Below, in pieces: positions 1 to 64,000 of a DNA stretch of 64,000 nt (position 1 is its first letter; each line of letters starts with the position of its first letter). The translations under genes and the position numbers were made by a program. The stretch covers positions 1-64,000 of the forward strand of contig CAIXCY010000060.1 of NCBI GenBank assembly GCA_903918045.1, given 5' to 3'. This stretch comes from an uncultured Bacteroidia bacterium. GTDB lineage: Bacteria > Bacteroidota > Bacteroidia > Bacteroidales > Prolixibacteraceae. The notes under the pieces were generated by a model that saw nothing but the letters and a program-made list of their open reading frames with translations, made no database searches and was not told the origin of the DNA.

Positions 1-1050
1 AACGTTGTCAGTTCTGTGGCAGATCTTTCCATTTTGGCTCCTGGCACCTATACCGTGACGGTAACCTCTTCAAACGGATGCAGCAATACCGATGCTGTCA
101 CTATAACTCAGGATAGCTCAGTTCCAACGGCAGGCATCATCAATAATTCGGCTACCACGATATTAACTTGTTCCAGCACATCGATCAGTGTAACTACAAC
201 CGGTGGCGGCACCTATTCGTGGTCTGACGGATCAAACGTTGTCAGTTCTGTGGCAGATCTTTCCATTTTGGCTCCTGGCACCTATACCGTGACGGTAACC
301 TCTTCAAACGGATGCAGCAATACCGATGCTGTCACTATAACTCAGGATAGCTCGAAACCAACTGCCGGCATCACAAATACTACGGCATCTACGGTATTAA
401 CCTGTTCCACCACTTCAATCAGTGTAACTGCAACCGGTGGTGGTACATATTCATGGTCTGACGGAACTGCTGTTGTCAGTTCTGTGGCAGATCTTTCCAT
501 TTCAGCTCCGGGAACCTATACCGTAACGGTAACATCTTTAAACGGGTGCACCGATACTGATGCGATAACCATTACTCAGGATAACTCTGTTCCAACAGCT
601 GGTATAACCAATAATACCGGAGTAACTGTGCTAACCTGCTCAACCGAATCAATTAGTGTTACGGCGAACGGTGGAGGTACCTATTCCTGGTCTGACGGGA
701 GTAATGTGGTTAGCTCAGTGGCAGATCTTTCCATTTCGGGCACCGGAACCTATACAGTAACAGTAACTTCTTCGAATGGGTGCAGTAGTTCGGATGCCGT
801 CAGTATTACGCAGGACAGCTCAATACCAACAGCGGGTATCACGAATATTACGGGGTCCACGGTGTTGAATAGTACAACTCCTTCTATCAGTTTAACAGCA
901 ACCGGGGGGTCTGCGTATTCATGGTCTGATGGTACAAATGTGGTTAGTTCTGTCGCGAATCTTTTGGTTACATCTGCCGGAATTTATACCGTGAAGGTCT
1001 CCAATGCAAATGGTTGTTTCGATACTAAGGTGACCACGATAACCCAGGGA
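1..1050 (+). repeat. Tandem 234-bp in-frame repeats in the surface protein gene
   Basis: The period is 234 bp (78 codons). Bases 1-119 are identical to bases 235-353, while later units diverge at the DNA level but keep the protein pattern. The identical stretch points to recent duplication or gene conversion inside the array. The array probably continues to the left of the window. Confidence 0.9.
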
Positions 1051-3060
1051 GTCCTGGCCCCGGCAACTCAAGCCTCAGTGCTTATCTTCTCCGGGGTTCA
1101 AACCACACAATTTACCGTTTCGTGGACCAATGGAAGTGGCAGCCGGCGGGTCGCATTTGCCAAAAAGGCAAATACGGGCACTACAACCCCGGTTGATCTT
1201 ACTACTTATGTGGCCAATTCCCATTTGGCTTCGGGAACCCAAATCGGCACAACAGGTTGGTATTGCGTTTATAACGGCCTGGGGACCACTGTTTCAGTTA
1301 CAGGTCTTACGGCAGGCACCAATTATATTATACAGGTATTTGACTATAATGGCACAGCCGGATCAGAAAAATACAATCCCTCGACGGCTTCCAATAATCC
1401 GCTAAGCACCGCAACAGTAACCAATTGTTCCAATCCTACCTCAGGTGGAGTAATTGCAGTTTCGCAAACGATTTGTTCAGGGTCGGCTCCTGCTACATTT
1501 ATGAGTACATCGGCTGCTGCAGGAAATATAGGAACATTGCAGTATCAATGGCAGTCTTCAGTAACGAGCAATAGCGGAGGATTTACCAATATTGCTTTCG
1601 CCAATTCGGCAACCTATAAATCAGGGAATTTAAGTTTAACAACCTGGTTTAGGCGGCTCTCCAGGGTAATTTGTGCGTCCGACTGGAGTGGGGCAGCAGC
1701 TTCGAATGTATTGCAAATAACAGTTAATGCTTTACCTGGTTTATTCACAGTTACCGGATCAACAGGTGTAGCAATCGGGTTAACCGGCTCGCAGACAGGT
1801 GTTAATTATCAGCTTGTACTTGGGAATTCAAGTATTGGTACACCAGTCACAGGAACCGGTTCAGCGCTGATTTTTGGAATACAATCGGCACCCGGGACAT
1901 ACACCATTGTTGCGACAAATGCAACAACACTCTGCTCGGACAACATGTCAGGCAGTGCAATGGTCTCTTCAGGATCATCTGTTTATACGGTTACCGGTGG
2001 TGGGAGTTATTGCGCCGGCGGAAGTGGATTACCAATTGGCCTGAGCGGATCTAAACGGGGGGTTTTGTACCAGTTGAAACTCAACGGGCATAACCAGGGA
2101 AATGTAATTGCAGGGAGCGGTTCAGCGATAAGTTTCGGACTGAATAAAGCAGCCGGGACCTACACTGTAACTGCATTCACAATAGCACCATTAACTTCGG
2201 TTCCAATGAATGGAAGTGCGGTAGTCACGATCAATCCCCTCCCTTCAGCCCCCGGAACAATAACCGGTGCCACATCAATCTGTATCTCTAAAACCACTCT
2301 TCTGCATGAAACAACGACGGGAGGTGTCTGGAGTAGCTCGAATCCGGCAATCGCATCCATCAGTAATACCGGAATTGTAACCGGTCATATTTCAGGCTCA
2401 TCGGTTATCCGATATACTGTTACCAATGGCAGCGGATGTTCAAATTCGGCAAGTGTTACTGTGATTGTTAGCCCGGCTGCTTTTCAACCAGGCAACTTCA
2501 CAGTGTATTCCGCCAATGTAAGACAAGGGCAAAGGAATGTTAACTATTCGGTACCGGCTGTGGCAGGCATTAGCTATGTCTGGTATTATTCGGGTTCAGG
2601 TGCAGCTATTATTGGTACTACAAATTCCATTTCAGCAAATTTTGCAACCAATGCCACATCCGGGATCCTAAGTGTATATGCATCGACATCTTGCGGACTT
2701 AGCCCCCCACGATCATTGTATATCAATGTCTCAAAGAATATTTTTAAATCTGATAGTATTGTGGCAACCTCAATCCCGGTAATTGCTGAGAGTGCTGTTC
2801 CGACCAATGAACTAAAGCTCTTTCCAAATCCTACACAGGGACCGGCTACTTTCATCTTCCGGATCAGTGAAAATGCACGGGCTAAACTGGATATTTATTC
2901 GTTAACCGGTCAGCATATTTTGCAGGTTTACAATGGAGATGTTATTGAAGGTGTGCCACAAACTGTACTCTTTGAACAACTACTCCCCACGGGTATATAC
3001 CTTTGTGTCCTCAGCTGGAATGGGAAAATCATTACATTAAAACTGGCCGTTGCACAATAA
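1..3060 (+). CDS. Large repeat-containing cell-surface protein with T9SS sorting domain (5' partial)
   Basis: The frame is open from base 1, so the true start lies upstream and about 1019 residues are visible. The N-terminal part is a tandem array of 78-residue Ig-like units, each with a PTAGI(T/I)N opening, a GGGTYSWSDG core and an NGC...TITQDSS end; four full units and one partial unit are seen. The Cys pair (LTC...NGC) is kept in three full units and partly lost in the last (LNST). A fibronectin-III-like stretch follows (about residues 345-480), then more Ig-like or BIG2-like segments rich in SGS and TGS. The last 85 or so residues form a type A T9SS C-terminal domain (LKLFPNPTQGP..., ending in YLCVLSWNGKIITLKLAVAQ). 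This fits a secreted adhesin or surface-layer type protein; no catalytic domain is seen. The binding partner cannot be inferred. Confidence 0.9.
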   Translation, partial: NVVSSVADLSILAPGTYTVTVTSSNGCSNTDAVTITQDSSVPTAGIINNSATTILTCSSTSISVTTTGGGTYSWSDGSNVVSSVADLSILAPGTYTVTVTSSNGCSNTDAVTITQDSSKPTAGITNTTASTVLTCSTTSISVTATGGGTYSWSDGTAVVSSVADLSISAPGTYTVTVTSLNGCTDTDAITITQDNSVPTAGITNNTGVTVLTCSTESISVTANGGGTYSWSDGSNVVSSVADLSISGTGTYTVTVTSSNGCSSSDAVSITQDSSIPTAGITNITGSTVLNSTTPSISLTATGGSAYSWSDGTNVVSSVANLLVTSAGIYTVKVSNANGCFDTKVTTITQGVLAPATQASVLIFSGVQTTQFTVSWTNGSGSRRVAFAKKANTGTTTPVDLTTYVANSHLASGTQIGTTGWYCVYNGLGTTVSVTGLTAGTNYIIQVFDYNGTAGSEKYNPSTASNNPLSTATVTNCSNPTSGGVIAVSQTICSGSAPATFMSTSAAAGNIGTLQYQWQSSVTSNSGGFTNIAFANSATYKSGNLSLTTWFRRLSRVICASDWSGAAASNVLQITVNALPGLFTVTGSTGVAIGLTGSQTGVNYQLVLGNSSIGTPVTGTGSALIFGIQSAPGTYTIVATNATTLCSDNMSGSAMVSSGSSVYTVTGGGSYCAGGSGLPIGLSGSKRGVLYQLKLNGHNQGNVIAGSGSAISFGLNKAAGTYTVTAFTIAPLTSVPMNGSAVVTINPLPSAPGTITGATSICISKTTLLHETTTGGVWSSSNPAIASISNTGIVTGHISGSSVIRYTVTNGSGCSNSASVTVIVSPAAFQPGNFTVYSANVRQGQRNVNYSVPAVAGISYVWYYSGSGAAIIGTTNSISANFATNATSGILSVYASTSCGLSPPRSLYINVSKNIFKSDSIVATSIPVIAESAVPTNELKLFPNPTQGPATFIFRISENARAKLDIYSLTGQHILQVYNGDVIEGVPQTVLFEQLLPTGIYLCVLSWNGKIITLKLAVAQ

Positions 3061-3071
3061 CCCGGGAGGTT

Positions 3072-4661
3072 TTAACACCGGATAAGATTTTGACAATTCT
3101 CTCTATTTCGTTTTGAGAGGTCGTCATCCCAGATTTGCAGATCGGGAAGTGAGACCGCGAAGTAATCGAGTTTAAACTCATCATGGAGATGCTGATTTCC
3201 AAAACGGATCAACGTTTCAAAACGCTCGCGTGCCTCTTCCTGCTTATTCAGCCGGATTAAAGCCAGTCCCTGAAAATAGATCGTATCGGATTGCTGGTCA
3301 TTGTAAAAGATTGCCGGAGCCGGTTCCATTAACCCTTTAGTGGCTATTTCCCAGCATTCGTAAGCTTTATCGCTTAGACCCAATCCTTTGTAGGCACAAC
3401 CAAGCCAGTAAAACAATTCGTTTTCCTGAGCACCGTATAACTTTCCTTCGCCCAAATTTACAGGATATTGCTGAGCCCGGTTTAATAATTCAACCGCTGC
3501 ATCAAAGGCTTTAATGCTGATCGCTTTTTTAGCCTGTTCTGTGAGTGAAAAAATATATTGCCCTGTTGCTTTTCCTTCGCCCCCCTCCCAGGGATGAAAC
3601 TTTCGGGCCATACTGAGGTCGTAACTCTTTTCAAATTCACCCAATGAATTATAGAGCGCCACTCTTTCGAGATAAAGGTCATCACGCTCTTCCACCAAAG
3701 AGACGTACTTTTCGAACTTTTGCAGCCGTTTGTCAGTCGGGAAATTCAATCGTTTATATAACTGATCCAGCTCCATAAAGATTCTTGAGTCGGATTTATC
3801 CAGCGCAAAGGCCTTCTCAAGTTCTGCCAAAGCCTTTTCCGGCTCATTTAATTTATTGAAATATGCCAGTGCAAAATTTCGGTGGACAGTGGGGAACTTA
3901 TCGTCGAGATTGGCTGAAAGTTCCCAGTTTTCTGTCGCTTTTTCATATTGACGGGCATTATACCAGAAATTGCCAAGATACCAGGGTGCTTTTGAATCCG
4001 CTGGATTTTGCTTAATCGCCCATTCTAATATAACGACAGCTTCCAACTGATTCGGAAAACAATAGTCCGGATTAGCTGTAGCGGCTTCCTTTAAAGATTT
4101 TAGAGAAGTTGTGAGATCTCCATTTTGTGATTCAAACCAGGCCTTGTAATAGAGGGCCATTGGATAAACCGGAGCTCCATCTTGTTCCTTTATTCCTATT
4201 TTGATCAGCTCGATGGCCTCTTCAAACAGACCGGTATGAGCCAAGTCGAGCGAGTATTCGATGCAGGTGTGGATATTCCCGCACAAAAGGGTAGGGAATT
4301 CACTATCCGTAACAGGATTTAGAACCCTGTCACGGATAAGTAGGTATTTTTCAAATAATATTCCGATGTTAAACTTATCCAGGGCAAGGGACTCCTCAAT
4401 TTGATTCCACGCTTCTTCGATCCGGTTCAACTTTCGCAGAATGCTAACTTTCAATTGTCTGGCTTTATGGTTATGCCAGTTTTTTATCAATGAACGGTCA
4501 ATCAGTTCCAGTGCCTCTTGCCAGTTTTGTTTTTTCGAAGCCAGTCTTGCCAACTCAAAATACCCGCTATCCTGATATGCGGCATTCCAAACCGATTTGT
4601 AAAAAGCACGATTGGCTTCGTCATCCTTTCCCTGAAAACATAATGCGATATCCGTATTATA
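3072..4661 (-). pseudogene. Remnant of a DUF5107/TPR protein, truncated at both ends
   Basis: The reading frame encodes TPR-type helical repeats with the signature strings of the C-terminal half of Bacteroidota DUF5107 proteins: FPTVHRNFALAYFNK, FMELDQLYKRL, RKFHPWEGGEGKATGQY, NLGEGKLYGAQENEL, EPAPAIFYNDQ and DYFAVSLPDLQIWDDDL. Family-like sequence (ALCFQGKDDEANRAFYKSVWNAAYQDSGYF) continues upstream of the only usual start codon (TTG at 4553) to about 4661, with no ATG, and the frame stays open to a stop at 4708-4710. As I recall the family, these proteins have several hundred more N-terminal residues including the DUF5107 domain, and a further short C-terminal stretch after KRNRxxC. Both are missing here: the protein ends in QNLIRC and the upstream side runs straight into the GH110 gene. 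I read it as a fossil; a short TPR protein from TTG 4553 (493 residues) is the alternative. Confidence 0.65.
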
Positions 4662-4680
4662 AAATGATATGCATGCAATT

Positions 4681-6522
4681 CTATTTTCCCTGAAATTGCA
4701 GATCTGAATTTAGCTGCCCTTTATCCATTTTTTCAAGGTATATATCTTTAGCCAGTACACCACCTTCAAATTGATTTCCTTTCACCCCGACATTTAAACA
4801 CGCTTCAAAAGTTAGGAGGTGTTTACGGTTATGAAAGGGCTTGAAGTGATGTGAAGCGATAATCCGATTATTACTAAATTTTAATCCATCGGTTGAAAGG
4901 GCATACAAAACCGGATAATCAAACGGATTAAAGGTGTTGTGCTCAATTGTTATATTCCGGTGAAAGGGTTTAAGGGAATTGACTTCAGGTACGATTGGAT
5001 AGATGCTTATAATTCCTTCACAGAACTGGTACATGGAGGTCATGCAACCATCTTTAAAAATATTGTTTGTGATCGTAACATCCGTGACTGCCCCGGATTC
5101 GTACCAGCCATTGGCATCTCCCGCAATCAGGATTGCCGAGCCGCTTGAATCGAATTCGTTATGATCAACAACCACTTTTCGTGGAGTTGAGAGCAACAGC
5201 CCCCTTGCGCGACAACTTCCTAATTTGCAATTTTCAATGGTTACTTCCGGGGACCAGGTTAAATTTTCCAATGCGTCTCCTGATACTATTTCAGCCGGTA
5301 CTGGGTTTGTGAAATCGACGACAAACTCCTCCGGACTTAGTTTTTTAAAGCTCTTCAAAGTGGCTTTTGAAATGGTTTGCATGCTCTTGTGCTCAATAAA
5401 TCCGATCGTATCATTGAGATGCCCCCAGTTCATTCCGGTGCTTTGCTCATGCATAAACCGGCATTTCAGTTGGTGGTCATCTATTTTTTCAGTAATCCGG
5501 ACGCTCGTCCCGTGAACATTGATCGGATCATCCATCAATCCTCCGAATTCACAGTTGGTGATTTCTATTTTTCCTGCGCAATTTGAAATATGAAATCCAT
5601 CGTCATGCCCGCTGAGATAGCGATTTTTGGCGCTGTTGGGAATAATTTTTACATTTTTATAATTTAGATTCCTGGTAAACTGCGATAAGATTCCTAATCC
5701 GGCAGTATGGTAAATCGTCACATTTTGGAGATTGACATTACTGCTCTCCTGAATGAATATTCCGGCATGATCACGTTTGCTGTGACGCAGGATCAGATAA
5801 TTCCCAACTGCAGGTGTGCGTGTGAATTCCCCTTTCATCCGGAGTGTCCCGGGCTTGAGTTCCGAAGTCCAAAATTTACTCCAGTCTCCCCGGATACACC
5901 CCTCATCACCGGTTCCTGCAGCAATCCGGTGAGTGTCGGCTTCAAATTCCATAAACCAGTTGTTCGATAAGGTTTTCCAGTTTTCACCTGTAAAAAACAA
6001 TTTCCCATCAGCTATTTCGTATGGAAATTGTTTGGTGTCGATTTCAATGTCAATATTTTTAGGTGAACAAGCAACGATTTTAGCCTGGGCTGTAAGGGGA
6101 ATATCCCAATCAATATTCACATTTTGAATGGCGATCTTATCGCTTTGGTCAATAGAGATTGGTTGTATTGGTCCATGAAATACAAATTCCGAATTTCCCC
6201 CATCCAGCGTAAGACCACTGCACCCCTCAATAAGAATCGCCAGGTTTTTTGGGCCATCATTTGTCGTGTTTGATTCATAATAAACCCTCCTAAGCGTGGT
6301 ATCTATCCTGAAATCGTAACGCCCTTTTTCAAACAGCAGCACGGACTTTGGATGTTTCTTACACTCGGTTAACGCCTTTATGATGGCAGGAATGGCATTT
6401 TCCCCGGTACCTGGTTTCAATCCATAAGCTGATATTTTAGTTGTAAAGAGATCGTTTCGGGTACATCCAGTTACAAGCAGTAGAAACAGGAGAAGTGAAG
6501 ATATGAGGTAAAGTTTATTCAT
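4681..6522 (-). CDS. GH110 family alpha-1,3-galactosidase-like lipoprotein
   Basis: 613 residues. The N-terminus is a lipoprotein signal (hydrophobic LLLFLLLVTGC, Cys at about 20). The rest is a right-handed parallel beta-helix with repeated short N-x-(I/V) turns. The segment GHDDGFHISNCAGKIEI followed by GLMDDPINVHGTSVRI is the hallmark of GH110 enzymes, which cleave terminal alpha-1,3-linked galactose (blood group B or algal galactans). The Asp residues in HDDGFH and MDDPINVHG are the candidates for the catalytic pair, from family knowledge. It is the last intact gene of a minus-strand run with GH27, GH2 and a sugar porter, 37 nt after the GH27 gene. The lipoprotein signal suggests a periplasmic or outer-membrane location. 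The family call is firm, the exact substrate is not. Confidence 0.85.
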   Translation of the reverse strand: MNKLYLISSLLLFLLLVTGCTRNDLFTTKISAYGLKPGTGENAIPAIIKALTECKKHPKSVLLFEKGRYDFRIDTTLRRVYYESNTTNDGPKNLAILIEGCSGLTLDGGNSEFVFHGPIQPISIDQSDKIAIQNVNIDWDIPLTAQAKIVACSPKNIDIEIDTKQFPYEIADGKLFFTGENWKTLSNNWFMEFEADTHRIAAGTGDEGCIRGDWSKFWTSELKPGTLRMKGEFTRTPAVGNYLILRHSKRDHAGIFIQESSNVNLQNVTIYHTAGLGILSQFTRNLNYKNVKIIPNSAKNRYLSGHDDGFHISNCAGKIEITNCEFGGLMDDPINVHGTSVRITEKIDDHQLKCRFMHEQSTGMNWGHLNDTIGFIEHKSMQTISKATLKSFKKLSPEEFVVDFTNPVPAEIVSGDALENLTWSPEVTIENCKLGSCRARGLLLSTPRKVVVDHNEFDSSGSAILIAGDANGWYESGAVTDVTITNNIFKDGCMTSMYQFCEGIISIYPIVPEVNSLKPFHRNITIEHNTFNPFDYPVLYALSTDGLKFSNNRIIASHHFKPFHNRKHLLTFEACLNVGVKGNQFEGGVLAKDIYLEKMDKGQLNSDLQFQGK

Positions 6523-6559
6523 TATTTTATGTTTTGCTAATCTTCGTTTTTCATCTTAA

Positions 6560-8113
6560 TTATTTCGATATCCTAATCATTACTACACCCTCAGGTGGTA
6601 CAGCCGTACTGAATTTATCGACCGAAAATCCCAGGTCTTTTTCTCGCCACAAATCACGAACATGATGGTCGCCCGATATTTTCAGCTCGCTCCAGACAAC
6701 CGAAACATCTGCTGTTGTTTTCCCGCGATTAAACAGTCCGACTGCCGTTGAACCGTCAGAAAGGGGTTTGACCATTATAAAACTTACGCTATCCCGATGA
6801 ATAACTTCAGCGCATTTTCCAAGGGGATCCTGATTGACTGCGATTACCTCCGGATTACAGAGGATGTTAAGTGTAAACGCATCCAGTTTCGACATGTCAC
6901 CGCTGTAGATAAGGGGAGCAGCCAGCAGGCTCCACAATGACATATAGGCATATTGCATGTTTGCCGGCATCGGGGTAAGTTCGGGGATCCCCATTTTATT
7001 GGCATTACCGATCCAGCCTATCTGGATATAATCGGGATCGTTCCATTCGCCCGGTTTATTGTACTGACCAATTTGGGCATTCTTTAATGCAACGTCAAAT
7101 ATCCGGTCAAGTTCAAAACCGAGGTCGCCTCCGGTTCTCCAGCAATGAGCATCCACCTCGCCTCCCCATTTCCAGACATCACCCATCCCATACTGGCAGA
7201 GGTTAAAAACGATATCCCGATCCTGTGATTTCAGGATTTTCCCCATTTGCTGGTAAGGTTTTTGAAAACCTGCCAGCGATACATTCTCGCCTGCGAGCTC
7301 ACCGTACGAGCACCAGTCATATTTGAGAAAATCGAATCCCCAGTTTGCAAATTGGTTCGCATCCTGATCTTCGTGCTGCCAGGCGCCGGCAAATCCCCCG
7401 CACGTGCGCGGTCCCGGAGAGGTATAAATACCGGCCTTCAATCCTTTAGTATGAATATAGGTTGTAAGTCCCTTCATATCGGGGAAATGTTTGTTCGGGA
7501 TAACATTTCCCTTGTCGTCGCGCAACGGACCAACCCGTAACGGATCACTGTTCTTCTCTGCATTCATCCAGCAGTCATCAATATTCACATACTGATAGCC
7601 GACATCGGCCATTCCGCTTGAGATCATAACGTCGGCTGCCTCACGCATCATCTTATCGGTGATCCGGTCGTAGTGGGCATACCAGTGGTTCCAGCCCATC
7701 GGAGGGGTAAGAGCAAGTTGTTCGCCAGCAACGATCTTCAATTTCCGGGTGTCTTTCCCTTCTGAATTCCTGGCATTTATTAAAATCTCATAAACGCCCT
7801 TTCCAGGAACGGTTCCGGAGATAATGCCTGTTACAGGATCAAGTTTTAATTCGGAAGGGAGCCCTTTAATTTTAAACGCGATTGGACGTTTCCCCTGGCA
7901 GGGAATACGGTAAAGAAATGGGTGACCAGGACGGCAGCCATAAACCAGCGGCCCGTTGATGCGTGGATTTAAATTCGGAGCTGGTGTGAGAATTTCACCG
8001 TTTTTATCTCCCTCAGATAATTTTTTTGCGTTGCAAAATGTTGGCAGCAGAGCTATGTTTAGAAGGATGACAGCCATCAAACCCAATATTCTTGAAAATA
8101 TCTTTATGTTCAT
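6560..8113 (-). CDS. GH27 alpha-galactosidase with N-terminal putative Ig domain
   Basis: 517 residues. A signal peptide (about 1-29) is followed by a small Ig-like module (about 55-127, with LDPVTGIISGTVPGKG typical of putative Ig domains), then the GH27 barrel starting at LTPPMGWNHW. The nucleophile is Asp266 in KYDWC and the acid/base is Asp330 in WRTGGD, by alignment with known alpha-galactosidases; GEWNDPD and the C-terminal beta-sandwich are present. The enzyme should remove terminal alpha-galactosyl residues in the periplasm. It lies 19 nt downstream of the GH2 gene and 37 nt upstream of the GH110 gene, so the three glycosidases are probably co-transcribed and act on one galactose-containing glycan. 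Alpha-N-acetylgalactosaminidase or beta-L-arabinopyranosidase activity also occurs in GH27 and is not excluded. Confidence 0.9.
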   Translation of the reverse strand: MNIKIFSRILGLMAVILLNIALLPTFCNAKKLSEGDKNGEILTPAPNLNPRINGPLVYGCRPGHPFLYRIPCQGKRPIAFKIKGLPSELKLDPVTGIISGTVPGKGVYEILINARNSEGKDTRKLKIVAGEQLALTPPMGWNHWYAHYDRITDKMMREAADVMISSGMADVGYQYVNIDDCWMNAEKNSDPLRVGPLRDDKGNVIPNKHFPDMKGLTTYIHTKGLKAGIYTSPGPRTCGGFAGAWQHEDQDANQFANWGFDFLKYDWCSYGELAGENVSLAGFQKPYQQMGKILKSQDRDIVFNLCQYGMGDVWKWGGEVDAHCWRTGGDLGFELDRIFDVALKNAQIGQYNKPGEWNDPDYIQIGWIGNANKMGIPELTPMPANMQYAYMSLWSLLAAPLIYSGDMSKLDAFTLNILCNPEVIAVNQDPLGKCAEVIHRDSVSFIMVKPLSDGSTAVGLFNRGKTTADVSVVWSELKISGDHHVRDLWREKDLGFSVDKFSTAVPPEGVVMIRISK

Positions 8114-8132
8114 GATTAAATGATTTATACTA

Positions 8133-10976
8133 TTATTTAGTTAGCATCATAAGTTTATCAACTGATACTTCCGCTTCAGGGCGAAATTTAGAACCTGTCA
8201 GGTATTTTTTGAGACTGAATAGCAGCTGCTGCGCTTCGGGACGGTTCTCTAATTCTGAGGTAAGGTCAATTCCTGAAACCAGGATTTTCCCTTTCCCAAC
8301 TTTGGCTTCAAAAAGCAATGCCAAGGGACGATTCGTAAACCAGTCATCGATCAAACGCACAATGGGTCTTATTTCGGATGGGAAATTGCTCAGGTCAATC
8401 GCTCCCGAATGACTCATTGCGTCCCACCACTGCCAGTTGCTGTGGTATTGGGTTGGAAAATCGGCCAGGGCCGGATGAGCGGGGTTACACAAGATTCCTA
8501 ATGTTGTGGGGGGCTGACCATGGGTCCAGGCGGTGTTCCAAAAGATACTGGAGAATCCGATTTTAATATCACCACCCATCTCAATTGAAAGGGTTTCTTT
8601 CTTCAGATTGAGTAAAACCACCCCTCCATCTTCGAGAAATTTCGAGACTTTAGAATCAATTTGCTGAACTATCCGAATATTTTGCTCACCTGCAATTGCC
8701 TCCTTTTTGGCTGGGTAGACAAAGAAATCCCAGCTGTTGCTGAAGTTTTCTACCGTTACGTCAAGTTTCAGTTTTTCCGCTGATAAACAAGATGATAACG
8801 GGAAACTGATATTTCCAAGTTTGAATCCATTCCCCAAAGGAATAGAAACAGAGGGGAATTGTCCTTCCTGAATGATCTTACCTGTCTTGTCTGAAACTTT
8901 CCATTTAGGGATGCAGTTTGTGATTGGACTATCGCCGAAATGAGCCACTTCAACAGCCGCTTCAAAGGTTTCATTATTTGTAAAAGTGCATTTTTTCAAC
9001 CTTGCCAGCGGAACAGTGCTGTTACAGAATCGTTTGTATTCAGCCGGTGAAATATACCCTTTTTCGCCCCAGAACGCATTCAGTACTCCAACCAATGCAC
9101 TCCCCTGACCGGGGAAATCGTGCAGGTCGAGCAACTGAAATCCTCCAAAATCTTTTGTCCGCAACGCCGCCTCAATATCTGCTTTATAACATAAGGCCTG
9201 TAATTTCCCGGATGCAAGCAGAAAGCTATCTGCCAGTAGTTCCATCCCATGTGCTTTCAGGGTTTCGCGGAAAATCTCAAAATTTCGGGCGCGCATTACC
9301 CCATCGTATTTTGCAATCTCCTTAAAATCGGGATAAACACACCACTGGCCAATTTCATGACTGATAATGGGTTGATTGAACCTCGAGGTAAATGGCGACC
9401 AGTCGTAATCGGTTCGGGGGGGCTCACCATTAATGATACTTTTAAGACCTTGTCCCCAGCCCTGAATGCGTGGTACAGGTGAGCTCAGATAATCGTTTTC
9501 AGGAAGTGCAGGCCACCCACCCCCTGAAGTGTAAATCCTGCGGTTGTCTTTTTTCTTCCAGTAATTGACAAAATCGGTAAGAAATGGCACCTGATTTCGA
9601 CCTGCAGGTTCATTTCCGTAAACCATCATGCAAAATGAGGGGTGATTTCCATAATTTTCAACCATTCGCTCGCTCTCCTCATAAAGGTATTTGTCAAATG
9701 GCTTTCCATCACCAATTGTAGTGGACCCGTTGGCCCATGAGGAACATTCCACATGGAGGTAAAAGCCGGTCAGGTCTGCCGCTTCGAAGGCGGCTTCGGG
9801 AGGACACCACGAGTGGAACCGGATATGGTTTAGACCGTGGGCACGGCAGACATTAAAAATCCGCAGCCACTCCTTAAGATCGGTTGCCGGATAGCCTGTC
9901 TTCGGAAAGATTGCACATTCGAGTGTTCCACGCATAAAGGTGGGCTTGCCGTTGATAAGCAATTGCTTCCCGACAGCCTTGAATTCCCTCATCCCAAAAG
10001 TTGTGTGGTAGGTATCGGTGGTTTCAGGATTCTGCCTTGTAAGTGTCGCAGTAAGGGTGTATATTTCAGGATGAAATTCGCTCCAATATTTAACTTCCTG
10101 TTCCATTGGGTATTCCATAGTCAGGATATTCTCGCCTGTGGCAAGGATGAAATTGTGGGATTGACTCTCTGGTGTCCCTGCACCAAAAACGGCAAGTTTG
10201 AGTTTGACCTTGACAGGAAGACCAGATCGGTTGTTGACTTTCAGCTTAGCCTTGAACTTATTGCTCTTTATATCGGGATAAATCTGGACATTTGAAATAT
10301 TGACCAGTGGTTTTGCCTCAAGAAATAGCTTGCCAATAATTCCATTCCAGTTTGTCTGGGTATGGTCCGAGATGCTATGCGAATTCAAACCAGGATCAAT
10401 ATCTTTTACCCGATTATCTACACAAAGTGTCAACACATGTTTTCCGGGAGTTAAGATACCTGTCAGGTCATATCTGTGTGGTGTTCCAAGGGAATTTTGC
10501 ATTCCGATGAGGCTATCCTCAACCCAGAGACGGCTCTCCCAGTGACAGCGCTCAAGGAAAAGTTCAATGGATTGGCGACTCCACTCCTTTGGTATAATTA
10601 TCTCTTTTTGATACCATGCAGCACCTTTATAATAAGTGAGCGGTTGCAACCAAAATGGGATCTTGAGCTTCCCCGGTTCCCGGTATCTGGCATATTCAGG
10701 ATTTTTATAAAATGAACTATCCACAATCTGACCCGTCCAGGGTGTTGACAGCGTAATGGCATCCCCCTTGCCGTTTGATGTCATCGATCCGGGAAGTTTC
10801 AGGCTGTCCGTGAATGTTTTGTCTAACCTATTTTCCGGTATTCCCTTGTCTGAAGGATCGGTGGCAAATCGCCAGGTTCCCGCCAGATCGATTTTATTCT
10901 CATTCGTTTTTGTACATGCACTTAGGGTTAAAATCAGAACGAATCCCAAAAATCCAAAATAGTTTAATTTTTTCAT
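8133..10976 (-). CDS. GH2 family glycosidase lipoprotein (beta-galactosidase-like)
   Basis: 947 residues with a lipoprotein signal (LILTLSAC, Cys21). Domain order: sugar-binding jelly roll (about 30-220, DLAGTWRF start), immunoglobulin-like domain (about 225-335), TIM barrel (from about 345, LLINGKPTFMRGTLE) and C-terminal beta domains. The acid/base is Glu456 in YGNEP and the nucleophile is Glu541 in SHEIGQW. The barrel motif FHSWCPPEAAFEAADLTG is common in exo-acting GH2 enzymes of unsettled specificity, so beta-galactosidase, beta-glucuronidase and beta-mannosidase are all possible; the neighbouring GH27 and GH110 make a galactose-containing glycan the best guess. It starts 7 nt after the transporter stop codon, indicating one operon. 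Confidence 0.85.
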   Translation of the reverse strand: MKKLNYFGFLGFVLILTLSACTKTNENKIDLAGTWRFATDPSDKGIPENRLDKTFTDSLKLPGSMTSNGKGDAITLSTPWTGQIVDSSFYKNPEYARYREPGKLKIPFWLQPLTYYKGAAWYQKEIIIPKEWSRQSIELFLERCHWESRLWVEDSLIGMQNSLGTPHRYDLTGILTPGKHVLTLCVDNRVKDIDPGLNSHSISDHTQTNWNGIIGKLFLEAKPLVNISNVQIYPDIKSNKFKAKLKVNNRSGLPVKVKLKLAVFGAGTPESQSHNFILATGENILTMEYPMEQEVKYWSEFHPEIYTLTATLTRQNPETTDTYHTTFGMREFKAVGKQLLINGKPTFMRGTLECAIFPKTGYPATDLKEWLRIFNVCRAHGLNHIRFHSWCPPEAAFEAADLTGFYLHVECSSWANGSTTIGDGKPFDKYLYEESERMVENYGNHPSFCMMVYGNEPAGRNQVPFLTDFVNYWKKKDNRRIYTSGGGWPALPENDYLSSPVPRIQGWGQGLKSIINGEPPRTDYDWSPFTSRFNQPIISHEIGQWCVYPDFKEIAKYDGVMRARNFEIFRETLKAHGMELLADSFLLASGKLQALCYKADIEAALRTKDFGGFQLLDLHDFPGQGSALVGVLNAFWGEKGYISPAEYKRFCNSTVPLARLKKCTFTNNETFEAAVEVAHFGDSPITNCIPKWKVSDKTGKIIQEGQFPSVSIPLGNGFKLGNISFPLSSCLSAEKLKLDVTVENFSNSWDFFVYPAKKEAIAGEQNIRIVQQIDSKVSKFLEDGGVVLLNLKKETLSIEMGGDIKIGFSSIFWNTAWTHGQPPTTLGILCNPAHPALADFPTQYHSNWQWWDAMSHSGAIDLSNFPSEIRPIVRLIDDWFTNRPLALLFEAKVGKGKILVSGIDLTSELENRPEAQQLLFSLKKYLTGSKFRPEAEVSVDKLMMLTK

Positions 10977-10983
10977 CTGCTTA

Positions 10984-12375
10984 TTAATGAGTTAGTTTCT
11001 GCTCAATCTCCTCCAGACTTTTTCCTTTTGTTTCAGGCAAACTTTTCAGAATAAAAAGAAAACCTGAAAGGCAGATTAAACCATATAGCCAGAACGTTCC
11101 GCTGGCATGCAAAAGTTTATTTAAAAGGGGGAAAGTATAGGTGAGTATAAAACAGGCGATCCACAAGGCAGAGGTTGCTATGGCCATTGCAGTTCCGCGG
11201 ATGGTGTTCGGAAATATTTCGGAGAGTACTACCCAGGTGATGGGGGCAAGGGTAAGTCCGTATGTTGCTATAGCCGCCATCACGAGCACTAAAATAGCAA
11301 TCCCTTTGAGTTCGAAAAAATAACTGGTCCCTAAAACAAGATAGATAATTGCCAATCCTCCAGCCCCAAGAAGCATCAGTTTCCGGCGTCCCCAGCTGTC
11401 AACCATGCGCATTGCCAAAATCGTAAATATCAGATTTACAGTCCCGGTAATTACAATATTAAAAAGCATATCTCCGACTGAATAACCGGCCGAAGTGAAC
11501 ACCTCTTCGGCGTAATTAAAGATTACATTTATACCACACCACTGCTGAAAAACGGCCAGTACTACTCCCAGGATCAGAACAGGTCTCACCTTTTTCGACG
11601 ACAATACTTTCCAGTCGATCTTTGTGCCGGTTTGATGCAAGGTTGCTGAGATCTCTGTCTGCTCATGAATGGCATATTCCGTTCCGCCAATCCTTTCGAG
11701 AATGTGAGACGCTTCATGCCATCTCCCCCTCTTTCCCAAATAGCGGGGACTCTCCGGAATAAAAAATGAGAGCACAAAAAAGAGCAGTGCTGGGACCGTT
11801 CCTGCCCAGAACATCCAGCGCCATCCCGTTTGCCCGTTCCATGAATTCAGAATGGCGCTACTCGAATCTGCTTCAAAAACTTTATCTGCAATGAGATAAT
11901 TGATGATCTGGGCTCCGAGAATTCCAATCACGATAGTAAGCTGATTAATTGAAACAAGCCTTCCGCGCATGTGAGCCGGTGAGATTTCAGCAATATACAT
12001 AGGCGAAAGTGCAGAGGCAAGTCCGATCCCCAGACCACCGATCAGCCGGAACAGGATAAACAGCGTGAATTGATTTGCAGCACCAGTCCCAATTGCCGCA
12101 ATCGTAAATAGTGCCGCGGCACCGATCAAAGGTCGTTTCCTTCCGTAATGGTCAGTGAGATAGCCTGAGACCATCGCACCAACAAGACATCCGATAAGGG
12201 CGCTGCTCATGGCCCAACCTTGCAGGTAGGGCGAAGTTGAAATATCAAAAAAACGTTCATAAAATGGTTTGGCTCCGCCGATCACTACCCAGTCATATCC
12301 GAATAGTAGTCCCCCCATGGCAGACACCAGGGTAATTCCAAGGATGAACGGCTGATTGAATTTGGTTTTCTCCAC
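10984..12375 (-). CDS. Sugar porter family MFS transporter
   Basis: 463 residues with 12 predicted membrane spans. Sugar-porter signatures are present: GYDWVVIGGA in helix 1, DHYGRKRPL in loop 2-3, RLIGGLGIGLASALSPMYIAEISP, PESPRYLGKRGR, QQWCGINVIFNYAEEVF and the final PETKGKSLEEIE. Such proteins (XylE/GalP type) carry monosaccharides across the inner membrane by proton symport. It is the first gene of the minus-strand glycosidase run, so released galactose is the likely cargo (inference). A TATCTTTG -7 box lies about 20 bp before the start. The cluster has no SusC/SusD pair, so outer-membrane entry must come from elsewhere or by porin diffusion. Confidence 0.9.
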   Translation of the reverse strand: MEKTKFNQPFILGITLVSAMGGLLFGYDWVVIGGAKPFYERFFDISTSPYLQGWAMSSALIGCLVGAMVSGYLTDHYGRKRPLIGAAALFTIAAIGTGAANQFTLFILFRLIGGLGIGLASALSPMYIAEISPAHMRGRLVSINQLTIVIGILGAQIINYLIADKVFEADSSSAILNSWNGQTGWRWMFWAGTVPALLFFVLSFFIPESPRYLGKRGRWHEASHILERIGGTEYAIHEQTEISATLHQTGTKIDWKVLSSKKVRPVLILGVVLAVFQQWCGINVIFNYAEEVFTSAGYSVGDMLFNIVITGTVNLIFTILAMRMVDSWGRRKLMLLGAGGLAIIYLVLGTSYFFELKGIAILVLVMAAIATYGLTLAPITWVVLSEIFPNTIRGTAMAIATSALWIACFILTYTFPLLNKLLHASGTFWLYGLICLSGFLFILKSLPETKGKSLEEIEQKLTH

Positions 12376-12395
12376 AATGGTTTATTTAGTTAAAA

Positions 12396-12403
12396 CAAAG
12401 ATA
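12396..12403 (-). promoter_or_regulatory. Bacteroidota -7 box (TATCTTTG) of the galactoside cluster
   Basis: On the minus strand the sequence reads TATCTTTG, matching TAnnTTTG, about 20 bp before the transporter ATG. No good -33 TTG at the usual distance was seen, so this rests on one box only. Confidence 0.45.
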
Positions 12404-12508
12404 GTCTGAAGCTGCCTATCGTAACATGAACAATATTATGAAAATATGGAATATATTACTAATTTAAATTTAAGAAAATAAGATTGTACTTGAATATTAG
12501 TTTCTGTT

Positions 12509-12542
12509 AAGTGCTGAAATTATTAATTTCAATTTAACACTT
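12509..12542. promoter_or_regulatory. Nested inverted repeat, candidate MarR operator
   Basis: The inner arms are GAAATT (12516-12521) and AATTTC (12525-12530), separated by ATT. The outer arms are AAGTG (12509-12513) and CACTT (12538-12542). It sits between the divergent sugar-porter and marR genes, 30-60 bp upstream of the marR -7 box. Autoregulation by the adjacent MarR protein is inferred. Confidence 0.4.
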
Positions 12543-12570
12543 GAATCGAATCTTTGCTTCATAATAGTTA

Positions 12571-12578
12571 TACTTTTG
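12571..12578 (+). promoter_or_regulatory. Bacteroidota -7 box (TACTTTTG) of the marR-efflux operon
   Basis: TACTTTTG matches TAnnTTTG, 31 bp before the GTG start of marR. The nearest upstream TTTG (12553-12556) is only 14 bp away, shorter than usual, so the -33 element is uncertain. Confidence 0.5.
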
Positions 12579-12609
12579 TAACCATTATAAAAAATGAATA
12601 ATTCTTATC

Positions 12610-13068
12610 GTGAAACTAAATATTGATATTATAGCTGAAAACCTCCTGGCAATCCACCCGCTGTTGTACAAGAGTATTTCGAAGCCTCTGAAGAATAAAT
12701 CTTCAATAACTCCTGGTGGAATGTTCGTGATGGGAATTCTGAAAAGAAATGGAATGCTTTCAATGTCCGATATTGGTAATTACTTATCGATGCCTAAACC
12801 ACACGTTACGGTAATTATCGACAGGCTTATAGAAGAGGAATATGTATTGCGCCAAAATGATCCAAATGATCGGAGAGTAGTTAATATATTGCTTACAGAC
12901 AAAGGTATTTCGGAGTTTGAGGAGCTCAAGGAGGCGCTTAGCCTAAACCTGAAAAGTAAGTTGGTCTTGCTAAGTGAGGAGGAATTGGAGCAACTTTCAA
13001 AAGCATCGCAACAGATGAAGGAGATCCTGATTTCGATATTATCCAAGGAGAAGAATAAAGAATATTGA
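12610..13068 (+). CDS. MarR family transcriptional regulator (GTG start)
   Basis: 152 residues with a winged helix-turn-helix at about 35-105 (MSDIGNYLSMPKPHVTVIIDRLIEEEYVLRQNDPNDRRVVNILLT; the DxRR wing is clear) and flanking dimerisation helices. I chose GTG 12610 because a stop (TGA 12595-12597) lies just upstream in frame; the ATG at 12594 is in another frame and closes after 10 codons. It heads a plus-strand run with emrA-, emrB- and tolC-like genes (52 nt gap), the usual layout for a repressor that releases an efflux pump when it binds a toxic ligand. A nested inverted repeat upstream is the likely operator. Confidence 0.88.
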   Translation: MKLNIDIIAENLLAIHPLLYKSISKPLKNKSSITPGGMFVMGILKRNGMLSMSDIGNYLSMPKPHVTVIIDRLIEEEYVLRQNDPNDRRVVNILLTDKGISEFEELKEALSLNLKSKLVLLSEEELEQLSKASQQMKEILISILSKEKNKEY

Positions 13069-13120
13069 TCGCTAATTGTTTGAATAGAAAGTTTTTAAGA
13101 ATAGATAGAAAAAATATTTT

Positions 13121-14125
13121 ATGGAAAAGGTAAAGAAAGAGAAAAGCGGAAAAGTTTATATCCCCTTGTTGCTGATTATTTTATTAATTGTGGGTGGTGG
13201 TATTTATTGGTATATCGACTATTCAAAGTATATCAATACCGATGATGCCCACGTGGAAGCCGATAATGTATCCATAAGTTCGAAGATATTGGGCCGGATC
13301 AACCAGGTTTTTGCTGAGGAGGGTGATTCAGTAAGGCGGGGTCAGTTGATTGTAGTTCTTGACAGTACCGATTTGATCGCTCAGAAGAATCAGGCCATTG
13401 CAGCAAAGATGCAGGCTGAGGCTGCAGTAGCCCAGGCCCAGGCAAAATATCAGTATGATTTGAAGAATACGGCTGTACAGGAGATTGCCCTGAGCAAAGT
13501 CCAGGGAGATTTGGACCGGGCAAAGAGTCAGTTTAAGAGTGACGTAATCACCAGGGAGCAGTTTGACCATGCAAAGAAAGCACAGGAAACGGCTCAGGCA
13601 CAGTTGGAAGCGGATCATTCCCAGGCAAAAGTCTCGGGATCGATGATCAAAAGTATGGAAGCCTCGGTGGAGAGTGCTCAGGCACAGATCGAGGTGATTC
13701 AAACCCAAATAAACAATACCCGGCTTTATGCTCCAAGTAACGGGGTGGTTGGCAAACGCTGGTTACTTCCCGGTGACATTGCACAGGCAGGGCAATCAAT
13801 CTTTACGATTGTGAATGACCGGAAATTATGGGTTAGTATCTTCCTTGAAGAGACAAAACTGGAGAATCTGCATCTGGATCAACCCTGTTATTTTTCGCTG
13901 GATACCTACCCCGGGGTAACCTTTACGGGAAAGATTATTGAGATCGGATCCAATACAGCTTCGCAGTTTTCATTAATTCCAGCCAGTAATGCTTCAGGGA
14001 ATTTTACCAAAGTAACACAACGGGTTCAGATAAAAATATCTATTGATGGGGTAAAAGATGGTAAAAAACTCGCTGCTTTCCGAATTTTATCCGGGATGTC
14101 GGCTGTTGTAAAAATTGTGAGATAA
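13121..14125 (+). CDS. HlyD/EmrA family membrane fusion protein
   Basis: 334 residues. One N-terminal membrane helix (about 10-30, VYIPLLLIILLIVGGGIYWYI) is followed by the biotinyl-lipoyl-like half (YINTDDAHVEADNVSISSKILGRI), a long Ala/Gln-rich alpha-helical hairpin (about 85-200), and the second lipoyl half with beta-barrel (TRLYAPSNGVVGKRWLLPGDIAQAGQ). The TDDAHVEAD motif is typical of EmrA. The periplasmic adaptor should join the EmrB-like pump encoded next (2 nt gap) to the TolC-like channel. All three parts are in one operon, so the complex is self-contained. Confidence 0.92.
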   Translation: MEKVKKEKSGKVYIPLLLIILLIVGGGIYWYIDYSKYINTDDAHVEADNVSISSKILGRINQVFAEEGDSVRRGQLIVVLDSTDLIAQKNQAIAAKMQAEAAVAQAQAKYQYDLKNTAVQEIALSKVQGDLDRAKSQFKSDVITREQFDHAKKAQETAQAQLEADHSQAKVSGSMIKSMEASVESAQAQIEVIQTQINNTRLYAPSNGVVGKRWLLPGDIAQAGQSIFTIVNDRKLWVSIFLEETKLENLHLDQPCYFSLDTYPGVTFTGKIIEIGSNTASQFSLIPASNASGNFTKVTQRVQIKISIDGVKDGKKLAAFRILSGMSAVVKIVR

Positions 14126-14127
14126 GA

Positions 14128-15738
14128 ATGCGAACAATCACTTTATCACATAAGTTACGCCGAAAACTGCGCCACCGAAGTTCTGCATTTCATCCGCAGC
14201 ATGATAATTACAAATGGTTTTTATTGGCCAATATCATGCTTGGAACCTTCATGGCAGTGCTCGACAGTACGATTGTCAATGTCGGTCTCCCAAAAATCAT
14301 GGCTTCATTTGGGGTAGGTATCGATAAAATTGAGTGGGTAGTGACCGCTTACATGCTCTCCATGGCAGTTATGCTCCCCACTTCGGGGTGGTTAGCAGAT
14401 CGTTTTGGATACAAGAGACTCTATTTTATGGGTTTGTTGTTATTTACAATTGGTTCAATGCTGTGTGGCATGTCGTATGATGAAAATACCCTGATCCTCT
14501 CGCGCATCATTCAGGGATTAGGCGCCGGAACTATTCAACCCCTTGGGATGGCAATTATTACCCGGGAATTTCCCCCAAAAGAGCGTGGCATGGCGCTTGG
14601 TTTCTGGGCTATTTCGGCCGCAGCGTCGGTCTCTTTTGGACCTTTGATCGGCGGATATCTTGTCGATAACTTTAGCTGGCAGCTTATCTTCGATGTCAAT
14701 ATACCATTCGGGATTGCGGCCATGGTCTTTACGATTCTGATTCAAAGGGAGTATATCAATCGGCGGGCAGGGGCTTTCGATTTGGTCGGATTGCTTTCGG
14801 TCATTACCTTTCTCCCACTTATGCTGTATGCCCTTTCGGAGGGTTCCGCAGCGAGCAACTCTGCCGGTTGGGGGGCAACCTATGTCATGGTATGTTTTGG
14901 GATCTCAACCATCGCACTTGCTATTTTTATAACGCGCGAACTGACGATAGAGAACCCGCTGATCGAATTAAGGCTATTAGGTGATTATAACTTCGGAATG
15001 GGGAATCTGGTGATGCTTATTTTTAGTATCGGGATGTTCGGAAGCACCTTTCTCTTGCCACTCTATTTGCAGAATTCGATGGGTTATACAGCTGTTCAGG
15101 CCGGATCCGTCTTTCTCCCTGTGGGAATAATCCAGGGATTTATGTCACCAGTGGCCGGAAGAGTTTCCGACAAATACAGTCCGAAGATTCCAATGATCCT
15201 CGGGGTAATTGTATTGGGAGTCAGTTTTGCACTCAATTCGCAATTGTCTTACCTGACAGAACATAGCTTTGTTATGACCTCCCTTTATTTACGGGGCTTT
15301 GCTATGGGGATAATCTTTACCCCAATGAGTAACCTTTCGTTACTGACTATTCCGAGGGATAAGATGGCACAGGCATCGGGGATTTCCAATACCGTCCGGC
15401 AGTTAGGTGGGAGCATGGGGGTGGCCATTTTTGCAACAATGCTTACCACACGTGTGAATTTTCACTCCCAGATGTTTGGCGCTGCAATTCAATCGGGTTC
15501 TCAGGAGTTTAAAAATGTCGCGACTCATTTATCGCAGTTTGCGCAACAACATATGGGGAGTAACCTGGCGACCGCTGCTCAGCAGGGTAAATATATGATT
15601 CTCTCGCACATCAGTAAACAAGCCTATATTGCCGGTATCGATGATGATTTTCTGATGGCCGCAATCCTCACCTTCCTGGGGCTTATACCCGTAATAATCA
15701 TGCGAACAAAACACAGGAATTCACTTGTAAAAGCTTAA
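14128..15738 (+). CDS. EmrB/QacA (DHA2) family multidrug MFS transporter
   Basis: 536 residues with 14 predicted membrane helices. DHA2 motifs seen: LDSTIVNVGLPKI in helix 1, GWLADRFGYKRLY in loop 2-3, RIIQGLGAGTIQPLGMAII, and motif C in the SFGPLIGGYLVDNFSW segment. The protein uses the proton gradient to expel hydrophobic toxins or drugs. It follows the adaptor gene by 2 nt and precedes the outer-membrane channel by 4 nt, implying translational coupling. The basic cytoplasmic N-terminus (RRKLRHR) is about 30 residues long before the first helix. The substrate is unknown. Confidence 0.92.
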   Translation: MRTITLSHKLRRKLRHRSSAFHPQHDNYKWFLLANIMLGTFMAVLDSTIVNVGLPKIMASFGVGIDKIEWVVTAYMLSMAVMLPTSGWLADRFGYKRLYFMGLLLFTIGSMLCGMSYDENTLILSRIIQGLGAGTIQPLGMAIITREFPPKERGMALGFWAISAAASVSFGPLIGGYLVDNFSWQLIFDVNIPFGIAAMVFTILIQREYINRRAGAFDLVGLLSVITFLPLMLYALSEGSAASNSAGWGATYVMVCFGISTIALAIFITRELTIENPLIELRLLGDYNFGMGNLVMLIFSIGMFGSTFLLPLYLQNSMGYTAVQAGSVFLPVGIIQGFMSPVAGRVSDKYSPKIPMILGVIVLGVSFALNSQLSYLTEHSFVMTSLYLRGFAMGIIFTPMSNLSLLTIPRDKMAQASGISNTVRQLGGSMGVAIFATMLTTRVNFHSQMFGAAIQSGSQEFKNVATHLSQFAQQHMGSNLATAAQQGKYMILSHISKQAYIAGIDDDFLMAAILTFLGLIPVIIMRTKHRNSLVKA

Positions 15739-15742
15739 TGAT

Positions 15743-17065
15743 ATGATCTTTAAAACAACAAAATACTTTTTGGCACTGTTCCCTCTGGCCGTCTTATTTT
15801 CAGCCGGACAGCTTAAAAGCCAGCCGCTACTATCCGATTCTTTAACCTTGGGTACTATTATCTCTGAGGTTGTTCAAAACCATCCCCTTGTGAAAAGGGG
15901 AATCGAGGAGCTCACCACTTCAGATGCCAAAATTGGCATTGCCAATGCCTCGAAGCAGCCCGAAGTCGATTTCACCTCTTCTTATTCAAGAATAGGGCCA
16001 ATCTCGGAGATCACGATCCCGGGAATGGGAAGCTTTGCGTTTATGCCTAAAGACAATTATTCTGCCGGAGTGAATGTGAATCAGACCATTTCTGATTTTG
16101 GTAAAACAGAAAAAAACATTTCACTGGAGAAGCAAGGGAAAGAGGTAAACCGTCAGTCGCTCGAGCAGGTCAAGCAACGGCTTTCGCAGGCTGCAATCAA
16201 TAACTATTACGCACTTGTTTACCTTCAGGAAGCAATTAAAATCAAGGAAGAACAGCTAAATACCCTAAATGAACATCTTGTTTTTGTTCAAAAGAAACAG
16301 GCCACAGGTTCGGCCACGCAATATGAGATTTTAACCACTCAGGTACGCATCTCAGCAATTGAGAACCAGAAGACAGACCTGGAGACTTCGCATGAAGTAC
16401 AGGTCAGTCATCTGAATTCATTGCTTGGCAAACCCGAGCACACAAAATTGCAGGTAAAAATTGATTTGGATCTAAAGCTCCCGGAAATCCGAAACGATTC
16501 CCTCATTTCCAGTGCAATGCAAAACCGTGATGAGATGAAGCTTGTACGTCAGAGGGGCAAGCTTGCAATGTTGCATTACAATCTTACCCTATCGCAGAAT
16601 AATCCTGTCCTAAATGCCTTTGCATCAGGAGGTGTCCGAAATGGATATATTCCATATATGTACGACCCAAGGGCTAATTTTGTAGCCGGCATCGGATTAA
16701 GAGTTCCGATTTTCGATGGGAAGCAAAATAAATTCAGGTTGGTCGAGGCCAAAACTGCCATCGAGGCGAACGATCAGGAAACCGAAATCTCACGCAGAAA
16801 TATTATCGATGAGGTTATTGAAAGCGAATCCGGTTTAAGAGCTTGTCAGAAAAAGGTCGACCAGTCTGCCTTGCAATTGCGACAGGCTTCTCAGGCTTAT
16901 GATTTGGCCAAGGCTCGTTTCGATGCCGGCGTAATCACTAACCTTGAACTCCTCGATGGCTCAACAGCTGTTTCAGAGAGTCGGCTTATGTTGCTAAAAT
17001 CAAGGATTGATTATACTGTCAATGTCTTTAAACTTAAATCATCCATTGGCGAAAGGCTTTATTAA
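15743..17065 (+). CDS. TolC family outer membrane efflux protein
   Basis: 440 residues. The signal peptide is about 1-26. Two OEP repeats are seen as paired long helices with the strands around QTISDFGKTEKN and GLRVPIFDGKQNKFRL. The length fits TolC-type channels. It is the last gene of the marR-emrA-emrB-tolC operon and should form the outer-membrane duct for the pump. No clear terminator follows; the next 138 bp hold the branching-enzyme promoter. Confidence 0.92.
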   Translation: MIFKTTKYFLALFPLAVLFSAGQLKSQPLLSDSLTLGTIISEVVQNHPLVKRGIEELTTSDAKIGIANASKQPEVDFTSSYSRIGPISEITIPGMGSFAFMPKDNYSAGVNVNQTISDFGKTEKNISLEKQGKEVNRQSLEQVKQRLSQAAINNYYALVYLQEAIKIKEEQLNTLNEHLVFVQKKQATGSATQYEILTTQVRISAIENQKTDLETSHEVQVSHLNSLLGKPEHTKLQVKIDLDLKLPEIRNDSLISSAMQNRDEMKLVRQRGKLAMLHYNLTLSQNNPVLNAFASGGVRNGYIPYMYDPRANFVAGIGLRVPIFDGKQNKFRLVEAKTAIEANDQETEISRRNIIDEVIESESGLRACQKKVDQSALQLRQASQAYDLAKARFDAGVITNLELLDGSTAVSESRLMLLKSRIDYTVNVFKLKSSIGERLY

Positions 17066-17142
17066 AAGAATGGGAGTTTTTAAGGGAGCTCCTGTGCAAA
17101 ATTCCTGATCGCAATTGCAAGATCACAAATCTCCTGCGCAAA

Positions 17143-17174
17143 TTGAAGGAAATCCATATACTTTACTAAATTTG
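17143..17174 (+). promoter_or_regulatory. Bacteroidota promoter of the branching enzyme gene
   Basis: TTG (17143-17145), a 21-bp spacer, then TAAATTTG (17167-17174), matching TAnnTTTG. The start codon is 29 bp downstream. Confidence 0.6.
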
Positions 17175-17203
17175 TGAAGCTCTACTACTAAAAAACTTAG
17201 GTT

Positions 17204-19216
17204 ATGGAAACCCCTGAAATTGTTAAGAATGATCCTTACCTAGCCCCTTTTAAGGCTGATTTCATCCGCTGGAAGGAGAAATTAAAGGTGAAAGAGGCCG
17301 AGATTCTGGATGGAAAATCACTCGTTGAGTTTGCCTCAGGCCATCTCTTTTTTGGTCTTTTCCGCACAAATAACGGATGGGTTATCCGCGAATGGGCACC
17401 AAATGCGACAGATATTTATTTAACAGGATCATTCAATGACTGGCATGAGCTCTCGGATTTCAGGTTTACCAATATTGGGAATGGTTGCTGGGAATTACAC
17501 CTTTCGGAGAACAGAATAACACATGGTGACCTTTATGCCCTTTCGGTCTATTGGAACGGCGGGCAGGGGAAACGGATTCCTGCCTGGACACGAAGAGCTG
17601 TACAGGATGATCACACAAAAATTTTTAACGCCCAGGTCTGGTCTCCTGAGGTTAGTTATAACTGGCAAAACAGCGGGTTTATCCGGCAGGAAGAGGCCCC
17701 GATTATCTACGAGGCCCATATCGGAATGAGTGGTGAAGAACCCAGGGTCCATACATACAATGAATTCAGAACAGATATCCTTCCCCGGATTAAGGCCGGA
17801 GGATACAATACTGTTCAGTTTATGGCCATTCCAGAGCACCCCTATTATGGAAGCTTCGGTTACCACGTATCCAGTTTTTTTGCTGCTTCATCGCGGTTCG
17901 GAACCCCTGAGGAGCTAAAACAGCTTATCGACGAGGCGCATGGGATGGGAATTTCGGTCATTATGGATATTGTCCACTCACATGCTGTAAAAAATGTTGT
18001 TGAAGGATTGGGCAGCTATGACGGAACACGTTACCAGTTTTTTCATGATGGACCAAGGGGTGAACACCCTGCCTGGGATTCCTATTGTTTCAATTACAAC
18101 AAGAATGAGGTTCTCCATTTTCTCTTTTCAAATATCCGGTTCTGGCTCGAAGAGTATAAATTTGATGGATTCCGTTTCGATGGTGTGACCAGCATGCTCT
18201 ATTTCGATCATGGCCTGGGAAAAGCATTTACCAGTTATGCCGATTATTTCACCCCGAATATTGATGATGACGCCATTGTTTATTTCAAACTGGCCAATCA
18301 ACTTATTCATGACCTGAATCCACATGCCTTGTCAATTGCCGAAGATATGAGCGGTCTTCCGGGACTGGCAGCTCCGCTAGCAACAGGCGGACTTGGTTTC
18401 GATTACCGGATGTCGATGGGTGTGCCGGATTATTGGATCAAACTGATCAAAGATCAAAAGGATGAGGATTGGAATGTGGGGCAGATCTTTCATGAGCTGA
18501 CCAGTCACCGGGCTGATGAGCGGGTCGTGAGTTATGCCGAGAGTCACGACCAGGCCATGGTTGGAGATAAAACGATAATTTTCAGACTCTTAGACAAGGA
18601 GATGTATTTCAGTATGCGCAAGGATCAACCCAATCTGGCTGTCGATCGCGGAATTGCGCTCCATAAGATGATCCGGTTAGCGACGCTTAGCTGTGCCGGA
18701 GGCGCCTATCTGAATTTCATGGGAAACGAATTTGGCCATCCTGAATGGATTGACTTCCCCCGTGAAGGGAATAGCTGGTCGTACCAACATGCGCGCAGGA
18801 TCTGGAGCATCGCCGAAAATCCGGAACTTCGTTTTCACTGGCTGCTCGATTTCGATCGCGATATGATCAACCTGGTTAAAGACGAGCGGCTTCTTGAGGA
18901 GCCCTATGTGCAATGGATAACAGATAATCAACCTGATCAGGTACTGGCTTTCAGGAGAAAAGACCTGCTGTTTATATTCAATTTCAATCCTTACAATTCT
19001 TTTGAAGGGTATGGAATACAGATAGAACCCTCCAAATTCAAGATTATTCTGCAAACTGACGCCCACGCTTATGGTGGATTTAACCGGATTGACGACCGGA
19101 TAACCTATTATGCAATACCTGAGGGAGGATTGGGTTCGACACATTATCTGAAAATTTATCTTCCCGCCAGGACCGCCATTGTATTGAAGAAACAGCCTTA
19201 TAAAAGTGTTCGATAA
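17204..19216 (+). CDS. glgB: 1,4-alpha-glucan branching enzyme (GH13_8 type)
   Basis: 670 residues. An N-terminal CBM48 domain (about 45-140, with FRTNNGWVIREWAPNATDIYLTG) precedes the GH13 barrel and an all-beta C-terminal domain. Catalytic residues are the nucleophile Asp326 in DGFRFDGVTSM, acid Glu380 in IAEDMSG and Asp449 in ESHDQA. The strings YEAHIGMSGEEPRV and GNEFGHPEWIDFPREGNSWSY place it with the eukaryote-like GH13_8 branching enzymes rather than the classical bacterial GH13_9 GlgB. It makes alpha-1,6 branches in glycogen in the cytoplasm. No other glycogen gene is adjacent; a PfkB-type kinase follows 42 nt later. Confidence 0.93.
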   Translation: METPEIVKNDPYLAPFKADFIRWKEKLKVKEAEILDGKSLVEFASGHLFFGLFRTNNGWVIREWAPNATDIYLTGSFNDWHELSDFRFTNIGNGCWELHLSENRITHGDLYALSVYWNGGQGKRIPAWTRRAVQDDHTKIFNAQVWSPEVSYNWQNSGFIRQEEAPIIYEAHIGMSGEEPRVHTYNEFRTDILPRIKAGGYNTVQFMAIPEHPYYGSFGYHVSSFFAASSRFGTPEELKQLIDEAHGMGISVIMDIVHSHAVKNVVEGLGSYDGTRYQFFHDGPRGEHPAWDSYCFNYNKNEVLHFLFSNIRFWLEEYKFDGFRFDGVTSMLYFDHGLGKAFTSYADYFTPNIDDDAIVYFKLANQLIHDLNPHALSIAEDMSGLPGLAAPLATGGLGFDYRMSMGVPDYWIKLIKDQKDEDWNVGQIFHELTSHRADERVVSYAESHDQAMVGDKTIIFRLLDKEMYFSMRKDQPNLAVDRGIALHKMIRLATLSCAGGAYLNFMGNEFGHPEWIDFPREGNSWSYQHARRIWSIAENPELRFHWLLDFDRDMINLVKDERLLEEPYVQWITDNQPDQVLAFRRKDLLFIFNFNPYNSFEGYGIQIEPSKFKIILQTDAHAYGGFNRIDDRITYYAIPEGGLGSTHYLKIYLPARTAIVLKKQPYKSVR

Positions 19217-19258
19217 AGGTATCTAATCGGCGGAATTAAAGTTTCTAATCCCTTTCCA

Positions 19259-20167
19259 ATGAGCGTTTATACGATTGGTGAAACAACCTATGATATTTTA
19301 TTCCGGAATGGTGAGCCGGTCGGGGCATGCAGTGGGGGAAGTGCCTATAATTCCGCGATTTCATTAGGCCGCAGTGGCGTGCCCGTAAGTCTTGTCACAA
19401 CCTTTGGCCAGGATCAGATCGGTGATTTTTCATTTGAGCTTCTTAAAAATAACGGGGTAAATTGTGATTTGATAAAAAGATTCAATGGTCGATCACGCGT
19501 TGCACTTGCCTTTATCGATCGCTTCAATAATGCCAATTACTCCTTCTACCCAGCCTCTGAGGATGTCTATCCCGATTACCCTGAACCGCAGAAAAATGAT
19601 ATTTTGCTACTTGGATCTTCATTTGCACTTCGTGATAACGGACGAGAAAGCCTTATAAGGTTTTTGACAGCGGCCAAAAAAAGAGAATGCATCATAATTT
19701 ACGATCCAAATGCCAGGCAATGTATGACCGATAAGCCAGAACTACTTCAGAAAATTATCGAAAATATGGCTCTGGTAACCATTATCAAGGGTTCTGACCA
19801 GGATTTCAAAAATATCTTTGGAGTTGACGATGGGAAAAGCGCCTGGTCTCATATACATAAACTAGGTAACAAAGTTCTGCTCTACACCAAGGGGGGTAAT
19901 GGAGCCGAGTTATTTTCATCGCCTATGCACCTGGAGATCCATGCAAAAGCGACCAAAGTTGTAAGTACCATTGGAGCCGGAGATAACTTTTCTGCGGGTA
20001 TTGTATACGGGCTCTATCAGAAATTGAGCGCAGGAATTACATGGAATCAATTATTGCCGGCAGATTGGGAAACGGTCATGAACTATGGAGCTTTTTTTTC
20101 CGCTGCTGTTTGTGCTTCGTCTGAAAACTATATTCCTGAAGAAACGGCGGAAATGCTAAGATCCTGA
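19259..20167 (+). CDS. PfkB family carbohydrate kinase
   Basis: 302 residues. The ribokinase fold is shown by the N-terminal GGSAYNSAISLGRSGVPVSLVTTFGQDQIGD and the C-terminal ATP/anion-hole motif TIGAGDNFSAGI, whose Asp is the catalytic base. The family phosphorylates sugars (often fructose) or nucleosides; the substrate cannot be fixed here. It lies 42 nt downstream of the branching enzyme on the same strand, so a role in cytoplasmic sugar metabolism is likely. A strong AT-rich hairpin follows the gene. Confidence 0.88.
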   Translation: MSVYTIGETTYDILFRNGEPVGACSGGSAYNSAISLGRSGVPVSLVTTFGQDQIGDFSFELLKNNGVNCDLIKRFNGRSRVALAFIDRFNNANYSFYPASEDVYPDYPEPQKNDILLLGSSFALRDNGRESLIRFLTAAKKRECIIIYDPNARQCMTDKPELLQKIIENMALVTIIKGSDQDFKNIFGVDDGKSAWSHIHKLGNKVLLYTKGGNGAELFSSPMHLEIHAKATKVVSTIGAGDNFSAGIVYGLYQKLSAGITWNQLLPADWETVMNYGAFFSAAVCASSENYIPEETAEMLRS

Positions 20168-20204
20168 TGCGCAAACGAATGAAAAAGGAAAGAATGAAAA
20201 ATAA

Positions 20205-20251
20205 AAGAATTATAAAATTAATTTTTATAATTCTTGAGAAATCATGATTTC
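20205..20251. terminator. Hairpin pair between converging genes, candidate bidirectional terminator
   Basis: The first stem has 13-bp perfect arms (20205-20217 and 20223-20235) and a 5-nt loop, almost all A/T. It is followed at once by a 14-bp perfect palindrome GAAATCATGATTTC (20238-20251). It lies after the PfkB gene and before the end of the converging radical SAM gene. Confidence 0.5.
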
Positions 20252-20373
20252 AAGAAGGATTAAAGCAGAAATTAAGGTCTCGCCGGGATTTTTTTATTAA
20301 GACCGAATTCAGGGTTGTTCACAAAGACTTTTGTTGCAAATTATTTATCCGGATTATAGCATATTGATTTTTT

Positions 20374-22578
20374 TCAAAGCATTAATAGTCCATTCTTGCG
20401 CAATAGCTTTACAGCCGGACTATTCCAAAAAAGCACAAAGTCTCCGCCCGTCTGCTCTACAAAGCTTTTCTCCAGTTCTCCAAAGGTGGTCTGCACCGAA
20501 TTACCAATTGAGAACTCTGGAATATGCGCTATTAACCATTTACCTTCTTCTTGTTTGAGCTGAATTTTAAGGTCAAGTTTTTTAGTTGGGAAAGTGAGTT
20601 CTCCCATCTCAAATGCCTGGTTTTTTTTCTTTCGTGTAAAGTATCGGATCGAAGGTGCTCCCCCCAGCCAACTAATTTTAAGGCTTGAGCTTATGCTTTC
20701 GAATGTTTCATAATTTATATGTTGACGGATCAGCCCTGGAACTAACGTAGTTCGCGGTACTTTGAAATCAAACCAGCCGGATAACGAAATGTCCAACCCG
20801 ATGCCATGCATATAATTGAACAGTGAATTTCTGAGCCCCTCACTGAATAAATCATGATCTGCCCCCATGGGATCACTATGAATCATGTCGTTATTGGCAA
20901 AGATGCCGGGGATAGTATTTTCAATTTTCACCTTGAATTGTGCAGGATTTAAGCCTATCGGGCTGTGGGCAGTCATTGCAAAATGGTGCCAGAATCCCGA
21001 CTGAACCACCCCTGCTTCAAATAATTGCCTGACAACTTCAAGTGAATCGATTGTTTCCTGGGTCGTTTGGGTTGGAAAACCATACATCAGATACGCATGA
21101 ACCATAATCCCTGCCCGTGTAAAATTATCGGCGACCCGGGCCACCTTCGCCACACTAACCCCTTTATTAATCATCCCAAGCAATCTGTCTGACGCTACTT
21201 CCAGTCCACCTGAAACGGCAATGCAACCAGATTCTCTAAGTAAATAACAGAGATCAAATGTAAAGCTTTGTTCAAAGCGAATATTTGTCCACCAAACGAC
21301 TGTAATTTTTCTTCTGATGATCTCCAAAGCCAAAGCTTTCAGAAGTGCAGGCGGGGCCGCTTCATCGACAAAATGGAACCCGATCTCTCCGGTTTGCCCG
21401 ATAATCTTTTCGATGCGGTCGCATAAAACTTGTACAGTATTGGGTTCATAGCGCCCAATATAATCAAGGGAAGTATCACAGAAGGTGCATCGGCCCCAAT
21501 AGCAGCCATGGGCAAGGGTAAGTTTATTCCACCTTCCGTCACTCCAGAGGCGGTGCATCGGATTTGCAATTTCGATTACAGAAAGATAGCTGTTCAGCAT
21601 AAAATCACTGTAATCAGGAGTGCCCGTTTCAACCTGTGAAAACTCTTTCTGAAGGGATCCATTCAGGTAAACAACCTTTCCCTCTTCGAGTGTAAAGGTC
21701 CTTTTCAGGTCCATTTTTTCCCGATTCCCCTCTAAGTATTCAATGAGATTCAGAAAAGGGGCCTCTCCATCGTCGAGTGTTATAAAATCAAGATAGTTAA
21801 ACACGCGTGGTTCGTTAAGAGAGCGCAACTCCGTATTCGCAAAACCTCCCCCCATAACAATTTTCATAGTCGGAAAATGTTTTTTGATCCATTGCCCGCA
21901 TTTTAGTGCACTATACAAATTTCCGGGAAAGGGAACTGAAAAAGCAATTAGTGTTGGCTTAACAGACACTATTTTTTCGTGTAGCAATCCAAGTAAAATC
22001 TTGTCAATAAAACTATTCGATGCCAGCAAAGTCTCATTGATCTCGTCGAAAGTAGCCGCTGACCGGCCTAACCGTTCAGCGTAGCGGCTAAAGCCAAAAT
22101 GTGGGTCGACGGCCTCTTTAATCAGATCAGAAAGATCTTCAAGATAAAGGGTTGCCAAATGCTTTGCTTTATCCTGAATTCCCATGGATCCAAAGGCCCA
22201 TTCCAGATCTTCAGAAGTGGCAAACCGTGAAGCTTCGGGTAAAAAATCGCAATTGCAAATCAGATGAGCCAGAGTTGCGTTCTTCCCCTGAAGCAATGCA
22301 ATAACCTGGTCAATAGTCTGAATATACCTTTCGCGCAAATTGAAAATGCGCATTGAATTAGCAGACATTTCAGGGTTTTTAATCGCTATTTCGCGAAAAA
22401 GATCAGTCAGTCCTTCAAATGAAAATAGTGCCAGGATTGTCTCAATCCCCAAATCACATTGCACCGAATGAATGGATTTGGTATTTAGAAATCCTTTCAG
22501 ATAAGCGGTTGCAGGATAGGGCGTATTTAGTTGTGTAAAAGGTGGCGTTATCAAGAGCACTTTTTGTCTCACAGGCAA
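20374..22578 (-). CDS. B12-binding-type radical SAM protein, function unknown
   Basis: 734 residues. The N-terminal 300 residues contain a cobalamin-binding-like fold (TLIAFSVPFPGN...IVMGGGFANTE...DFITLDDGEAPF) without a clear DxHxxG, so cobalamin may bind base-on elsewhere or not at all. The radical SAM barrel follows, with cluster ligands Cys359, Cys364 and Cys367 in GCYWGRCTFC. The spacing is CX4CX2C rather than the usual CX3CX2C, a variant I recall from some B12-radical SAM groups. A C-terminal region of about 200 residues has no motif I recognise. It is transcribed divergently from the MEMO-AMMECR1 gene with 60 bp between starts. No RiPP precursor or cell-wall context is visible, so the substrate is open. 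Confidence 0.85.
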   Translation of the reverse strand: MPVRQKVLLITPPFTQLNTPYPATAYLKGFLNTKSIHSVQCDLGIETILALFSFEGLTDLFREIAIKNPEMSANSMRIFNLRERYIQTIDQVIALLQGKNATLAHLICNCDFLPEASRFATSEDLEWAFGSMGIQDKAKHLATLYLEDLSDLIKEAVDPHFGFSRYAERLGRSAATFDEINETLLASNSFIDKILLGLLHEKIVSVKPTLIAFSVPFPGNLYSALKCGQWIKKHFPTMKIVMGGGFANTELRSLNEPRVFNYLDFITLDDGEAPFLNLIEYLEGNREKMDLKRTFTLEEGKVVYLNGSLQKEFSQVETGTPDYSDFMLNSYLSVIEIANPMHRLWSDGRWNKLTLAHGCYWGRCTFCDTSLDYIGRYEPNTVQVLCDRIEKIIGQTGEIGFHFVDEAAPPALLKALALEIIRRKITVVWWTNIRFEQSFTFDLCYLLRESGCIAVSGGLEVASDRLLGMINKGVSVAKVARVADNFTRAGIMVHAYLMYGFPTQTTQETIDSLEVVRQLFEAGVVQSGFWHHFAMTAHSPIGLNPAQFKVKIENTIPGIFANNDMIHSDPMGADHDLFSEGLRNSLFNYMHGIGLDISLSGWFDFKVPRTTLVPGLIRQHINYETFESISSSLKISWLGGAPSIRYFTRKKKNQAFEMGELTFPTKKLDLKIQLKQEEGKWLIAHIPEFSIGNSVQTTFGELEKSFVEQTGGDFVLFWNSPAVKLLRKNGLLML

Positions 22579-22638
22579 AGTTTTAGCGTTGTGTAAAGGT
22601 AATATTTATTCAAAATTGTTGTAACTTTATACCTAATA

Positions 22639-24147
22639 ATGCCTATAACCATGCAAGCAAATTATTTTAATATTGGAGTATTGGTATTTATTTGCGCATC
22701 TGTTTTCTCTCATCAACCAATTACAAACAGGAAGCCCTATGCTGCAGGAAGGTTTTACACCAATAAACCGGAAGAATTAAAAGCCCACCTCGAACAACTA
22801 TTCTCAAAGTCGGGTAGTCCAAAACAGGGTAACACACCTTTGGCAATTTTGGTACCCCATGCAGGTTATGTTTATAGCGGTGAGGTTGCAGCCAGCGCTT
22901 TTAATCAGGTTGATCCTAATCGTAAATTTGAACGGATCTTTATTATCGGATCGAGTCATACGACAAGTTTCCGGGGAGCATCGGTCTATTGCGACGGTCA
23001 TTTTGAAACCCCGTTAGGTACTGTCAAAGTGGACCTTGAACTTGCAAAAAAACTGGTCAGGGAGAATGAATTTCTTTCAGATAATCCTGATGCGCATCAG
23101 TTTGAGCATAGTCTCGAAGTTCAGCTTCCTTTCTTACAGCATCACATGCATACCGATTTTAAGATTGTTCCTGTTATCATTGGATCCTCAACTATTGAAA
23201 CATCCCAAAAACTGGCTAAAATATTCCAACCCTACCTGAATGAAAAGAACCTGTTTATTATTAGCAGTGATTTCTCCCATTATCCTGATTACAAAGACGC
23301 CTGCGCTGCAGACCTGGCTACAGCGGAAGCAATTAAAACCAATAAGGCTTCAAATTTAACCACTGTTCTTGAAGCCAATAAAAAGAGAAATATCCCAGGG
23401 CTCGCGACCAGCCTTTGCGGATGGAGTTCTGTCCTCACCTTACTTTATATGACGGAACAAATGGAGGAGATTTCAGTCGACCTGATTCAATACAAGAATT
23501 CGGGAGACTCACCTTATGGCGACAAACAACGGGTTGTGGGATACTGGGCCGCCACATTTACAAAATCAAAGAGCGGTGATCAGCGGAATGAATTCTCACT
23601 GAAAAGCGATGAAAAAAAGTTCCTTCTCAAATTAGCAAGGGAAACGCTCTCAGAATACCTCAGAAAAGGGAAGGTGCCAGAGGTAAATACCTCCGGACTG
23701 AGCGCTACCCTGAAAACGCCGTGCGGAGCTTTTGTCACCCTTAACAAAAACAATCACCTTCGGGGTTGTATTGGCCATTTTGAACCAAACCTTCCGCTCT
23801 GGAAAATAGTACAACAAATGGCTGTTGCTGCAGCTACCCTGGATTCTCGTTTTAATAAATTGGAATTAAGTGAATTGGGGGATATCGAGATCGAAATTTC
23901 AGTCTTAACCCCTTTGAAACGGATTAAATCAGTTGAAGAATTTATCCTTGGGAAAGACGGAATTTACATTAAAAAAGGGAGCTTATCCGGGACTTTCCTT
24001 CCTCAGGTTGCTACCCAGACTGGTTGGAGTAAGGAGGATTTTTTGGGACATTGTGCCAGAGACAAGGCAGGCCTTGGATGGGATGGGTGGAAAGCGGCTG
24101 ATTTATTTACCTATCAGGCACTCGTTTTTGGAGAGGGAGAAGAATAG
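22639..24147 (+). CDS. AmmeMemoRadiSam protein B-A fusion (MEMO1 + AMMECR1 domains) with signal-like N-terminus
   Basis: 502 residues. Residues about 9-25 are hydrophobic (FNIGVLVFICASVF), resembling an uncleaved or cleavable signal. The MEMO domain (about 30-305) keeps the metal ligands of human MEMO1: His74 in VPHAGYVYSG, His107 in IGSSHT and Cys260 in SLCGW, plus SSDFSHYPDY. The AMMECR1 domain (about 325-500) has TPCGAFVTLNKNNHLRGCIGHFEP. The two families and a radical SAM enzyme make the AmmeMemoRadiSam set, whose product is not established as far as I know; MEMO1 binds copper or iron. The fusion, the export-like leader and the membrane protein and radical SAM genes downstream (65 and 16 nt gaps) suggest one complex at the membrane or in the periplasm. 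Confidence 0.9.
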   Translation: MPITMQANYFNIGVLVFICASVFSHQPITNRKPYAAGRFYTNKPEELKAHLEQLFSKSGSPKQGNTPLAILVPHAGYVYSGEVAASAFNQVDPNRKFERIFIIGSSHTTSFRGASVYCDGHFETPLGTVKVDLELAKKLVRENEFLSDNPDAHQFEHSLEVQLPFLQHHMHTDFKIVPVIIGSSTIETSQKLAKIFQPYLNEKNLFIISSDFSHYPDYKDACAADLATAEAIKTNKASNLTTVLEANKKRNIPGLATSLCGWSSVLTLLYMTEQMEEISVDLIQYKNSGDSPYGDKQRVVGYWAATFTKSKSGDQRNEFSLKSDEKKFLLKLARETLSEYLRKGKVPEVNTSGLSATLKTPCGAFVTLNKNNHLRGCIGHFEPNLPLWKIVQQMAVAAATLDSRFNKLELSELGDIEIEISVLTPLKRIKSVEEFILGKDGIYIKKGSLSGTFLPQVATQTGWSKEDFLGHCARDKAGLGWDGWKAADLFTYQALVFGEGEE

Positions 24148-24212
24148 TCTCAATAAGACCACCCCCTTCAAAATAATTGGACCAACAGGAAGAATAGAAA
24201 CATTCGCATTCC

Positions 24213-26693
24213 ATGAAATCGGCTTATCCCCTGCTTCTGATCGCTAGTCTCGTTATATTTTTCTATCTTTTATCGGTTTCCTTCGTTCGAATTGGATTGT
24301 TAAGCAAGGTTTACCACCGGAAATTCTGGAATGTAAATTTGCTAATATCCTTTCTGACAGTAGGTGCCATCGGCTTGATGATGATCGTGAAAATTAATTA
24401 CAAGCTTGAACTCCCCTTTTATGATTCGTTATTGAGGTACCATGTCGATTTTGGAATCGTGATGATACTGATTGGTATGTTTCATTTATGGTGGCATCTC
24501 GATTATTACCACAAACTTTTTAAGATTGAAAAGTCTCCTGCAGCAGCTATCCCATTCTCTGTTCAGGATGACCTCAATGGCTTTGTATTGAAGATCTCGA
24601 TATTTTTATTGGGAGCCACCGCAATGGTAGCCCAAATCATCCTGCTGCGCGAATTTATGTCGGTCTTTAACGGAAATGAACTTGTCGTCGGATTAGTACT
24701 CGCTAACTGGATGGTATTAACGGGATTTGGCGCTATGCTGGGAAAGCAGGAGGTAAGAATTAAAAAAACATCGGGCTTGATTATTTCCGGACTTCTAATC
24801 CTGACTGTATTGCCTTTTATAACTACCTTCCTTATTAACTATTTAAAGAACATAATATTTCCCATTGGAGCAATGATTGATGTATTTCAAATCTTCCTCG
24901 CTTCCTTGTTGCTTTTGATCCCGTTTTGTGTGGTCAGTGGCTTCCTGTTCACATTTATCTCAGGTAGTTATTCTAATTCAAGAGGGAACAATGAAACCGG
25001 ATCTGTTTATGGATTTGAGTCGGTTGGAAGTATTACCGGAGGATTACTCACCGGTCTTATCTTCATTTTTTTGTTTTCCTCTGCAGAAAGCCTGCTGGTT
25101 CTGGCTGCAATAAATGGATTTGTAATCTTTCTGATTTGCCGCAATAAAGGGGTTCCCGCATTGGCAATGACCTCATTGGTGATCGGTTTTTCAGCGATTA
25201 CGCTGCTCTTCTTTCAGCCAGAAAAGATGATAAGACGGTGGGTGTACCCCAACCAGGTCATAGTAGTCTCGAAGGACACCCCTTATGGGAATATTGTGCG
25301 TACGCGACAAATGAATTTAACCAGTACCTATATCAACAACACCCCACTTTACGACTCCGAAAATTTCATGATCAATGAGGAGACCGTTCATTTTGCAATG
25401 ATTCAACACAATAACCCTTCAAATATACTTGTTGTTTCGGGAGACCTTTTAGGTCAAATCAGGGAATTAATGAAGTACAATCCGGAATCAATTGACTGTG
25501 TGGAGGAGAATCGCTGGTTGCTGGCACTTTCAGGTGATTCTCTGAGCAAAATAGAGTCCCGGAAGATCCGGATATATTCGAAGGACCCCATCCGTTTTAT
25601 CCGAAATACCCTAAAGATTTTTGATATAGCCCTTTTAAATCTTCCTGCCCCCTCCTCCCTTCAGAATAATCGCTTTTATACACTTGAGTTTTTCACCCTT
25701 CTGAAAAGAAAACTTTCCCCCGGTGCAGTGCTCTGTTTTGGATTGCCTGCACCTGTAAACTATATGAATAAGGAGGCCGTTGCTCTTACCTCAACGCTTT
25801 TTATGACGTTGAAAAGGGTGTTTCAAAACGTAGTTATTATTCCTGGGGAGAAAAACTATTTCATCGCTTCTGACAATAAGCTCACCTATGAGATCGCAAC
25901 GGCTATTCACCAACGAGGGATCAGCAACCGATATGTCAATCCTGACTATTTTGATAATGATTTGCTTAAAAGTCGCGGGGAATCAATTCTGTCAGCTTTA
26001 AGCCCTGATGTCGAAATCAACCGGAACTTAAGACCTGTTTTGTACCAAGATGAAATGGATTACTGGTTAAGTCATTTCAAAGGAAAATTCTGGCTTATGG
26101 CATTTCTTGCCGGTATGCTGGCTATTGTCATTTTTATCTCAGGCAACACACCTTCGAAAATCATGTTTGTAACTGGATTTTCGGCAACAGGACTCGAAAT
26201 ACTTTTACTCTTCGGCATACAGGTTTATTTTGGAACGATTTATCTGCTAACCAGTTTTGTATTTACCGGTTTTATGGCTGGATTGGCCTTTGGATCTTTC
26301 AGAGGGAAATCTATAAAAACCATTTCCGAAAGTAAATATCTGTATATTAATCAATTGTTAATTGGATTTCTGGCTGCCGGGACTGCTTTTCTCCTTTTTG
26401 CGCCTGGAATCCTAAATTTTGCGCCGGCAATTGTTTACCTTTTGTATTTATCGGTAATTGTCTCAATCGGGACTATTACCGGTCTCCAGTATACAAGGGT
26501 ATCGATCTGCCAGACAGGCAGCTACGCTAATATTACCGGGTGGACCTATAGTTACGATTTATATGGTTCTGCATTCGGGGCTCTGGTTGTTACGCTATAT
26601 TTGATTCCAAATATGGGGATTGTCACAACAGCAATTATCCTTGCTTTTTGCAACATCTTATATGGAATTTATTTAACTTTAAAGGGATATTAA
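24213..26693 (+). CDS. Polytopic membrane protein with spermidine-synthase-like domain
   Basis: 826 residues. Residues 1-100 hold three membrane helices with His77, His91 and His95 (YHVDF...FHLWWHLDYY); H77 and H91 are 14 apart, as in haem-binding helices of b-type cytochromes. Residues about 110-340 form a membrane domain like that of fused spermidine synthase/transporter proteins (MVAQIILLREFMSVFNGNELVVGLVLANWM, GSVYGFESVGSITGG). Residues about 350-600 resemble an aminopropyltransferase (TPYGNIVRTRQM..., ILVVSGDLLGQIRELMKY), but the SAM-binding GGGDG is degenerate. Seven or so helices follow (about 620-826). The function is unknown. Its place between the MEMO-AMMECR1 and radical SAM genes makes it a likely membrane partner of that system. 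Confidence 0.8.
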   Translation: MKSAYPLLLIASLVIFFYLLSVSFVRIGLLSKVYHRKFWNVNLLISFLTVGAIGLMMIVKINYKLELPFYDSLLRYHVDFGIVMILIGMFHLWWHLDYYHKLFKIEKSPAAAIPFSVQDDLNGFVLKISIFLLGATAMVAQIILLREFMSVFNGNELVVGLVLANWMVLTGFGAMLGKQEVRIKKTSGLIISGLLILTVLPFITTFLINYLKNIIFPIGAMIDVFQIFLASLLLLIPFCVVSGFLFTFISGSYSNSRGNNETGSVYGFESVGSITGGLLTGLIFIFLFSSAESLLVLAAINGFVIFLICRNKGVPALAMTSLVIGFSAITLLFFQPEKMIRRWVYPNQVIVVSKDTPYGNIVRTRQMNLTSTYINNTPLYDSENFMINEETVHFAMIQHNNPSNILVVSGDLLGQIRELMKYNPESIDCVEENRWLLALSGDSLSKIESRKIRIYSKDPIRFIRNTLKIFDIALLNLPAPSSLQNNRFYTLEFFTLLKRKLSPGAVLCFGLPAPVNYMNKEAVALTSTLFMTLKRVFQNVVIIPGEKNYFIASDNKLTYEIATAIHQRGISNRYVNPDYFDNDLLKSRGESILSALSPDVEINRNLRPVLYQDEMDYWLSHFKGKFWLMAFLAGMLAIVIFISGNTPSKIMFVTGFSATGLEILLLFGIQVYFGTIYLLTSFVFTGFMAGLAFGSFRGKSIKTISESKYLYINQLLIGFLAAGTAFLLFAPGILNFAPAIVYLLYLSVIVSIGTITGLQYTRVSICQTGSYANITGWTYSYDLYGSAFGALVVTLYLIPNMGIVTTAIILAFCNILYGIYLTLKGY

Positions 26694-26709
26694 ACCCATC
26701 AATCTTAAT

Positions 26710-27837
26710 ATGTCAAATCAGGAAATGAACAAGCGTGAATTTCTGAAACAGGGTTTGGCAGCAACAAGCGCTATAACCTGTTCCCCGTTGATGAGCCTTG
26801 CCGGTGGGGAGAGCGAAAAGCTCTGGAAATGGAGTAAGGAGGGATTATTTTGGTCCCCAACCCCCAGAGGGACAAAGTGCCTGATATGCCCTAACGAATG
26901 TGTGATAAAGGAGGGGGAATCGGGACTTTGTCATAACCGGGTAAACCACCAGGGGGTTTTATATTCAATAGCCTACGGAAACCCCTGCGCCGTAAATATC
27001 GATCCGATAGAGAAAAAACCATTTAACCATTTTTTGCCTGGATCAAAAGCCTTTTCAATTGGAACTGCAGGGTGCAATCTTGCCTGTATGAACTGTCAAA
27101 ACTGGACAATCTCGCAGACCAGTCCAAAAGAGACCCGGAACTATGATTTAATGCCCGATAAACTAATTACAGAAACAATTGCAAATAATTGTCAATCTAT
27201 AGCTTACACCTATTCAGAACCGATTTCATTCTATGAATACACGTTTGACTCAGCCAAACTGGCAAGGGAGCATGGGATTAAAAATGTGCTTGTGACAGCG
27301 GGGTATATCAATGAAGAGCCACTTCGCAATCTCTGCAAATATATTGATGCTGCAAGAGTTGACCTCAAATCGTTCAGTAATGATATTTATATGAAATTGA
27401 GTGCCGGATCGTTACAGCCCGTATTAAACACACTGAAAATTTTGGCCGATGCCGGTGTTTGGCTGGAAGTTGTCAACCTGATTGTCCCCGGATGGACAGA
27501 CGATCCGGAGATGATTAAAAGGATGTGTAACTGGCTGTCAAAAAACGGACTGGCGAACTATCCGCTTCACTTTGACCGTTTTCATCCTGAATATAAACTT
27601 ACACAGTTATCAGCCACTCCGATTGGTGTACTTACGATGGCACGTGAGATTGCAATTTCGGAAGGGATAAAATATGTTTATATTGGCAATGTTCCTGGCC
27701 TTGATGCACAAAACACCTATTGCCCTAAATGCCATGATTTAGTGGTTGAGAGACACGGATTTTCGGTACTTCAAAAAAACCTTGTCAAAGGTTGTTGCTC
27801 TAAATGCGGTGAAAAATTGCCGGGTATCTGGCAATAA
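26710..27837 (+). CDS. amrS: AmmeMemoRadiSam system radical SAM enzyme with Tat-like leader
   Basis: 375 residues. The N-terminus NKREFLKQGLAATSAIT resembles a twin-arginine leader (KR in place of RR). Then come an extra Cys set (CLICPNEC...GLC, about residues 57-77) and the radical SAM motif GCNLACMNCQNW (CX3CX2C), with PFNHFLPGSKAFSIGT before it as in AmrS and PflA-type proteins. The C-terminus has CPKC...CCSKCG, a zinc-ribbon or further cluster site (about 338-371). The MEMO-AMMECR1 fusion is two genes upstream, supporting the call. If the leader works, the folded Fe-S enzyme would be exported or membrane-anchored, which is unusual for a radical SAM enzyme because its reductant is normally cytoplasmic. 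Confidence 0.9.
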   Translation: MSNQEMNKREFLKQGLAATSAITCSPLMSLAGGESEKLWKWSKEGLFWSPTPRGTKCLICPNECVIKEGESGLCHNRVNHQGVLYSIAYGNPCAVNIDPIEKKPFNHFLPGSKAFSIGTAGCNLACMNCQNWTISQTSPKETRNYDLMPDKLITETIANNCQSIAYTYSEPISFYEYTFDSAKLAREHGIKNVLVTAGYINEEPLRNLCKYIDAARVDLKSFSNDIYMKLSAGSLQPVLNTLKILADAGVWLEVVNLIVPGWTDDPEMIKRMCNWLSKNGLANYPLHFDRFHPEYKLTQLSATPIGVLTMAREIAISEGIKYVYIGNVPGLDAQNTYCPKCHDLVVERHGFSVLQKNLVKGCCSKCGEKLPGIWQ

Positions 27838-27874
27838 CCTTTCTCAAAAAAAATGTTAATTTATTTAAGAAAAG

Positions 27875-28330
27875 TTATTGTAGAATAAGCCCCCTTAGGT
27901 TTGTAATTAATTTGCTTCTAAGCCGAAAGGGTACAGCAGATAAACTGATCCAGGGATAATCAGCCAAGCCTTTGCCTACCCTGACTGTAAATCGCATTTC
28001 CCATTTCAATCCCAACAGATAGGTTCGAATTTCGACATTTCGAAGTTGACTGACCGGAATTTCAACCAACCTGAAGAGTCTGTCAACCGCAAAAATGGAA
28101 TAATACCTCACAATTAACTTATCCTTCTGTACCGTAACCCGTAGATATTGAAAGTTCATCATGGCAATTATGGCCATGGTAACCAGAAACAACCCGGCTA
28201 AAATAACGGCTGCTGCAAATAAATCGATATAAATGAGGAATGCAACCGTAAAAAGCCAGCATAACCCCAAAACCAGGAAGCCCATCCTGAGTCGTTTTAC
28301 CCATTTGCTGTTACTAAAATCCATATTCAA
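27875..28330 (-). CDS. Small membrane protein with PH-like domain
   Basis: 151 residues. Two membrane helices (about 15-35 and 38-60) are followed by about 85 residues of beta-rich sequence (LRVTVQKDKLIVRYYSIFAVDRLFRLVEIPVSQLRNVEI) like bacterial PH-type domains. It converges with the radical SAM gene (37 bp apart) and is divergent from aroB (83 bp). No specific function is recognised. Confidence 0.7.
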   Translation of the reverse strand: MNMDFSNSKWVKRLRMGFLVLGLCWLFTVAFLIYIDLFAAAVILAGLFLVTMAIIAMMNFQYLRVTVQKDKLIVRYYSIFAVDRLFRLVEIPVSQLRNVEIRTYLLGLKWEMRFTVRVGKGLADYPWISLSAVPFRLRSKLITNLRGLILQ

Positions 28331-28360
28331 CGTTATTAAATAGTCTTCTAAAGGCTGTAA

Positions 28361-28394
28361 TTGGAATCCAAGCTAACAAAATATTGTAACTTTG
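28361..28394 (+). promoter_or_regulatory. Bacteroidota promoter of the aroB-aroA operon
   Basis: TTG (28361-28363), a 23-bp spacer, then TAACTTTG (28387-28394), matching TAnnTTTG, 19 bp before the aroB ATG. Confidence 0.55.
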
Positions 28395-28413
28395 CCCCAA
28401 ATAAAACACTAAA

Positions 28414-29487
28414 ATGAATAATTATCCGACATACCACGCCTCAATAATCGTCACAAGCGAGATTGAAGTTGAATTGGGAAAGATCCTTTCACGCTATCCC
28501 AAAGATAAGCTATTTCTTGTCACAGAAACTAATTGTGACCTATTTTGTCTTCCCCTTATTCACAAAACAATCGGTTTTGAGCACCTGAAAAAGGTTGTAA
28601 TCCCTGCAGGGGAGGAGAATAAAAAACTCACTTCAGTTGAGAAAATCTGGCTTTTTTTAAGTCAGAGTGGTGCAGACCGTAAATCACTTGTCGTAAATCT
28701 GGGGGGAGGAATGCTAACCGATCTTGGCAGTTTTGCTGCCTCAACCTTCAAAAGGGGGATGGATTTTGTGAATATTCCAACAACGCTTTTGTCGCAGGTT
28801 GACGCCTCTGTGGGTGGAAAAACCGGATTCAATTTCAATGGTTTAAAAAATGAAATTGGGGTGATAAATCAACCGATGAGCGTACTGATCGACACAAGAT
28901 TCCTTCAGAGTATTGATATTCCGAATTTAATTTCGGGTTATGCTGAAATGGTCAAACATGGTCTGATCTATTCGAAGGAACATTTGGAAGAGGTTCGTAA
29001 TTTCGATTCAAAAAATCCTGACCTAAATATCCTTCGCGGAATAATTGCCCGGTCAGTGGCCATTAAAGATTCGTTTGTATTCCGCGATCCCAACGAAAAC
29101 AATATCCGCAAGGCTCTTAATTTCGGACATACAATTGGACATGCCTTTGAAAGTTTCGCCATGGAAACCGATAAACCCTTACTTCACGGTTATGCCGTGG
29201 CCTATGGGATGATAGCCGAACTTTATCTCTCGCATAAAATATGTGATCTGCCAATGGCAACCGTTACAGAGCTAACAGACTGGCTTATTGATGTCTATGG
29301 GAGATATTCAATAGCCGAAAGTTCCTTTGAGTCGCTCTACCAATTGATGACACACGATAAGAAGAACGAAGGAAAACGGGTGAATTTTACCCTTATTCCC
29401 TACATCGGCGAAGTTGCAATCAATCAAAATTGCGATAAAAACCTTGTGTTCGAGGCTTTGGATTACTTTAAAAAAATCAATCGTTGA
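28414..29487 (+). CDS. aroB: 3-dehydroquinate synthase
   Basis: 357 residues, usual family length. NAD-binding GGGMLTDLGSFAASTFKRG, the substrate loop IPTTLLSQVDASVGGKTGFN, and zinc ligands in SGYAEMVKHGLI and the NFGHTIGHAFE motif are all present. The enzyme converts DAHP to 3-dehydroquinate, step two of the shikimate pathway, in the cytoplasm. aroA follows 9 nt later, so they form an operon. Confidence 0.96.
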   Translation: MNNYPTYHASIIVTSEIEVELGKILSRYPKDKLFLVTETNCDLFCLPLIHKTIGFEHLKKVVIPAGEENKKLTSVEKIWLFLSQSGADRKSLVVNLGGGMLTDLGSFAASTFKRGMDFVNIPTTLLSQVDASVGGKTGFNFNGLKNEIGVINQPMSVLIDTRFLQSIDIPNLISGYAEMVKHGLIYSKEHLEEVRNFDSKNPDLNILRGIIARSVAIKDSFVFRDPNENNIRKALNFGHTIGHAFESFAMETDKPLLHGYAVAYGMIAELYLSHKICDLPMATVTELTDWLIDVYGRYSIAESSFESLYQLMTHDKKNEGKRVNFTLIPYIGEVAINQNCDKNLVFEALDYFKKINR

Positions 29488-29496
29488 GACTCAGCC

Positions 29497-30735
29497 ATGC
29501 AGTATAACATAACCAAACCAGATAGATTTCTGAAAGGCGAGGTTACCCTCCCTTCCTCTAAAAGCATAAGCAACAGAGTTTTAATTATTAATTCGTTGAG
29601 CTATTCACCCTATTCGATTGAAAACCTATCCGATAGTGATGATACCAGCGTCTTGGAGAAGGTTCTCAACAGTAATACAAGTCATTTTGATATTGGTCAT
29701 GCCGGGACCGCAATGCGATTTTTAACAGCATTTTTGTCAAAAATAGCAGGAGAATGGACCGTGACCGGTTCCCAAAGAATGCAACAACGCCCCATCGGGA
29801 TACTGGTGGATGCTTTACGAAAACTTGGCGCTTCGATTGAATACCTCGGAGAGGATGGATTTCCCCCTTTACGAATTCTTGGATCAGCCTTAACCGGTAC
29901 GGAAATAGCGCTAGATGGAAGTATCAGCAGTCAATATATATCTGCATTACTGATGATTGCACCCACAATTCGGGGGGGGATGACCCTGAAGCTTCTCAAT
30001 CGGATCACTTCAAAGCCCTATATTGAGCTTACCCTTCAATTAATGAAACAATTTGGAGTTGAGTATACCTGGATTGGGAACGAGATCCGGATTGAAGAGC
30101 AACACTATAAACCCATAAAATTTGAGGTAGAAGCAGATTGGTCAGGAGCATCGTATTGGTATGCCATGGCAGCGTTATCTGACGAGTGTGATTTATCGCT
30201 CAAAGGATTACGTTTGAAGAGTCTTCAGGGGGACTCCACCCAATCGGAATGGTTCAGGGAATATTTTGGTGTATACTCTGTCCAGGAGGGAAACGATGTC
30301 CGTCTGACAAAAATAGATGTCCCCACTCCACGAAATATTGAAATCAATTTTATAGAAAATCCGGATATTGCACAAACTTTTGCGGTTCTTGCCGTATGCA
30401 AAAAAATCCCATTTCACTTTTCAGGATTACTAACCCTTAAAATTAAAGAGACCGATCGAATCCTGGCTTTGCAGAATGAGATATCAAAGTTGGGAGCTAT
30501 TCTAACAGAACCAACCAGCGGTGATCTTTTGTGGAATGGAGCGATTGAAACTAACCTGGTACACGATCCACCGGTAGTAAAAACTTATCATGATCATCGT
30601 ATGGCTCTGGCCTTTGCACCGGCATCGATGGTTTATCCGCAGGTAATCATTGATGATCCACTGGTAATTACAAAATCATATCCGGGCTATTGGAATGATT
30701 TAAAGAAGGTGGGATTTGAAATAGAAGAATCCTAA
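29497..30735 (+). CDS. aroA: 3-phosphoshikimate 1-carboxyvinyltransferase (EPSP synthase)
   Basis: 412 residues, slightly shorter than the usual 425-450. Seen are LPSSKSISNRVLIINSL (shikimate-3-phosphate binding), GHAGTAMRFLTAFLS (PEP/glyphosate region; the common GNAGTAMR has H for N here), RPIGILVDALRKLGA, SSQYISALLMIAP, KIKETDRI and TYHDHRMALAFA. It joins PEP to shikimate-3-phosphate in aromatic amino acid synthesis. It lies 9 nt downstream of aroB. Confidence 0.96.
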   Translation: MQYNITKPDRFLKGEVTLPSSKSISNRVLIINSLSYSPYSIENLSDSDDTSVLEKVLNSNTSHFDIGHAGTAMRFLTAFLSKIAGEWTVTGSQRMQQRPIGILVDALRKLGASIEYLGEDGFPPLRILGSALTGTEIALDGSISSQYISALLMIAPTIRGGMTLKLLNRITSKPYIELTLQLMKQFGVEYTWIGNEIRIEEQHYKPIKFEVEADWSGASYWYAMAALSDECDLSLKGLRLKSLQGDSTQSEWFREYFGVYSVQEGNDVRLTKIDVPTPRNIEINFIENPDIAQTFAVLAVCKKIPFHFSGLLTLKIKETDRILALQNEISKLGAILTEPTSGDLLWNGAIETNLVHDPPVVKTYHDHRMALAFAPASMVYPQVIIDDPLVITKSYPGYWNDLKKVGFEIEES

Positions 30736-30830
30736 TCAACCTGTCAATTTAAGATTGGAAGGACATTTTACGGAATAAAGCAAGGCGATAAACCCGATGG
30801 TAATAGGCAGTAACTGCAAGTAAGCCGCTG

Positions 30831-30861
30831 TTTGCCTTTACAGGATTTATCCCTATCTTTG
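30831..30861 (+). promoter_or_regulatory. Bacteroidota promoter before the MgtC/DUF4010 gene
   Basis: TTTG (30831-30834), a 19-bp spacer and TATCTTTG (30854-30861) form a close match to TTTG-N19-TAnnTTTG. The -7 box ends 18 bp before ATG 30880. It overlaps a possible TTG start at 30832, which argues that the protein begins at 30880. Confidence 0.65.
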
Positions 30862-30879
30862 TTCTTCAACCTTTATGGT

Positions 30880-32166
30880 ATGTCTATCCAGAATCTTATT
30901 CCAGAAGAATTTGTCAGGTTCCTGTTGGTGCTGGTCTTTTCTTTGATTATTGGTCTTGAACAACGCAGGCATCATATCACCGAAAATGAAGCTTTATTGT
31001 TTGGCACCGACCGTACCTTCACATTCATCGGTTTATTTGGATATGTTCTGTTTATTGCAGACCCAAAATCCTATCTGCCGTTTTTAACCGGTCTGGTGAT
31101 CATCGGCATATTACTGGCTATTCAGTATTATCAAAAGATTCATCAATACAATTATTACGGCATAACCAGTTCTGTATTGGCATTGCTGACCTATTGCCTT
31201 CCAATTCTGGTAATCACACAGCCCGTATGGTTACTGCTATCATTCGTTGTAGTGATTCTTATCTTAACTGAACTTAAAGGCGATCTGATCTCACTTTCAA
31301 AGAAAGCCTCTGAAGAGGAGTTTATTACATTAGCCAAGTTTATTGCATTTATCGGAGTTATTCTTCCTTTGCTACCGGATAATCCGATTTCAGGTCAGAT
31401 TCCAATTTCACCTTACCGATTATGGCTGGCGGTAGTCGTTGTCTCTGGAATTTCATACATCAGCTACCTGCTGAAGAAATTTGTTTTTCCGGACTCGGGA
31501 ATTATGGTTACCGGAATGCTGGGAGGTCTGTATAGCAGTACAACAACAACTGTTATTATCGCCCGTCGTGAGAAGGAAGGACAAGCGGGAGAAGGGGGTC
31601 AGGCAGTTTCAGCAATAATGATGGCAAATGGGATGATGTACCTGAGAATTCTTATTTTGTCGTTTCTTTTTATGCCCTCTATTGCAACTTCATTGGCTAT
31701 CCCCTTCCTGGCGCTATTTATAATCTGCGGAATCCTTTCCAAAATATCATACAAAAACGGGAAGTCAAATTCGGACTCCCTAAGCGATAATCAGAATATT
31801 CAGAACAACAAAAATCCATTGGAGTTTAAAACTGCCTTACTATTTGGTCTGCTGTTTGTTATATTTGGAATGATCACCAATTATGTGATGAAAAGCTATG
31901 GAAATTCCGGAATAACTTCTTTGGCATTTGTCGTTGGGATTACCGATATCGACCCTTTTCTGCTTAACCTTTTACAAGGCACCGGTGGGATTGCCGAATC
32001 TACCATTGCCTTGGCAATTATAAATGCAACCACCAGTAACAATCTTCTGAAGATGATTTACGCGACAACCTTATGCAGTAAAGTGATTCGCAAAAGCTTG
32101 TTCATCGATTTTTCGATTCTGATTATTACGGGTGCACTTCTTTCGATCCTGTGCTATCTTCTGTAA
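30880..32166 (+). CDS. MgtC/SapB family membrane protein with DUF4010 domain
   Basis: 428 residues from ATG 30880. An upstream in-frame TTG (30832) would add 16 residues but lies within a good promoter. The N-terminal MgtC-like part (FVRFLLVLVFSLIIGLEQRRH...TFTFIGLFGY) has about five helices. The C-terminal DUF4010 part has GGLYSSTTTTVIIARREKE and a second set of helices up to about 428. The family is linked to magnesium homeostasis or stress survival, but this long bacterial form is not well characterised. The gene probably stands alone, with its own promoter and 144 bp after aroA. Confidence 0.8.
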   Translation: MSIQNLIPEEFVRFLLVLVFSLIIGLEQRRHHITENEALLFGTDRTFTFIGLFGYVLFIADPKSYLPFLTGLVIIGILLAIQYYQKIHQYNYYGITSSVLALLTYCLPILVITQPVWLLLSFVVVILILTELKGDLISLSKKASEEEFITLAKFIAFIGVILPLLPDNPISGQIPISPYRLWLAVVVVSGISYISYLLKKFVFPDSGIMVTGMLGGLYSSTTTTVIIARREKEGQAGEGGQAVSAIMMANGMMYLRILILSFLFMPSIATSLAIPFLALFIICGILSKISYKNGKSNSDSLSDNQNIQNNKNPLEFKTALLFGLLFVIFGMITNYVMKSYGNSGITSLAFVVGITDIDPFLLNLLQGTGGIAESTIALAIINATTSNNLLKMIYATTLCSKVIRKSLFIDFSILIITGALLSILCYLL

Positions 32167-32194
32167 ATTTATTTTTATCCTGCTTTATTTTTTT

Positions 32195-32202
32195 TACTTT
32201 TG
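32195..32202 (+). promoter_or_regulatory. -7 box (TACTTTTG) of the hybrid sensor gene
   Basis: TACTTTTG matches TAnnTTTG and lies 49 bp before the ATG. The upstream 30 bp are T-rich without a clear TTG, so the -33 element is not supported. Confidence 0.4.
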
Positions 32203-32251
32203 TAACTATATTTACCTATAAAATAATTTTAAATAGCTCCGGTAACGATTA

Positions 32252-35200
32252 ATGAAAAGCCTAAAATCCATATTGTTTTTACTCGTTCTGCTTATTTCTT
32301 CTGTGGCCTTTAGTCAGAATCAGCAATTAAATTTTGACAGGATAGGATCCAGAGAGGGGTTATCTGATCTCAATCCCTTGTGTATCATACAGGATAGCCG
32401 TGGATTCATCTGGATAGGAACAGAAAATGGATTGAACCGGTATGACGGCCATCAGTTTAAGGTTTTTTATAACGATCCGGCCGATTCAACCACGCTCAGC
32501 AGTAACTATGTTAAAGATATTCTGGAAGATGGTCACGGGGATCTCTGGATCGCCACACATGGTGGAGGATTAAATCGATTCGACCGCAAAAAGAATAGCT
32601 TTAGTCATTTCCTTTACGATCCGGCTAATCCCAACACTGTTTCATCCAATATGATCAATAAAATTGTAAAGGAGAGCAGCGGAAAATTCTGGATTGCAAC
32701 CAGTGATGGTTTAGTTCTGTTCGATCCGTTGTCCAATCGTTTTACCAAATTAAGTCATAAAAATAATAATCCTTCATCACTAAGCGATAACAATTTAACA
32801 ACAGCCCTGCTAGACAGCAAAGGGGATCTTTGGCTTGGAACACTTTCAGGAGGTCTTAACCGTTTCGTGAGAAAAGACAGTACCTTTATACGGTATACAC
32901 ATAACCGAACCGATCAAAAGACAATTTCCGGCGATAACATCAGCGCTATATTTGAGGATAGCGATCATCGGCTGTGGATAGGGACCAAGGGAGACGGGCT
33001 AAACCTGCTTGACACCGAAACCGGAACATTCACACACTTCCGAAATACTGCTGATGCTAACTCATTAATTAAAGATGATGTGCAGACAATCAACGAGGAC
33101 AACAATAAAAATCTTTGGGTTGGGACTGAAAATGGAGGGATAAGCATCTTCAACTATCAATCCGGTAAATTCCGGAATTGTTTGAACGATGAGATCGATG
33201 ACCACAGTTTATCTACAAATTCTGCAGATGTAATCACACGGGATAAAACGGGAAATATGTGGATTGGTTTGTTTTCAGGCGGCGTATGCCTTCATAAAGT
33301 GAACAGCGATCTTTTTGCCCATTACAAGCATAATTCTGAAAGAGGGAGTCTTTCAAATAATTTTGTATTAAGCATTTTAGAGGATCAGCACAACAACTTA
33401 TGGGTTGGAACCGACGGAGGTGGTTTAAACCGGTTTAACCGGAAAACAGGAAAGTCAGACCTGTTTAAACACAAGGCTTCAGGCAACAGTATATCAGGCG
33501 ACTACATTATTACACTGGCTGAAGATTCAAAAAACAACCTCTGGATTGGAACATGGGGTGAAGGACTAAATAAATTGAATTATACTACCGGGAAATTCAC
33601 ACAATTCAAATCCGATCCAACTAATCCTTCAGGATTAACGAACAACAATATTTATGATGTTACAATTGCAAGAGATGGCAGGATCTGGATAGGAACTCAT
33701 GGAGGTGGGCTAACTATTTATGATGAAAACACGAAAAAATTTACAAGTTTCAGATACGATAAAGATAATCCGACAAGCCTAAGTAGTGATGAGATCTCCG
33801 ATATTCTTGAAGATCGCAATGGGAATATGTGGATCGGAACCTTTAACGGGGGAATTGATCTTTATGAGCCGGCGACAAACAGTTTTACCAGGTTTAACAA
33901 AGAAAACAACCGTCTTATAAGCAATTCCATACATCAATTTTTAGAAACAAAATCAGGCGTTATATATATTTCTACACTCAATGGAGGCCTGAGCTATTTT
34001 GATCCGGGAAACCGAATATTTATTCCTGTCGAAACAATAAACGGATTTCCAAGCAAATGTATCTTTGCGGCACTGGAGGATTCCAGGGGTGCTATTTGGG
34101 TAAGTACCAATAAGGGTATTTCTAAATATGATCCGGCAAATAAAATTGTAAAGAACTTTACCCTGGAAGATGGGTTGCAGGGTGAAGCGTTTAAACCACA
34201 TTCGGCCTGGGCTGGGAAATCGGGGAAATTCTATTTTGGTGGAATTAACGGATTCAACTCCTTCTCCCCAGAGCAGGTTGTTGAAAAATCGCTTAATTAC
34301 CGGATTGCCCTTACCGATTTTCAAATCTTTAACAAAAGTGTCCCAATAGCAAAGAATCTGAATGACCCCTCTCCGTTAAAAGAAGATATCTCAGAAACAA
34401 AACAATTAACAATACCATATACTGCTTCGGTAATCACCATTGGTTATGTTTCTCTGGATTATACTTCTCCTTTAAATAAAATTTATGCCTATAAGCTTAA
34501 CGGATTCGATCAGCAGTGGAACATCGTTTCGAATCAGAATTCTGCCACGTATACAAATTTAAATCCCGGAGACTATGAATTTGTTGTGATCAGCCAGGCC
34601 AAATCAGGAGAATGGTCAACTGCAATCAGTGAAATTCAATTAATAATTGTGCCCCCGTTTTGGTTAACCTGGTGGTTCAAAGTTCTGGATTTACTATTTA
34701 TCGGCCTTACCCTTTTCGGGTTCTATAAATTTCGTGTAAATTCAATAAACAAAAAACGATTGAAACTTGAAAGACTTGTCAATGAACGTACTGCACAAAT
34801 CGTTCAACAAGCCGGGGAGTTACAAATTCTCAATTCGGAATTGCATAAACAGTCGGAAGAACTTCAGGAGCAAAAAATAATGGAGCAAAATGCAAGAAAG
34901 GACGCTGAGCACGCCAATGATGCTAAGAGTAAGTTTCTTGCAACAATGAGCCACGAAATTCGAACTCCGATGAATGGTGTTATTGGAATGTCATCCCTCC
35001 TTAGTCAAACTCAGCTAAGTTCCGAGCAGCGCGATTACAATGATACGATATTAACCTGTGGTGAAAATCTTATAGCGGTGATTGACGATATTCTTGATTT
35101 CTCGAAAATTGAATCGGGTATGATGGAAATGGAGCAAGCCGATTTTGATTTGCGAATCAGTATTGAAGAGGTGATGGATCTTTTCTCGCAAAAGACCTCC

Positions 35201-36463
35201 TCTAAAGGGATAGAACTGATTTATCAGATTGAACCAAATGTGCCGGAACAGTTAAACGGAGACAATCTAAGGTTAAAACAGATCCTTATAAACCTGATAA
35301 ACAATGCTATAAAATTCACACAGGAGGGAGAAGTATATTTAAAGATATATCTAATATCCAGCGAACCTCAAGGAAATGGAATTATTTTGGGATTTGATGT
35401 CCGTGACACGGGTATCGGAATCCCGCAGCATAAAATTGAAAATCTTTTCGATGCATTCACCCAGGTCGACGCCTCAACAACGCGAAGCTACGGCGGAACA
35501 GGATTGGGTCTTGCAATCTGCGACAGGCTTGTTAATCTAATGGGGGGTGAAATCAGTGTGATGAGCGAATTTGGAAACGGCTCTACTTTTACCTTTACAA
35601 TTCATTGTTCAACAAGTAAATCAGGCACTTTCAAACCTGTTCCCGAAAACCTGTCCAAAAATGGGCCTAATGCTGTTTTACTTGTTGGAACCAATAAAAC
35701 CAGTATGAACATTCTTAAAAGTCAGCTGGAAATTTTGAACCTTATTACTTTTACAGTTTATTCTGCCCGGGAAGCACTTAATTTTTTGCATTCCCCTGAA
35801 AAAATAGCTATTGTCATTACCGATAATTACCTTTCCGACTCCGACGCGACAACACTGGCTCAGGCTATAAAAATTGTTCCGGATCCTGCTAAGATTATTT
35901 TACTTACGACAATTGGCGACGAGACCTGGAAACAAAACCCTCACTTATTTGATTCAATTCTGACTAAACCTTTAAAGAAACAACGTCTTCTCAAAAGTCT
36001 CAGCGCTATTCTGGCACATGATCGGGATGTTACTAATGCATCAGCGTTACCTACCGGACTTTTGACAAGTTCCTTTGCAAAGGAGTTCCCCTTAACTATT
36101 TTGATAGCCGAAGATAATTTAATCAATCAAAAGCTTATTAATAATATTCTGGGCAAACTGGGATACAAAACAGAAATTGCAGCAAACGGGAAACTCGTCA
36201 TTGAGGCAATTCGGAAGCGCCATTTCGAGGTTATTTTAATGGATATCCAGATGCCTGAAATGGATGGATTTGAGACCACTCAAAATATCCGGCAAATGGA
36301 TATTGAACAACCATACATCATTGCATTGACTGCAAATGCGATGGCGGGAGATAAAGATAATTGCCTCAATGCAGGAATGAACGATTATATTGCAAAACCT
36401 ATCCGCAATATAGAAATTATGAAAAGACTGCGAATTGCAGCTGAATTCCGAACCCAAAAGTGA
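32252..36463 (+). CDS. Hybrid two-component sensor kinase: propeller, Y_Y_Y, kinase and two receivers
   Basis: 1403 residues. Signal peptide about 1-21; a periplasmic double beta-propeller of repeated (L/I)W(I/V)GT-(x)-GGG(L)NR(F) units to about 690; Y_Y_Y domain about 740-805; one membrane helix about 812-832; coiled coil about 840-885; HisKA with His901 in [11 protein letters not shown]; HATPase_c with [16 protein letters not shown] and [10 protein letters not shown]; receiver 1 about 1145-1255; receiver 2 about 1275-1400 with Asp1331 in [11 protein letters not shown]. Receiver 1 lacks the acidic pair (VLLVGTNK), so it looks degenerate. Unlike many Bacteroidota HTCS proteins it has no C-terminal AraC DNA-binding domain, so output must pass to another protein. 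It probably senses a glycan fragment; the starch locus begins just downstream on the other strand. Confidence 0.92.
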
Positions 36464-36483
36464 TCAGATCAGCAACCGCTATC

Positions 36484-36566
36484 TGTAAATATTTTATCCT
36501 TTAGGCATTTTATTTTTAATTTGTGTAAATATTTTGCTGCACAGAGCACCAATCTGTAAATATTTT
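36484..36566 (+). repeat. Three direct repeats of TGTAAATATTTT
   Basis: Exact 12-bp copies occur at 36484-36495, 36524-36535 and 36555-36566, between the hybrid kinase and the stand-alone receiver gene. A similar string (CGTAAATATTTTTGCTG) occurs upstream of lacI near 48166-48181. They could be binding sites or AT-rich noise. Confidence 0.5.
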
Positions 36567-36655
36567 AATATATTTGTTCATTCTATTCTGATTTCCGGTT
36601 TAGTATTAAAAGTGTTTTTTTAGTGGCTAACTGCAATAATCAATGATGTTCTTTT

Positions 36656-37114
36656 ATGATCAACACACTTTACAAAGATATTCTCGTTAAAGAAGTTCCG
36701 CCAGGAACCAATCAGGAATTAACATTTGCAGTAAAATATCCACTGGATATTCTGATTGCAGAGGATAATTTTGTCAATCAAAAATTAATTGAGCGGGTTT
36801 TACAAAAACTCGGATATCAAACCGATACAGCCGCTGATGGTATGGAGGTTCTTGATTTTTTGGCTAAAAAGAGATACAATGTGATCCTGATGGATGTCAG
36901 GATGCCTGAAATGGATGGTTATGAAGCAACTGTGGCTATTCGCAAAATGAACATTATTCAGCCTTACATTATTGCTATGACTGCCAACGTCTCGACAAGT
37001 GACCGTGAGGATTGCTTTGAGGCAGGTATGAATGACTTTATTCCAAAGCCGATTAGTATAGGCGAAGTCACGAGTAAACTTCAAATTGCATCAGCCTGCT
37101 TCAATTTGAAATAA
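36656..37114 (+). CDS. Stand-alone response regulator receiver protein
   Basis: 152 residues holding one receiver domain (about 30-145): acidic pair in LIAEDNFVNQKL, phosphoacceptor Asp80 in LMDVRMPEMDG, Thr in AMTANVS and Lys in IPKPIS. It has no output domain. Along its whole receiver it closely resembles the last receiver of the upstream hybrid kinase (shared AEDN..NQKLI...LGYxT, ILMDxxMPEMDG, IxQPYIIAxTAN, GMNDxIxKPI), which suggests it arose by partial duplication of that gene. It may act as a phosphate sink or a diffusible relay for the kinase, which also lacks a DNA-binding output. Confidence 0.88.
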   Translation: MINTLYKDILVKEVPPGTNQELTFAVKYPLDILIAEDNFVNQKLIERVLQKLGYQTDTAADGMEVLDFLAKKRYNVILMDVRMPEMDGYEATVAIRKMNIIQPYIIAMTANVSTSDREDCFEAGMNDFIPKPISIGEVTSKLQIASACFNLK

Positions 37115-37136
37115 GTTGTAATAATTGGGACTTCTC

Positions 37137-39899
37137 CTAGGGTCTTTTAATAACCTTCCTGACTAATGTTTCTCCATTTATATTTTGTGCTTTCACCATA
37201 TAGAGACCCGGGTTCAAATCACCAATAAAAAGATTATTTTCAGCTCCCTGAAGTGTCGAGAGTTGAAATTCCTTGACTTTAACCCCCGTGAGACTAAAAA
37301 TCGATAACTTTTGTGACCCCGTAACCGAGATTACCTTTAGATAATCGGACGCAGGATTGGGACTGATCTGCAGGTAGTTCTGACTTTTAATCAAAGGAAC
37401 ATCCGTGACTATGTTCCCCAGGTTTTGAGTCGAAAAGAGCTTGTATTCGCCGGCTGCCAGCGGTACACTCTGCGATGTCGTGGCTACGCTTATCGTTTTT
37501 TGACCAAAGAAGTCATACCACGTTCCCGCTTTTTGAAAATCCAGAACCGGACTTGCGCTAGCTACTCCAAAATTTCCGACAATTAAAACATGTTCTCCAT
37601 TAAGATTCAATTTAATCCATTTGATATCACTTGCCACAGCCTGGCTGAAATCGGTAGTAGAAAAAATCGGCGCACTTTTTTTCAACTGAAAAAGTTGAGA
37701 AAACACCTTATTCAGCAGCGCTCTGTCCGCATTATCCTTATATTCCCAATGGATAGGTTTCTCCCCGACCCGATCGTTATTATAATTGATGGAGATATCA
37801 TAACCAAGTTCTTCAAACTGCCAGATCATCTTTGGACCCGGCACAGGAATAAACAAGGCAGCAGTCAAGGCTGCCCGGTTAAGTGCCACCTTTAGACTCT
37901 TGATGTCGTATGAACCTGAAGCATTTCCATAATTAAGACATTGATATAGAATGCGTTCCTCATCATGGCTCTCCATGTAGCCAAGTTGACCCGGGTTAGT
38001 CCATCCCAAGTAGGCATAAGATGCGGATGTCCAATCAGACTTATTACCATCATTATATCCCATTGCCCCCTGAGAAGCATTATAATTAAAGTTTCCCCAC
38101 AGTAGAATCCCTTTACTGGCTAATTCGGTCTGTTCCGGATTATCTGCAAGGTGCTCAAAAATTACCATAGCACCTGGTTTACGGACCCAGATCTCATGCG
38201 CCATCCGTTCCAGGTTGTCAACTCTGGCCTGGTCGTAACTGCCACCCCAATCATTCGGATCAGTTCTTGGAGTATTGGAAAATCCCTTTGTGAAGTCAAA
38301 CCTAAAACCGTCAATCTTATATTCGCTCATCCAGAACGAATTGATGCTATCCACGAGCTGCCGCGTAGATGGGCTGTCATGATTAAAGTCATATCCCCAT
38401 TGTAATGAGGGATTTGCAAAATTACTCTTCTGATTGTACCAGGGATTCTGAGCCGTAGGTTTAGTCCCATCAAAATAGAGCTGAACAAACGGACTCTGGC
38501 CATAGGAATGGTTAAGCACCAGGTCAAGCACTGTGGCAATTCCCCTTTTATGACATTCATCGACCAATAATTTCAAATCATTCTTAGGTCCATAGTATTT
38601 ATCCGGGGCAAAATAGAAGGATGGATTGTATCCCCAGCTGGAGTTTCCTTCAAACTCATTCACGGGCATTAACTCCAGAACATTTACACCCAGTGTCTTT
38701 AAATAATCAAGATGGCTGATTACCCCGGTATAGGAATGCAGCTGGTCAAAATCCCTGACATGACATTCGTACACCACCATTGTGTCGGGAGAAACTGCCC
38801 CGAATTTTGCAATTTGCCAGTTATATGGCTGTTGGTTGGTTTGCAAAACACTGGTAATGCCCTCCGTTTTGCCAGCAGGATAAGGAATTAATCCCGGATA
38901 AGTCGTTGTAGTGATATACTTGTCATTATCAGGATCAGAAGTTTTTTCGGTATAGGGATCGGCTATCTTAAGATTTCCATCGACAAGGTATTGAAAAGGG
39001 TACTCTTTCCCCGAAGTAAGGCCGGTTATGTCTAACCAGAAGTAGTCACCATCTCTTTTCATCCGGGAGGATGAGGAGGGAGTCCAGTTGTTAAACTCAC
39101 CAATAACGTGAACGGTTGATTTGAAAGGAGCCCATAGTACCAGCCTTGCACTCTGGGTATCCAGATAATTAATCCCCTTTTTCGCACCGACAGGAAGCGT
39201 TTGGACCACCTGAGGACCAATCACATTAATAAAAATAGAATCTGTGGCCACTGTTGCCCCGCTGGTTGCAGTCACTTTCAGCCAGTAATCGCCTGGTTGA
39301 GAAGCATTAAAAGGGTATGAAAGCTGTGTTGCACCGGTAACGGACGCAACCTGATTGCTGTTCATGAAAAGACGAATATCAGCTATTGCACTCGAGGAGG
39401 CAAGAACCTGTAGATTTGCATCCTGATTCAGGATTGAATTCCCTGAAGGATTTGTAAATGCAACATTCAAACCGGAACTATAAACATCGATAAGGATATT
39501 TTTAGTCTGTTTGGTACCATCAGCACTTCTAAAGACAAAGGCCATCTGCTTAATGATTTCTCCGGCAGGGACACTATAAAAGCCCCGGATGTCAGGTGTA
39601 ATCTGGAGTGAATAGGTATTATTGGTTATTCTGGTAAGTTTAGGTTGCAGCGTATTATTGCCCCAGGTTCCGATGACGTGTTGCCAATCAGTCAGGGAAG
39701 AACTTTTATCGGTAATAACACCGGTATGGGTATAAACATCTCCTGTATAATCTTTTAAGCCGGCATCACCCAGCGTGGCATCGAAGGTGATCGAAACCGG
39801 GAGGTTTTCGATGGGCAAGGTAGGATTGGTTGTCACCTGCGAAAAGGTGAACTTACAAAAAAGTACCAGACTAAGAAGAAGAGTTATTCGATATAACAT
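37137..39899 (-). CDS. Secreted GH13 alpha-amylase family protein with T9SS sorting domain
   Basis: 920 residues from ATG 39899. A 933-residue form from 39938 is possible, but the signal peptide MLYRITLLLSLVLFCKFTFSQ begins at 39899. Domain order: N-terminal beta domains (about 20-220), CBM48-like E-set (about 240-340, VIGEFNNWTPSS), GH13 barrel (about 370-740) and T9SS type A C-terminal domain (last 80, LQISPNPASDYLKV...LVRKVIKR). Catalytic motifs: DGFRFDFTKG (nucleophile Asp), VIFEHLAD (acid Glu) and MESHDEER (Asp). T9SS export should place it at the cell surface or outside, giving the first cut on starch for the SusCDEF proteins encoded upstream. A hairpin terminator separates it from susF, so it may be expressed at a different level. 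Confidence 0.92.
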   Translation of the reverse strand: MLYRITLLLSLVLFCKFTFSQVTTNPTLPIENLPVSITFDATLGDAGLKDYTGDVYTHTGVITDKSSSLTDWQHVIGTWGNNTLQPKLTRITNNTYSLQITPDIRGFYSVPAGEIIKQMAFVFRSADGTKQTKNILIDVYSSGLNVAFTNPSGNSILNQDANLQVLASSSAIADIRLFMNSNQVASVTGATQLSYPFNASQPGDYWLKVTATSGATVATDSIFINVIGPQVVQTLPVGAKKGINYLDTQSARLVLWAPFKSTVHVIGEFNNWTPSSSSRMKRDGDYFWLDITGLTSGKEYPFQYLVDGNLKIADPYTEKTSDPDNDKYITTTTYPGLIPYPAGKTEGITSVLQTNQQPYNWQIAKFGAVSPDTMVVYECHVRDFDQLHSYTGVISHLDYLKTLGVNVLELMPVNEFEGNSSWGYNPSFYFAPDKYYGPKNDLKLLVDECHKRGIATVLDLVLNHSYGQSPFVQLYFDGTKPTAQNPWYNQKSNFANPSLQWGYDFNHDSPSTRQLVDSINSFWMSEYKIDGFRFDFTKGFSNTPRTDPNDWGGSYDQARVDNLERMAHEIWVRKPGAMVIFEHLADNPEQTELASKGILLWGNFNYNASQGAMGYNDGNKSDWTSASYAYLGWTNPGQLGYMESHDEERILYQCLNYGNASGSYDIKSLKVALNRAALTAALFIPVPGPKMIWQFEELGYDISINYNNDRVGEKPIHWEYKDNADRALLNKVFSQLFQLKKSAPIFSTTDFSQAVASDIKWIKLNLNGEHVLIVGNFGVASASPVLDFQKAGTWYDFFGQKTISVATTSQSVPLAAGEYKLFSTQNLGNIVTDVPLIKSQNYLQISPNPASDYLKVISVTGSQKLSIFSLTGVKVKEFQLSTLQGAENNLFIGDLNPGLYMVKAQNINGETLVRKVIKRP

Positions 39900-40211
39900 A
39901 CTGATAAAATAAATACGAATAAAAGGAAAAATCGCCACTCAAAATGTGGGAATAGATGTTTCTCAAATAAACATTGCTATTGCTTTATTAAACAAGGCAA
40001 ATAAGGTTTATTCAGACATACTGTCAAAGCTACTAAGGTTTTTTGAAAAGCGTTAAGGTTTTGTAAAAAAAAATAACTCCTATCAAATAATATTTAACCA
40101 CATAGAAGATCCTGCCTTCACAATTTGGGTTGATCCCAAAACACCTTCCGGGAAATAAAAAAAAGGCTTATCCACTTGTACTAAGCAGATAAGCCTTTTA
40201 GGTTTATAAAA
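39900..40211. other. Intergenic region between amylase and susF-like gene
   Basis: The region of 312 bp holds the susF-side terminator (40161-40199). On the minus strand there is a possible -7 box TAGCTTTG (40032-40025), about 126 bp before the amylase start, with no clear -33 partner. Otherwise it is AT-rich with no further gene seen. Confidence 0.5.
40161..40199 (-). terminator. Intrinsic terminator after the susCDEF run
   Basis: Perfect 12-bp arms (40161-40172 and 40188-40199), a 15-nt loop, and an A-run on the plus strand that reads as U-rich sequence after the stem in minus-strand RNA. It lies 12 bp past the susF-like stop codon. Confidence 0.75.
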
Positions 40212-42140
40212 TTAATTTTTTGTTACCGTTGCCACTTTAGCCACAGGATCAAAAGTGACGGTATAGGTTCCATCAACATTTCCCGGAACCCCGATGTTAT
40301 GGCCGCCGGATCCTAATGGAACCGTAGTTGCATTGATATAGTTATCTGCAGAACCATCTGAAGTCCCTAATCCGCCAAAATTGATAGGCCAATCATGATT
40401 TGCCCTAATTTTGAAGGTTTTACCGCCACTGGAAGAAACCAAAGCCACGGTACTTGTCCAGACTTTGGCAACAGAGTTCCATGTCATCGGAGTATCCGTG
40501 CTCCAGCCTCCCGGAGTAGCATCTCCGATTAATCCCCAGGTTGTGAGGTTATAGGTATATGCATTTGGATGGCTCAGATCTAACGTAACAGCATAATCAG
40601 CAGTTACTGCTATCGGGATATTATTATTATCCTTGGTATCAAGCTTACCATCTACAGTTACACTGCCATAATTCACACCCCAGTCTGATGTACCTCTAAA
40701 TTTGATATTTCCACCAGAAGTTAAATGTATTGGTAAAGAGAATGTTTTCGCAGACGGATCATAAACCATATCGGTCTGGGCACCCCATCCTCCTGGAGTA
40801 GCATCACCAATTATACCCCAGTTTGTGGCAACTGCAGTATAGGTCATCGCGGTAGCATCGGCATTGATTTTGTAATATCCTTTGGATGAAGCAATATTAT
40901 TTTTGGCATTTGGATCCAACTTGCCAGGTTCCAAAACACCATTCCCATCATTGTTGGCATAATTTGGACCATCCCAGTTAAGTTGGGAAGCAAATTTCCA
41001 GTTGTTGGTTCCATTGGCCATATAGACATAACCTTCAAGCTTGTCACCGGCAGCAATAGTGCTGATTACCTGTGGTGATTTGTCCGGAGACCAATCGGCC
41101 AATCCGGAACCTGGGTAGCTCGCACCAACATAATCGCCGGGAAGATTCCAGGTAAGGATGTCGGCCAGTGTTTTAAGCTGCACATCGGCGCCATAAGCAG
41201 TACCCGCGCTGTTTGTAGCATAGGCACGGACATGATAAACGGTATTACTTGTCAACCCCGTAAGGTTACTGACAAAGAGACCGGTACCTGTTGCTCCATC
41301 AATTTTTGTTCCGGTAATATCCGGATTTGCTGCGGTACCCCATGCCAGACCCCTTGCAGTAATAGCACCACCTCCATCATAGGTAACCGATCCACCAGAG
41401 ATTGCACTAACTTTTGTAACTGCGGTAGCTGCAGTTGTCGTTACAACAGGATAATCTACCAAGGTTGTGAAGGCGACCTCAGGACCATAACCAGTACCAG
41501 CTGAATTAGTTGCATAACTGCGTACATAATAGGCTGTATGCCCTTTTAAACCGGTAAGGGTGCTTACAAATACACCAATTCCATTGGCATCGGATGTCTT
41601 TGATCCCGAAATGGTAGGGTTATGAGCCAGACCATAGGCTACACCGCGGGCAGTTACAGCAGCACCACCTGCAACAGTTACGTTTCCGCCGGTGATTGCC
41701 GAATTACCTGTAAGAGCGGTAATTGCTGTTGTAGTAAGGGTCGGAACTACAGGTGAGGTTGTAAAAGTTACCTGTTCGCCATAAATAGTCCCTGTTGCAT
41801 TGGTTGCATAAGCACGGGCATAATAAAGCGTTGCATAAGCAAGCCCTCCAACTTTGACCGTGTAGGTTGCACCAGTAACAGGACCGGTAAACGGTACTTT
41901 GGTGTTGGCAATTGTTGGGGCTGCTGAAATGCCGTAGCAAACTCCCTCCTCGGTAAAACCACCACCGGCAGCGACTACAAAGCCGACAACTGTGACAGAA
42001 TCAGATTTCACATTCAATACCTGTGAAGTAGAAAGCCTCGGAGCTAATCGCACGTCCGCGTTTTCCTTCGTACATGCGCCAAAAAACAGGATCGCAGTAA
42101 CCAGTACGGCCAATAATTTATATATGGACACTTTTTTCAT
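40212..42140 (-). CDS. SusF-like outer membrane starch-binding lipoprotein with fibronectin-like repeats
   Basis: 642 residues from ATG 42140 (an upstream ATG at 42164 adds 8). Lipoprotein signal (LVTAILFFGAC). Three repeats of about 95 residues fill about 30-325, with pattern (S)AxTGGxVT...ARGVAYG...NPTI...L.GL...YYVRAYATNSAGTGYG...FTTL, as in lipoproteins with fibronectin-like tandem units. The C-terminal half has SusE/SusF starch-binding domains: two IGDATPGGW modules and a preceding Asp/Asn-rich one. It ends in GSADNYINATTVPL...VATVTKN, close to the SusE C-terminus, showing common descent. It should sit on the cell surface beside SusC/SusD and hold maltodextrins. Confidence 0.87.
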   Translation of the reverse strand: MKKVSIYKLLAVLVTAILFFGACTKENADVRLAPRLSTSQVLNVKSDSVTVVGFVVAAGGGFTEEGVCYGISAAPTIANTKVPFTGPVTGATYTVKVGGLAYATLYYARAYATNATGTIYGEQVTFTTSPVVPTLTTTAITALTGNSAITGGNVTVAGGAAVTARGVAYGLAHNPTISGSKTSDANGIGVFVSTLTGLKGHTAYYVRSYATNSAGTGYGPEVAFTTLVDYPVVTTTAATAVTKVSAISGGSVTYDGGGAITARGLAWGTAANPDITGTKIDGATGTGLFVSNLTGLTSNTVYHVRAYATNSAGTAYGADVQLKTLADILTWNLPGDYVGASYPGSGLADWSPDKSPQVISTIAAGDKLEGYVYMANGTNNWKFASQLNWDGPNYANNDGNGVLEPGKLDPNAKNNIASSKGYYKINADATAMTYTAVATNWGIIGDATPGGWGAQTDMVYDPSAKTFSLPIHLTSGGNIKFRGTSDWGVNYGSVTVDGKLDTKDNNNIPIAVTADYAVTLDLSHPNAYTYNLTTWGLIGDATPGGWSTDTPMTWNSVAKVWTSTVALVSSSGGKTFKIRANHDWPINFGGLGTSDGSADNYINATTVPLGSGGHNIGVPGNVDGTYTVTFDPVAKVATVTKN

Positions 42141-42169
42141 ATCATTTTTTTTAAAATGTTTCATACCTT

Positions 42170-43210
42170 TTAGTTCTTAACCACTGTTGCTTTTAGATCC
42201 TGAATGTACAGCTTGACGGTGTAATTCCCTGCACCTCCATTAAGACCGATATTTTTCCCACCGGCAGCCAATGGAACAGTTGTAGCATCGGTATAATTAT
42301 CAGCAGAGCCATCGGCTGTGCCTTTTCCGCCCCAGTTTGTCGCCCATCCATCATTAAGTCTGAATTTAATTTGATCATTTGTCAGATTAACGGTAATTAC
42401 CCAACAACCATTAACTGCATCATAATCCATTTTACTATCCGGACTATTCCATCCATTAGGTGTTGCAGATCCTACCAGACCAATCATATAGGAATCGATT
42501 GCGTAGGTAAGTCCCTTGGTATCTGCAGTAAATTTATACCATCCACTTGCTGTGGCAGTAATTCCACCCCCATTTGCGGCAAATGCACCACCGGTAAGCC
42601 CGTAGATAGTTCCCGTATCGGGATCTTTTAAGGTAAACGGTTTTGTGGCATCAAGTTTTACAAAACCGGTGTATTTGCCATCACCCAAAGCAGATTCAAT
42701 TTTCTGAGTAATACCCGAACCGACTAAATCCAAACGCGGTAAACCATAAACGGTAACATTGGCTGTATTTACTGCGGAACTATAAACCATTGGGGTATAT
42801 CCTGTTCCTGCATCGATAGCCATAACCGCTCTGATCCTGAAATCGACAGCAGAGACCTGATCGGCCGTGAACTTTTTAAGTAAAATGCCATTTAAACTAC
42901 TAACCGAAATAGACATTGAAAGATCCTGTACATCATTAAGGATAGCGATTGCATTGACAAAATTATTCCCTTTGGCGCAAGCCTCAAGATAATAGGTAGC
43001 GGAGGCCTGAAAACCCGGATCCAAAGGAGTTCCAACAAAAACAAGTGATTTTGTTCCATTGGTTCTTGTAAGGGTTAAGTCAGGCATAGTCTTAATCGTA
43101 GGGACAATCGGGCTGGCTAGCATAACCACCTTCGTTTCGTCTTTTTTACAGGCAAACAAAAGTGCGAACAACCCGATGAAAGATAAATATATAAGTAAAT
43201 TTTTATTCAT
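42170..43210 (-). CDS. SusE-like outer membrane lipoprotein
   Basis: 346 residues. Lipoprotein signal (YLSFIGLFALLFAC, Cys21). A SusE N-terminal Ig-like domain (about 30-155, DLTLTRTNGTKSLVF) is followed by one or two starch-binding domains ending in WATNWGGKGTADGSADNYTDATTVPL...KATVVKN. It is the third gene of the susCDEF run, 19 nt after susD. SusE binds starch oligosaccharides at the cell surface and is accessory to uptake. The susF-like product shares its C-terminal module. Confidence 0.88.
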   Translation of the reverse strand: MNKNLLIYLSFIGLFALLFACKKDETKVVMLASPIVPTIKTMPDLTLTRTNGTKSLVFVGTPLDPGFQASATYYLEACAKGNNFVNAIAILNDVQDLSMSISVSSLNGILLKKFTADQVSAVDFRIRAVMAIDAGTGYTPMVYSSAVNTANVTVYGLPRLDLVGSGITQKIESALGDGKYTGFVKLDATKPFTLKDPDTGTIYGLTGGAFAANGGGITATASGWYKFTADTKGLTYAIDSYMIGLVGSATPNGWNSPDSKMDYDAVNGCWVITVNLTNDQIKFRLNDGWATNWGGKGTADGSADNYTDATTVPLAAGGKNIGLNGGAGNYTVKLYIQDLKATVVKN

Positions 43211-43229
43211 GGTTTAAAAGATTAAGAGA

Positions 43230-44861
43230 TTAATAACCCGAGTTTTGTTTGATGTTAGGATTTGCAGAAACCTCATCACCCGGAATCGGGAACAGATTTA
43301 AATGGTTATCTGTTGTTCCACCTGCAAAAGTACCGCCTTTCCATTGCCATTTATAAGATCCGTCTGTAAATTGACCAAAACGAACCAGGTCAGTACGACG
43401 TTGGGCTTCATAATAAAATTCACGTCCGCGTTCGTCGAGCAGGAATTGATCAGTTACCTGACCGGCAGTGATATTTCCTGAAGCATCTCCAAAAGCACGC
43501 GTTCGGATAAGGTTAATATCGGTGACTGCAGCAGCATCATTATTCAGTTTATGTGAAGCTTCAGCCCTCATCAGTAAAGCATCTGCATAACGGAAAACCG
43601 GGAAATCGGTATTTGCGAAGGCTGCATTATAATCTGCAGACTGTGTGCCGTTTGCATTTTTTGCCCAGAATTTATAAACTCCAATACCGTAATCGCCGCT
43701 TGATGAAGCGCTAGGAATATCGAGTGATTTTTTGACTCTTAGGAATACCCGTTTGTCTTTACTCTTTGCAAACCATGGATCGTTAGTTGGAATAGGATTA
43801 TTTCCATAGGTGGCCAAAGTATCAACCAATACATTCATAAACTGTTTGCGGGCCCGGTTTCCATTCCAGTTGGTATTCGAAGTTAAACCAAGATCAGGAG
43901 CATTAATATAGGTTCCATCGCTCGAAGATTCAATGATGAAGGTTGTTCCGACATAACCTTGTGTATGAATTCCGTCCTGTGCCCATGCAAAAATCATCTC
44001 AGGATTTGTCTTTCCGTCATTATCTGCGCTAAAATTCTGTCTGTAGTTGGTTGCCAGTTGATAAGCGGCACTGTTAACCACTTTATCGCAATAGATTTTA
44101 CAACTATCCCATTTTGCTGTTCCGGTATAAACCTTGGCATTCAGATAAACACGGGCCAGTAACATCCAACAGGCAGCCTGATTTGCCTGTGAAGACAACT
44201 TATCGGGAGCTGGTAACTTTGTTTCGATTGCATGCAATTCAGAAACGATGTAGTTGAATAATTTTGCCCTGCCAATCTTTGGATCGGGATCCAACTGTTT
44301 CGGAAAAAACTTTCCAACACCATCAAGGTCAGTTACAAAAGGTGGATTTCCGAACAGGTCCATATCCCATGCATAGGCCAATGCTCTTAAGAAACGTGCC
44401 TGAGCATTATAGTTGACAATTATCGGATCTGTTTTTCCGTTGGTGTTCCTGATAAATTCGTTGGCATAGGTAACACTTAGACTTAAACGCTGGTAAAGAG
44501 CGGTAAGGAAAGGGTTCTGCGGACTCCAGGTCTGGGTATTTAAATCAGCAATACCAACATCTCCCCAGGCGCAAATCGCCTCGTCGGTGGTTATTTCCTG
44601 GCAATTCCAGAGTGCTCTTGTGGTCGTAAAGAAATTACCATCAGAGGCTGCAATATCATCTCCTCCTGAACTTCCCTGCCCTGAAATAATAAAACTTGCG
44701 TAGATCTTTCCAAGAGATTCAGTCATATAAACTGCGCTATCTCCCAAATTTCCTGCCAAAATAGTGTTGGGATCTTTTGGAATTACATTCAAATCTTTCA
44801 CACACGATGTGAACATCAGTGCTGAAAAAGCGATTCCTAATATTAAAATCTTTTTATTCAT
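43230..44861 (-). CDS. susD: SusD/RagB family nutrient-binding lipoprotein
   Basis: 543 residues. Lipoprotein signal (AFSALMFTSC). TPR-type helical core and the SusD/RagB C-terminal motif RYADALLMRAEASHKLN...INLIRTRAF...LLDERGREFYYEAQRRTDLVRFGQF...FPIPGDEVSANPNIKQN. It forms the lid of the SusC channel on the cell surface and binds the glycan. With the GH13, GH65 and SusE/F neighbours the ligand is most likely maltodextrin. It starts 20 nt after susC ends. Confidence 0.95.
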   Translation of the reverse strand: MNKKILILGIAFSALMFTSCVKDLNVIPKDPNTILAGNLGDSAVYMTESLGKIYASFIISGQGSSGGDDIAASDGNFFTTTRALWNCQEITTDEAICAWGDVGIADLNTQTWSPQNPFLTALYQRLSLSVTYANEFIRNTNGKTDPIIVNYNAQARFLRALAYAWDMDLFGNPPFVTDLDGVGKFFPKQLDPDPKIGRAKLFNYIVSELHAIETKLPAPDKLSSQANQAACWMLLARVYLNAKVYTGTAKWDSCKIYCDKVVNSAAYQLATNYRQNFSADNDGKTNPEMIFAWAQDGIHTQGYVGTTFIIESSSDGTYINAPDLGLTSNTNWNGNRARKQFMNVLVDTLATYGNNPIPTNDPWFAKSKDKRVFLRVKKSLDIPSASSSGDYGIGVYKFWAKNANGTQSADYNAAFANTDFPVFRYADALLMRAEASHKLNNDAAAVTDINLIRTRAFGDASGNITAGQVTDQFLLDERGREFYYEAQRRTDLVRFGQFTDGSYKWQWKGGTFAGGTTDNHLNLFPIPGDEVSANPNIKQNSGY

Positions 44862-44881
44862 ATCTATATCTTATTAGAATA

Positions 44882-47854
44882 TTAATAGGTTATACTGACA
44901 CCAAGCATGAAAGTACGAGGTCTTGGATAGAAATTGTTGTCAATGCCACCAGAAACTTCAGGGTCAATACCTTTGTATTTGGTGATCGTGAGTGCATTTT
45001 GAACAGTCAGGCTTAGCCTAACTTTGAAATGATCATAAAGGTTGTCAAAATTGTATCCTGCACTTACGTTGTCCAGCTTAAAGAATGAGGCATTTTCGAC
45101 AAAATAATCACTTGTGAACTGCCTTTTAACAAATTTGGTATCTGTTAAATAGGTAGGTTCATTTTTCCAGTATCCGATCGCGTACATCTGGTCATAAGAG
45201 GCACTGGCAGCAACCTGATTATAAACGTAATTCCCGATATTGGTCCTGGCGGAAGCTGAGAAATCAAATGCCTTGTAGTTAAACCGGGCAGAGAAGCCGA
45301 GCAAATACTTTGGGGTAGGATTTTTGTAGATGTATTTATCTGCATTGTTTCCACTAACTGTTCCCCCTTTTCCGGAAAGATCAACATAGACCCCTTCAAT
45401 AGGATTGCCGTTGGTATCATAAACCTGTTTGTTCAGGAAGTAGGAGTAAGCACCATACCCTACTCTGGTCACCTGATTTGTTCCAGTAAATGCGCTTCCA
45501 TATAAAATTCCAATATAGTTCGGATCATCGGAGATCAGCAACTTGGTAATTTTATTCTCATTATAGGTAAAGTTGAATCCAAAAGTTAATGACATATCCT
45601 TTTTGGAGATCGCGGTCAAATTCAACGAAGCTTCAATACCCTTATTCTCAAGACTTCCCACATTGGTAAGTAAGGTATTCGAGAAGTTGCTGCCAGAAGG
45701 AATCGTAACCGTATTCAAAAGATTGGTCGTAACCCGGTTGTAGACATCAACGGAACCCGTGATACGGTCTTTTAGCAATCCGAAGTCGAATCCAATATTT
45801 GAGGTTGTGGTCTCTTCCCATTTAATGTTTGGATCATAGGCGTTTGGACGCAATGTCGGAAGATAGGATCCGCCAATAGGATAATAAGAACCCTCAACCG
45901 ATTTGATATACCTGGCCTGAGCAGGGTAATCATTTCCAACATCCTGCTGACCGGTTACCCCCCAGCCCAGTCTTAATTTCATATCAGATACCGCATTCAC
46001 ATTCTTCAAAAATGATTCTTCCTTGATTTTCCAGGCAAAAGCAGCTGACGGGAATAGTCCCCATTGGTTGTTCTTGGCGAAACGGGAGGAACCGTCATCA
46101 CGAATGGTGGCTGTAAGTAAATACCTGTTCTTAAACGTATAATTTACACGGCCAAAGAAGGAAACCAGATAGTTTTCGGTAATAAAGGAGGTACTGTCGG
46201 TTTTGGAATAAGCGTGACCAGCATCTACAATACCACGGGTATAACTGTGGCCATCACGTTTAAAATGCTGCCATGAATAACCGGCGGTTGCATCAATCTT
46301 ATGAGAACCAAGTTCCTTATTATAATTCAAATAGAAATCGAGCAGATTATTATAATTTGTACCCGTATAATCACTTAACTTACCGTTTAAAGGACTTGTA
46401 AGTGTTGAAGGGGAGGTTACGGGGCGGTTATTATGTCCTTTACCATCCGTATAATCGGTAGCCAAATTTAAATTAGCCTTAAGGTCCGGAAGAAATGGAA
46501 GCTTATAATTTGCCTGAACATTTGCAATTGCACGTTGTACTGTTGACTTATTGTCAGACATCATTAACTGCTCAACAGGATTAGGAGTACCCAGATTGGC
46601 GCCATAATTATTCCACTGAAAATAACCTGCCGAGTTGGCAACACCGATTGCACTGTTATCATAGACCGGGTGAGTTGGATCCATTCCCACGGCCGATCCT
46701 ACAGCTCCTGCATCTGCAAAATTCTGATCGGTTGTCATCCCTTTTGCATTGATATTCAATTTCAAAGCCCCTTCAAGAAGTACCGGATTAAGGTTTACAG
46801 ATCCTGTGAAACGTTGCATACCGGTATTTTTCAGTATACCATTCTGATCGGTGAAACCAACAGAAACACGGTAAGGTAGGTTTTTTGTTGCACCGGATAA
46901 ACTTAAATTATGATCCGATGATACGGCTGTGCGGAAAATCTCTTTCTGCCAGTTTGTATTGGCTGATCCCAGCTTGTTAAAACTATCTGCTCCAAATAAA
47001 CCAACGTGATCTGCAGCAATCTGCCTCAACTGGTCACCTGAATAAACATCCACATATTTTACAGCTTCACCGATCGATGCATTTCCGTTATAGGTAATGT
47101 GCAATGGAGAACCCAGTGTGCCACTTTTGGTAGTAATGAGGATAACCCCGTTGGAAGCTCTCGATCCGTAAATCGCAGTTGATGAGGCATCCTTAAGCAC
47201 GGTAAAAGTTTCAATATCGTTTGGATTTACAAACGAAAGGAAGTTGGAACTTCCTGAAACATTACTATTGGCAATTGGAACACCGTCAATGATAATTAAA
47301 GGGTCGTTCGAGGCATTTAAAGATGATCCTCCACGAATACGGATTGTTGATCCGCTTCCAGGTGCACCACCATCACTGGTAATAACAACACCGGCACTCT
47401 TACCCACAATCAGGTCCTGCGCTGATGTCATCGCACCCTTATTGAAATCCTTTGAACTAACTGTACTGATCGAACCTGTTGCATCCGATTTTTTCACAGT
47501 ACCATATCCTATAACGACAACCTCATCAAGACCCTTTGCTTCAGTTTTTAAAGCAACGTTTAGTGTTGACTGGGTACCCACAGCTAAAGTCTGGGCCTGA
47601 TAACCTATAAATGAAAAAACCAGCTTTGCACCCGGGGTTACTTTAACAGAAAATTTCCCGTCAATATCTGTAACAGTCCCGGTATAGGTTCCCTCAATTA
47701 AAACAGTTACTCCTATAAGCCCCTCATTCGTAGTAGCATCGGTAACTTTACCGGTAATTGATCTCTCCTGTGCAGTTACCGACAAAGTCAGTAGTGCGAA
47801 AAGAAAAAACCAAATTGCTTTCATCTTTACAATTTCAAATTTCATGTGATTCAA
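44882..47854 (-). CDS. susC: SusC/RagA family TonB-linked outer membrane transporter
   Basis: 990 residues. Other starts at 47845 or 47824 give a cleaner signal peptide (MKAIWFFLFALLTLSVTAQ). Next are a carboxypeptidase-like regulatory domain (about 30-110, ITGKVTDATTNEGLIGVTV), a TonB-box/plug start (EVVVIGYGTVKKSDATGSI), the plug (IRGGSSLNASNDPLIIIDG...YGSRASNGVILITTK) and a 22-strand barrel ending in PRPRTFMLGVSITY. It imports maltodextrin across the outer membrane with energy from TonB. It is the first gene of the minus-strand sus run, divergent from lacI. Confidence 0.95.
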   Translation of the reverse strand: MNHMKFEIVKMKAIWFFLFALLTLSVTAQERSITGKVTDATTNEGLIGVTVLIEGTYTGTVTDIDGKFSVKVTPGAKLVFSFIGYQAQTLAVGTQSTLNVALKTEAKGLDEVVVIGYGTVKKSDATGSISTVSSKDFNKGAMTSAQDLIVGKSAGVVITSDGGAPGSGSTIRIRGGSSLNASNDPLIIIDGVPIANSNVSGSSNFLSFVNPNDIETFTVLKDASSTAIYGSRASNGVILITTKSGTLGSPLHITYNGNASIGEAVKYVDVYSGDQLRQIAADHVGLFGADSFNKLGSANTNWQKEIFRTAVSSDHNLSLSGATKNLPYRVSVGFTDQNGILKNTGMQRFTGSVNLNPVLLEGALKLNINAKGMTTDQNFADAGAVGSAVGMDPTHPVYDNSAIGVANSAGYFQWNNYGANLGTPNPVEQLMMSDNKSTVQRAIANVQANYKLPFLPDLKANLNLATDYTDGKGHNNRPVTSPSTLTSPLNGKLSDYTGTNYNNLLDFYLNYNKELGSHKIDATAGYSWQHFKRDGHSYTRGIVDAGHAYSKTDSTSFITENYLVSFFGRVNYTFKNRYLLTATIRDDGSSRFAKNNQWGLFPSAAFAWKIKEESFLKNVNAVSDMKLRLGWGVTGQQDVGNDYPAQARYIKSVEGSYYPIGGSYLPTLRPNAYDPNIKWEETTTSNIGFDFGLLKDRITGSVDVYNRVTTNLLNTVTIPSGSNFSNTLLTNVGSLENKGIEASLNLTAISKKDMSLTFGFNFTYNENKITKLLISDDPNYIGILYGSAFTGTNQVTRVGYGAYSYFLNKQVYDTNGNPIEGVYVDLSGKGGTVSGNNADKYIYKNPTPKYLLGFSARFNYKAFDFSASARTNIGNYVYNQVAASASYDQMYAIGYWKNEPTYLTDTKFVKRQFTSDYFVENASFFKLDNVSAGYNFDNLYDHFKVRLSLTVQNALTITKYKGIDPEVSGGIDNNFYPRPRTFMLGVSITY

Positions 47855-48241
47855 ATTAATGGTTCATAAATCATGGTTCAAATTTTTTGTCTTTATTAAG
47901 ACATTATTAACATATATCCATTTGAATATTAATTGCTTGCCTCCACAATTCCTTTCCCTTCCTCGTTTCGGCGATACAAATTAATACAATTTTAACACAA
48001 TTTTAACATTGCTAATTTGTGTTAAATCAAATTATTTCTATGCAAACGTTTGCGGTGACGTTTGCAACAAATATGTTATACAACATGTTTTTAAAAACTC
48101 CTGTATCGACTGAAAATTCCGCAAGGGCATTCTACCTCTGATGAATTGAATTTGTATTAATTCTACGTAAATATTTTTGCTGTCAATTCAAAATAAATAT
48201 TACTTTAGTAAAGTCTTATTCCAATTGAATTAAACCATTCG
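47855..48241. promoter_or_regulatory. Divergent susC-lacI control region
   Basis: 387 bp without a gene. It holds the 12-bp palindrome at 48042-48053 with a nearby half-site ACGTTTGCA (48058-48066), two tandem copies of ACAATTTTAAC (47986-47996 and 47997-48007), and a 10-bp inverted repeat TTTAACACAA/TTGTGTTAAA (47991-48000 and 48017-48026). No perfect TAnnTTTG box was found on the susC side; TTAATTTG (minus strand, 47984-47977) is one mismatch away. On the lacI side there is none I trust. Confidence 0.6.
48042..48053. promoter_or_regulatory. LacI-type operator GCAAACGTTTGC (copy 1)
   Basis: A perfect 12-bp palindrome with the central CpG typical of LacI/CcpA-family sites. With one extra base each side, the 14-mer is the exact reverse complement of copy 2 at 49270-49283. 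It is about 190 bp from both the lacI start and the susC start. Confidence 0.8.
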
Positions 48242-49255
48242 ATGAGCAGTCAGGTCACTATAAAAGATATTGCAAAAGCATTAGGTATCTCAGCTTCTAC
48301 CGTTTCGCGCGCCTTAAAAGATCACCCTGATATCAGTCGTGATACGAAAGATGCAGTAAATGACCTGGCTAAAAGACTTCATTATAAACCAAATGCGGTT
48401 GCTTTGTCGCTCAAGAGCAGTAAGACAAATACAATAGGGGTGATTATTCCCGAACTGGTTCACTATTTTTTCTCCTCAGTGATAAGCGGTATTGAGGATG
48501 TTGCCTATGATGCCGGGTATAATGTAATGATTTGCCAATCGAATGAGAAATATGAGCGGGAGATTATCAATGCCCAGGCGCTTCTGTCAAACAGGGTCGA
48601 AGGGGCGCTAATTTCCATTTCTAAAGAGACCAGTGATTATGCCCATCTGCAATCCATTGAAGAGAGTGGCATTCCAATTGTATTTTTTGACCGGGTACCA
48701 GATGGTTTCGACTCAGACAGCGTAATAATCGACGATCAGAAAGCAGCATATAACGCTGTATGTCACTTGATTGAATCAGGCTGTAAAAGGATTGCACACC
48801 TGGCAGCCCCCACTTCTTTAGGTATTGGGAAGTGCCGGTTTGAAGGGTACAAGGAGGCCTTATTGGCACACAATATGCCCTATCTTGATGAATATGTGAT
48901 TATTGCAGACTCATTTGACCTTGCAGCCATTGCTACCCGCAAATTAATTCAACTGCCTGTGCCACCCGATGGAATATTTACAGTAAACGACCTCACTGCT
49001 GTCGGAGCGATGAAATCGCTGCAGAAAATGGGTATTGCCATTCCTGAAAAAGTCGCTATTATGGGCTTTTCGGCAGGGAGTTATTCCGATATTACCACTC
49101 CAACCCTAAGTTCGGTTGACCAGCATGGCTATGAGATGGGGACCAGGGCCGCCACGGTTCTTTTAGAGCGAATTGAAGCTAAAAGAAATGGTCCAGGCGA
49201 GACTTTTTTCGTTGAAACGAACCTTGTAATCCGGGAATCGACAAAAAGAATCTGA
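48242..49255 (+). CDS. LacI family transcriptional regulator of the starch locus
   Basis: 337 residues. The LacI-type helix-turn-helix and hinge are at 1-60 (VTIKDIAKALGISASTVSRALKDHPDIS...KPNAVALSLKS). A periplasmic-binding-like ligand domain follows (TIGVIIPELVHYFFSSVISGIED to the end). It lies between the divergent sus run and the maltose operon, and each side carries an identical GCAAACGTTTGC palindrome, so it very likely controls both and itself. The effector should be a maltodextrin or a sugar phosphate. Copy 2 lies upstream of, not over, the MFS promoter, leaving activation as well as repression possible. Confidence 0.92.
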   Translation: MSSQVTIKDIAKALGISASTVSRALKDHPDISRDTKDAVNDLAKRLHYKPNAVALSLKSSKTNTIGVIIPELVHYFFSSVISGIEDVAYDAGYNVMICQSNEKYEREIINAQALLSNRVEGALISISKETSDYAHLQSIEESGIPIVFFDRVPDGFDSDSVIIDDQKAAYNAVCHLIESGCKRIAHLAAPTSLGIGKCRFEGYKEALLAHNMPYLDEYVIIADSFDLAAIATRKLIQLPVPPDGIFTVNDLTAVGAMKSLQKMGIAIPEKVAIMGFSAGSYSDITTPTLSSVDQHGYEMGTRAATVLLERIEAKRNGPGETFFVETNLVIRESTKRI

Positions 49256-49270
49256 CATTTTCTGGCTTTC

Positions 49271-49282
49271 GCAAACGTTTGC
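49271..49282. promoter_or_regulatory. LacI-type operator GCAAACGTTTGC (copy 2)
   Basis: Identical palindrome to copy 1, 16 bp after the lacI stop codon and about 55 bp upstream of the -33 element of the MFS promoter. Confidence 0.8.
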
Positions 49283-49337
49283 ATTCATAAGTATCACCTA
49301 AATTCAATTATTATTTTGATTTTAAAGGGAATAGTTG

Positions 49338-49367
49338 TTGTTTTTCAAAAATTCCAAATTATATTTG
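49338..49367 (+). promoter_or_regulatory. Bacteroidota promoter of the maltose operon
   Basis: TTG (49338-49340), a 19-bp spacer, then TATATTTG (49360-49367), a full match to the consensus. Confidence 0.6.
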
Positions 49368-49589
49368 CTGCCGAATATTGATTGTCTTTCCCCAAAACCG
49401 TTCGTATTTCTTTCCAGGATTACGAAAACTCCTTGTTATTATTTTTGGCAATGGTATCCTCCAATTTACGTTGGATGATAAATTTAAATCTTTGTGTTCA
49501 GGTACTTTGCAATTTCGATTTCGGGGTATTAGAATACGATCGTAATAGTTGCTATATTATCACTGATCAGCAAACCGCAATTTTAAATT

Positions 49590-50918
49590 ATGGAAAAAAA
49601 ACCGCGTCTCTCTTTTTGGTCGATCTGGAATATGAGTTTTGGATTCATGGGTGTCCAGATCGGTTATTCACTACAAAATGGCAATACCAGCCGAATACTG
49701 TCTGCCCTTGGAGCCGATGTACATCATCTGAGTTATTTCTGGCTTGCCGCACCTCTTGCGGGATTAATCGTGCAGCCAATAATCGGCCTTTTCAGTGATA
49801 ATACCTGGACGCGACTGGGTCGCAGGATTCCGTACATCCTACTGGGGGCCATTATTTCGGCCATGGCAATGTTCTTTATGCCTAATTCGGAATTCTTCGC
49901 CTACATTCTGCCTCCCCTCTTTTTTGGTGCCTTTATGCTCCTTTTCATGGATACTTCCTTTAATATTACGATGCAACCGTTCAGGGCGCTGGTGGGTGAT
50001 ATGGTTTCGGAAGAACAGCGAAATCAGGGATATTCGGTACAAAGTTTTTTAATCAATGCCGGCGCTGTTATTGGCTCTATTCTCCCTTTTGTACTTACCT
50101 GGATAGGAATTTCAAATGTGCCTGCTGCAGGAGAAAAAGTTGCCCCAACAGTTATCTGGGCCTTTTACCTTGGAGGTGGCACCCTTTTACTTTCCGTCTT
50201 GTGGACCAGTTTCAGGACGAAGGAATTTCCTCCTGAAGAGTATAGGAAGTATTACCAGCTTAAACAGGACGAAACAAAGAAGAGCTCTTTCATTACATTA
50301 CTCAAAGAGATTCCCGAAACGATGTGGAGGCTCGCCATTGTACAATTCTTCTCCTGGTTTGCCCTCTTTCTGATGTGGGTTTACACCACACCTGGGGTTG
50401 CCCAGAATGTTTGGAATACAGTTGCCGGAGACTCAACATCTGCGGGTTACAATGAAGCAGGTAACTGGGTCGGTGTAATCTTTGCTGTTTATAGCCTCTT
50501 CGGAGCCATATTCTCGACAATAATGGCTAAACTGGCCAATAAATTTGGTCGCAAAACGATCTATATGCTCTCATTGCTTGCAGGAGGTGTTGGCTTAATT
50601 TCAATGATCCTGATTAAAAATCAATACGGGTTAGTAGTTTCAATGGTTGGAATCGGAATCGCATGGGCCGCCATACTGGCTATGCCTTATGCAATCCTTT
50701 CGGCTGCCCTTCCATCAGATAAAATGGGAGTTTACATGGGCATTTTCAATGCCACAATAACAATTCCTCAGATCGCTGCAGGATTATTAGGTGGTGTCGT
50801 TCTGACTCTGGTTGGAGGAAAAGCTATTCTGATGCTTGGTATTGCAGGATTATCGATGGTGATAGCCGGAATTACGGTAGTTTTTGTAAAGGAACACATT
50901 GTCACTTCTAAATCTTAA
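49590..50918 (+). CDS. MFS transporter, maltose/maltodextrin type (SLC45-like)
   Basis: 442 residues with 12 predicted helices. N-terminal FWSIWNMSFGFMGVQIGYSLQNGNTSRI and IGLFSDNTWTRLGRRIPYILLGAI are typical of the MFS group that includes Bacteroidota maltose carriers and eukaryotic sucrose carriers. LANKFGRKTIYMLSL is the second-half loop motif. It should move maltose or short maltodextrins from periplasm to cytoplasm, feeding the GH65 phosphorylase encoded two genes on. It is first in the plus-strand operon; the next gene follows 3 nt after its stop. Confidence 0.9.
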   Translation: MEKKPRLSFWSIWNMSFGFMGVQIGYSLQNGNTSRILSALGADVHHLSYFWLAAPLAGLIVQPIIGLFSDNTWTRLGRRIPYILLGAIISAMAMFFMPNSEFFAYILPPLFFGAFMLLFMDTSFNITMQPFRALVGDMVSEEQRNQGYSVQSFLINAGAVIGSILPFVLTWIGISNVPAAGEKVAPTVIWAFYLGGGTLLLSVLWTSFRTKEFPPEEYRKYYQLKQDETKKSSFITLLKEIPETMWRLAIVQFFSWFALFLMWVYTTPGVAQNVWNTVAGDSTSAGYNEAGNWVGVIFAVYSLFGAIFSTIMAKLANKFGRKTIYMLSLLAGGVGLISMILIKNQYGLVVSMVGIGIAWAAILAMPYAILSAALPSDKMGVYMGIFNATITIPQIAAGLLGGVVLTLVGGKAILMLGIAGLSMVIAGITVVFVKEHIVTSKS

Positions 50919-50921
50919 ATT

Positions 50922-51575
50922 TTGAAGATTAAAGCTTGTTTATTCGATTTGGATGGTGTTGTAGTCGATACTGCACGGTACCATTACATCGCATGGAAAA
51001 AGACTGCCGAAGACCTTGGCTTCCATTTTTCGGAAAATGATAATGAGCGGCTTAAAGGGGTAAGCCGGATGGATTCGCTGAATATTTTGCTGGATATTGG
51101 TAAGATATCACTTAAGCAGGATCAAAAAGAGCTCTTAGCTGATAAAAAAAATAATTTATACGTTTCGTATATCCGCCAGATGACACCCGATGAAATTCTG
51201 CCTGGTGTCATCGCATTTTTGGATGAATTACGTGACAATGGCATTTTAATTGCGCTTGGATCAGCAAGTAAAAATGCGATGACTATTCTTGAACTAATTA
51301 ACCTGACCCGGAAATTTGATGTCGTTATCGACGGAAATAAGGTTGGCAAGGCAAAACCAGACCCTGAGGTTTTCCTGAAGGGTGCGTTCGAACTGGGGAT
51401 TGATCCCGCAAATTGTCTGGTCTTCGAAGATGCACAGGCAGGGATTGATGCTGCACGTAATGCCGGTATGCATATCATAGGAATTGGCCAGGCCGAAAAC
51501 CTGAAAAATGCCGATTTTATAATTCCCGGTTTTGAAAACATGAATTTCGACCGATTGCAATCGTTGTATTTTTAG
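50922..51575 (+). CDS. pgmB: Beta-phosphoglucomutase (TTG start)
   Basis: 217 residues. HAD-fold motifs: FDLDGVVVDTARYHYIAWK (nucleophile Asp8, acid/base Asp10, cap His), GSASKNA (motif II), KVGKAKPDPEVF (Lys) and FEDAQAGIDAA (metal ligands). The KGVSRMDSL cap motif is specific to beta-phosphoglucomutase. It turns beta-glucose-1-phosphate into glucose-6-phosphate, the step after the GH65 phosphorylase encoded next (41 nt). No ATG is available; TTG 50922 lies 3 nt past the MFS stop, suggesting translational coupling. Confidence 0.94.
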   Translation: MKIKACLFDLDGVVVDTARYHYIAWKKTAEDLGFHFSENDNERLKGVSRMDSLNILLDIGKISLKQDQKELLADKKNNLYVSYIRQMTPDEILPGVIAFLDELRDNGILIALGSASKNAMTILELINLTRKFDVVIDGNKVGKAKPDPEVFLKGAFELGIDPANCLVFEDAQAGIDAARNAGMHIIGIGQAENLKNADFIIPGFENMNFDRLQSLYF

Positions 51576-51616
51576 GGATGTAACAACTTACGTCCATTCA
51601 TAAAAAGCAGATTAAG

Positions 51617-53947
51617 ATGAAAGATTATATCATACATAACGAATGGAAGATTATAGAAGATTCTTTCCATCCAGCATATAACAAAATAACGGAGAGCCTG
51701 ATGAGTCTTGGAAACGGACGAATAGGGCATCGGGCTAATTTTGAAGAGAAATTCACAGGGGAGACGCTTCAGGGAAATTATGTAGCGGGAGTTTACTATC
51801 CCGACAAAACCCGCGTGGGATGGTGGAAAAACGGCTATCCAAAATATTTTGCGAAAGTACTCAATGCTGCCAACTGGATCGGCATAGACATTAAAATCGG
51901 AAACGAAACACTTGATCTGAATACTTCGGAAATTCTCGAATTCAGGCGGGAACTTGATATGCAGCATGGTCATTTAAGCCGCGAATTTATTGTCAGGCTC
52001 CCTTCAGGAAAAAAGATAAAAGTTGTTACACGTCGGTTTGTGAGTATTGTTGATTCTGAAATCGGAGCCATTAGTTATACCATCACGGCATTAAATTTCT
52101 CCGATAAACTAACACTTTCCCCATTTCTCGACTTTGACATCCGCAATGAAGACGCAAATTACGACGAGAAATTTTGGGATGAGGTTGAAGTTAGCGTAAA
52201 ACCGGGTGAAGGTTATGTTGTTGCAGAAGTGCGTAAGACCCTATTTCATGTTTGCGCCGGTATGAAAATCAATATTCTTCGGAATGGTATAAAATGTGAT
52301 TTCTCGGCAGATGTTGAAAACCGAACAAAATTTATCGCCAATATAATCCCTTTGACGATCAGGGAGGGGGAATCAGTAACAATCGAAAAAATTGCAATTA
52401 GTCTCTCTTCCGAAAACTATCCCAAGGAAGAGATGATGAAAACTGCCCAAAATCATCTGAATTCAGCCTATTCCAAAGGATTCATTCAGCTTGAACATGA
52501 ACATTCACAAGCCTGGCTTGAAAAATGGAAGACAAGCGACATTATTATTGAAGGGGATATCGCAGCTCAGCAAGGGATACGTTTTAATATTTTCCAGCTT
52601 CACCAAACCTATACAGGAGAGGATGAACGGTTAAATATAGGCCCTAAAGGATTTACCGGCGAGAAATATGGCGGTTCCACCTATTGGGATACCGAAGCTT
52701 TTTGTCTTCCCTTTTTCCTTGCCACCGCCCCCATTGAGGTGTCCCGTAAATTATTAAAATACAGACATAAACACCTCAGTAAGGCGATTGAAAATGCCTC
52801 CGCATTAGGCTTCAATCAAGGGGCGGCTCTCTATCCAATGGTTACAATGAATGGAGAGGAGTGTCATAATGAATGGGAAATAACCTTTGAAGAGGTTCAC
52901 CGAAATGGTGCAATTGCCTATGCCATATTCGACTATGTAAGGTACACCAACGATTTGGATTACCTTGCCCCGAATGGTTTCGAAGTTTTACTCGGAATAT
53001 CCCGTTTTTGGGCTCAACGGGTAAACTGGTCAGAAGAGAAGCAGAAATATGTTATGCTTGGTGTGACTGGTCCCAATGAATATGAGAATAATATAAACAA
53101 TAACTTCCACACCAACCGGATTGCGCAATGGACACTTCAATATACCCTCGGAACCATTGACTTTCTCAAAAAGAACCACCCGTCATTATATCAAAGTTTA
53201 ATTAAGAAATGGCAATTTAATGAAGAAACGGAAACCGACCTTTGGCATGCGATTATAAAGGATATTCATCTTCCTTACGATGCTAAGCGGGAGATCTTCC
53301 TGCAACAAGATGGATTTTTGGATAAAAACATAAAAACAGTCGATGAAATACCTGCAAAAGAACGGCCTATAAATCAACACTGGTCGTGGGACAGAATTCT
53401 GCGTTCCCCTTATATTAAGCAGGCAGACACACTTCAGAGCCTTTATTTATTTGAAGATCAATATGATAAAAAAACAATTAAAAGACATTTTGATTTTTAT
53501 GAACCCTTAACTGTTCATGAATCATCATTGTCTCCTTGCGTTCATACAATACTTTCTGCAGCAATAGGATACAAGCAAAAAGCCTATGATCTTTATTTAC
53601 GTACCTCGCGGCTTGACCTGGATGATTACAACAACGATACAGCCGATGGGTGTCACATCACCTCGATGGGTGGAACATGGATGGCTTTCGTAAAAGGCTT
53701 TGGCGGCATGAGGGTCCAAAACGGTATGATTTCATTTAGCCCTTTTATTCCACACAACTGGAACTCCTACGCTTTCAGAATCCATTTCAGGAACAATGTA
53801 TTAAAGATCAATGTCCTAAAAAATACCGTTTGTATTGAAAACCTTTCAGACAATGATATTACCTTACTTTTATATGATCAGCAACAAATAATCGGCGGAA
53901 ATATGAAATCAGAAGTTCAACTTAAACATGATCACCATGAGATTTAA
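51617..53947 (+). CDS. GH65 family glycoside phosphorylase (maltose phosphorylase-like)
   Basis: 776 residues, usual for the family. N-terminal beta-sandwich about 10-270, then the (alpha/alpha)6 barrel with GPKGFTGEKYGGSTYWDTEAFCLPFF, the general acid Glu in GVTGPNEYENNINNN, and the phosphate-binding HESSLSPCVH; TADGCHITSMGGTWMAFVKGFGG is near the end. It lacks a signal peptide, so it is cytoplasmic. With beta-phosphoglucomutase and a maltose-type carrier in the same operon, maltose phosphorylase is most likely; trehalose or kojibiose phosphorylase are family alternatives. It overlaps the next gene by about 20 bp. Confidence 0.92.
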   Translation: MKDYIIHNEWKIIEDSFHPAYNKITESLMSLGNGRIGHRANFEEKFTGETLQGNYVAGVYYPDKTRVGWWKNGYPKYFAKVLNAANWIGIDIKIGNETLDLNTSEILEFRRELDMQHGHLSREFIVRLPSGKKIKVVTRRFVSIVDSEIGAISYTITALNFSDKLTLSPFLDFDIRNEDANYDEKFWDEVEVSVKPGEGYVVAEVRKTLFHVCAGMKINILRNGIKCDFSADVENRTKFIANIIPLTIREGESVTIEKIAISLSSENYPKEEMMKTAQNHLNSAYSKGFIQLEHEHSQAWLEKWKTSDIIIEGDIAAQQGIRFNIFQLHQTYTGEDERLNIGPKGFTGEKYGGSTYWDTEAFCLPFFLATAPIEVSRKLLKYRHKHLSKAIENASALGFNQGAALYPMVTMNGEECHNEWEITFEEVHRNGAIAYAIFDYVRYTNDLDYLAPNGFEVLLGISRFWAQRVNWSEEKQKYVMLGVTGPNEYENNINNNFHTNRIAQWTLQYTLGTIDFLKKNHPSLYQSLIKKWQFNEETETDLWHAIIKDIHLPYDAKREIFLQQDGFLDKNIKTVDEIPAKERPINQHWSWDRILRSPYIKQADTLQSLYLFEDQYDKKTIKRHFDFYEPLTVHESSLSPCVHTILSAAIGYKQKAYDLYLRTSRLDLDDYNNDTADGCHITSMGGTWMAFVKGFGGMRVQNGMISFSPFIPHNWNSYAFRIHFRNNVLKINVLKNTVCIENLSDNDITLLLYDQQQIIGGNMKSEVQLKHDHHEI

Positions 53948-55796
53948 ACAATTTTCAACATTGAGATTACTTTTTGCAATTTTAGTATTGCTTACCGTAA
54001 TCCCGGCGTATGCAACAAAAAAACCAACTCTTAACAGGGTGGAACCACCTTTCTGGTGGACCGGATTTAAAAATCCGGCATTACAGTTAATGGTCTACGG
54101 AGAAGGGATTTCAGAAACCAAACCCGAGATTAAATACGATGGTGTCGAACTGGTTTCTTCAAGTTCTGTCGATAATCCGAATTACCTTTTTCTCGATCTC
54201 CGGTTATCGACATCCGTTAAACCAGGAAAATTTGAAATTAACTTTAAGCAAAACGGGAAAATAATTGTTGCCTCAACCTACGAATTAAAACCCCGTGAAA
54301 AAGGTTCGTCGCAACGTGTGGGATTTAACAATACGGATGTGATGTATCTGATTATGCCAGACCGTTTTGCCAATGGAGATCCCTCAAACGACTCGAAGGA
54401 GGATATGCCCGAAAAAGGGAACAGGGCTGATCCCAATGGCCGTCATGGAGGTGATTTAAAGGGAATCCTGGATCATCTCGACTATATACGCGATAACGGC
54501 TACACCGCCTTATGGGTGAATCCGATTCTCGAAAATAATATGCCAAGGGTCTCTTATCATGGTTATTCCACGACCGATTTTTATAAGGTAGATAGCCGGT
54601 TTGGCACCAATGGAGATTACCAGCAATTAAGCGCTGAGGCAAAAAAAAAGGGAATCAAAATGGTTATGGATATGATTTTCAACCATTGTGGCTTAAGTCA
54701 TTGGTGGATGAAGGATATGCCGATGAAAGACTGGATTAACGGATATCCAAACTATCATATTACCAATCACAAAAAAGCTACGGTGCAGGATCCATATGGT
54801 TCGGAGAGTGACTCAAAAGAGTTTACAGACGGATGGTTTGTCCCCAGCATGCCCGATCTGAACCAGCGCAATCCCTACATGGCCAATTACTTAATCCAGA
54901 ACTCAATCTGGTGGATTGAATATGTGGGGCTTGACGGAATCCGTATGGATACTTATCCTTACCCTGACAAACAGATGATGGCCAATTGGACCCGGCAGGT
55001 GATGGAAGAGTACCCGAATTTCAATATCGTGGGTGAAGAATGGCACATCAATCCGGCCAATGTGGCGTTTTGGCAGAAGGGAAAAGTTAATCCAAACGGC
55101 TATAACTCCTATCTGACAAGCCTTATGGATTTTCCGATGCAAAATGCGTTGGTAAAATCGATGAATGAGGGGTGGGGATTTAACCACCTTTACGAAACTC
55201 TGGCACAGGACTTTCTTTATCCTAAGGCCGACAATCTCGTTATCTTTGGCGAAAATCATGATACAGAGCGCTATTTTACTGCCATTGGCGAAAATATCCC
55301 CAATTTAAAAACTGCAATGACTTTTCTGATGACCACCAGGGGAATTCCGCAGGTTTATTTCGGTGGCGAAATTCTGATGACAGGTTTGAAAAGTGATGGC
55401 GATGGAAAAATGAGGAAAGACTTTCCAGGCGGATGGGAAGGTGATCCCGTCAATGGGTTTAGTGGAATTGGTTTAACTGCTGACCAATCAGACTTTCAAC
55501 AATTCCTTAAGAAACTGGTTAACTGGAGAAAAGGGAAAAGTGTTATTCACAGTGGGAAACTTAAACACTACTACCCTATGGATAACTTATATGTCTACTT
55601 CAGGTATAACGAGAAAGAGAGTGTGATGGTAATTCTGAACAAGAATACAGAGAATAAAACACTGAACACAAGCCGTTTTACAGAATCTCTCCAGGGGTTT
55701 ACCTCTGCAAAAGAGGTGATGACAGGGATCAGTATTCCTGATCTGAACAATATCGTTGTTCCGGGAAAAACATCGATGATACTGGAGTTAAAATAA
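53928..55796 (+). CDS. susA: Periplasmic GH13 neopullulanase/cyclomaltodextrinase (SusA-like)
   Basis: 622 residues; ATG 53937 is an equally good start. Signal peptide about 1-29 (LLFAILVLLTVIPAYA). An N-terminal cyclomaltodextrinase-type domain (about 30-125, VEPPFWWTGFKNPALQLMVYG) is followed by the GH13 barrel with GVDxxF-type region DVMYLIMPDRFANGD, the nucleophile in DGIRMDTYPY, acid in GEEWH, and Asp in ENHDTERY, then a C-terminal cyclomaltodextrinase domain. Like SusA it should cut imported maltodextrins in the periplasm. It overlaps the end of the GH65 gene, so it is the last gene of the operon; a strong terminator follows. Confidence 0.93.
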   Translation: MITMRFKQFSTLRLLFAILVLLTVIPAYATKKPTLNRVEPPFWWTGFKNPALQLMVYGEGISETKPEIKYDGVELVSSSSVDNPNYLFLDLRLSTSVKPGKFEINFKQNGKIIVASTYELKPREKGSSQRVGFNNTDVMYLIMPDRFANGDPSNDSKEDMPEKGNRADPNGRHGGDLKGILDHLDYIRDNGYTALWVNPILENNMPRVSYHGYSTTDFYKVDSRFGTNGDYQQLSAEAKKKGIKMVMDMIFNHCGLSHWWMKDMPMKDWINGYPNYHITNHKKATVQDPYGSESDSKEFTDGWFVPSMPDLNQRNPYMANYLIQNSIWWIEYVGLDGIRMDTYPYPDKQMMANWTRQVMEEYPNFNIVGEEWHINPANVAFWQKGKVNPNGYNSYLTSLMDFPMQNALVKSMNEGWGFNHLYETLAQDFLYPKADNLVIFGENHDTERYFTAIGENIPNLKTAMTFLMTTRGIPQVYFGGEILMTGLKSDGDGKMRKDFPGGWEGDPVNGFSGIGLTADQSDFQQFLKKLVNWRKGKSVIHSGKLKHYYPMDNLYVYFRYNEKESVMVILNKNTENKTLNTSRFTESLQGFTSAKEVMTGISIPDLNNIVVPGKTSMILELK

Positions 55797-55800
55797 AAAT

Positions 55801-55839
55801 AAAATACCCCGAAGGCTTTGAAAAACTTCGGGGTATTTT
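55801..55839. terminator. Bidirectional intrinsic terminator
   Basis: Perfect 14-bp arms (55801-55814 and 55826-55839; AAAATACCCCGAAG and its complement) with an 11-nt loop. The A-run/T-run ends make it work on both strands. It lies between the converging SusA-like and PiT genes. Confidence 0.9.
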
Positions 55840-55862
55840 GAAAATCTTCAGGGGCTATATCG

Positions 55863-56906
55863 TTAACCTAATCCCAATAGTTTGAAGATCCAATAGATAG
55901 TTGCAGCCAAAACCATTGAAACAGGGATTGTCAGAATCCAGGCATATAGCAGATTTACAGTTACTCCCCAACGTACAGCAGAAACCCTCTTTGTCAATCC
56001 AACACCCATAATAGCGCCGGTAATAGTATGAGTTGTACTTACAGGTATTCCAAATGCCTCTGTGCCAAATAACATAATTGCCCCTGCACCTTCAGCTGCA
56101 ACGCCCTCAAATGGCGTCAATTTCGTGATTTTCCCACCCATTGTACGAATGATCCTCCATCCACCAAGCAATGTTCCTGCTGAAATTGCAGTATAACACC
56201 CATAGACGATCCAAAGCGGAATGGCATGAATTTTCCCGTCGACAAACGTAATGTGGGCCCAATGTGGAATTAAGGCGGGATCAACGGTTTTAAAATAGAC
56301 CAGCAAGGAAGCAGAGATAATGCCCATAACCTTTTGCGCATCATTCCCTCCATGCCCCAGGCTGAACATTGCAGAGGAAAGCAACTGACCAACTTTAAAC
56401 CACCGTTTCAGTCGGAACGGATTAAAACTCTTAAAAATCCAAAGAAGGGCTATCGATATTAAATAGGAAAGCAACATTCCAATTAGAGGTGCAAGGAAAA
56501 TAAAGGCAGCAATTTTGATAATCTTCTCGGAATGAACCACATCCCAGCCCGCGTAGGCAATTGCTGCGCCAGCAAATCCACCAACCAGGGTATGTGAAGA
56601 ACTCGAAGGTATACCCAAATACCAGGTAATCAGATTCCAGATAATAGCCGAAATAATTCCGGCCAAAATTACCTGCAAATTTATCGCACCTGTATCCACT
56701 ACTTTAGCAATCGTATCCACAATATGCAGTTCAAATATTGCATACGCCGCAAAGTTGAAAAATGCGGCCCAGATCACAGCCTGCAAAGGGGTTAAAACTT
56801 TTGTAGAGACAACTGTGGCAATGGAGTTTGCCGCATCGTGAAACCCGTTGATAAAATCAAAAATAAAAGCCAGTATTATTATGGCGATTAAGAGTGTAAA
56901 ATTCAT
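55863..56906 (-). CDS. pit: PiT family inorganic phosphate transporter
   Basis: 347 residues with 9-10 predicted helices. PiT signatures: DFINGFHDAANSIATVVSTKVL at the N-terminus and LGHGGNDAQKVMGIISASL plus PVSTTHTITGAIMGVG in the second half; SSSHTLVGGFAGAA is the first-repeat counterpart. It takes up phosphate by ion symport. The DUF47 gene lies 6 nt upstream on the same strand, the usual pairing. Confidence 0.95.
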   Translation of the reverse strand: MNFTLLIAIIILAFIFDFINGFHDAANSIATVVSTKVLTPLQAVIWAAFFNFAAYAIFELHIVDTIAKVVDTGAINLQVILAGIISAIIWNLITWYLGIPSSSSHTLVGGFAGAAIAYAGWDVVHSEKIIKIAAFIFLAPLIGMLLSYLISIALLWIFKSFNPFRLKRWFKVGQLLSSAMFSLGHGGNDAQKVMGIISASLLVYFKTVDPALIPHWAHITFVDGKIHAIPLWIVYGCYTAISAGTLLGGWRIIRTMGGKITKLTPFEGVAAEGAGAIMLFGTEAFGIPVSTTHTITGAIMGVGLTKRVSAVRWGVTVNLLYAWILTIPVSMVLAATIYWIFKLLGLG

Positions 56907-56912
56907 GGATAT

Positions 56913-57560
56913 CTATGATATTTTAACAATGATTGATGAAAAGACATTCGCCACATCATCACATTTATCAATCGCCTTTTCGAGAGAGGCCAGAATATCA
57001 CGTTTCTTGATCAGATTTATCGCGTTAGTCTCCGATTCAAACAGGTCGGAGAGATACTGCTGGTACAAATAATCAACCTCGCTTTCGTAATCACTGATTT
57101 TAGTGCAGGCGTCGGTATATTTGAGAAAATCAGAAGCATTTTTAACACTATGCAACACGCGTTGAATCTCCAGATTCGCCGCATGGATATAATTGGCAAT
57201 TTTGGCAAATTCCATAGGGAATGTGGGCAGTTTATAAAAGTGGGTTCGGATTGCAGCCGTATGAATATAATCTACAACATCGTCAATTGTTGAAATGAGC
57301 ACATGCATATCTTCCCTGTCAAAAGGAGTTATAAATGTTCCGTTCAATTCCACTAACAATGCATGGGTAATATCATCACCTTTATGTTCCGCCTCACGGA
57401 TCAATTTACCGTATACTTCACGTTGAGTCAAATCATTTTCGCCCATCAATTTGATAAGCAATTCAGATGAGACGACCAGATTGTCTGCAGCTTCAATAAA
57501 TAGGGGGAAGAACTTGCGATCTTTTGGAACAAGAAATCCGAAAATTTTGTCCAGATTCAT
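56913..57560 (-). CDS. DUF47 family PhoU-like protein
   Basis: 215 residues, all alpha-helical. Conserved motifs EAEHKGDDITHALLVELNGTFITPFDREDMHVLISTIDDVVDYI are the metal-binding ExxxDxxxxH/DREDxxxL helices of DUF47/PhoU relatives. These proteins accompany PiT transporters and probably regulate them in the cytoplasm. It overlaps nothing and precedes pit by 6 nt. Confidence 0.93.
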   Translation of the reverse strand: MNLDKIFGFLVPKDRKFFPLFIEAADNLVVSSELLIKLMGENDLTQREVYGKLIREAEHKGDDITHALLVELNGTFITPFDREDMHVLISTIDDVVDYIHTAAIRTHFYKLPTFPMEFAKIANYIHAANLEIQRVLHSVKNASDFLKYTDACTKISDYESEVDYLYQQYLSDLFESETNAINLIKKRDILASLEKAIDKCDDVANVFSSIIVKIS

Positions 57561-57729
57561 AGTGTAATTGGTTTAATTAGTTTCAACATAATTAGCGTGC
57601 TAATTTATAACTTTCTGCCGGAGGAAATGCTGATTTATATTTTAAAAGGGAATTTTTTAACTTATTTCATAAAAACACGGGAACGAGACTCCCGGTTACC
57701 GGCAAGGGGTAGGCACAGTATAAAAATAT

Positions 57730-58512
57730 TCACGATTTGGTATAGGAAACAAAATCGCGCGTGGCTTTGAGCAGGTTTACAGTCTGAAGAAGAAGGTGCT
57801 TGGTTTCAGACATTACCCCAAAATAGAGAATCGAATTGCGGCTATTGGTCCCCTTTCGCTTAATTCTTCGGATTTGAAGGTTCTCCTGTTCCCGCATTAA
57901 CTCCAGTATATCCTTACGTTTTTGAATCAGCTCGTCAATTTGCTCAAAACGGGATACTTTTATGATATGAAGTGCGAAATTGAGAAAGTCGGTAACCTGA
58001 TTGTTGAATTCTGTCAATTCCGTGTTCTGATCCTCACCAAATGGCCGGTGATTATTCTTCAGATGCTCCTGAAGCGGACGAACCACGTATTTAATGGAAT
58101 GAGCCATCTCCCGCAAATAATCAACAATCTGAACATAGTAATGACCCGTCTCTATCGAATCGTGCTGAAGTTGCTGGATCACCCGATAGGTATTGGCTTT
58201 TAGCTTTCTGGCCCGTTGATTGAACTCCTCGATCTCAACCTCAATCTCTTCGAGGAGCTGAACATTTTGAGCATGAAAAGCGGAAATTCCAAGATAATAA
58301 GCTTTTGAAATCATGATAATTGCATTCGACGAGTCTTCGGTAGTCTTTACCAATACATTTTCAGCTTTTATCAAAGGCTCTGAAAATTCCTCATTTTCAG
58401 AACTTCCGGGTTCAATTTTTGGAACAGGCTTACGACTACGGGCAAAAATAAAAATTATCCACGTACACAACATTCCGATAAGAAACCAAAAAAGAGGATA
58501 TAATCTTTCCAT
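57730..58512 (-). CDS. Membrane-anchored helical protein of unknown function, PhoU-like
   Basis: 260 residues from ATG 58512; an upstream ATG at 58563 adds 17. One N-terminal membrane helix (MERLYPLFWFLIGMLCTWIIFIFA) is followed by about 220 residues of long helices with heptad-like spacing. The end, MSETKHLLLQTVNLLKATRDFVSYTKS, resembles the cytoplasmic tail of long Bacteroidota PiT-type phosphate transporters and PhoU-like bundles. Its place between pit-DUF47 and a PhoR/PhoB-like pair supports a phosphate-related role, but this is inference. Confidence 0.65.
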   Translation of the reverse strand: MERLYPLFWFLIGMLCTWIIFIFARSRKPVPKIEPGSSENEEFSEPLIKAENVLVKTTEDSSNAIIMISKAYYLGISAFHAQNVQLLEEIEVEIEEFNQRARKLKANTYRVIQQLQHDSIETGHYYVQIVDYLREMAHSIKYVVRPLQEHLKNNHRPFGEDQNTELTEFNNQVTDFLNFALHIIKVSRFEQIDELIQKRKDILELMREQENLQIRRIKRKGTNSRNSILYFGVMSETKHLLLQTVNLLKATRDFVSYTKS

Positions 58513-58614
58513 TAACCTGTTAACTTTTCCAAACGACAAATGTATTTCTGAGTAGTCACCCAAGGTGCATATAGTGTATTAAATAAATGTTAATTAGTGA
58601 ATAGCCTCGAAAAA

Positions 58615-58645
58615 TTGGAAGAAAGAGTAATTAAATTTACTTTTG
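58615..58645 (+). promoter_or_regulatory. Bacteroidota promoter of the phoR-phoB-like pair
   Basis: TTG (58615-58617), a 20-bp spacer and TACTTTTG (58638-58645), 28 bp before the kinase ATG. It is one of the best promoter matches in the window. Confidence 0.65.
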
Positions 58646-58673
58646 ACAGATCCACTATTAATATTTTATACTG

Positions 58674-59723
58674 ATGGTTCCCTTAAAAACAAGTACTCCC
58701 CAGAAACTTTCCATCACATCTTCTGTAATTATTACGGTCTTTTCAGCGTTATTATTGGGTCTGGCCCATTGGCTGGGCTGGACCCTTTGGTCGGCTTTGT
58801 TTATTCCTGTCCTATTCCTGATCTCCTATTTTACAACACTGTATATTCTCTCTATCCTTATAAATGATAAAATAACCCCTATTTATAAGACCATTCGTGA
58901 AGTCCCGATGGAGCGCAAAAGGATAACTAAACTAATCCATGGAAACAGTGATATTATCGCAGAGGTCGATCACGAGGTTAAACTCTGGGCAGAAGATAAG
59001 CTGGCGGAGATAGACCGGTTGCGCGAACTGGAGAAATATAGAAAGGATTTTGTGGGCAATGTTTCCCACGAACTTAAAACACCAATTTTCAACATTCAAG
59101 GATATATCCTGACCCTGCTTGACGGTGGTCTTGAGGATCCCAAGATCAACAGGCTCTATCTTGAGCGGACAGAAAAGAGTATCGACCGGATGATAAGCGT
59201 GGTTGAAGATCTCGAATCGATTACAAAACTCGAATCGGGAGAACTCAAAATTAATATGGAACCATTTAACCTTGTCAAGCTAACTGAGGAGGTTTTTGAA
59301 TTTGAACTGCGCGATTCAAAGGAACGAAGAATCAGTATGAACCTTGTAAGTCCGGCGAATAAACCGGTTTATGTAATGGCCGATAAGAAACGGATCTTTG
59401 AAGTAATCAGTAATCTGGTTGGAAACGCTATTAAATATGGAAAGAAGGGGGGAAACGTGAATGTGGCTTTTTATGATATGGATAAAATGGTGCTCATTGA
59501 GGTGAGTGATGACGGGATCGGAATTGAGAAGAAAGACCTAATCCGCATCTTTGAACGATTCTACCGCGTTGATAAAAGCCGGTCGAGAATTCAGGGTGGA
59601 ACAGGCCTCGGTCTCTCAATTGTCAAACACATTATTGAGGCCCATGAACAAACGATACATGTCAAAAGCCAGGTAGATAAGGGAACAACTTTTACCTTTA
59701 TGCTTGAAAAATACAACAAATAA
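58674..59723 (+). CDS. PhoR-like sensor histidine kinase
   Basis: 349 residues. Two N-terminal membrane helices (about 18-60) with almost no periplasmic loop, as in PhoR, a short linker, HisKA with His132 in VSHELKTPIFN, and HATPase_c with NLVGNAIKYG (N box), DDGIGI (G1), RFYRVDKSRSR (F) and GGTGLGLSIVKHI (G2). No PAS domain is evident between the membrane part and HisKA. It pairs with the OmpR/PhoB-type regulator 84 nt downstream; with pit and DUF47 nearby, control by phosphate is the best guess. Confidence 0.9.
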   Translation: MVPLKTSTPQKLSITSSVIITVFSALLLGLAHWLGWTLWSALFIPVLFLISYFTTLYILSILINDKITPIYKTIREVPMERKRITKLIHGNSDIIAEVDHEVKLWAEDKLAEIDRLRELEKYRKDFVGNVSHELKTPIFNIQGYILTLLDGGLEDPKINRLYLERTEKSIDRMISVVEDLESITKLESGELKINMEPFNLVKLTEEVFEFELRDSKERRISMNLVSPANKPVYVMADKKRIFEVISNLVGNAIKYGKKGGNVNVAFYDMDKMVLIEVSDDGIGIEKKDLIRIFERFYRVDKSRSRIQGGTGLGLSIVKHIIEAHEQTIHVKSQVDKGTTFTFMLEKYNK

Positions 59724-59807
59724 AAAATATATTAACTATAACTCAAAATCCTAAAATATACCTATATTTAATTCGTCTAAATTAATGGATTCAATTTTTA
59801 AAATGCG

Positions 59808-60509
59808 ATGGTAGAAAAAGACAATACGCCACGAATACTTCTTGTCGATGATGAAGAGGACATCCTTGAATTCGTAAGCTATAATCTTCAGCGTGAAGGC
59901 TTTAGGGTATATTCTGCCCGCAATGGGCTGGAAGCGATTGAGATGGCAGGTAAGGTCAAACCCGATCTTGTCATACTGGATGTGATGATGCCCGAAATGG
60001 ATGGCATCGCCGCCTGCGAAGAGATCAGAAAACTACCCAGTTGCAAAAATGTTGTAATCGCTTTTTTGACTGCCCGCGGTGAGGATTATTCACAGATAGC
60101 CGGTTTTGAGGCTGGTGCGGATGATTATATCACCAAACCGGTGCGTCCCAAAGTATTAATAAGCCGGGTAAAGGCTTTGCTTAAACGCTCCGGGGGAATC
60201 GCCTCAGATGCAGCGGATAACAGCAAAATACTCACAATTGGCGATATCGTAATCGACAAAGAGCGCTATATCCTGATTATTGGCGGGAAAGAACTCACCC
60301 TACCCCGAAAAGAGTTCGAATTACTATCCCTCCTTGTTTCAAAGCCCGACAAAGTTTTTACACGTGACGAAATTTACAAATCAGTCTGGGGAAACAATGT
60401 CATTGTTGGAGACAGAACCATCGATGTACATATCCGTAAATTACGCGAAAAAATTGGAAATGATCATATCCGGACACTGAAAGGGATAGGATATAAATTT
60501 ATTACTTAA
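59808..60509 (+). CDS. PhoB/OmpR family response regulator
   Basis: 233 residues. Receiver domain 9-125 with the acidic pair in LLVDDEED, phosphoacceptor Asp58 in ILDVMMPEMDG, Thr in FLTARGED and Lys in ITKPVRP. An OmpR-type winged helix follows (about 140-232, LTLPRKEFELLSLLVSKPDKVFTRDEIYKSVWG...RTIDVHIRKLREKIG...IRTLKGIGYKF). It should be phosphorylated by the preceding kinase and bind DNA. Confidence 0.93.
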   Translation: MVEKDNTPRILLVDDEEDILEFVSYNLQREGFRVYSARNGLEAIEMAGKVKPDLVILDVMMPEMDGIAACEEIRKLPSCKNVVIAFLTARGEDYSQIAGFEAGADDYITKPVRPKVLISRVKALLKRSGGIASDAADNSKILTIGDIVIDKERYILIIGGKELTLPRKEFELLSLLVSKPDKVFTRDEIYKSVWGNNVIVGDRTIDVHIRKLREKIGNDHIRTLKGIGYKFIT

Positions 60510-60518
60510 GAAGTTAGA

Positions 60519-60610
60519 AGTGATAAGTTATGAGTTAAAAGTTATGAGTTATAAGTGAGGGAAATTTATTCCATTTTGAACGTTGCATTTATCACTTATA
60601 ACTTATCACA
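60519..60610. repeat. Inverted and tandem short repeats between converging phoB-like gene and rpoN
   Basis: GTGATAAGTTAT (60520-60531) pairs perfectly with ATAACTTATCAC (60598-60609). Within this, TTATAAGTGA (60549-60558) pairs with TCACTTATAA (60592-60601), and AAGTTATGAGTTA occurs twice in tandem (from 60525 and from 60539). The stem may end both transcripts, but its shape (long loop, several pairings) is closer to an intergenic repeat element. Confidence 0.6.
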
Positions 60611-60613
60611 CAC

Positions 60614-62071
60614 CTAGAGTTCCTTACGCATCCGGGCTACAGGGATATCAAGCTGTTCACGATATTTGGCGACTGTCCTGCGCGCAATTTCATACCCTTT
60701 ATCATTCAAAATCTGCGTAAGCTTATCATCATTTAAAGGCTTTTGCTTATTCTCATTGCCGATGCATTCCTGCAAAATAGATTTTATCTCACGCGTTGAA
60801 ACCTCTTCGCCAGTATCCTTTTGCATCGATTCGGAAAAGAAATATTTTAATGGATAAATTCCAAAATGGGTTTGGATATACTTACTGTTCGACACTCTTG
60901 AGATTGTCGAGATATCAAGACCCGTGCGATCGGCAATATCTTTAAGAATCATCGGACGCATTTTGGTTTCATCTCCCTCAACAAAATAGTTTTTCTGATA
61001 CATCAGTATTTCAGTCATCACAAGCATCAGCGTCTCCTGGCGCTGTTTGATGGCATCAATAAACCATTTAGCCGAATCGATTTTTTGCTTTACAAAGAGA
61101 ACTGCTTCCTTCACGTCACGGGTCATCGATTTTCGGTTATCCTGATATGAACGAAGCATATTCGAATAGTGTCTGCTAATATTTAACTCCGGCACATTGC
61201 GCTGATTCAGACTAAGTTGTAATTCATCATCCACAACCTCAAGAATAAAATCAGGAATAATTGCCTGATTTCCCTGGCTTATATTGTTACTGAATGAACT
61301 TCCTGGTTTTGGATTCAGTTTAAGGATTTCATCGATTGCATCCTTTAACGTCTCATCATCTACTCCGAATTTCTTCCCAATTTTATCAAAATGTTTGCGT
61401 GTAAACTCATCAAATGCATCGCGAAGAATCTGTCCTGCAAGTTTTAACTCTGGTCTTCGATCCCCTTTTCGGTAGATCTGCAGTCGCAGACATTCACGCA
61501 GGTTACGCGCACCAACACCTGGCGGATCCAGTTCCTGAATCTTCCGCAAGGTTTTAATCATCTCGGTCTCGTTGGTTTTTATGTTCTGCGAAAATTCAAG
61601 ATCATCAACAATTGAAGATATGTCACGACGCAGGTAGCCATCCTCATCGATATTTCCGATAATATGCTCTGCCAAAATACCTTCTCTGGCGTCAAGCATC
61701 TCCATGCTTACCTGATCCTGAAGGTATTCATGGAAGGAGGTGCCATCAGAAAAAGGGATATCGGTTACTTTATCGTCTTTTGAAGTGTTCTGGGCATTAT
61801 ACCGATAGGCAGGGTAATCCTCCTCATTCAGGTAATCGCTTACTGAAAACTCTTCATTATCATGATCTTCATTTGTTTTGAGCTCATTTGAAAACTCTTC
61901 ATCAGAAGAACCGTACTCTTCATTTTCAATTTCAAGTACCGGGTTCTCTTCAAGTTCCTTCTTAATACGCTGTTCAAGAACCAGACTAGGCAATTCCAAC
62001 AGCTTGATCACCTGTATTTGCTGAGGCGAAAGCTTTTGAAGTAATTTCTGTTGGAGACTTAATTTCTGCAT
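60614..62071 (-). CDS. rpoN: RNA polymerase sigma-54 factor
   Basis: 485 residues. Region I is Gln/Leu-rich (LSLQQKLLQKLSPQQIQVIKLLELPSLVLEQRI). Region II is acidic, the core-binding domain follows (about 115-300), then the DNA-binding domain with a helix-turn-helix (LKDIADRTGLDISTISRVSNSKYIQT) and the RpoN box ARRTVAKYREQLDIP near the C-terminus. It directs transcription from -24/-12 promoters with AAA+ activators, none of which is in this window. It lies 60 bp after asnS on the same strand, with a terminator between. Confidence 0.96.
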   Translation of the reverse strand: MQKLSLQQKLLQKLSPQQIQVIKLLELPSLVLEQRIKKELEENPVLEIENEEYGSSDEEFSNELKTNEDHDNEEFSVSDYLNEEDYPAYRYNAQNTSKDDKVTDIPFSDGTSFHEYLQDQVSMEMLDAREGILAEHIIGNIDEDGYLRRDISSIVDDLEFSQNIKTNETEMIKTLRKIQELDPPGVGARNLRECLRLQIYRKGDRRPELKLAGQILRDAFDEFTRKHFDKIGKKFGVDDETLKDAIDEILKLNPKPGSSFSNNISQGNQAIIPDFILEVVDDELQLSLNQRNVPELNISRHYSNMLRSYQDNRKSMTRDVKEAVLFVKQKIDSAKWFIDAIKQRQETLMLVMTEILMYQKNYFVEGDETKMRPMILKDIADRTGLDISTISRVSNSKYIQTHFGIYPLKYFFSESMQKDTGEEVSTREIKSILQECIGNENKQKPLNDDKLTQILNDKGYEIARRTVAKYREQLDIPVARMRKEL

Positions 62072-62109
62072 AATCTTTTAACACGATTTCCGTTCTAAAG
62101 GTAGTAAAA

Positions 62110-62135
62110 TTAAAACTTCGCAAACGAAGTTTTAA
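62110..62135 (-). terminator. Intrinsic terminator of asnS
   Basis: 11-bp perfect arms (62110-62120 and 62125-62135) with a 4-nt loop; on the minus strand the stem is followed by T-rich sequence. It overlaps the asnS stop codon and ends about 40 bp before the rpoN start. Confidence 0.75.
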
Positions 62136-63571
62136 AATTCACAGTTTTTAGGTGTACGTGCAAACGGGATTACGTCCCTGATATTTCCCATCCCGGTTAC
62201 AAAAAGAAGAAGTCTCTCGAATCCAAGGCCGAAACCGGCATGCGGACATCCACCAAACCTGCGGGTATCGAGGTACCATTGCATATCTTCTTTGGGAATA
62301 TTCATTTCATCCATCCGCTTTTCAAGAAAGTCGAGCCGCTCTTCACGTTGTGATCCACCAATGATCTCGCCGATTTGCGGGAACAGTACATCCATCGCCG
62401 AAACGGTTTTCCCGTTATCGTCCATACGCATATAAAATGCCTTTATCTCCTTGGGATAATTGGTGAGGATAACCGGTTTTTTAAATTCAACTTCAACTAA
62501 GAACCGCTCATGCTCGCTCTGAAGATCTGTACCATAACCGGTAATTGGATACTGGAACTTCCCTTTCTTGTTTTGTTTTGAGTTTTTAAGAATTTCGATT
62601 GCCTCGGTATAAGTTAGCCTTATAAAATCATTGTCAGCTACAAATCGCAATTTCTCGATCAGTTCCATTGAACGCTGATCGGCAGGTTTGTTCTTCTCCT
62701 CCTCAACCAACCGGCTGCTCAGAAAGATCAGGTCATCCATGCAATGTTCAAGCGCATAATTAATCAAATATTTGAGGAACTCCTCTGCCAGGTCCATATT
62801 GTCGTTCAGATTGAAAAATGCCACTTCGGGCTCAATCATCCAGAACTCAGCAAGGTGCCGTGAGGTGTTTGAATTTTCAGCCCTAAAAGTTGGTCCGAAG
62901 GTATAAATCCGGGATAATGCCATCGCATAAAGTTCACCCTCGAGCTGACCGGAAACAGTCAGATTGGCAGCTTTACCAAAGAAATCCTGGGAATAGTCGA
63001 TATTTCCCTCTTCGTCAAGCGGAGGATCTTTGGGCGAAAGCGTTGAAACGCGAAACATCTCCCCTGCCCCTTCGGCATCAGAACTCGTGATGATTGGCGT
63101 ATGCACATTATAAAATCCCCGGTCGTTGAAGAAATTATGAACGGCAAAGATCATGGCGTGACGGATACGAAAAATTGCACTAAAAGTTGCTGTTCGTGGT
63201 CTCAGATGAGCCACTTCACGCAGAAATTCCAATGAATGTCTTTTTGGCTGAATCGGATATTTTTCAGGATCGGCGACGCCAATAACCTCGATAGCTGATG
63301 CCTGTAACTCTACAGACTGACCGGAACCCGCTGAAGCCACAAGTACTCCGATTACACCAATCGCTGCACCGGTATTGATCAACTTGAGAAGTTCTTCACC
63401 AAAACTTTCAACTTCGGCAACAACCTGCAGATTGTGAATTGTCGAGCCATCGTTCAATGCAATAAAATTCACATTTTTGCTGCCGCGCCTGGTGCGTACC
63501 CAACCTTTAACCGTAATCTCGGCTCCTACCTGACCCGATTTTAAAATATCAACAATCCGTAAGTTCTTCAT
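62132..63571 (-). CDS. asnS: Asparaginyl-tRNA synthetase
   Basis: 480 residues counting from 63571 (stop codon included in the interval). An upstream ATG at 63610 would add 13, but [10 protein letters not shown] is the usual family start. An OB-fold anticodon-binding domain (about 10-100, [25 protein letters not shown]) precedes the class II catalytic core with motif 2 ([21 protein letters not shown]) and motif 3 ([21 protein letters not shown]); GSQREERL is family-specific. It charges tRNA-Asn with asparagine. Confidence 0.96.
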
Positions 63572-63630
63572 TTTATATCTTCTTGCTTGTGAAACTCCAA
63601 CTAAATTCAACTGTTTGAATTACCAAACCA

Positions 63631-63660
63631 CAAAAGTAAAATTTTTGCCCCGCATACAAA
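63631..63660 (-). promoter_or_regulatory. Bacteroidota promoter of asnS
   Basis: On the minus strand TTTG (63660-63657), an 18-bp spacer and TACTTTTG (63638-63631). It is about 60 bp before the ATG at 63571. Confidence 0.6.
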
Positions 63661-63761
63661 CCATTACCGGAGAAATACTTCAATCTACAAATAATTTAGT
63701 CTGGTGGATCATATTCATATCGATTTAACCGTGTTTCTATAATTATCCTCCCGCGGCACCA

Positions 63762-64000
63762 TCATTCAGGCAGTAATTGCAATACCGACTTCCCCAAAAG
63801 GATCGATTCAGAACAAGGTATAGCCTCTCCTGAATTTTCGTTGCGCCCCTGAAGAAGATATCTGGTTGATATACTGATTGATTCATCGACCGCCTGTTGA
63901 CAAAGTTTTCCGATATCACCCCCTTTTACCCTATTCCAGATCAGGGTCAGTTTCGTATTTGGAAATTCTGTGGCCATTTCATAATCGCCATCACTGTCAA
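63762..64000 (-). CDS. C-terminal end of an unrecognised protein (5' partial)
   Basis: The frame is open to the window edge (DSDGDYEMATEFPNTKL...), so at least 78 residues of a longer protein are visible. Basic and polar residues are mixed (LTLIWNRVKGGDIGKLCQQAVDES) with no motif I know. The Met in the middle (63977) need not be the start. It precedes asnS by 190 bp on the same strand. Confidence 0.45.
   Translation of the reverse strand, partial: DSDGDYEMATEFPNTKLTLIWNRVKGGDIGKLCQQAVDESISISTRYLLQGRNENSGEAIPCSESILLGKSVLQLLPE

Follow-up and report, generated by a model that had tools for sequence, protein, structure and literature searches.

Can a radical SAM enzyme work outside the cytoplasm? 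Enzymes of this kind depend on SAM and low-potential electrons and are for that reason regarded as cytoplasmic, and the question is raised by a three-gene operon on contig C60 of a 5.36 Mb genome (G000) of an uncultured Prolixibacteraceae bacterium. The window, i.e. the whole stretch of DNA that was analysed, comprises 64,000 nucleotides. Open reading frames and family models confirm the arrangement given in the preliminary description, with three genes on the plus strand at 22639-24147 (502 amino acids), 24213-26693 (826 amino acids) and 26710-27837 (375 amino acids), forming one module (22639-27837) with spacings of 65 and 16 nt. Its membership in the AmmeMemoRadiSam system is indicated by TIGR04336 (249.7 bits, cut-off 26), TIGR04335 (159.8 bits, cut-off 99) and TIGR04337 (369 bits, cut-off 220). 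Judged from comparative sequence analysis, the operon probably encodes an exported, membrane-bound variant of this system.

The first gene (22639..24147, plus strand) encodes a MEMO-AMMECR1 fusion, with PF01875 Memo at 220.2 bits and PF01871 AMMECR1 at 168 bits, both above cut-off; on the plus strand, the Memo domain spans about 22735-23550 and the AMMECR1 domain about 23626-24129. The iron ligands of human MEMO1 are H49, H81 and C244 according to the accessible part of PMC11081632, and the residues equivalent to them on that basis are kept in nearly all rows (H74 in 85/89, H107 and C260 each in 87/89), the remainder being gaps. The hydrophobic leader claimed for this protein is present as a Sec-like stretch (MQANYFNIGVLVFICASVFSHQP..., 22651..22725, plus strand) that recurs in relatives, although by eye comparison with these relatives the ATG at 22651 is a likelier start than 22639. 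A strong leader (maximal mean hydropathy of at least 1.8) was found in 69 of the 75 readable fusions, the six weak ones being those of L032, L033, L056, L133 (a matter of start choice), L153 and L163, and 18 of the 75 leaders match a loose lipobox pattern. Upstream of the gene, TTGTAACTTTATACC (22619..22633, plus strand) is a possible promoter element and part of a 27-nt stretch that is repeated, 78% alike, at 28378-28404. Allowing up to three mismatches, it matches the window five times, compared with an expectation of 2.24, and 6 of 100 shuffles reach five; the number of sites in the promoter and terminator scan was not above that of the shuffles.

The third gene (26710..27837, plus strand) encodes AmrS, the radical SAM enzyme. 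In 95 aligned rows of at least 48% identity, the cysteines of its CX3CX2C motif (C122, C126 and C129; codons 27073-27096, plus strand) are kept throughout, further cysteines (C57, C60, C64, C74, C338, C341, C363 and C366) in 94 and E170 in 91; of 93 positions conserved in leaderless AmrS, the leader type keeps 62, and the other 31 drop to less than 90% in it. Among 100 genomes of the family, 69 have AmrS above the cut-off, counting the window genome with its one copy. Outside the window 81 such places exist, of which 78 were taken and, with two fragments, gave 80 stretches; the partial places G025:C295, G020:C295 and G096 were left out. The 80 family AmrS scored, window included, are of two kinds. 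Leader-type AmrS (31, window counted) share 54-90% identity with that of the window, the nearest named relative being a Prolixibacteraceae (Bacteroidota) MAG (L036/L113) with 90%. The other type (49/80) shares 36-44%, and its loci have neither the leader motif (0/49) nor the 826-residue protein (0/49) nor the fusion (0/49), and a stand-alone MEMO in 11 of 49 cases. Both kinds coexist in some genomes, e.g. G005, G006 and G027. A wider set was formed from the best 80 of at least 449 confirmed candidates for the 826-residue protein; since some named records duplicate family genomes (L113 is identical to L036), the two sets overlap.

In a tree of 149 distinct AmrS sequences, the leader kind forms one clade of 86 rows (SH-aLRT 99), and all 77 sequences with the strict leader motif fall inside it. 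Motif variants in this clade are those of L126 (KRQFMK), L133 (RRTFIS), L136 (RRRFAT), L145 (RRRFSK) and L043 (TREFLK), the motif of L159 sits on one piece of a broken AmrS gene, and L033, L055 and L056 have no motif at all. The sister group is a leaderless AmrS, which is found in tandem behind the leadered copy in L138 and L146. AmrS of the putatively archaeal contigs nest among bacterial sequences, which suggests transfer. Comparison shows that AmrS with a putatively Tat-type leader form a clade of their own in which this leader is conserved, and that they go with a fusion with a predicted leader of its own (Sec-like, sometimes lipoprotein-like) and a dedicated candidate partner in the 826-residue protein.

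The leader of AmrS (MSNQEMNKREFLKQGLAATSAITCSPLMSLA, 26710..26802, plus strand, start at 26710 or 26725) reads MNKREFLKQGLAATSAITCSPLMSLAGG in the window, and its motif NKREFLK has KR and not the canonical RR, so that it fails the consensus (S/T)RRxFLK. The strict motif, defined as [KR]R-x-F-L/I-K with a start codon just upstream, occurs in 27 of the 31 leader-type family AmrS (window included), in 58 of 66 AmrS of the wider set (best 80 of at least 449) and in 0/49 of the other type, where the leader is absent. In 25 of the 31 family rows that were aligned (L032, L033, L043, L055, L056 and L110 being left out), the second basic residue, R9, is invariant (25/25). The Tat-like leader noted in the preliminary description is thus present and conserved in relatives beyond chance, though its first motif residue is K, and this conservation as protein speaks against a translation start downstream of it. 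K is the first motif residue in 23 of 27 family and, among the matches listed, 56 of 58 wider strict motifs, and R (giving RR) in the two members from Acidobacteriota and in each of the three archaeal ones. The hydrophobic region of AmrS leaders has a median hydropathy of 1.55 (n=72, none over 2.2), that of MEMO leaders one of 2.53 (n=75), a difference that fits what is expected of Tat against Sec leaders from the accessible part of PMC1182353, which also reports that K is tolerated for the first R of the Tat motif, with TtrB as a natural KR case.

The hosts were also inspected for the Tat machinery. TatC is present in the window genome, and of 15 further hosts examined 14 have it; there was no match in G350, the third archaeal host, whose AmrS has an RR leader. 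In the archaeal genomes G348 and G349 (L186 and L189), the only tatC match adjoins the operon. It lies on the opposite strand in both, following the operon directly in L189 and at a distance of about 1.1 kb in L186, and next to it stands what is presumably a tatA-like ORF, recognised by FGPKKLPQLAR. A loose Tat-motif scan over 291 kb of the window's own genome gave 12 candidates, of which the four judged to be clear Tat leaders all have RR, and the KR candidates except AmrS were judged to be Sec leaders or membrane helices. A lipobox on AmrS was ruled out, because its Cys is not conserved.

Between the two genes lies that of the 826-residue polytopic protein (24213..26693, plus strand), for which we use the working name MEM. 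Its structural model (pLDDT 89.2) has 3 + 7 helices, a Rossmann-type domain and then 7 helices. Profile and fold mark residues 333-625 (25209..26087, plus strand) as a spermidine-synthase-like (SpeE-like) domain, with PF01564 Spermine_synth at 54.8 bits (cut-off 22.9), a profile hit on 3anx/1uir at an E of about 2e-25 and a Foldseek match to 1uir (5.2e-11). MEM stayed below the cut-offs of PRK03612 (114.1 bits, cut-off 472) and NF037959 (18.1 bits, cut-off 40). In an alignment of 67 rows, i.e. the window and 66 of the 80 loci of the wider set (best 80 of at least 449), E389, E390, H393 and D458 are kept in 67/67 and E431 in 64, and the position of the presumed catalytic Asp of spermidine synthases, N476 in MEM, is Asn in 54/67 and Asp in 5/67. 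Such a pattern fits a domain that may bind a nucleoside without aminopropyl transfer. The loop charges, with helix ends set by hand from the model, alternate along MEM and place the SpeE-like domain outside, a prediction that is less sure for this domain than for the rest, since charges are scarce in the two loops on either side of it (0.90 and 0.37 K/R per sequence).

The N-terminal three-helix domain of MEM (24213..24548, plus strand) carries H35, H77, H91 and H95, of which H77 and H91 form a pair that might bind heme. MEM is long in 42 of the 80 wider loci (best 80 of at least 449) and short, with this His-pair domain missing, in 38; in the 42 long forms and the window the histidines are well kept (H91 43/43, H77 42/43, H95 40/43, H35 38/43). 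In L129, L161 and L182 the domain forms a separate small ORF that immediately precedes a short MEM (E of at most 8e-26), and L186 and L189 have a different small His-pair ORF between MEM and AmrS. A loose scan of all 38 short-MEM loci gave no convincing counterpart in the other 33, several of whose contigs end early; it picked out two ORFs in L136 and one in L181, which were judged unrelated by eye. A candidate replacement was seen nearby in just 5 of the 38 short-MEM loci among the best 80 of at least 449.

An alignment of the domain (40 rows: the window, 36 of the 42 long forms and the three separate ORFs) gave sub-threshold Pfam matches to DUF4405 (21 rows at E of at most 5, best 4.4e-4), Ni_hydr_CYTB (13), Ferric_reduct (10) and Cytochrom_B561 (6), and also to CrgA (15), Peptidase_U4 (12) and VKOR (9), the single best E (3e-5) belonging to Oxidored_q2. 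The window's own domain had no Pfam match to DUF4405 or other heme families; against the PDB a profile search stayed at chance level (E 0.3 and 0.37) and phmmer gave nothing, and in a fold search nothing was significant (best E 2.4). Given these mixed sub-threshold Pfam matches and the lack of a PDB or fold match, we dropped the domain as a proven cytochrome. The matches lean towards membrane b-cytochrome families, and electron transfer by MEM is offered as a hypothesis, because matches to heme families or folds stayed below threshold.

Full-length MEM is found in 25 of the 100 family genomes and always beside leader-clade AmrS (25/25), which is interrupted in L110; four further family genomes have a shorter SpeE-like protein. 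In the phylum MEM is rare, with 5 of 247 genomes (own one included) at E 1e-60. Of the best 80 of at least 449 candidates, 69 loci have at least 1.5 kb downstream, and 61 of these contain AmrS there. The operon is seen in L137, L149 and L151, among cultured hosts such as Mangrovibacterium or Gaoshiqia. Of the eight loci (best 80 of at least 449) without AmrS downstream, five belong to genomes that carry a leadered AmrS at another place, L148 has only AmrS fragments besides a leaderless copy, and L179 and L183 have MEM without exported-type AmrS, their genomes holding the leaderless kind only.

Six family loci of the leader type have no MEM, nor has any other place in their genomes. The AmrS leader is lost in three of them (L033, L055 and L056) and in none of the 25 with MEM (0/25), it is kept without MEM in L032, L035 and L040, and the MEMO leader is weak in three of the six (L032, L033 and L056). 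Fisher's test gives p=0.0044 for this co-loss if kinship is ignored; if kinship is respected, two to three independent contrasts are left, nearly all in the same direction, with which a sign test cannot reach significance. Leaderless homologues with the same neighbours would speak against export, and such homologues were encountered in part: L033, L055 and L056 are leaderless but lack MEM, whereas in L138 and L146, with MEM present, the leaderless AmrS is a second copy behind the leadered one.

Several lines of evidence lead us to the exported variant: the 77 of 77 strict motifs in one clade, with motif, MEM and fusion in 0/49 of the other type; RR in distant members, the weak hydrophobic region, TatC in the hosts and tatC beside two archaeal operons; MEM always next to leader-clade AmrS in the family, its outward SpeE-like domain and the kept AmrS cysteines; and the loss of the AmrS leader in three of six loci without MEM and in none of 25 with it. 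Against it stand KR in the window and most members, where the four candidates judged to be clear Tat leaders in 291 kb of the own genome have RR, the missing TatC match in G350, the His-pair domain absent from 38 of 80 MEM (best 80 of at least 449), MEM without exported AmrS (L179 and L183), leaders without MEM (L032, L035 and L040), a co-loss that is not significant by kinship, and the few charges of the loops around the SpeE-like domain. To our knowledge, neither SAM nor low-potential electrons are available outside the cell, which also counts against this reading. The earlier proposal of a system at the membrane or in the periplasm is nevertheless supported by comparison, because both end proteins look exported and MEM is a constant partner. 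From the choice of anchor, transporter or electron donor offered for the polytopic protein, its constant partnership with AmrS stood up, and the donor role is only suggested, with the His-pair domain missing in 38 of the best 80 of at least 449.

In the exported variant, AmrS would most likely be folded and loaded with its Fe-S clusters inside, then moved out by Tat, and at the outer surface of the membrane it would meet the fusion, exported by Sec, and the domain of MEM that is predicted to point outward. More speculatively, the non-catalytic SpeE-like domain might bind SAM or a SAM product and move it across the membrane, and long MEM might pass electrons from the quinone pool via its His-pair domain to AmrS, which would make MEM a natural candidate supplier of SAM and, in the long form, of electrons. 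A membrane lipid or an envelope peptide would fit as substrate. Burroughs et al., in 2019, reportedly linked the contexts of Memo with the modification of nucleobases and isoprenoids, and an isoprenoid lipid would suit a system on the outer face. The same work is cited for 'Memo-Ammecr1 systems' in the accessible part of PMC7159879. Oxygen damage outside may matter little, as AMMECR1 tops the anaerobe markers (values 3.38 and 50.66) in the table seen in the excerpt of PMC13386939. The fullest version, an extracytoplasmic radical SAM enzyme that is Tat-exported in folded form, receives SAM from MEM and is reduced from the quinone pool via a cytochrome-like domain, with a spread across Bacteroidota, Ignavibacteria and Acidobacteriota and a transfer to DPANN archaea, is put forward tentatively, as somewhat less likely than not.

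It is also conceivable, but in our view unlikely, that AmrS stays inside, where its KR-x-FLK tail binds the membrane, MEM or the fusion, so that AmrS acts at the cytoplasmic face and export or anchoring concerns MEMO-AMMECR1 alone. The cytoplasm offers SAM and reductant, the own genome's Tat candidates have RR where AmrS of the window has KR, and the loose lipobox of 18/75 fusions means that a location at the membrane could be due to the fusion by itself. However, the extension resembles a whole leader, with basic pair and weak hydrophobic region, distant members have the canonical RR, two archaea keep tatC and tatA beside the operon, and the fused partner is predicted outside, so that an AmrS kept inside would be separated from it by the membrane.

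Export might also occur while radical SAM chemistry does not run outside, with AmrS acting before export, or being used outside to carry electrons by its Fe-S clusters or as a structural partner. We know of no SAM source outside the cell, and the 31 of 93 positions relaxed in the leader type would agree with a changed role; yet CX3CX2C (95/95), the extra cysteines (94/95), E170 (91/95) and the other 62 positions are kept, and we consider this alternative improbable, more so than an AmrS that stays inside. Least probable is a mere chance presence of MEM in the operon, with the protein acting as a polyamine aminopropyltransferase or transporter of the ordinary kind. PF01564 above cut-off and spermidine synthases as the nearest solved structures would be expected from such a protein, but the presumed catalytic Asp position is Asn in 54/67 and Asp in 5/67, PRK03612 reaches 114 bits against a cut-off of 472, and the company with AmrS is constant, just two loci (L179 and L183) among the best 80 of at least 449 having no exported AmrS.

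MEMO and AMMECR1 are disease-linked human protein families, and the exported variant would give a new handle on them, as their joint action may be carried out by exported partners at the membrane. In the literature searched, we found no exported radical SAM enzyme, no joint reaction of MEMO, AMMECR1 and AmrS and no description of the leader/MEM variant, with Burroughs 2019 lying outside that scope. If the exported variant is real, radical SAM chemistry is not confined to the cytoplasm, and such extracellular chemistry becomes directly testable through a conserved, exported clade that has a membrane partner of its own.

Compared with known systems, each part of the operon has relatives from which it departs. 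The N-terminal domain of MEM resembles DUF4405 and membrane b-type cytochromes in its helices and in a pair of conserved His spaced by 14 residues, but the matches are sub-threshold in some members and missing for the window, and no fold match was significant. Spermidine synthases (PF01564; 1uir, 3anx) share fold and nucleoside-site residues with the MEM domain, which differs in its place between helix bundles, its predicted outside location and a catalytic Asp that is mostly Asn. Membrane SpeE-like proteins (PRK03612 and NF037959, the fused MFS/spermidine synthase) combine helices with a SpeE-like domain as MEM does; MEM lies below both cut-offs and has an extra C-terminal helix bundle, to which the long form adds the N-terminal domain. 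With Tat-exported Fe-S proteins AmrS has the leader shape and a folded metalloprotein cargo in common, although most members have KR. The overall picture is that of a variant of the known AmmeMemoRadiSam system, which is well supported by comparison and, should both export and activity hold true, would have an unusual consequence. The leaderless system has the same three families above cut-off, and its metal and cluster ligands are kept here; it comes without leaders, fusion or MEM (0/49 other-type AmrS), whereas the operon in the window has them all.

Among the fetched loci of relatives, the polytopic protein MEM is encoded apart from the radical SAM enzyme AmrS in L179 (7977-10121) and L183 (7968-10109), with neither AmrS nor MEMO within approximately 8 kb of it, and the sole AmrS kind elsewhere in these two genomes is the leaderless one. 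Furthermore, an intact MEM frame was found next to a broken leader-type AmrS, split into two overlapping reading frames, in L110 (5638-6781) and L159 (3667-4832). In L138 (11550-12581) and L146 (11558-12583), the leadered AmrS is immediately followed downstream by a second, leaderless AmrS, which forms a sister branch to the leader clade in the AmrS tree.

In the window, a 27-nt stretch occurs in two copies that are 78% alike, one 5' of the MEMO-AMMECR1 fusion gene (22613-22639) and the other 5' of the gene at 28414 (28378-28404), and may represent a Bacteroidota-type promoter. The divergent neighbour of the operon (20374-22578, minus strand) encodes a radical SAM protein, which scored under the cut-off of the models for PhpK-type P-methyltransferases and RiPP C-methyltransferases.

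The operon of seven relatives is interrupted by one foreign-looking gene each. L032 (4265-5143) and L035 (7815-8702) carry nearly the same inserted gene, which we take, by eye, to be Bro-like, at the exact place expected for MEM. The genes inserted in L043 (3160-3861), L044 (3337-3876), L045 (6951-7499), L047 (10370-10777) and L053 (5300-5991) are, again judged by eye, presumably ORF6N-like, four-helix-bundle-like and HigBA-like.
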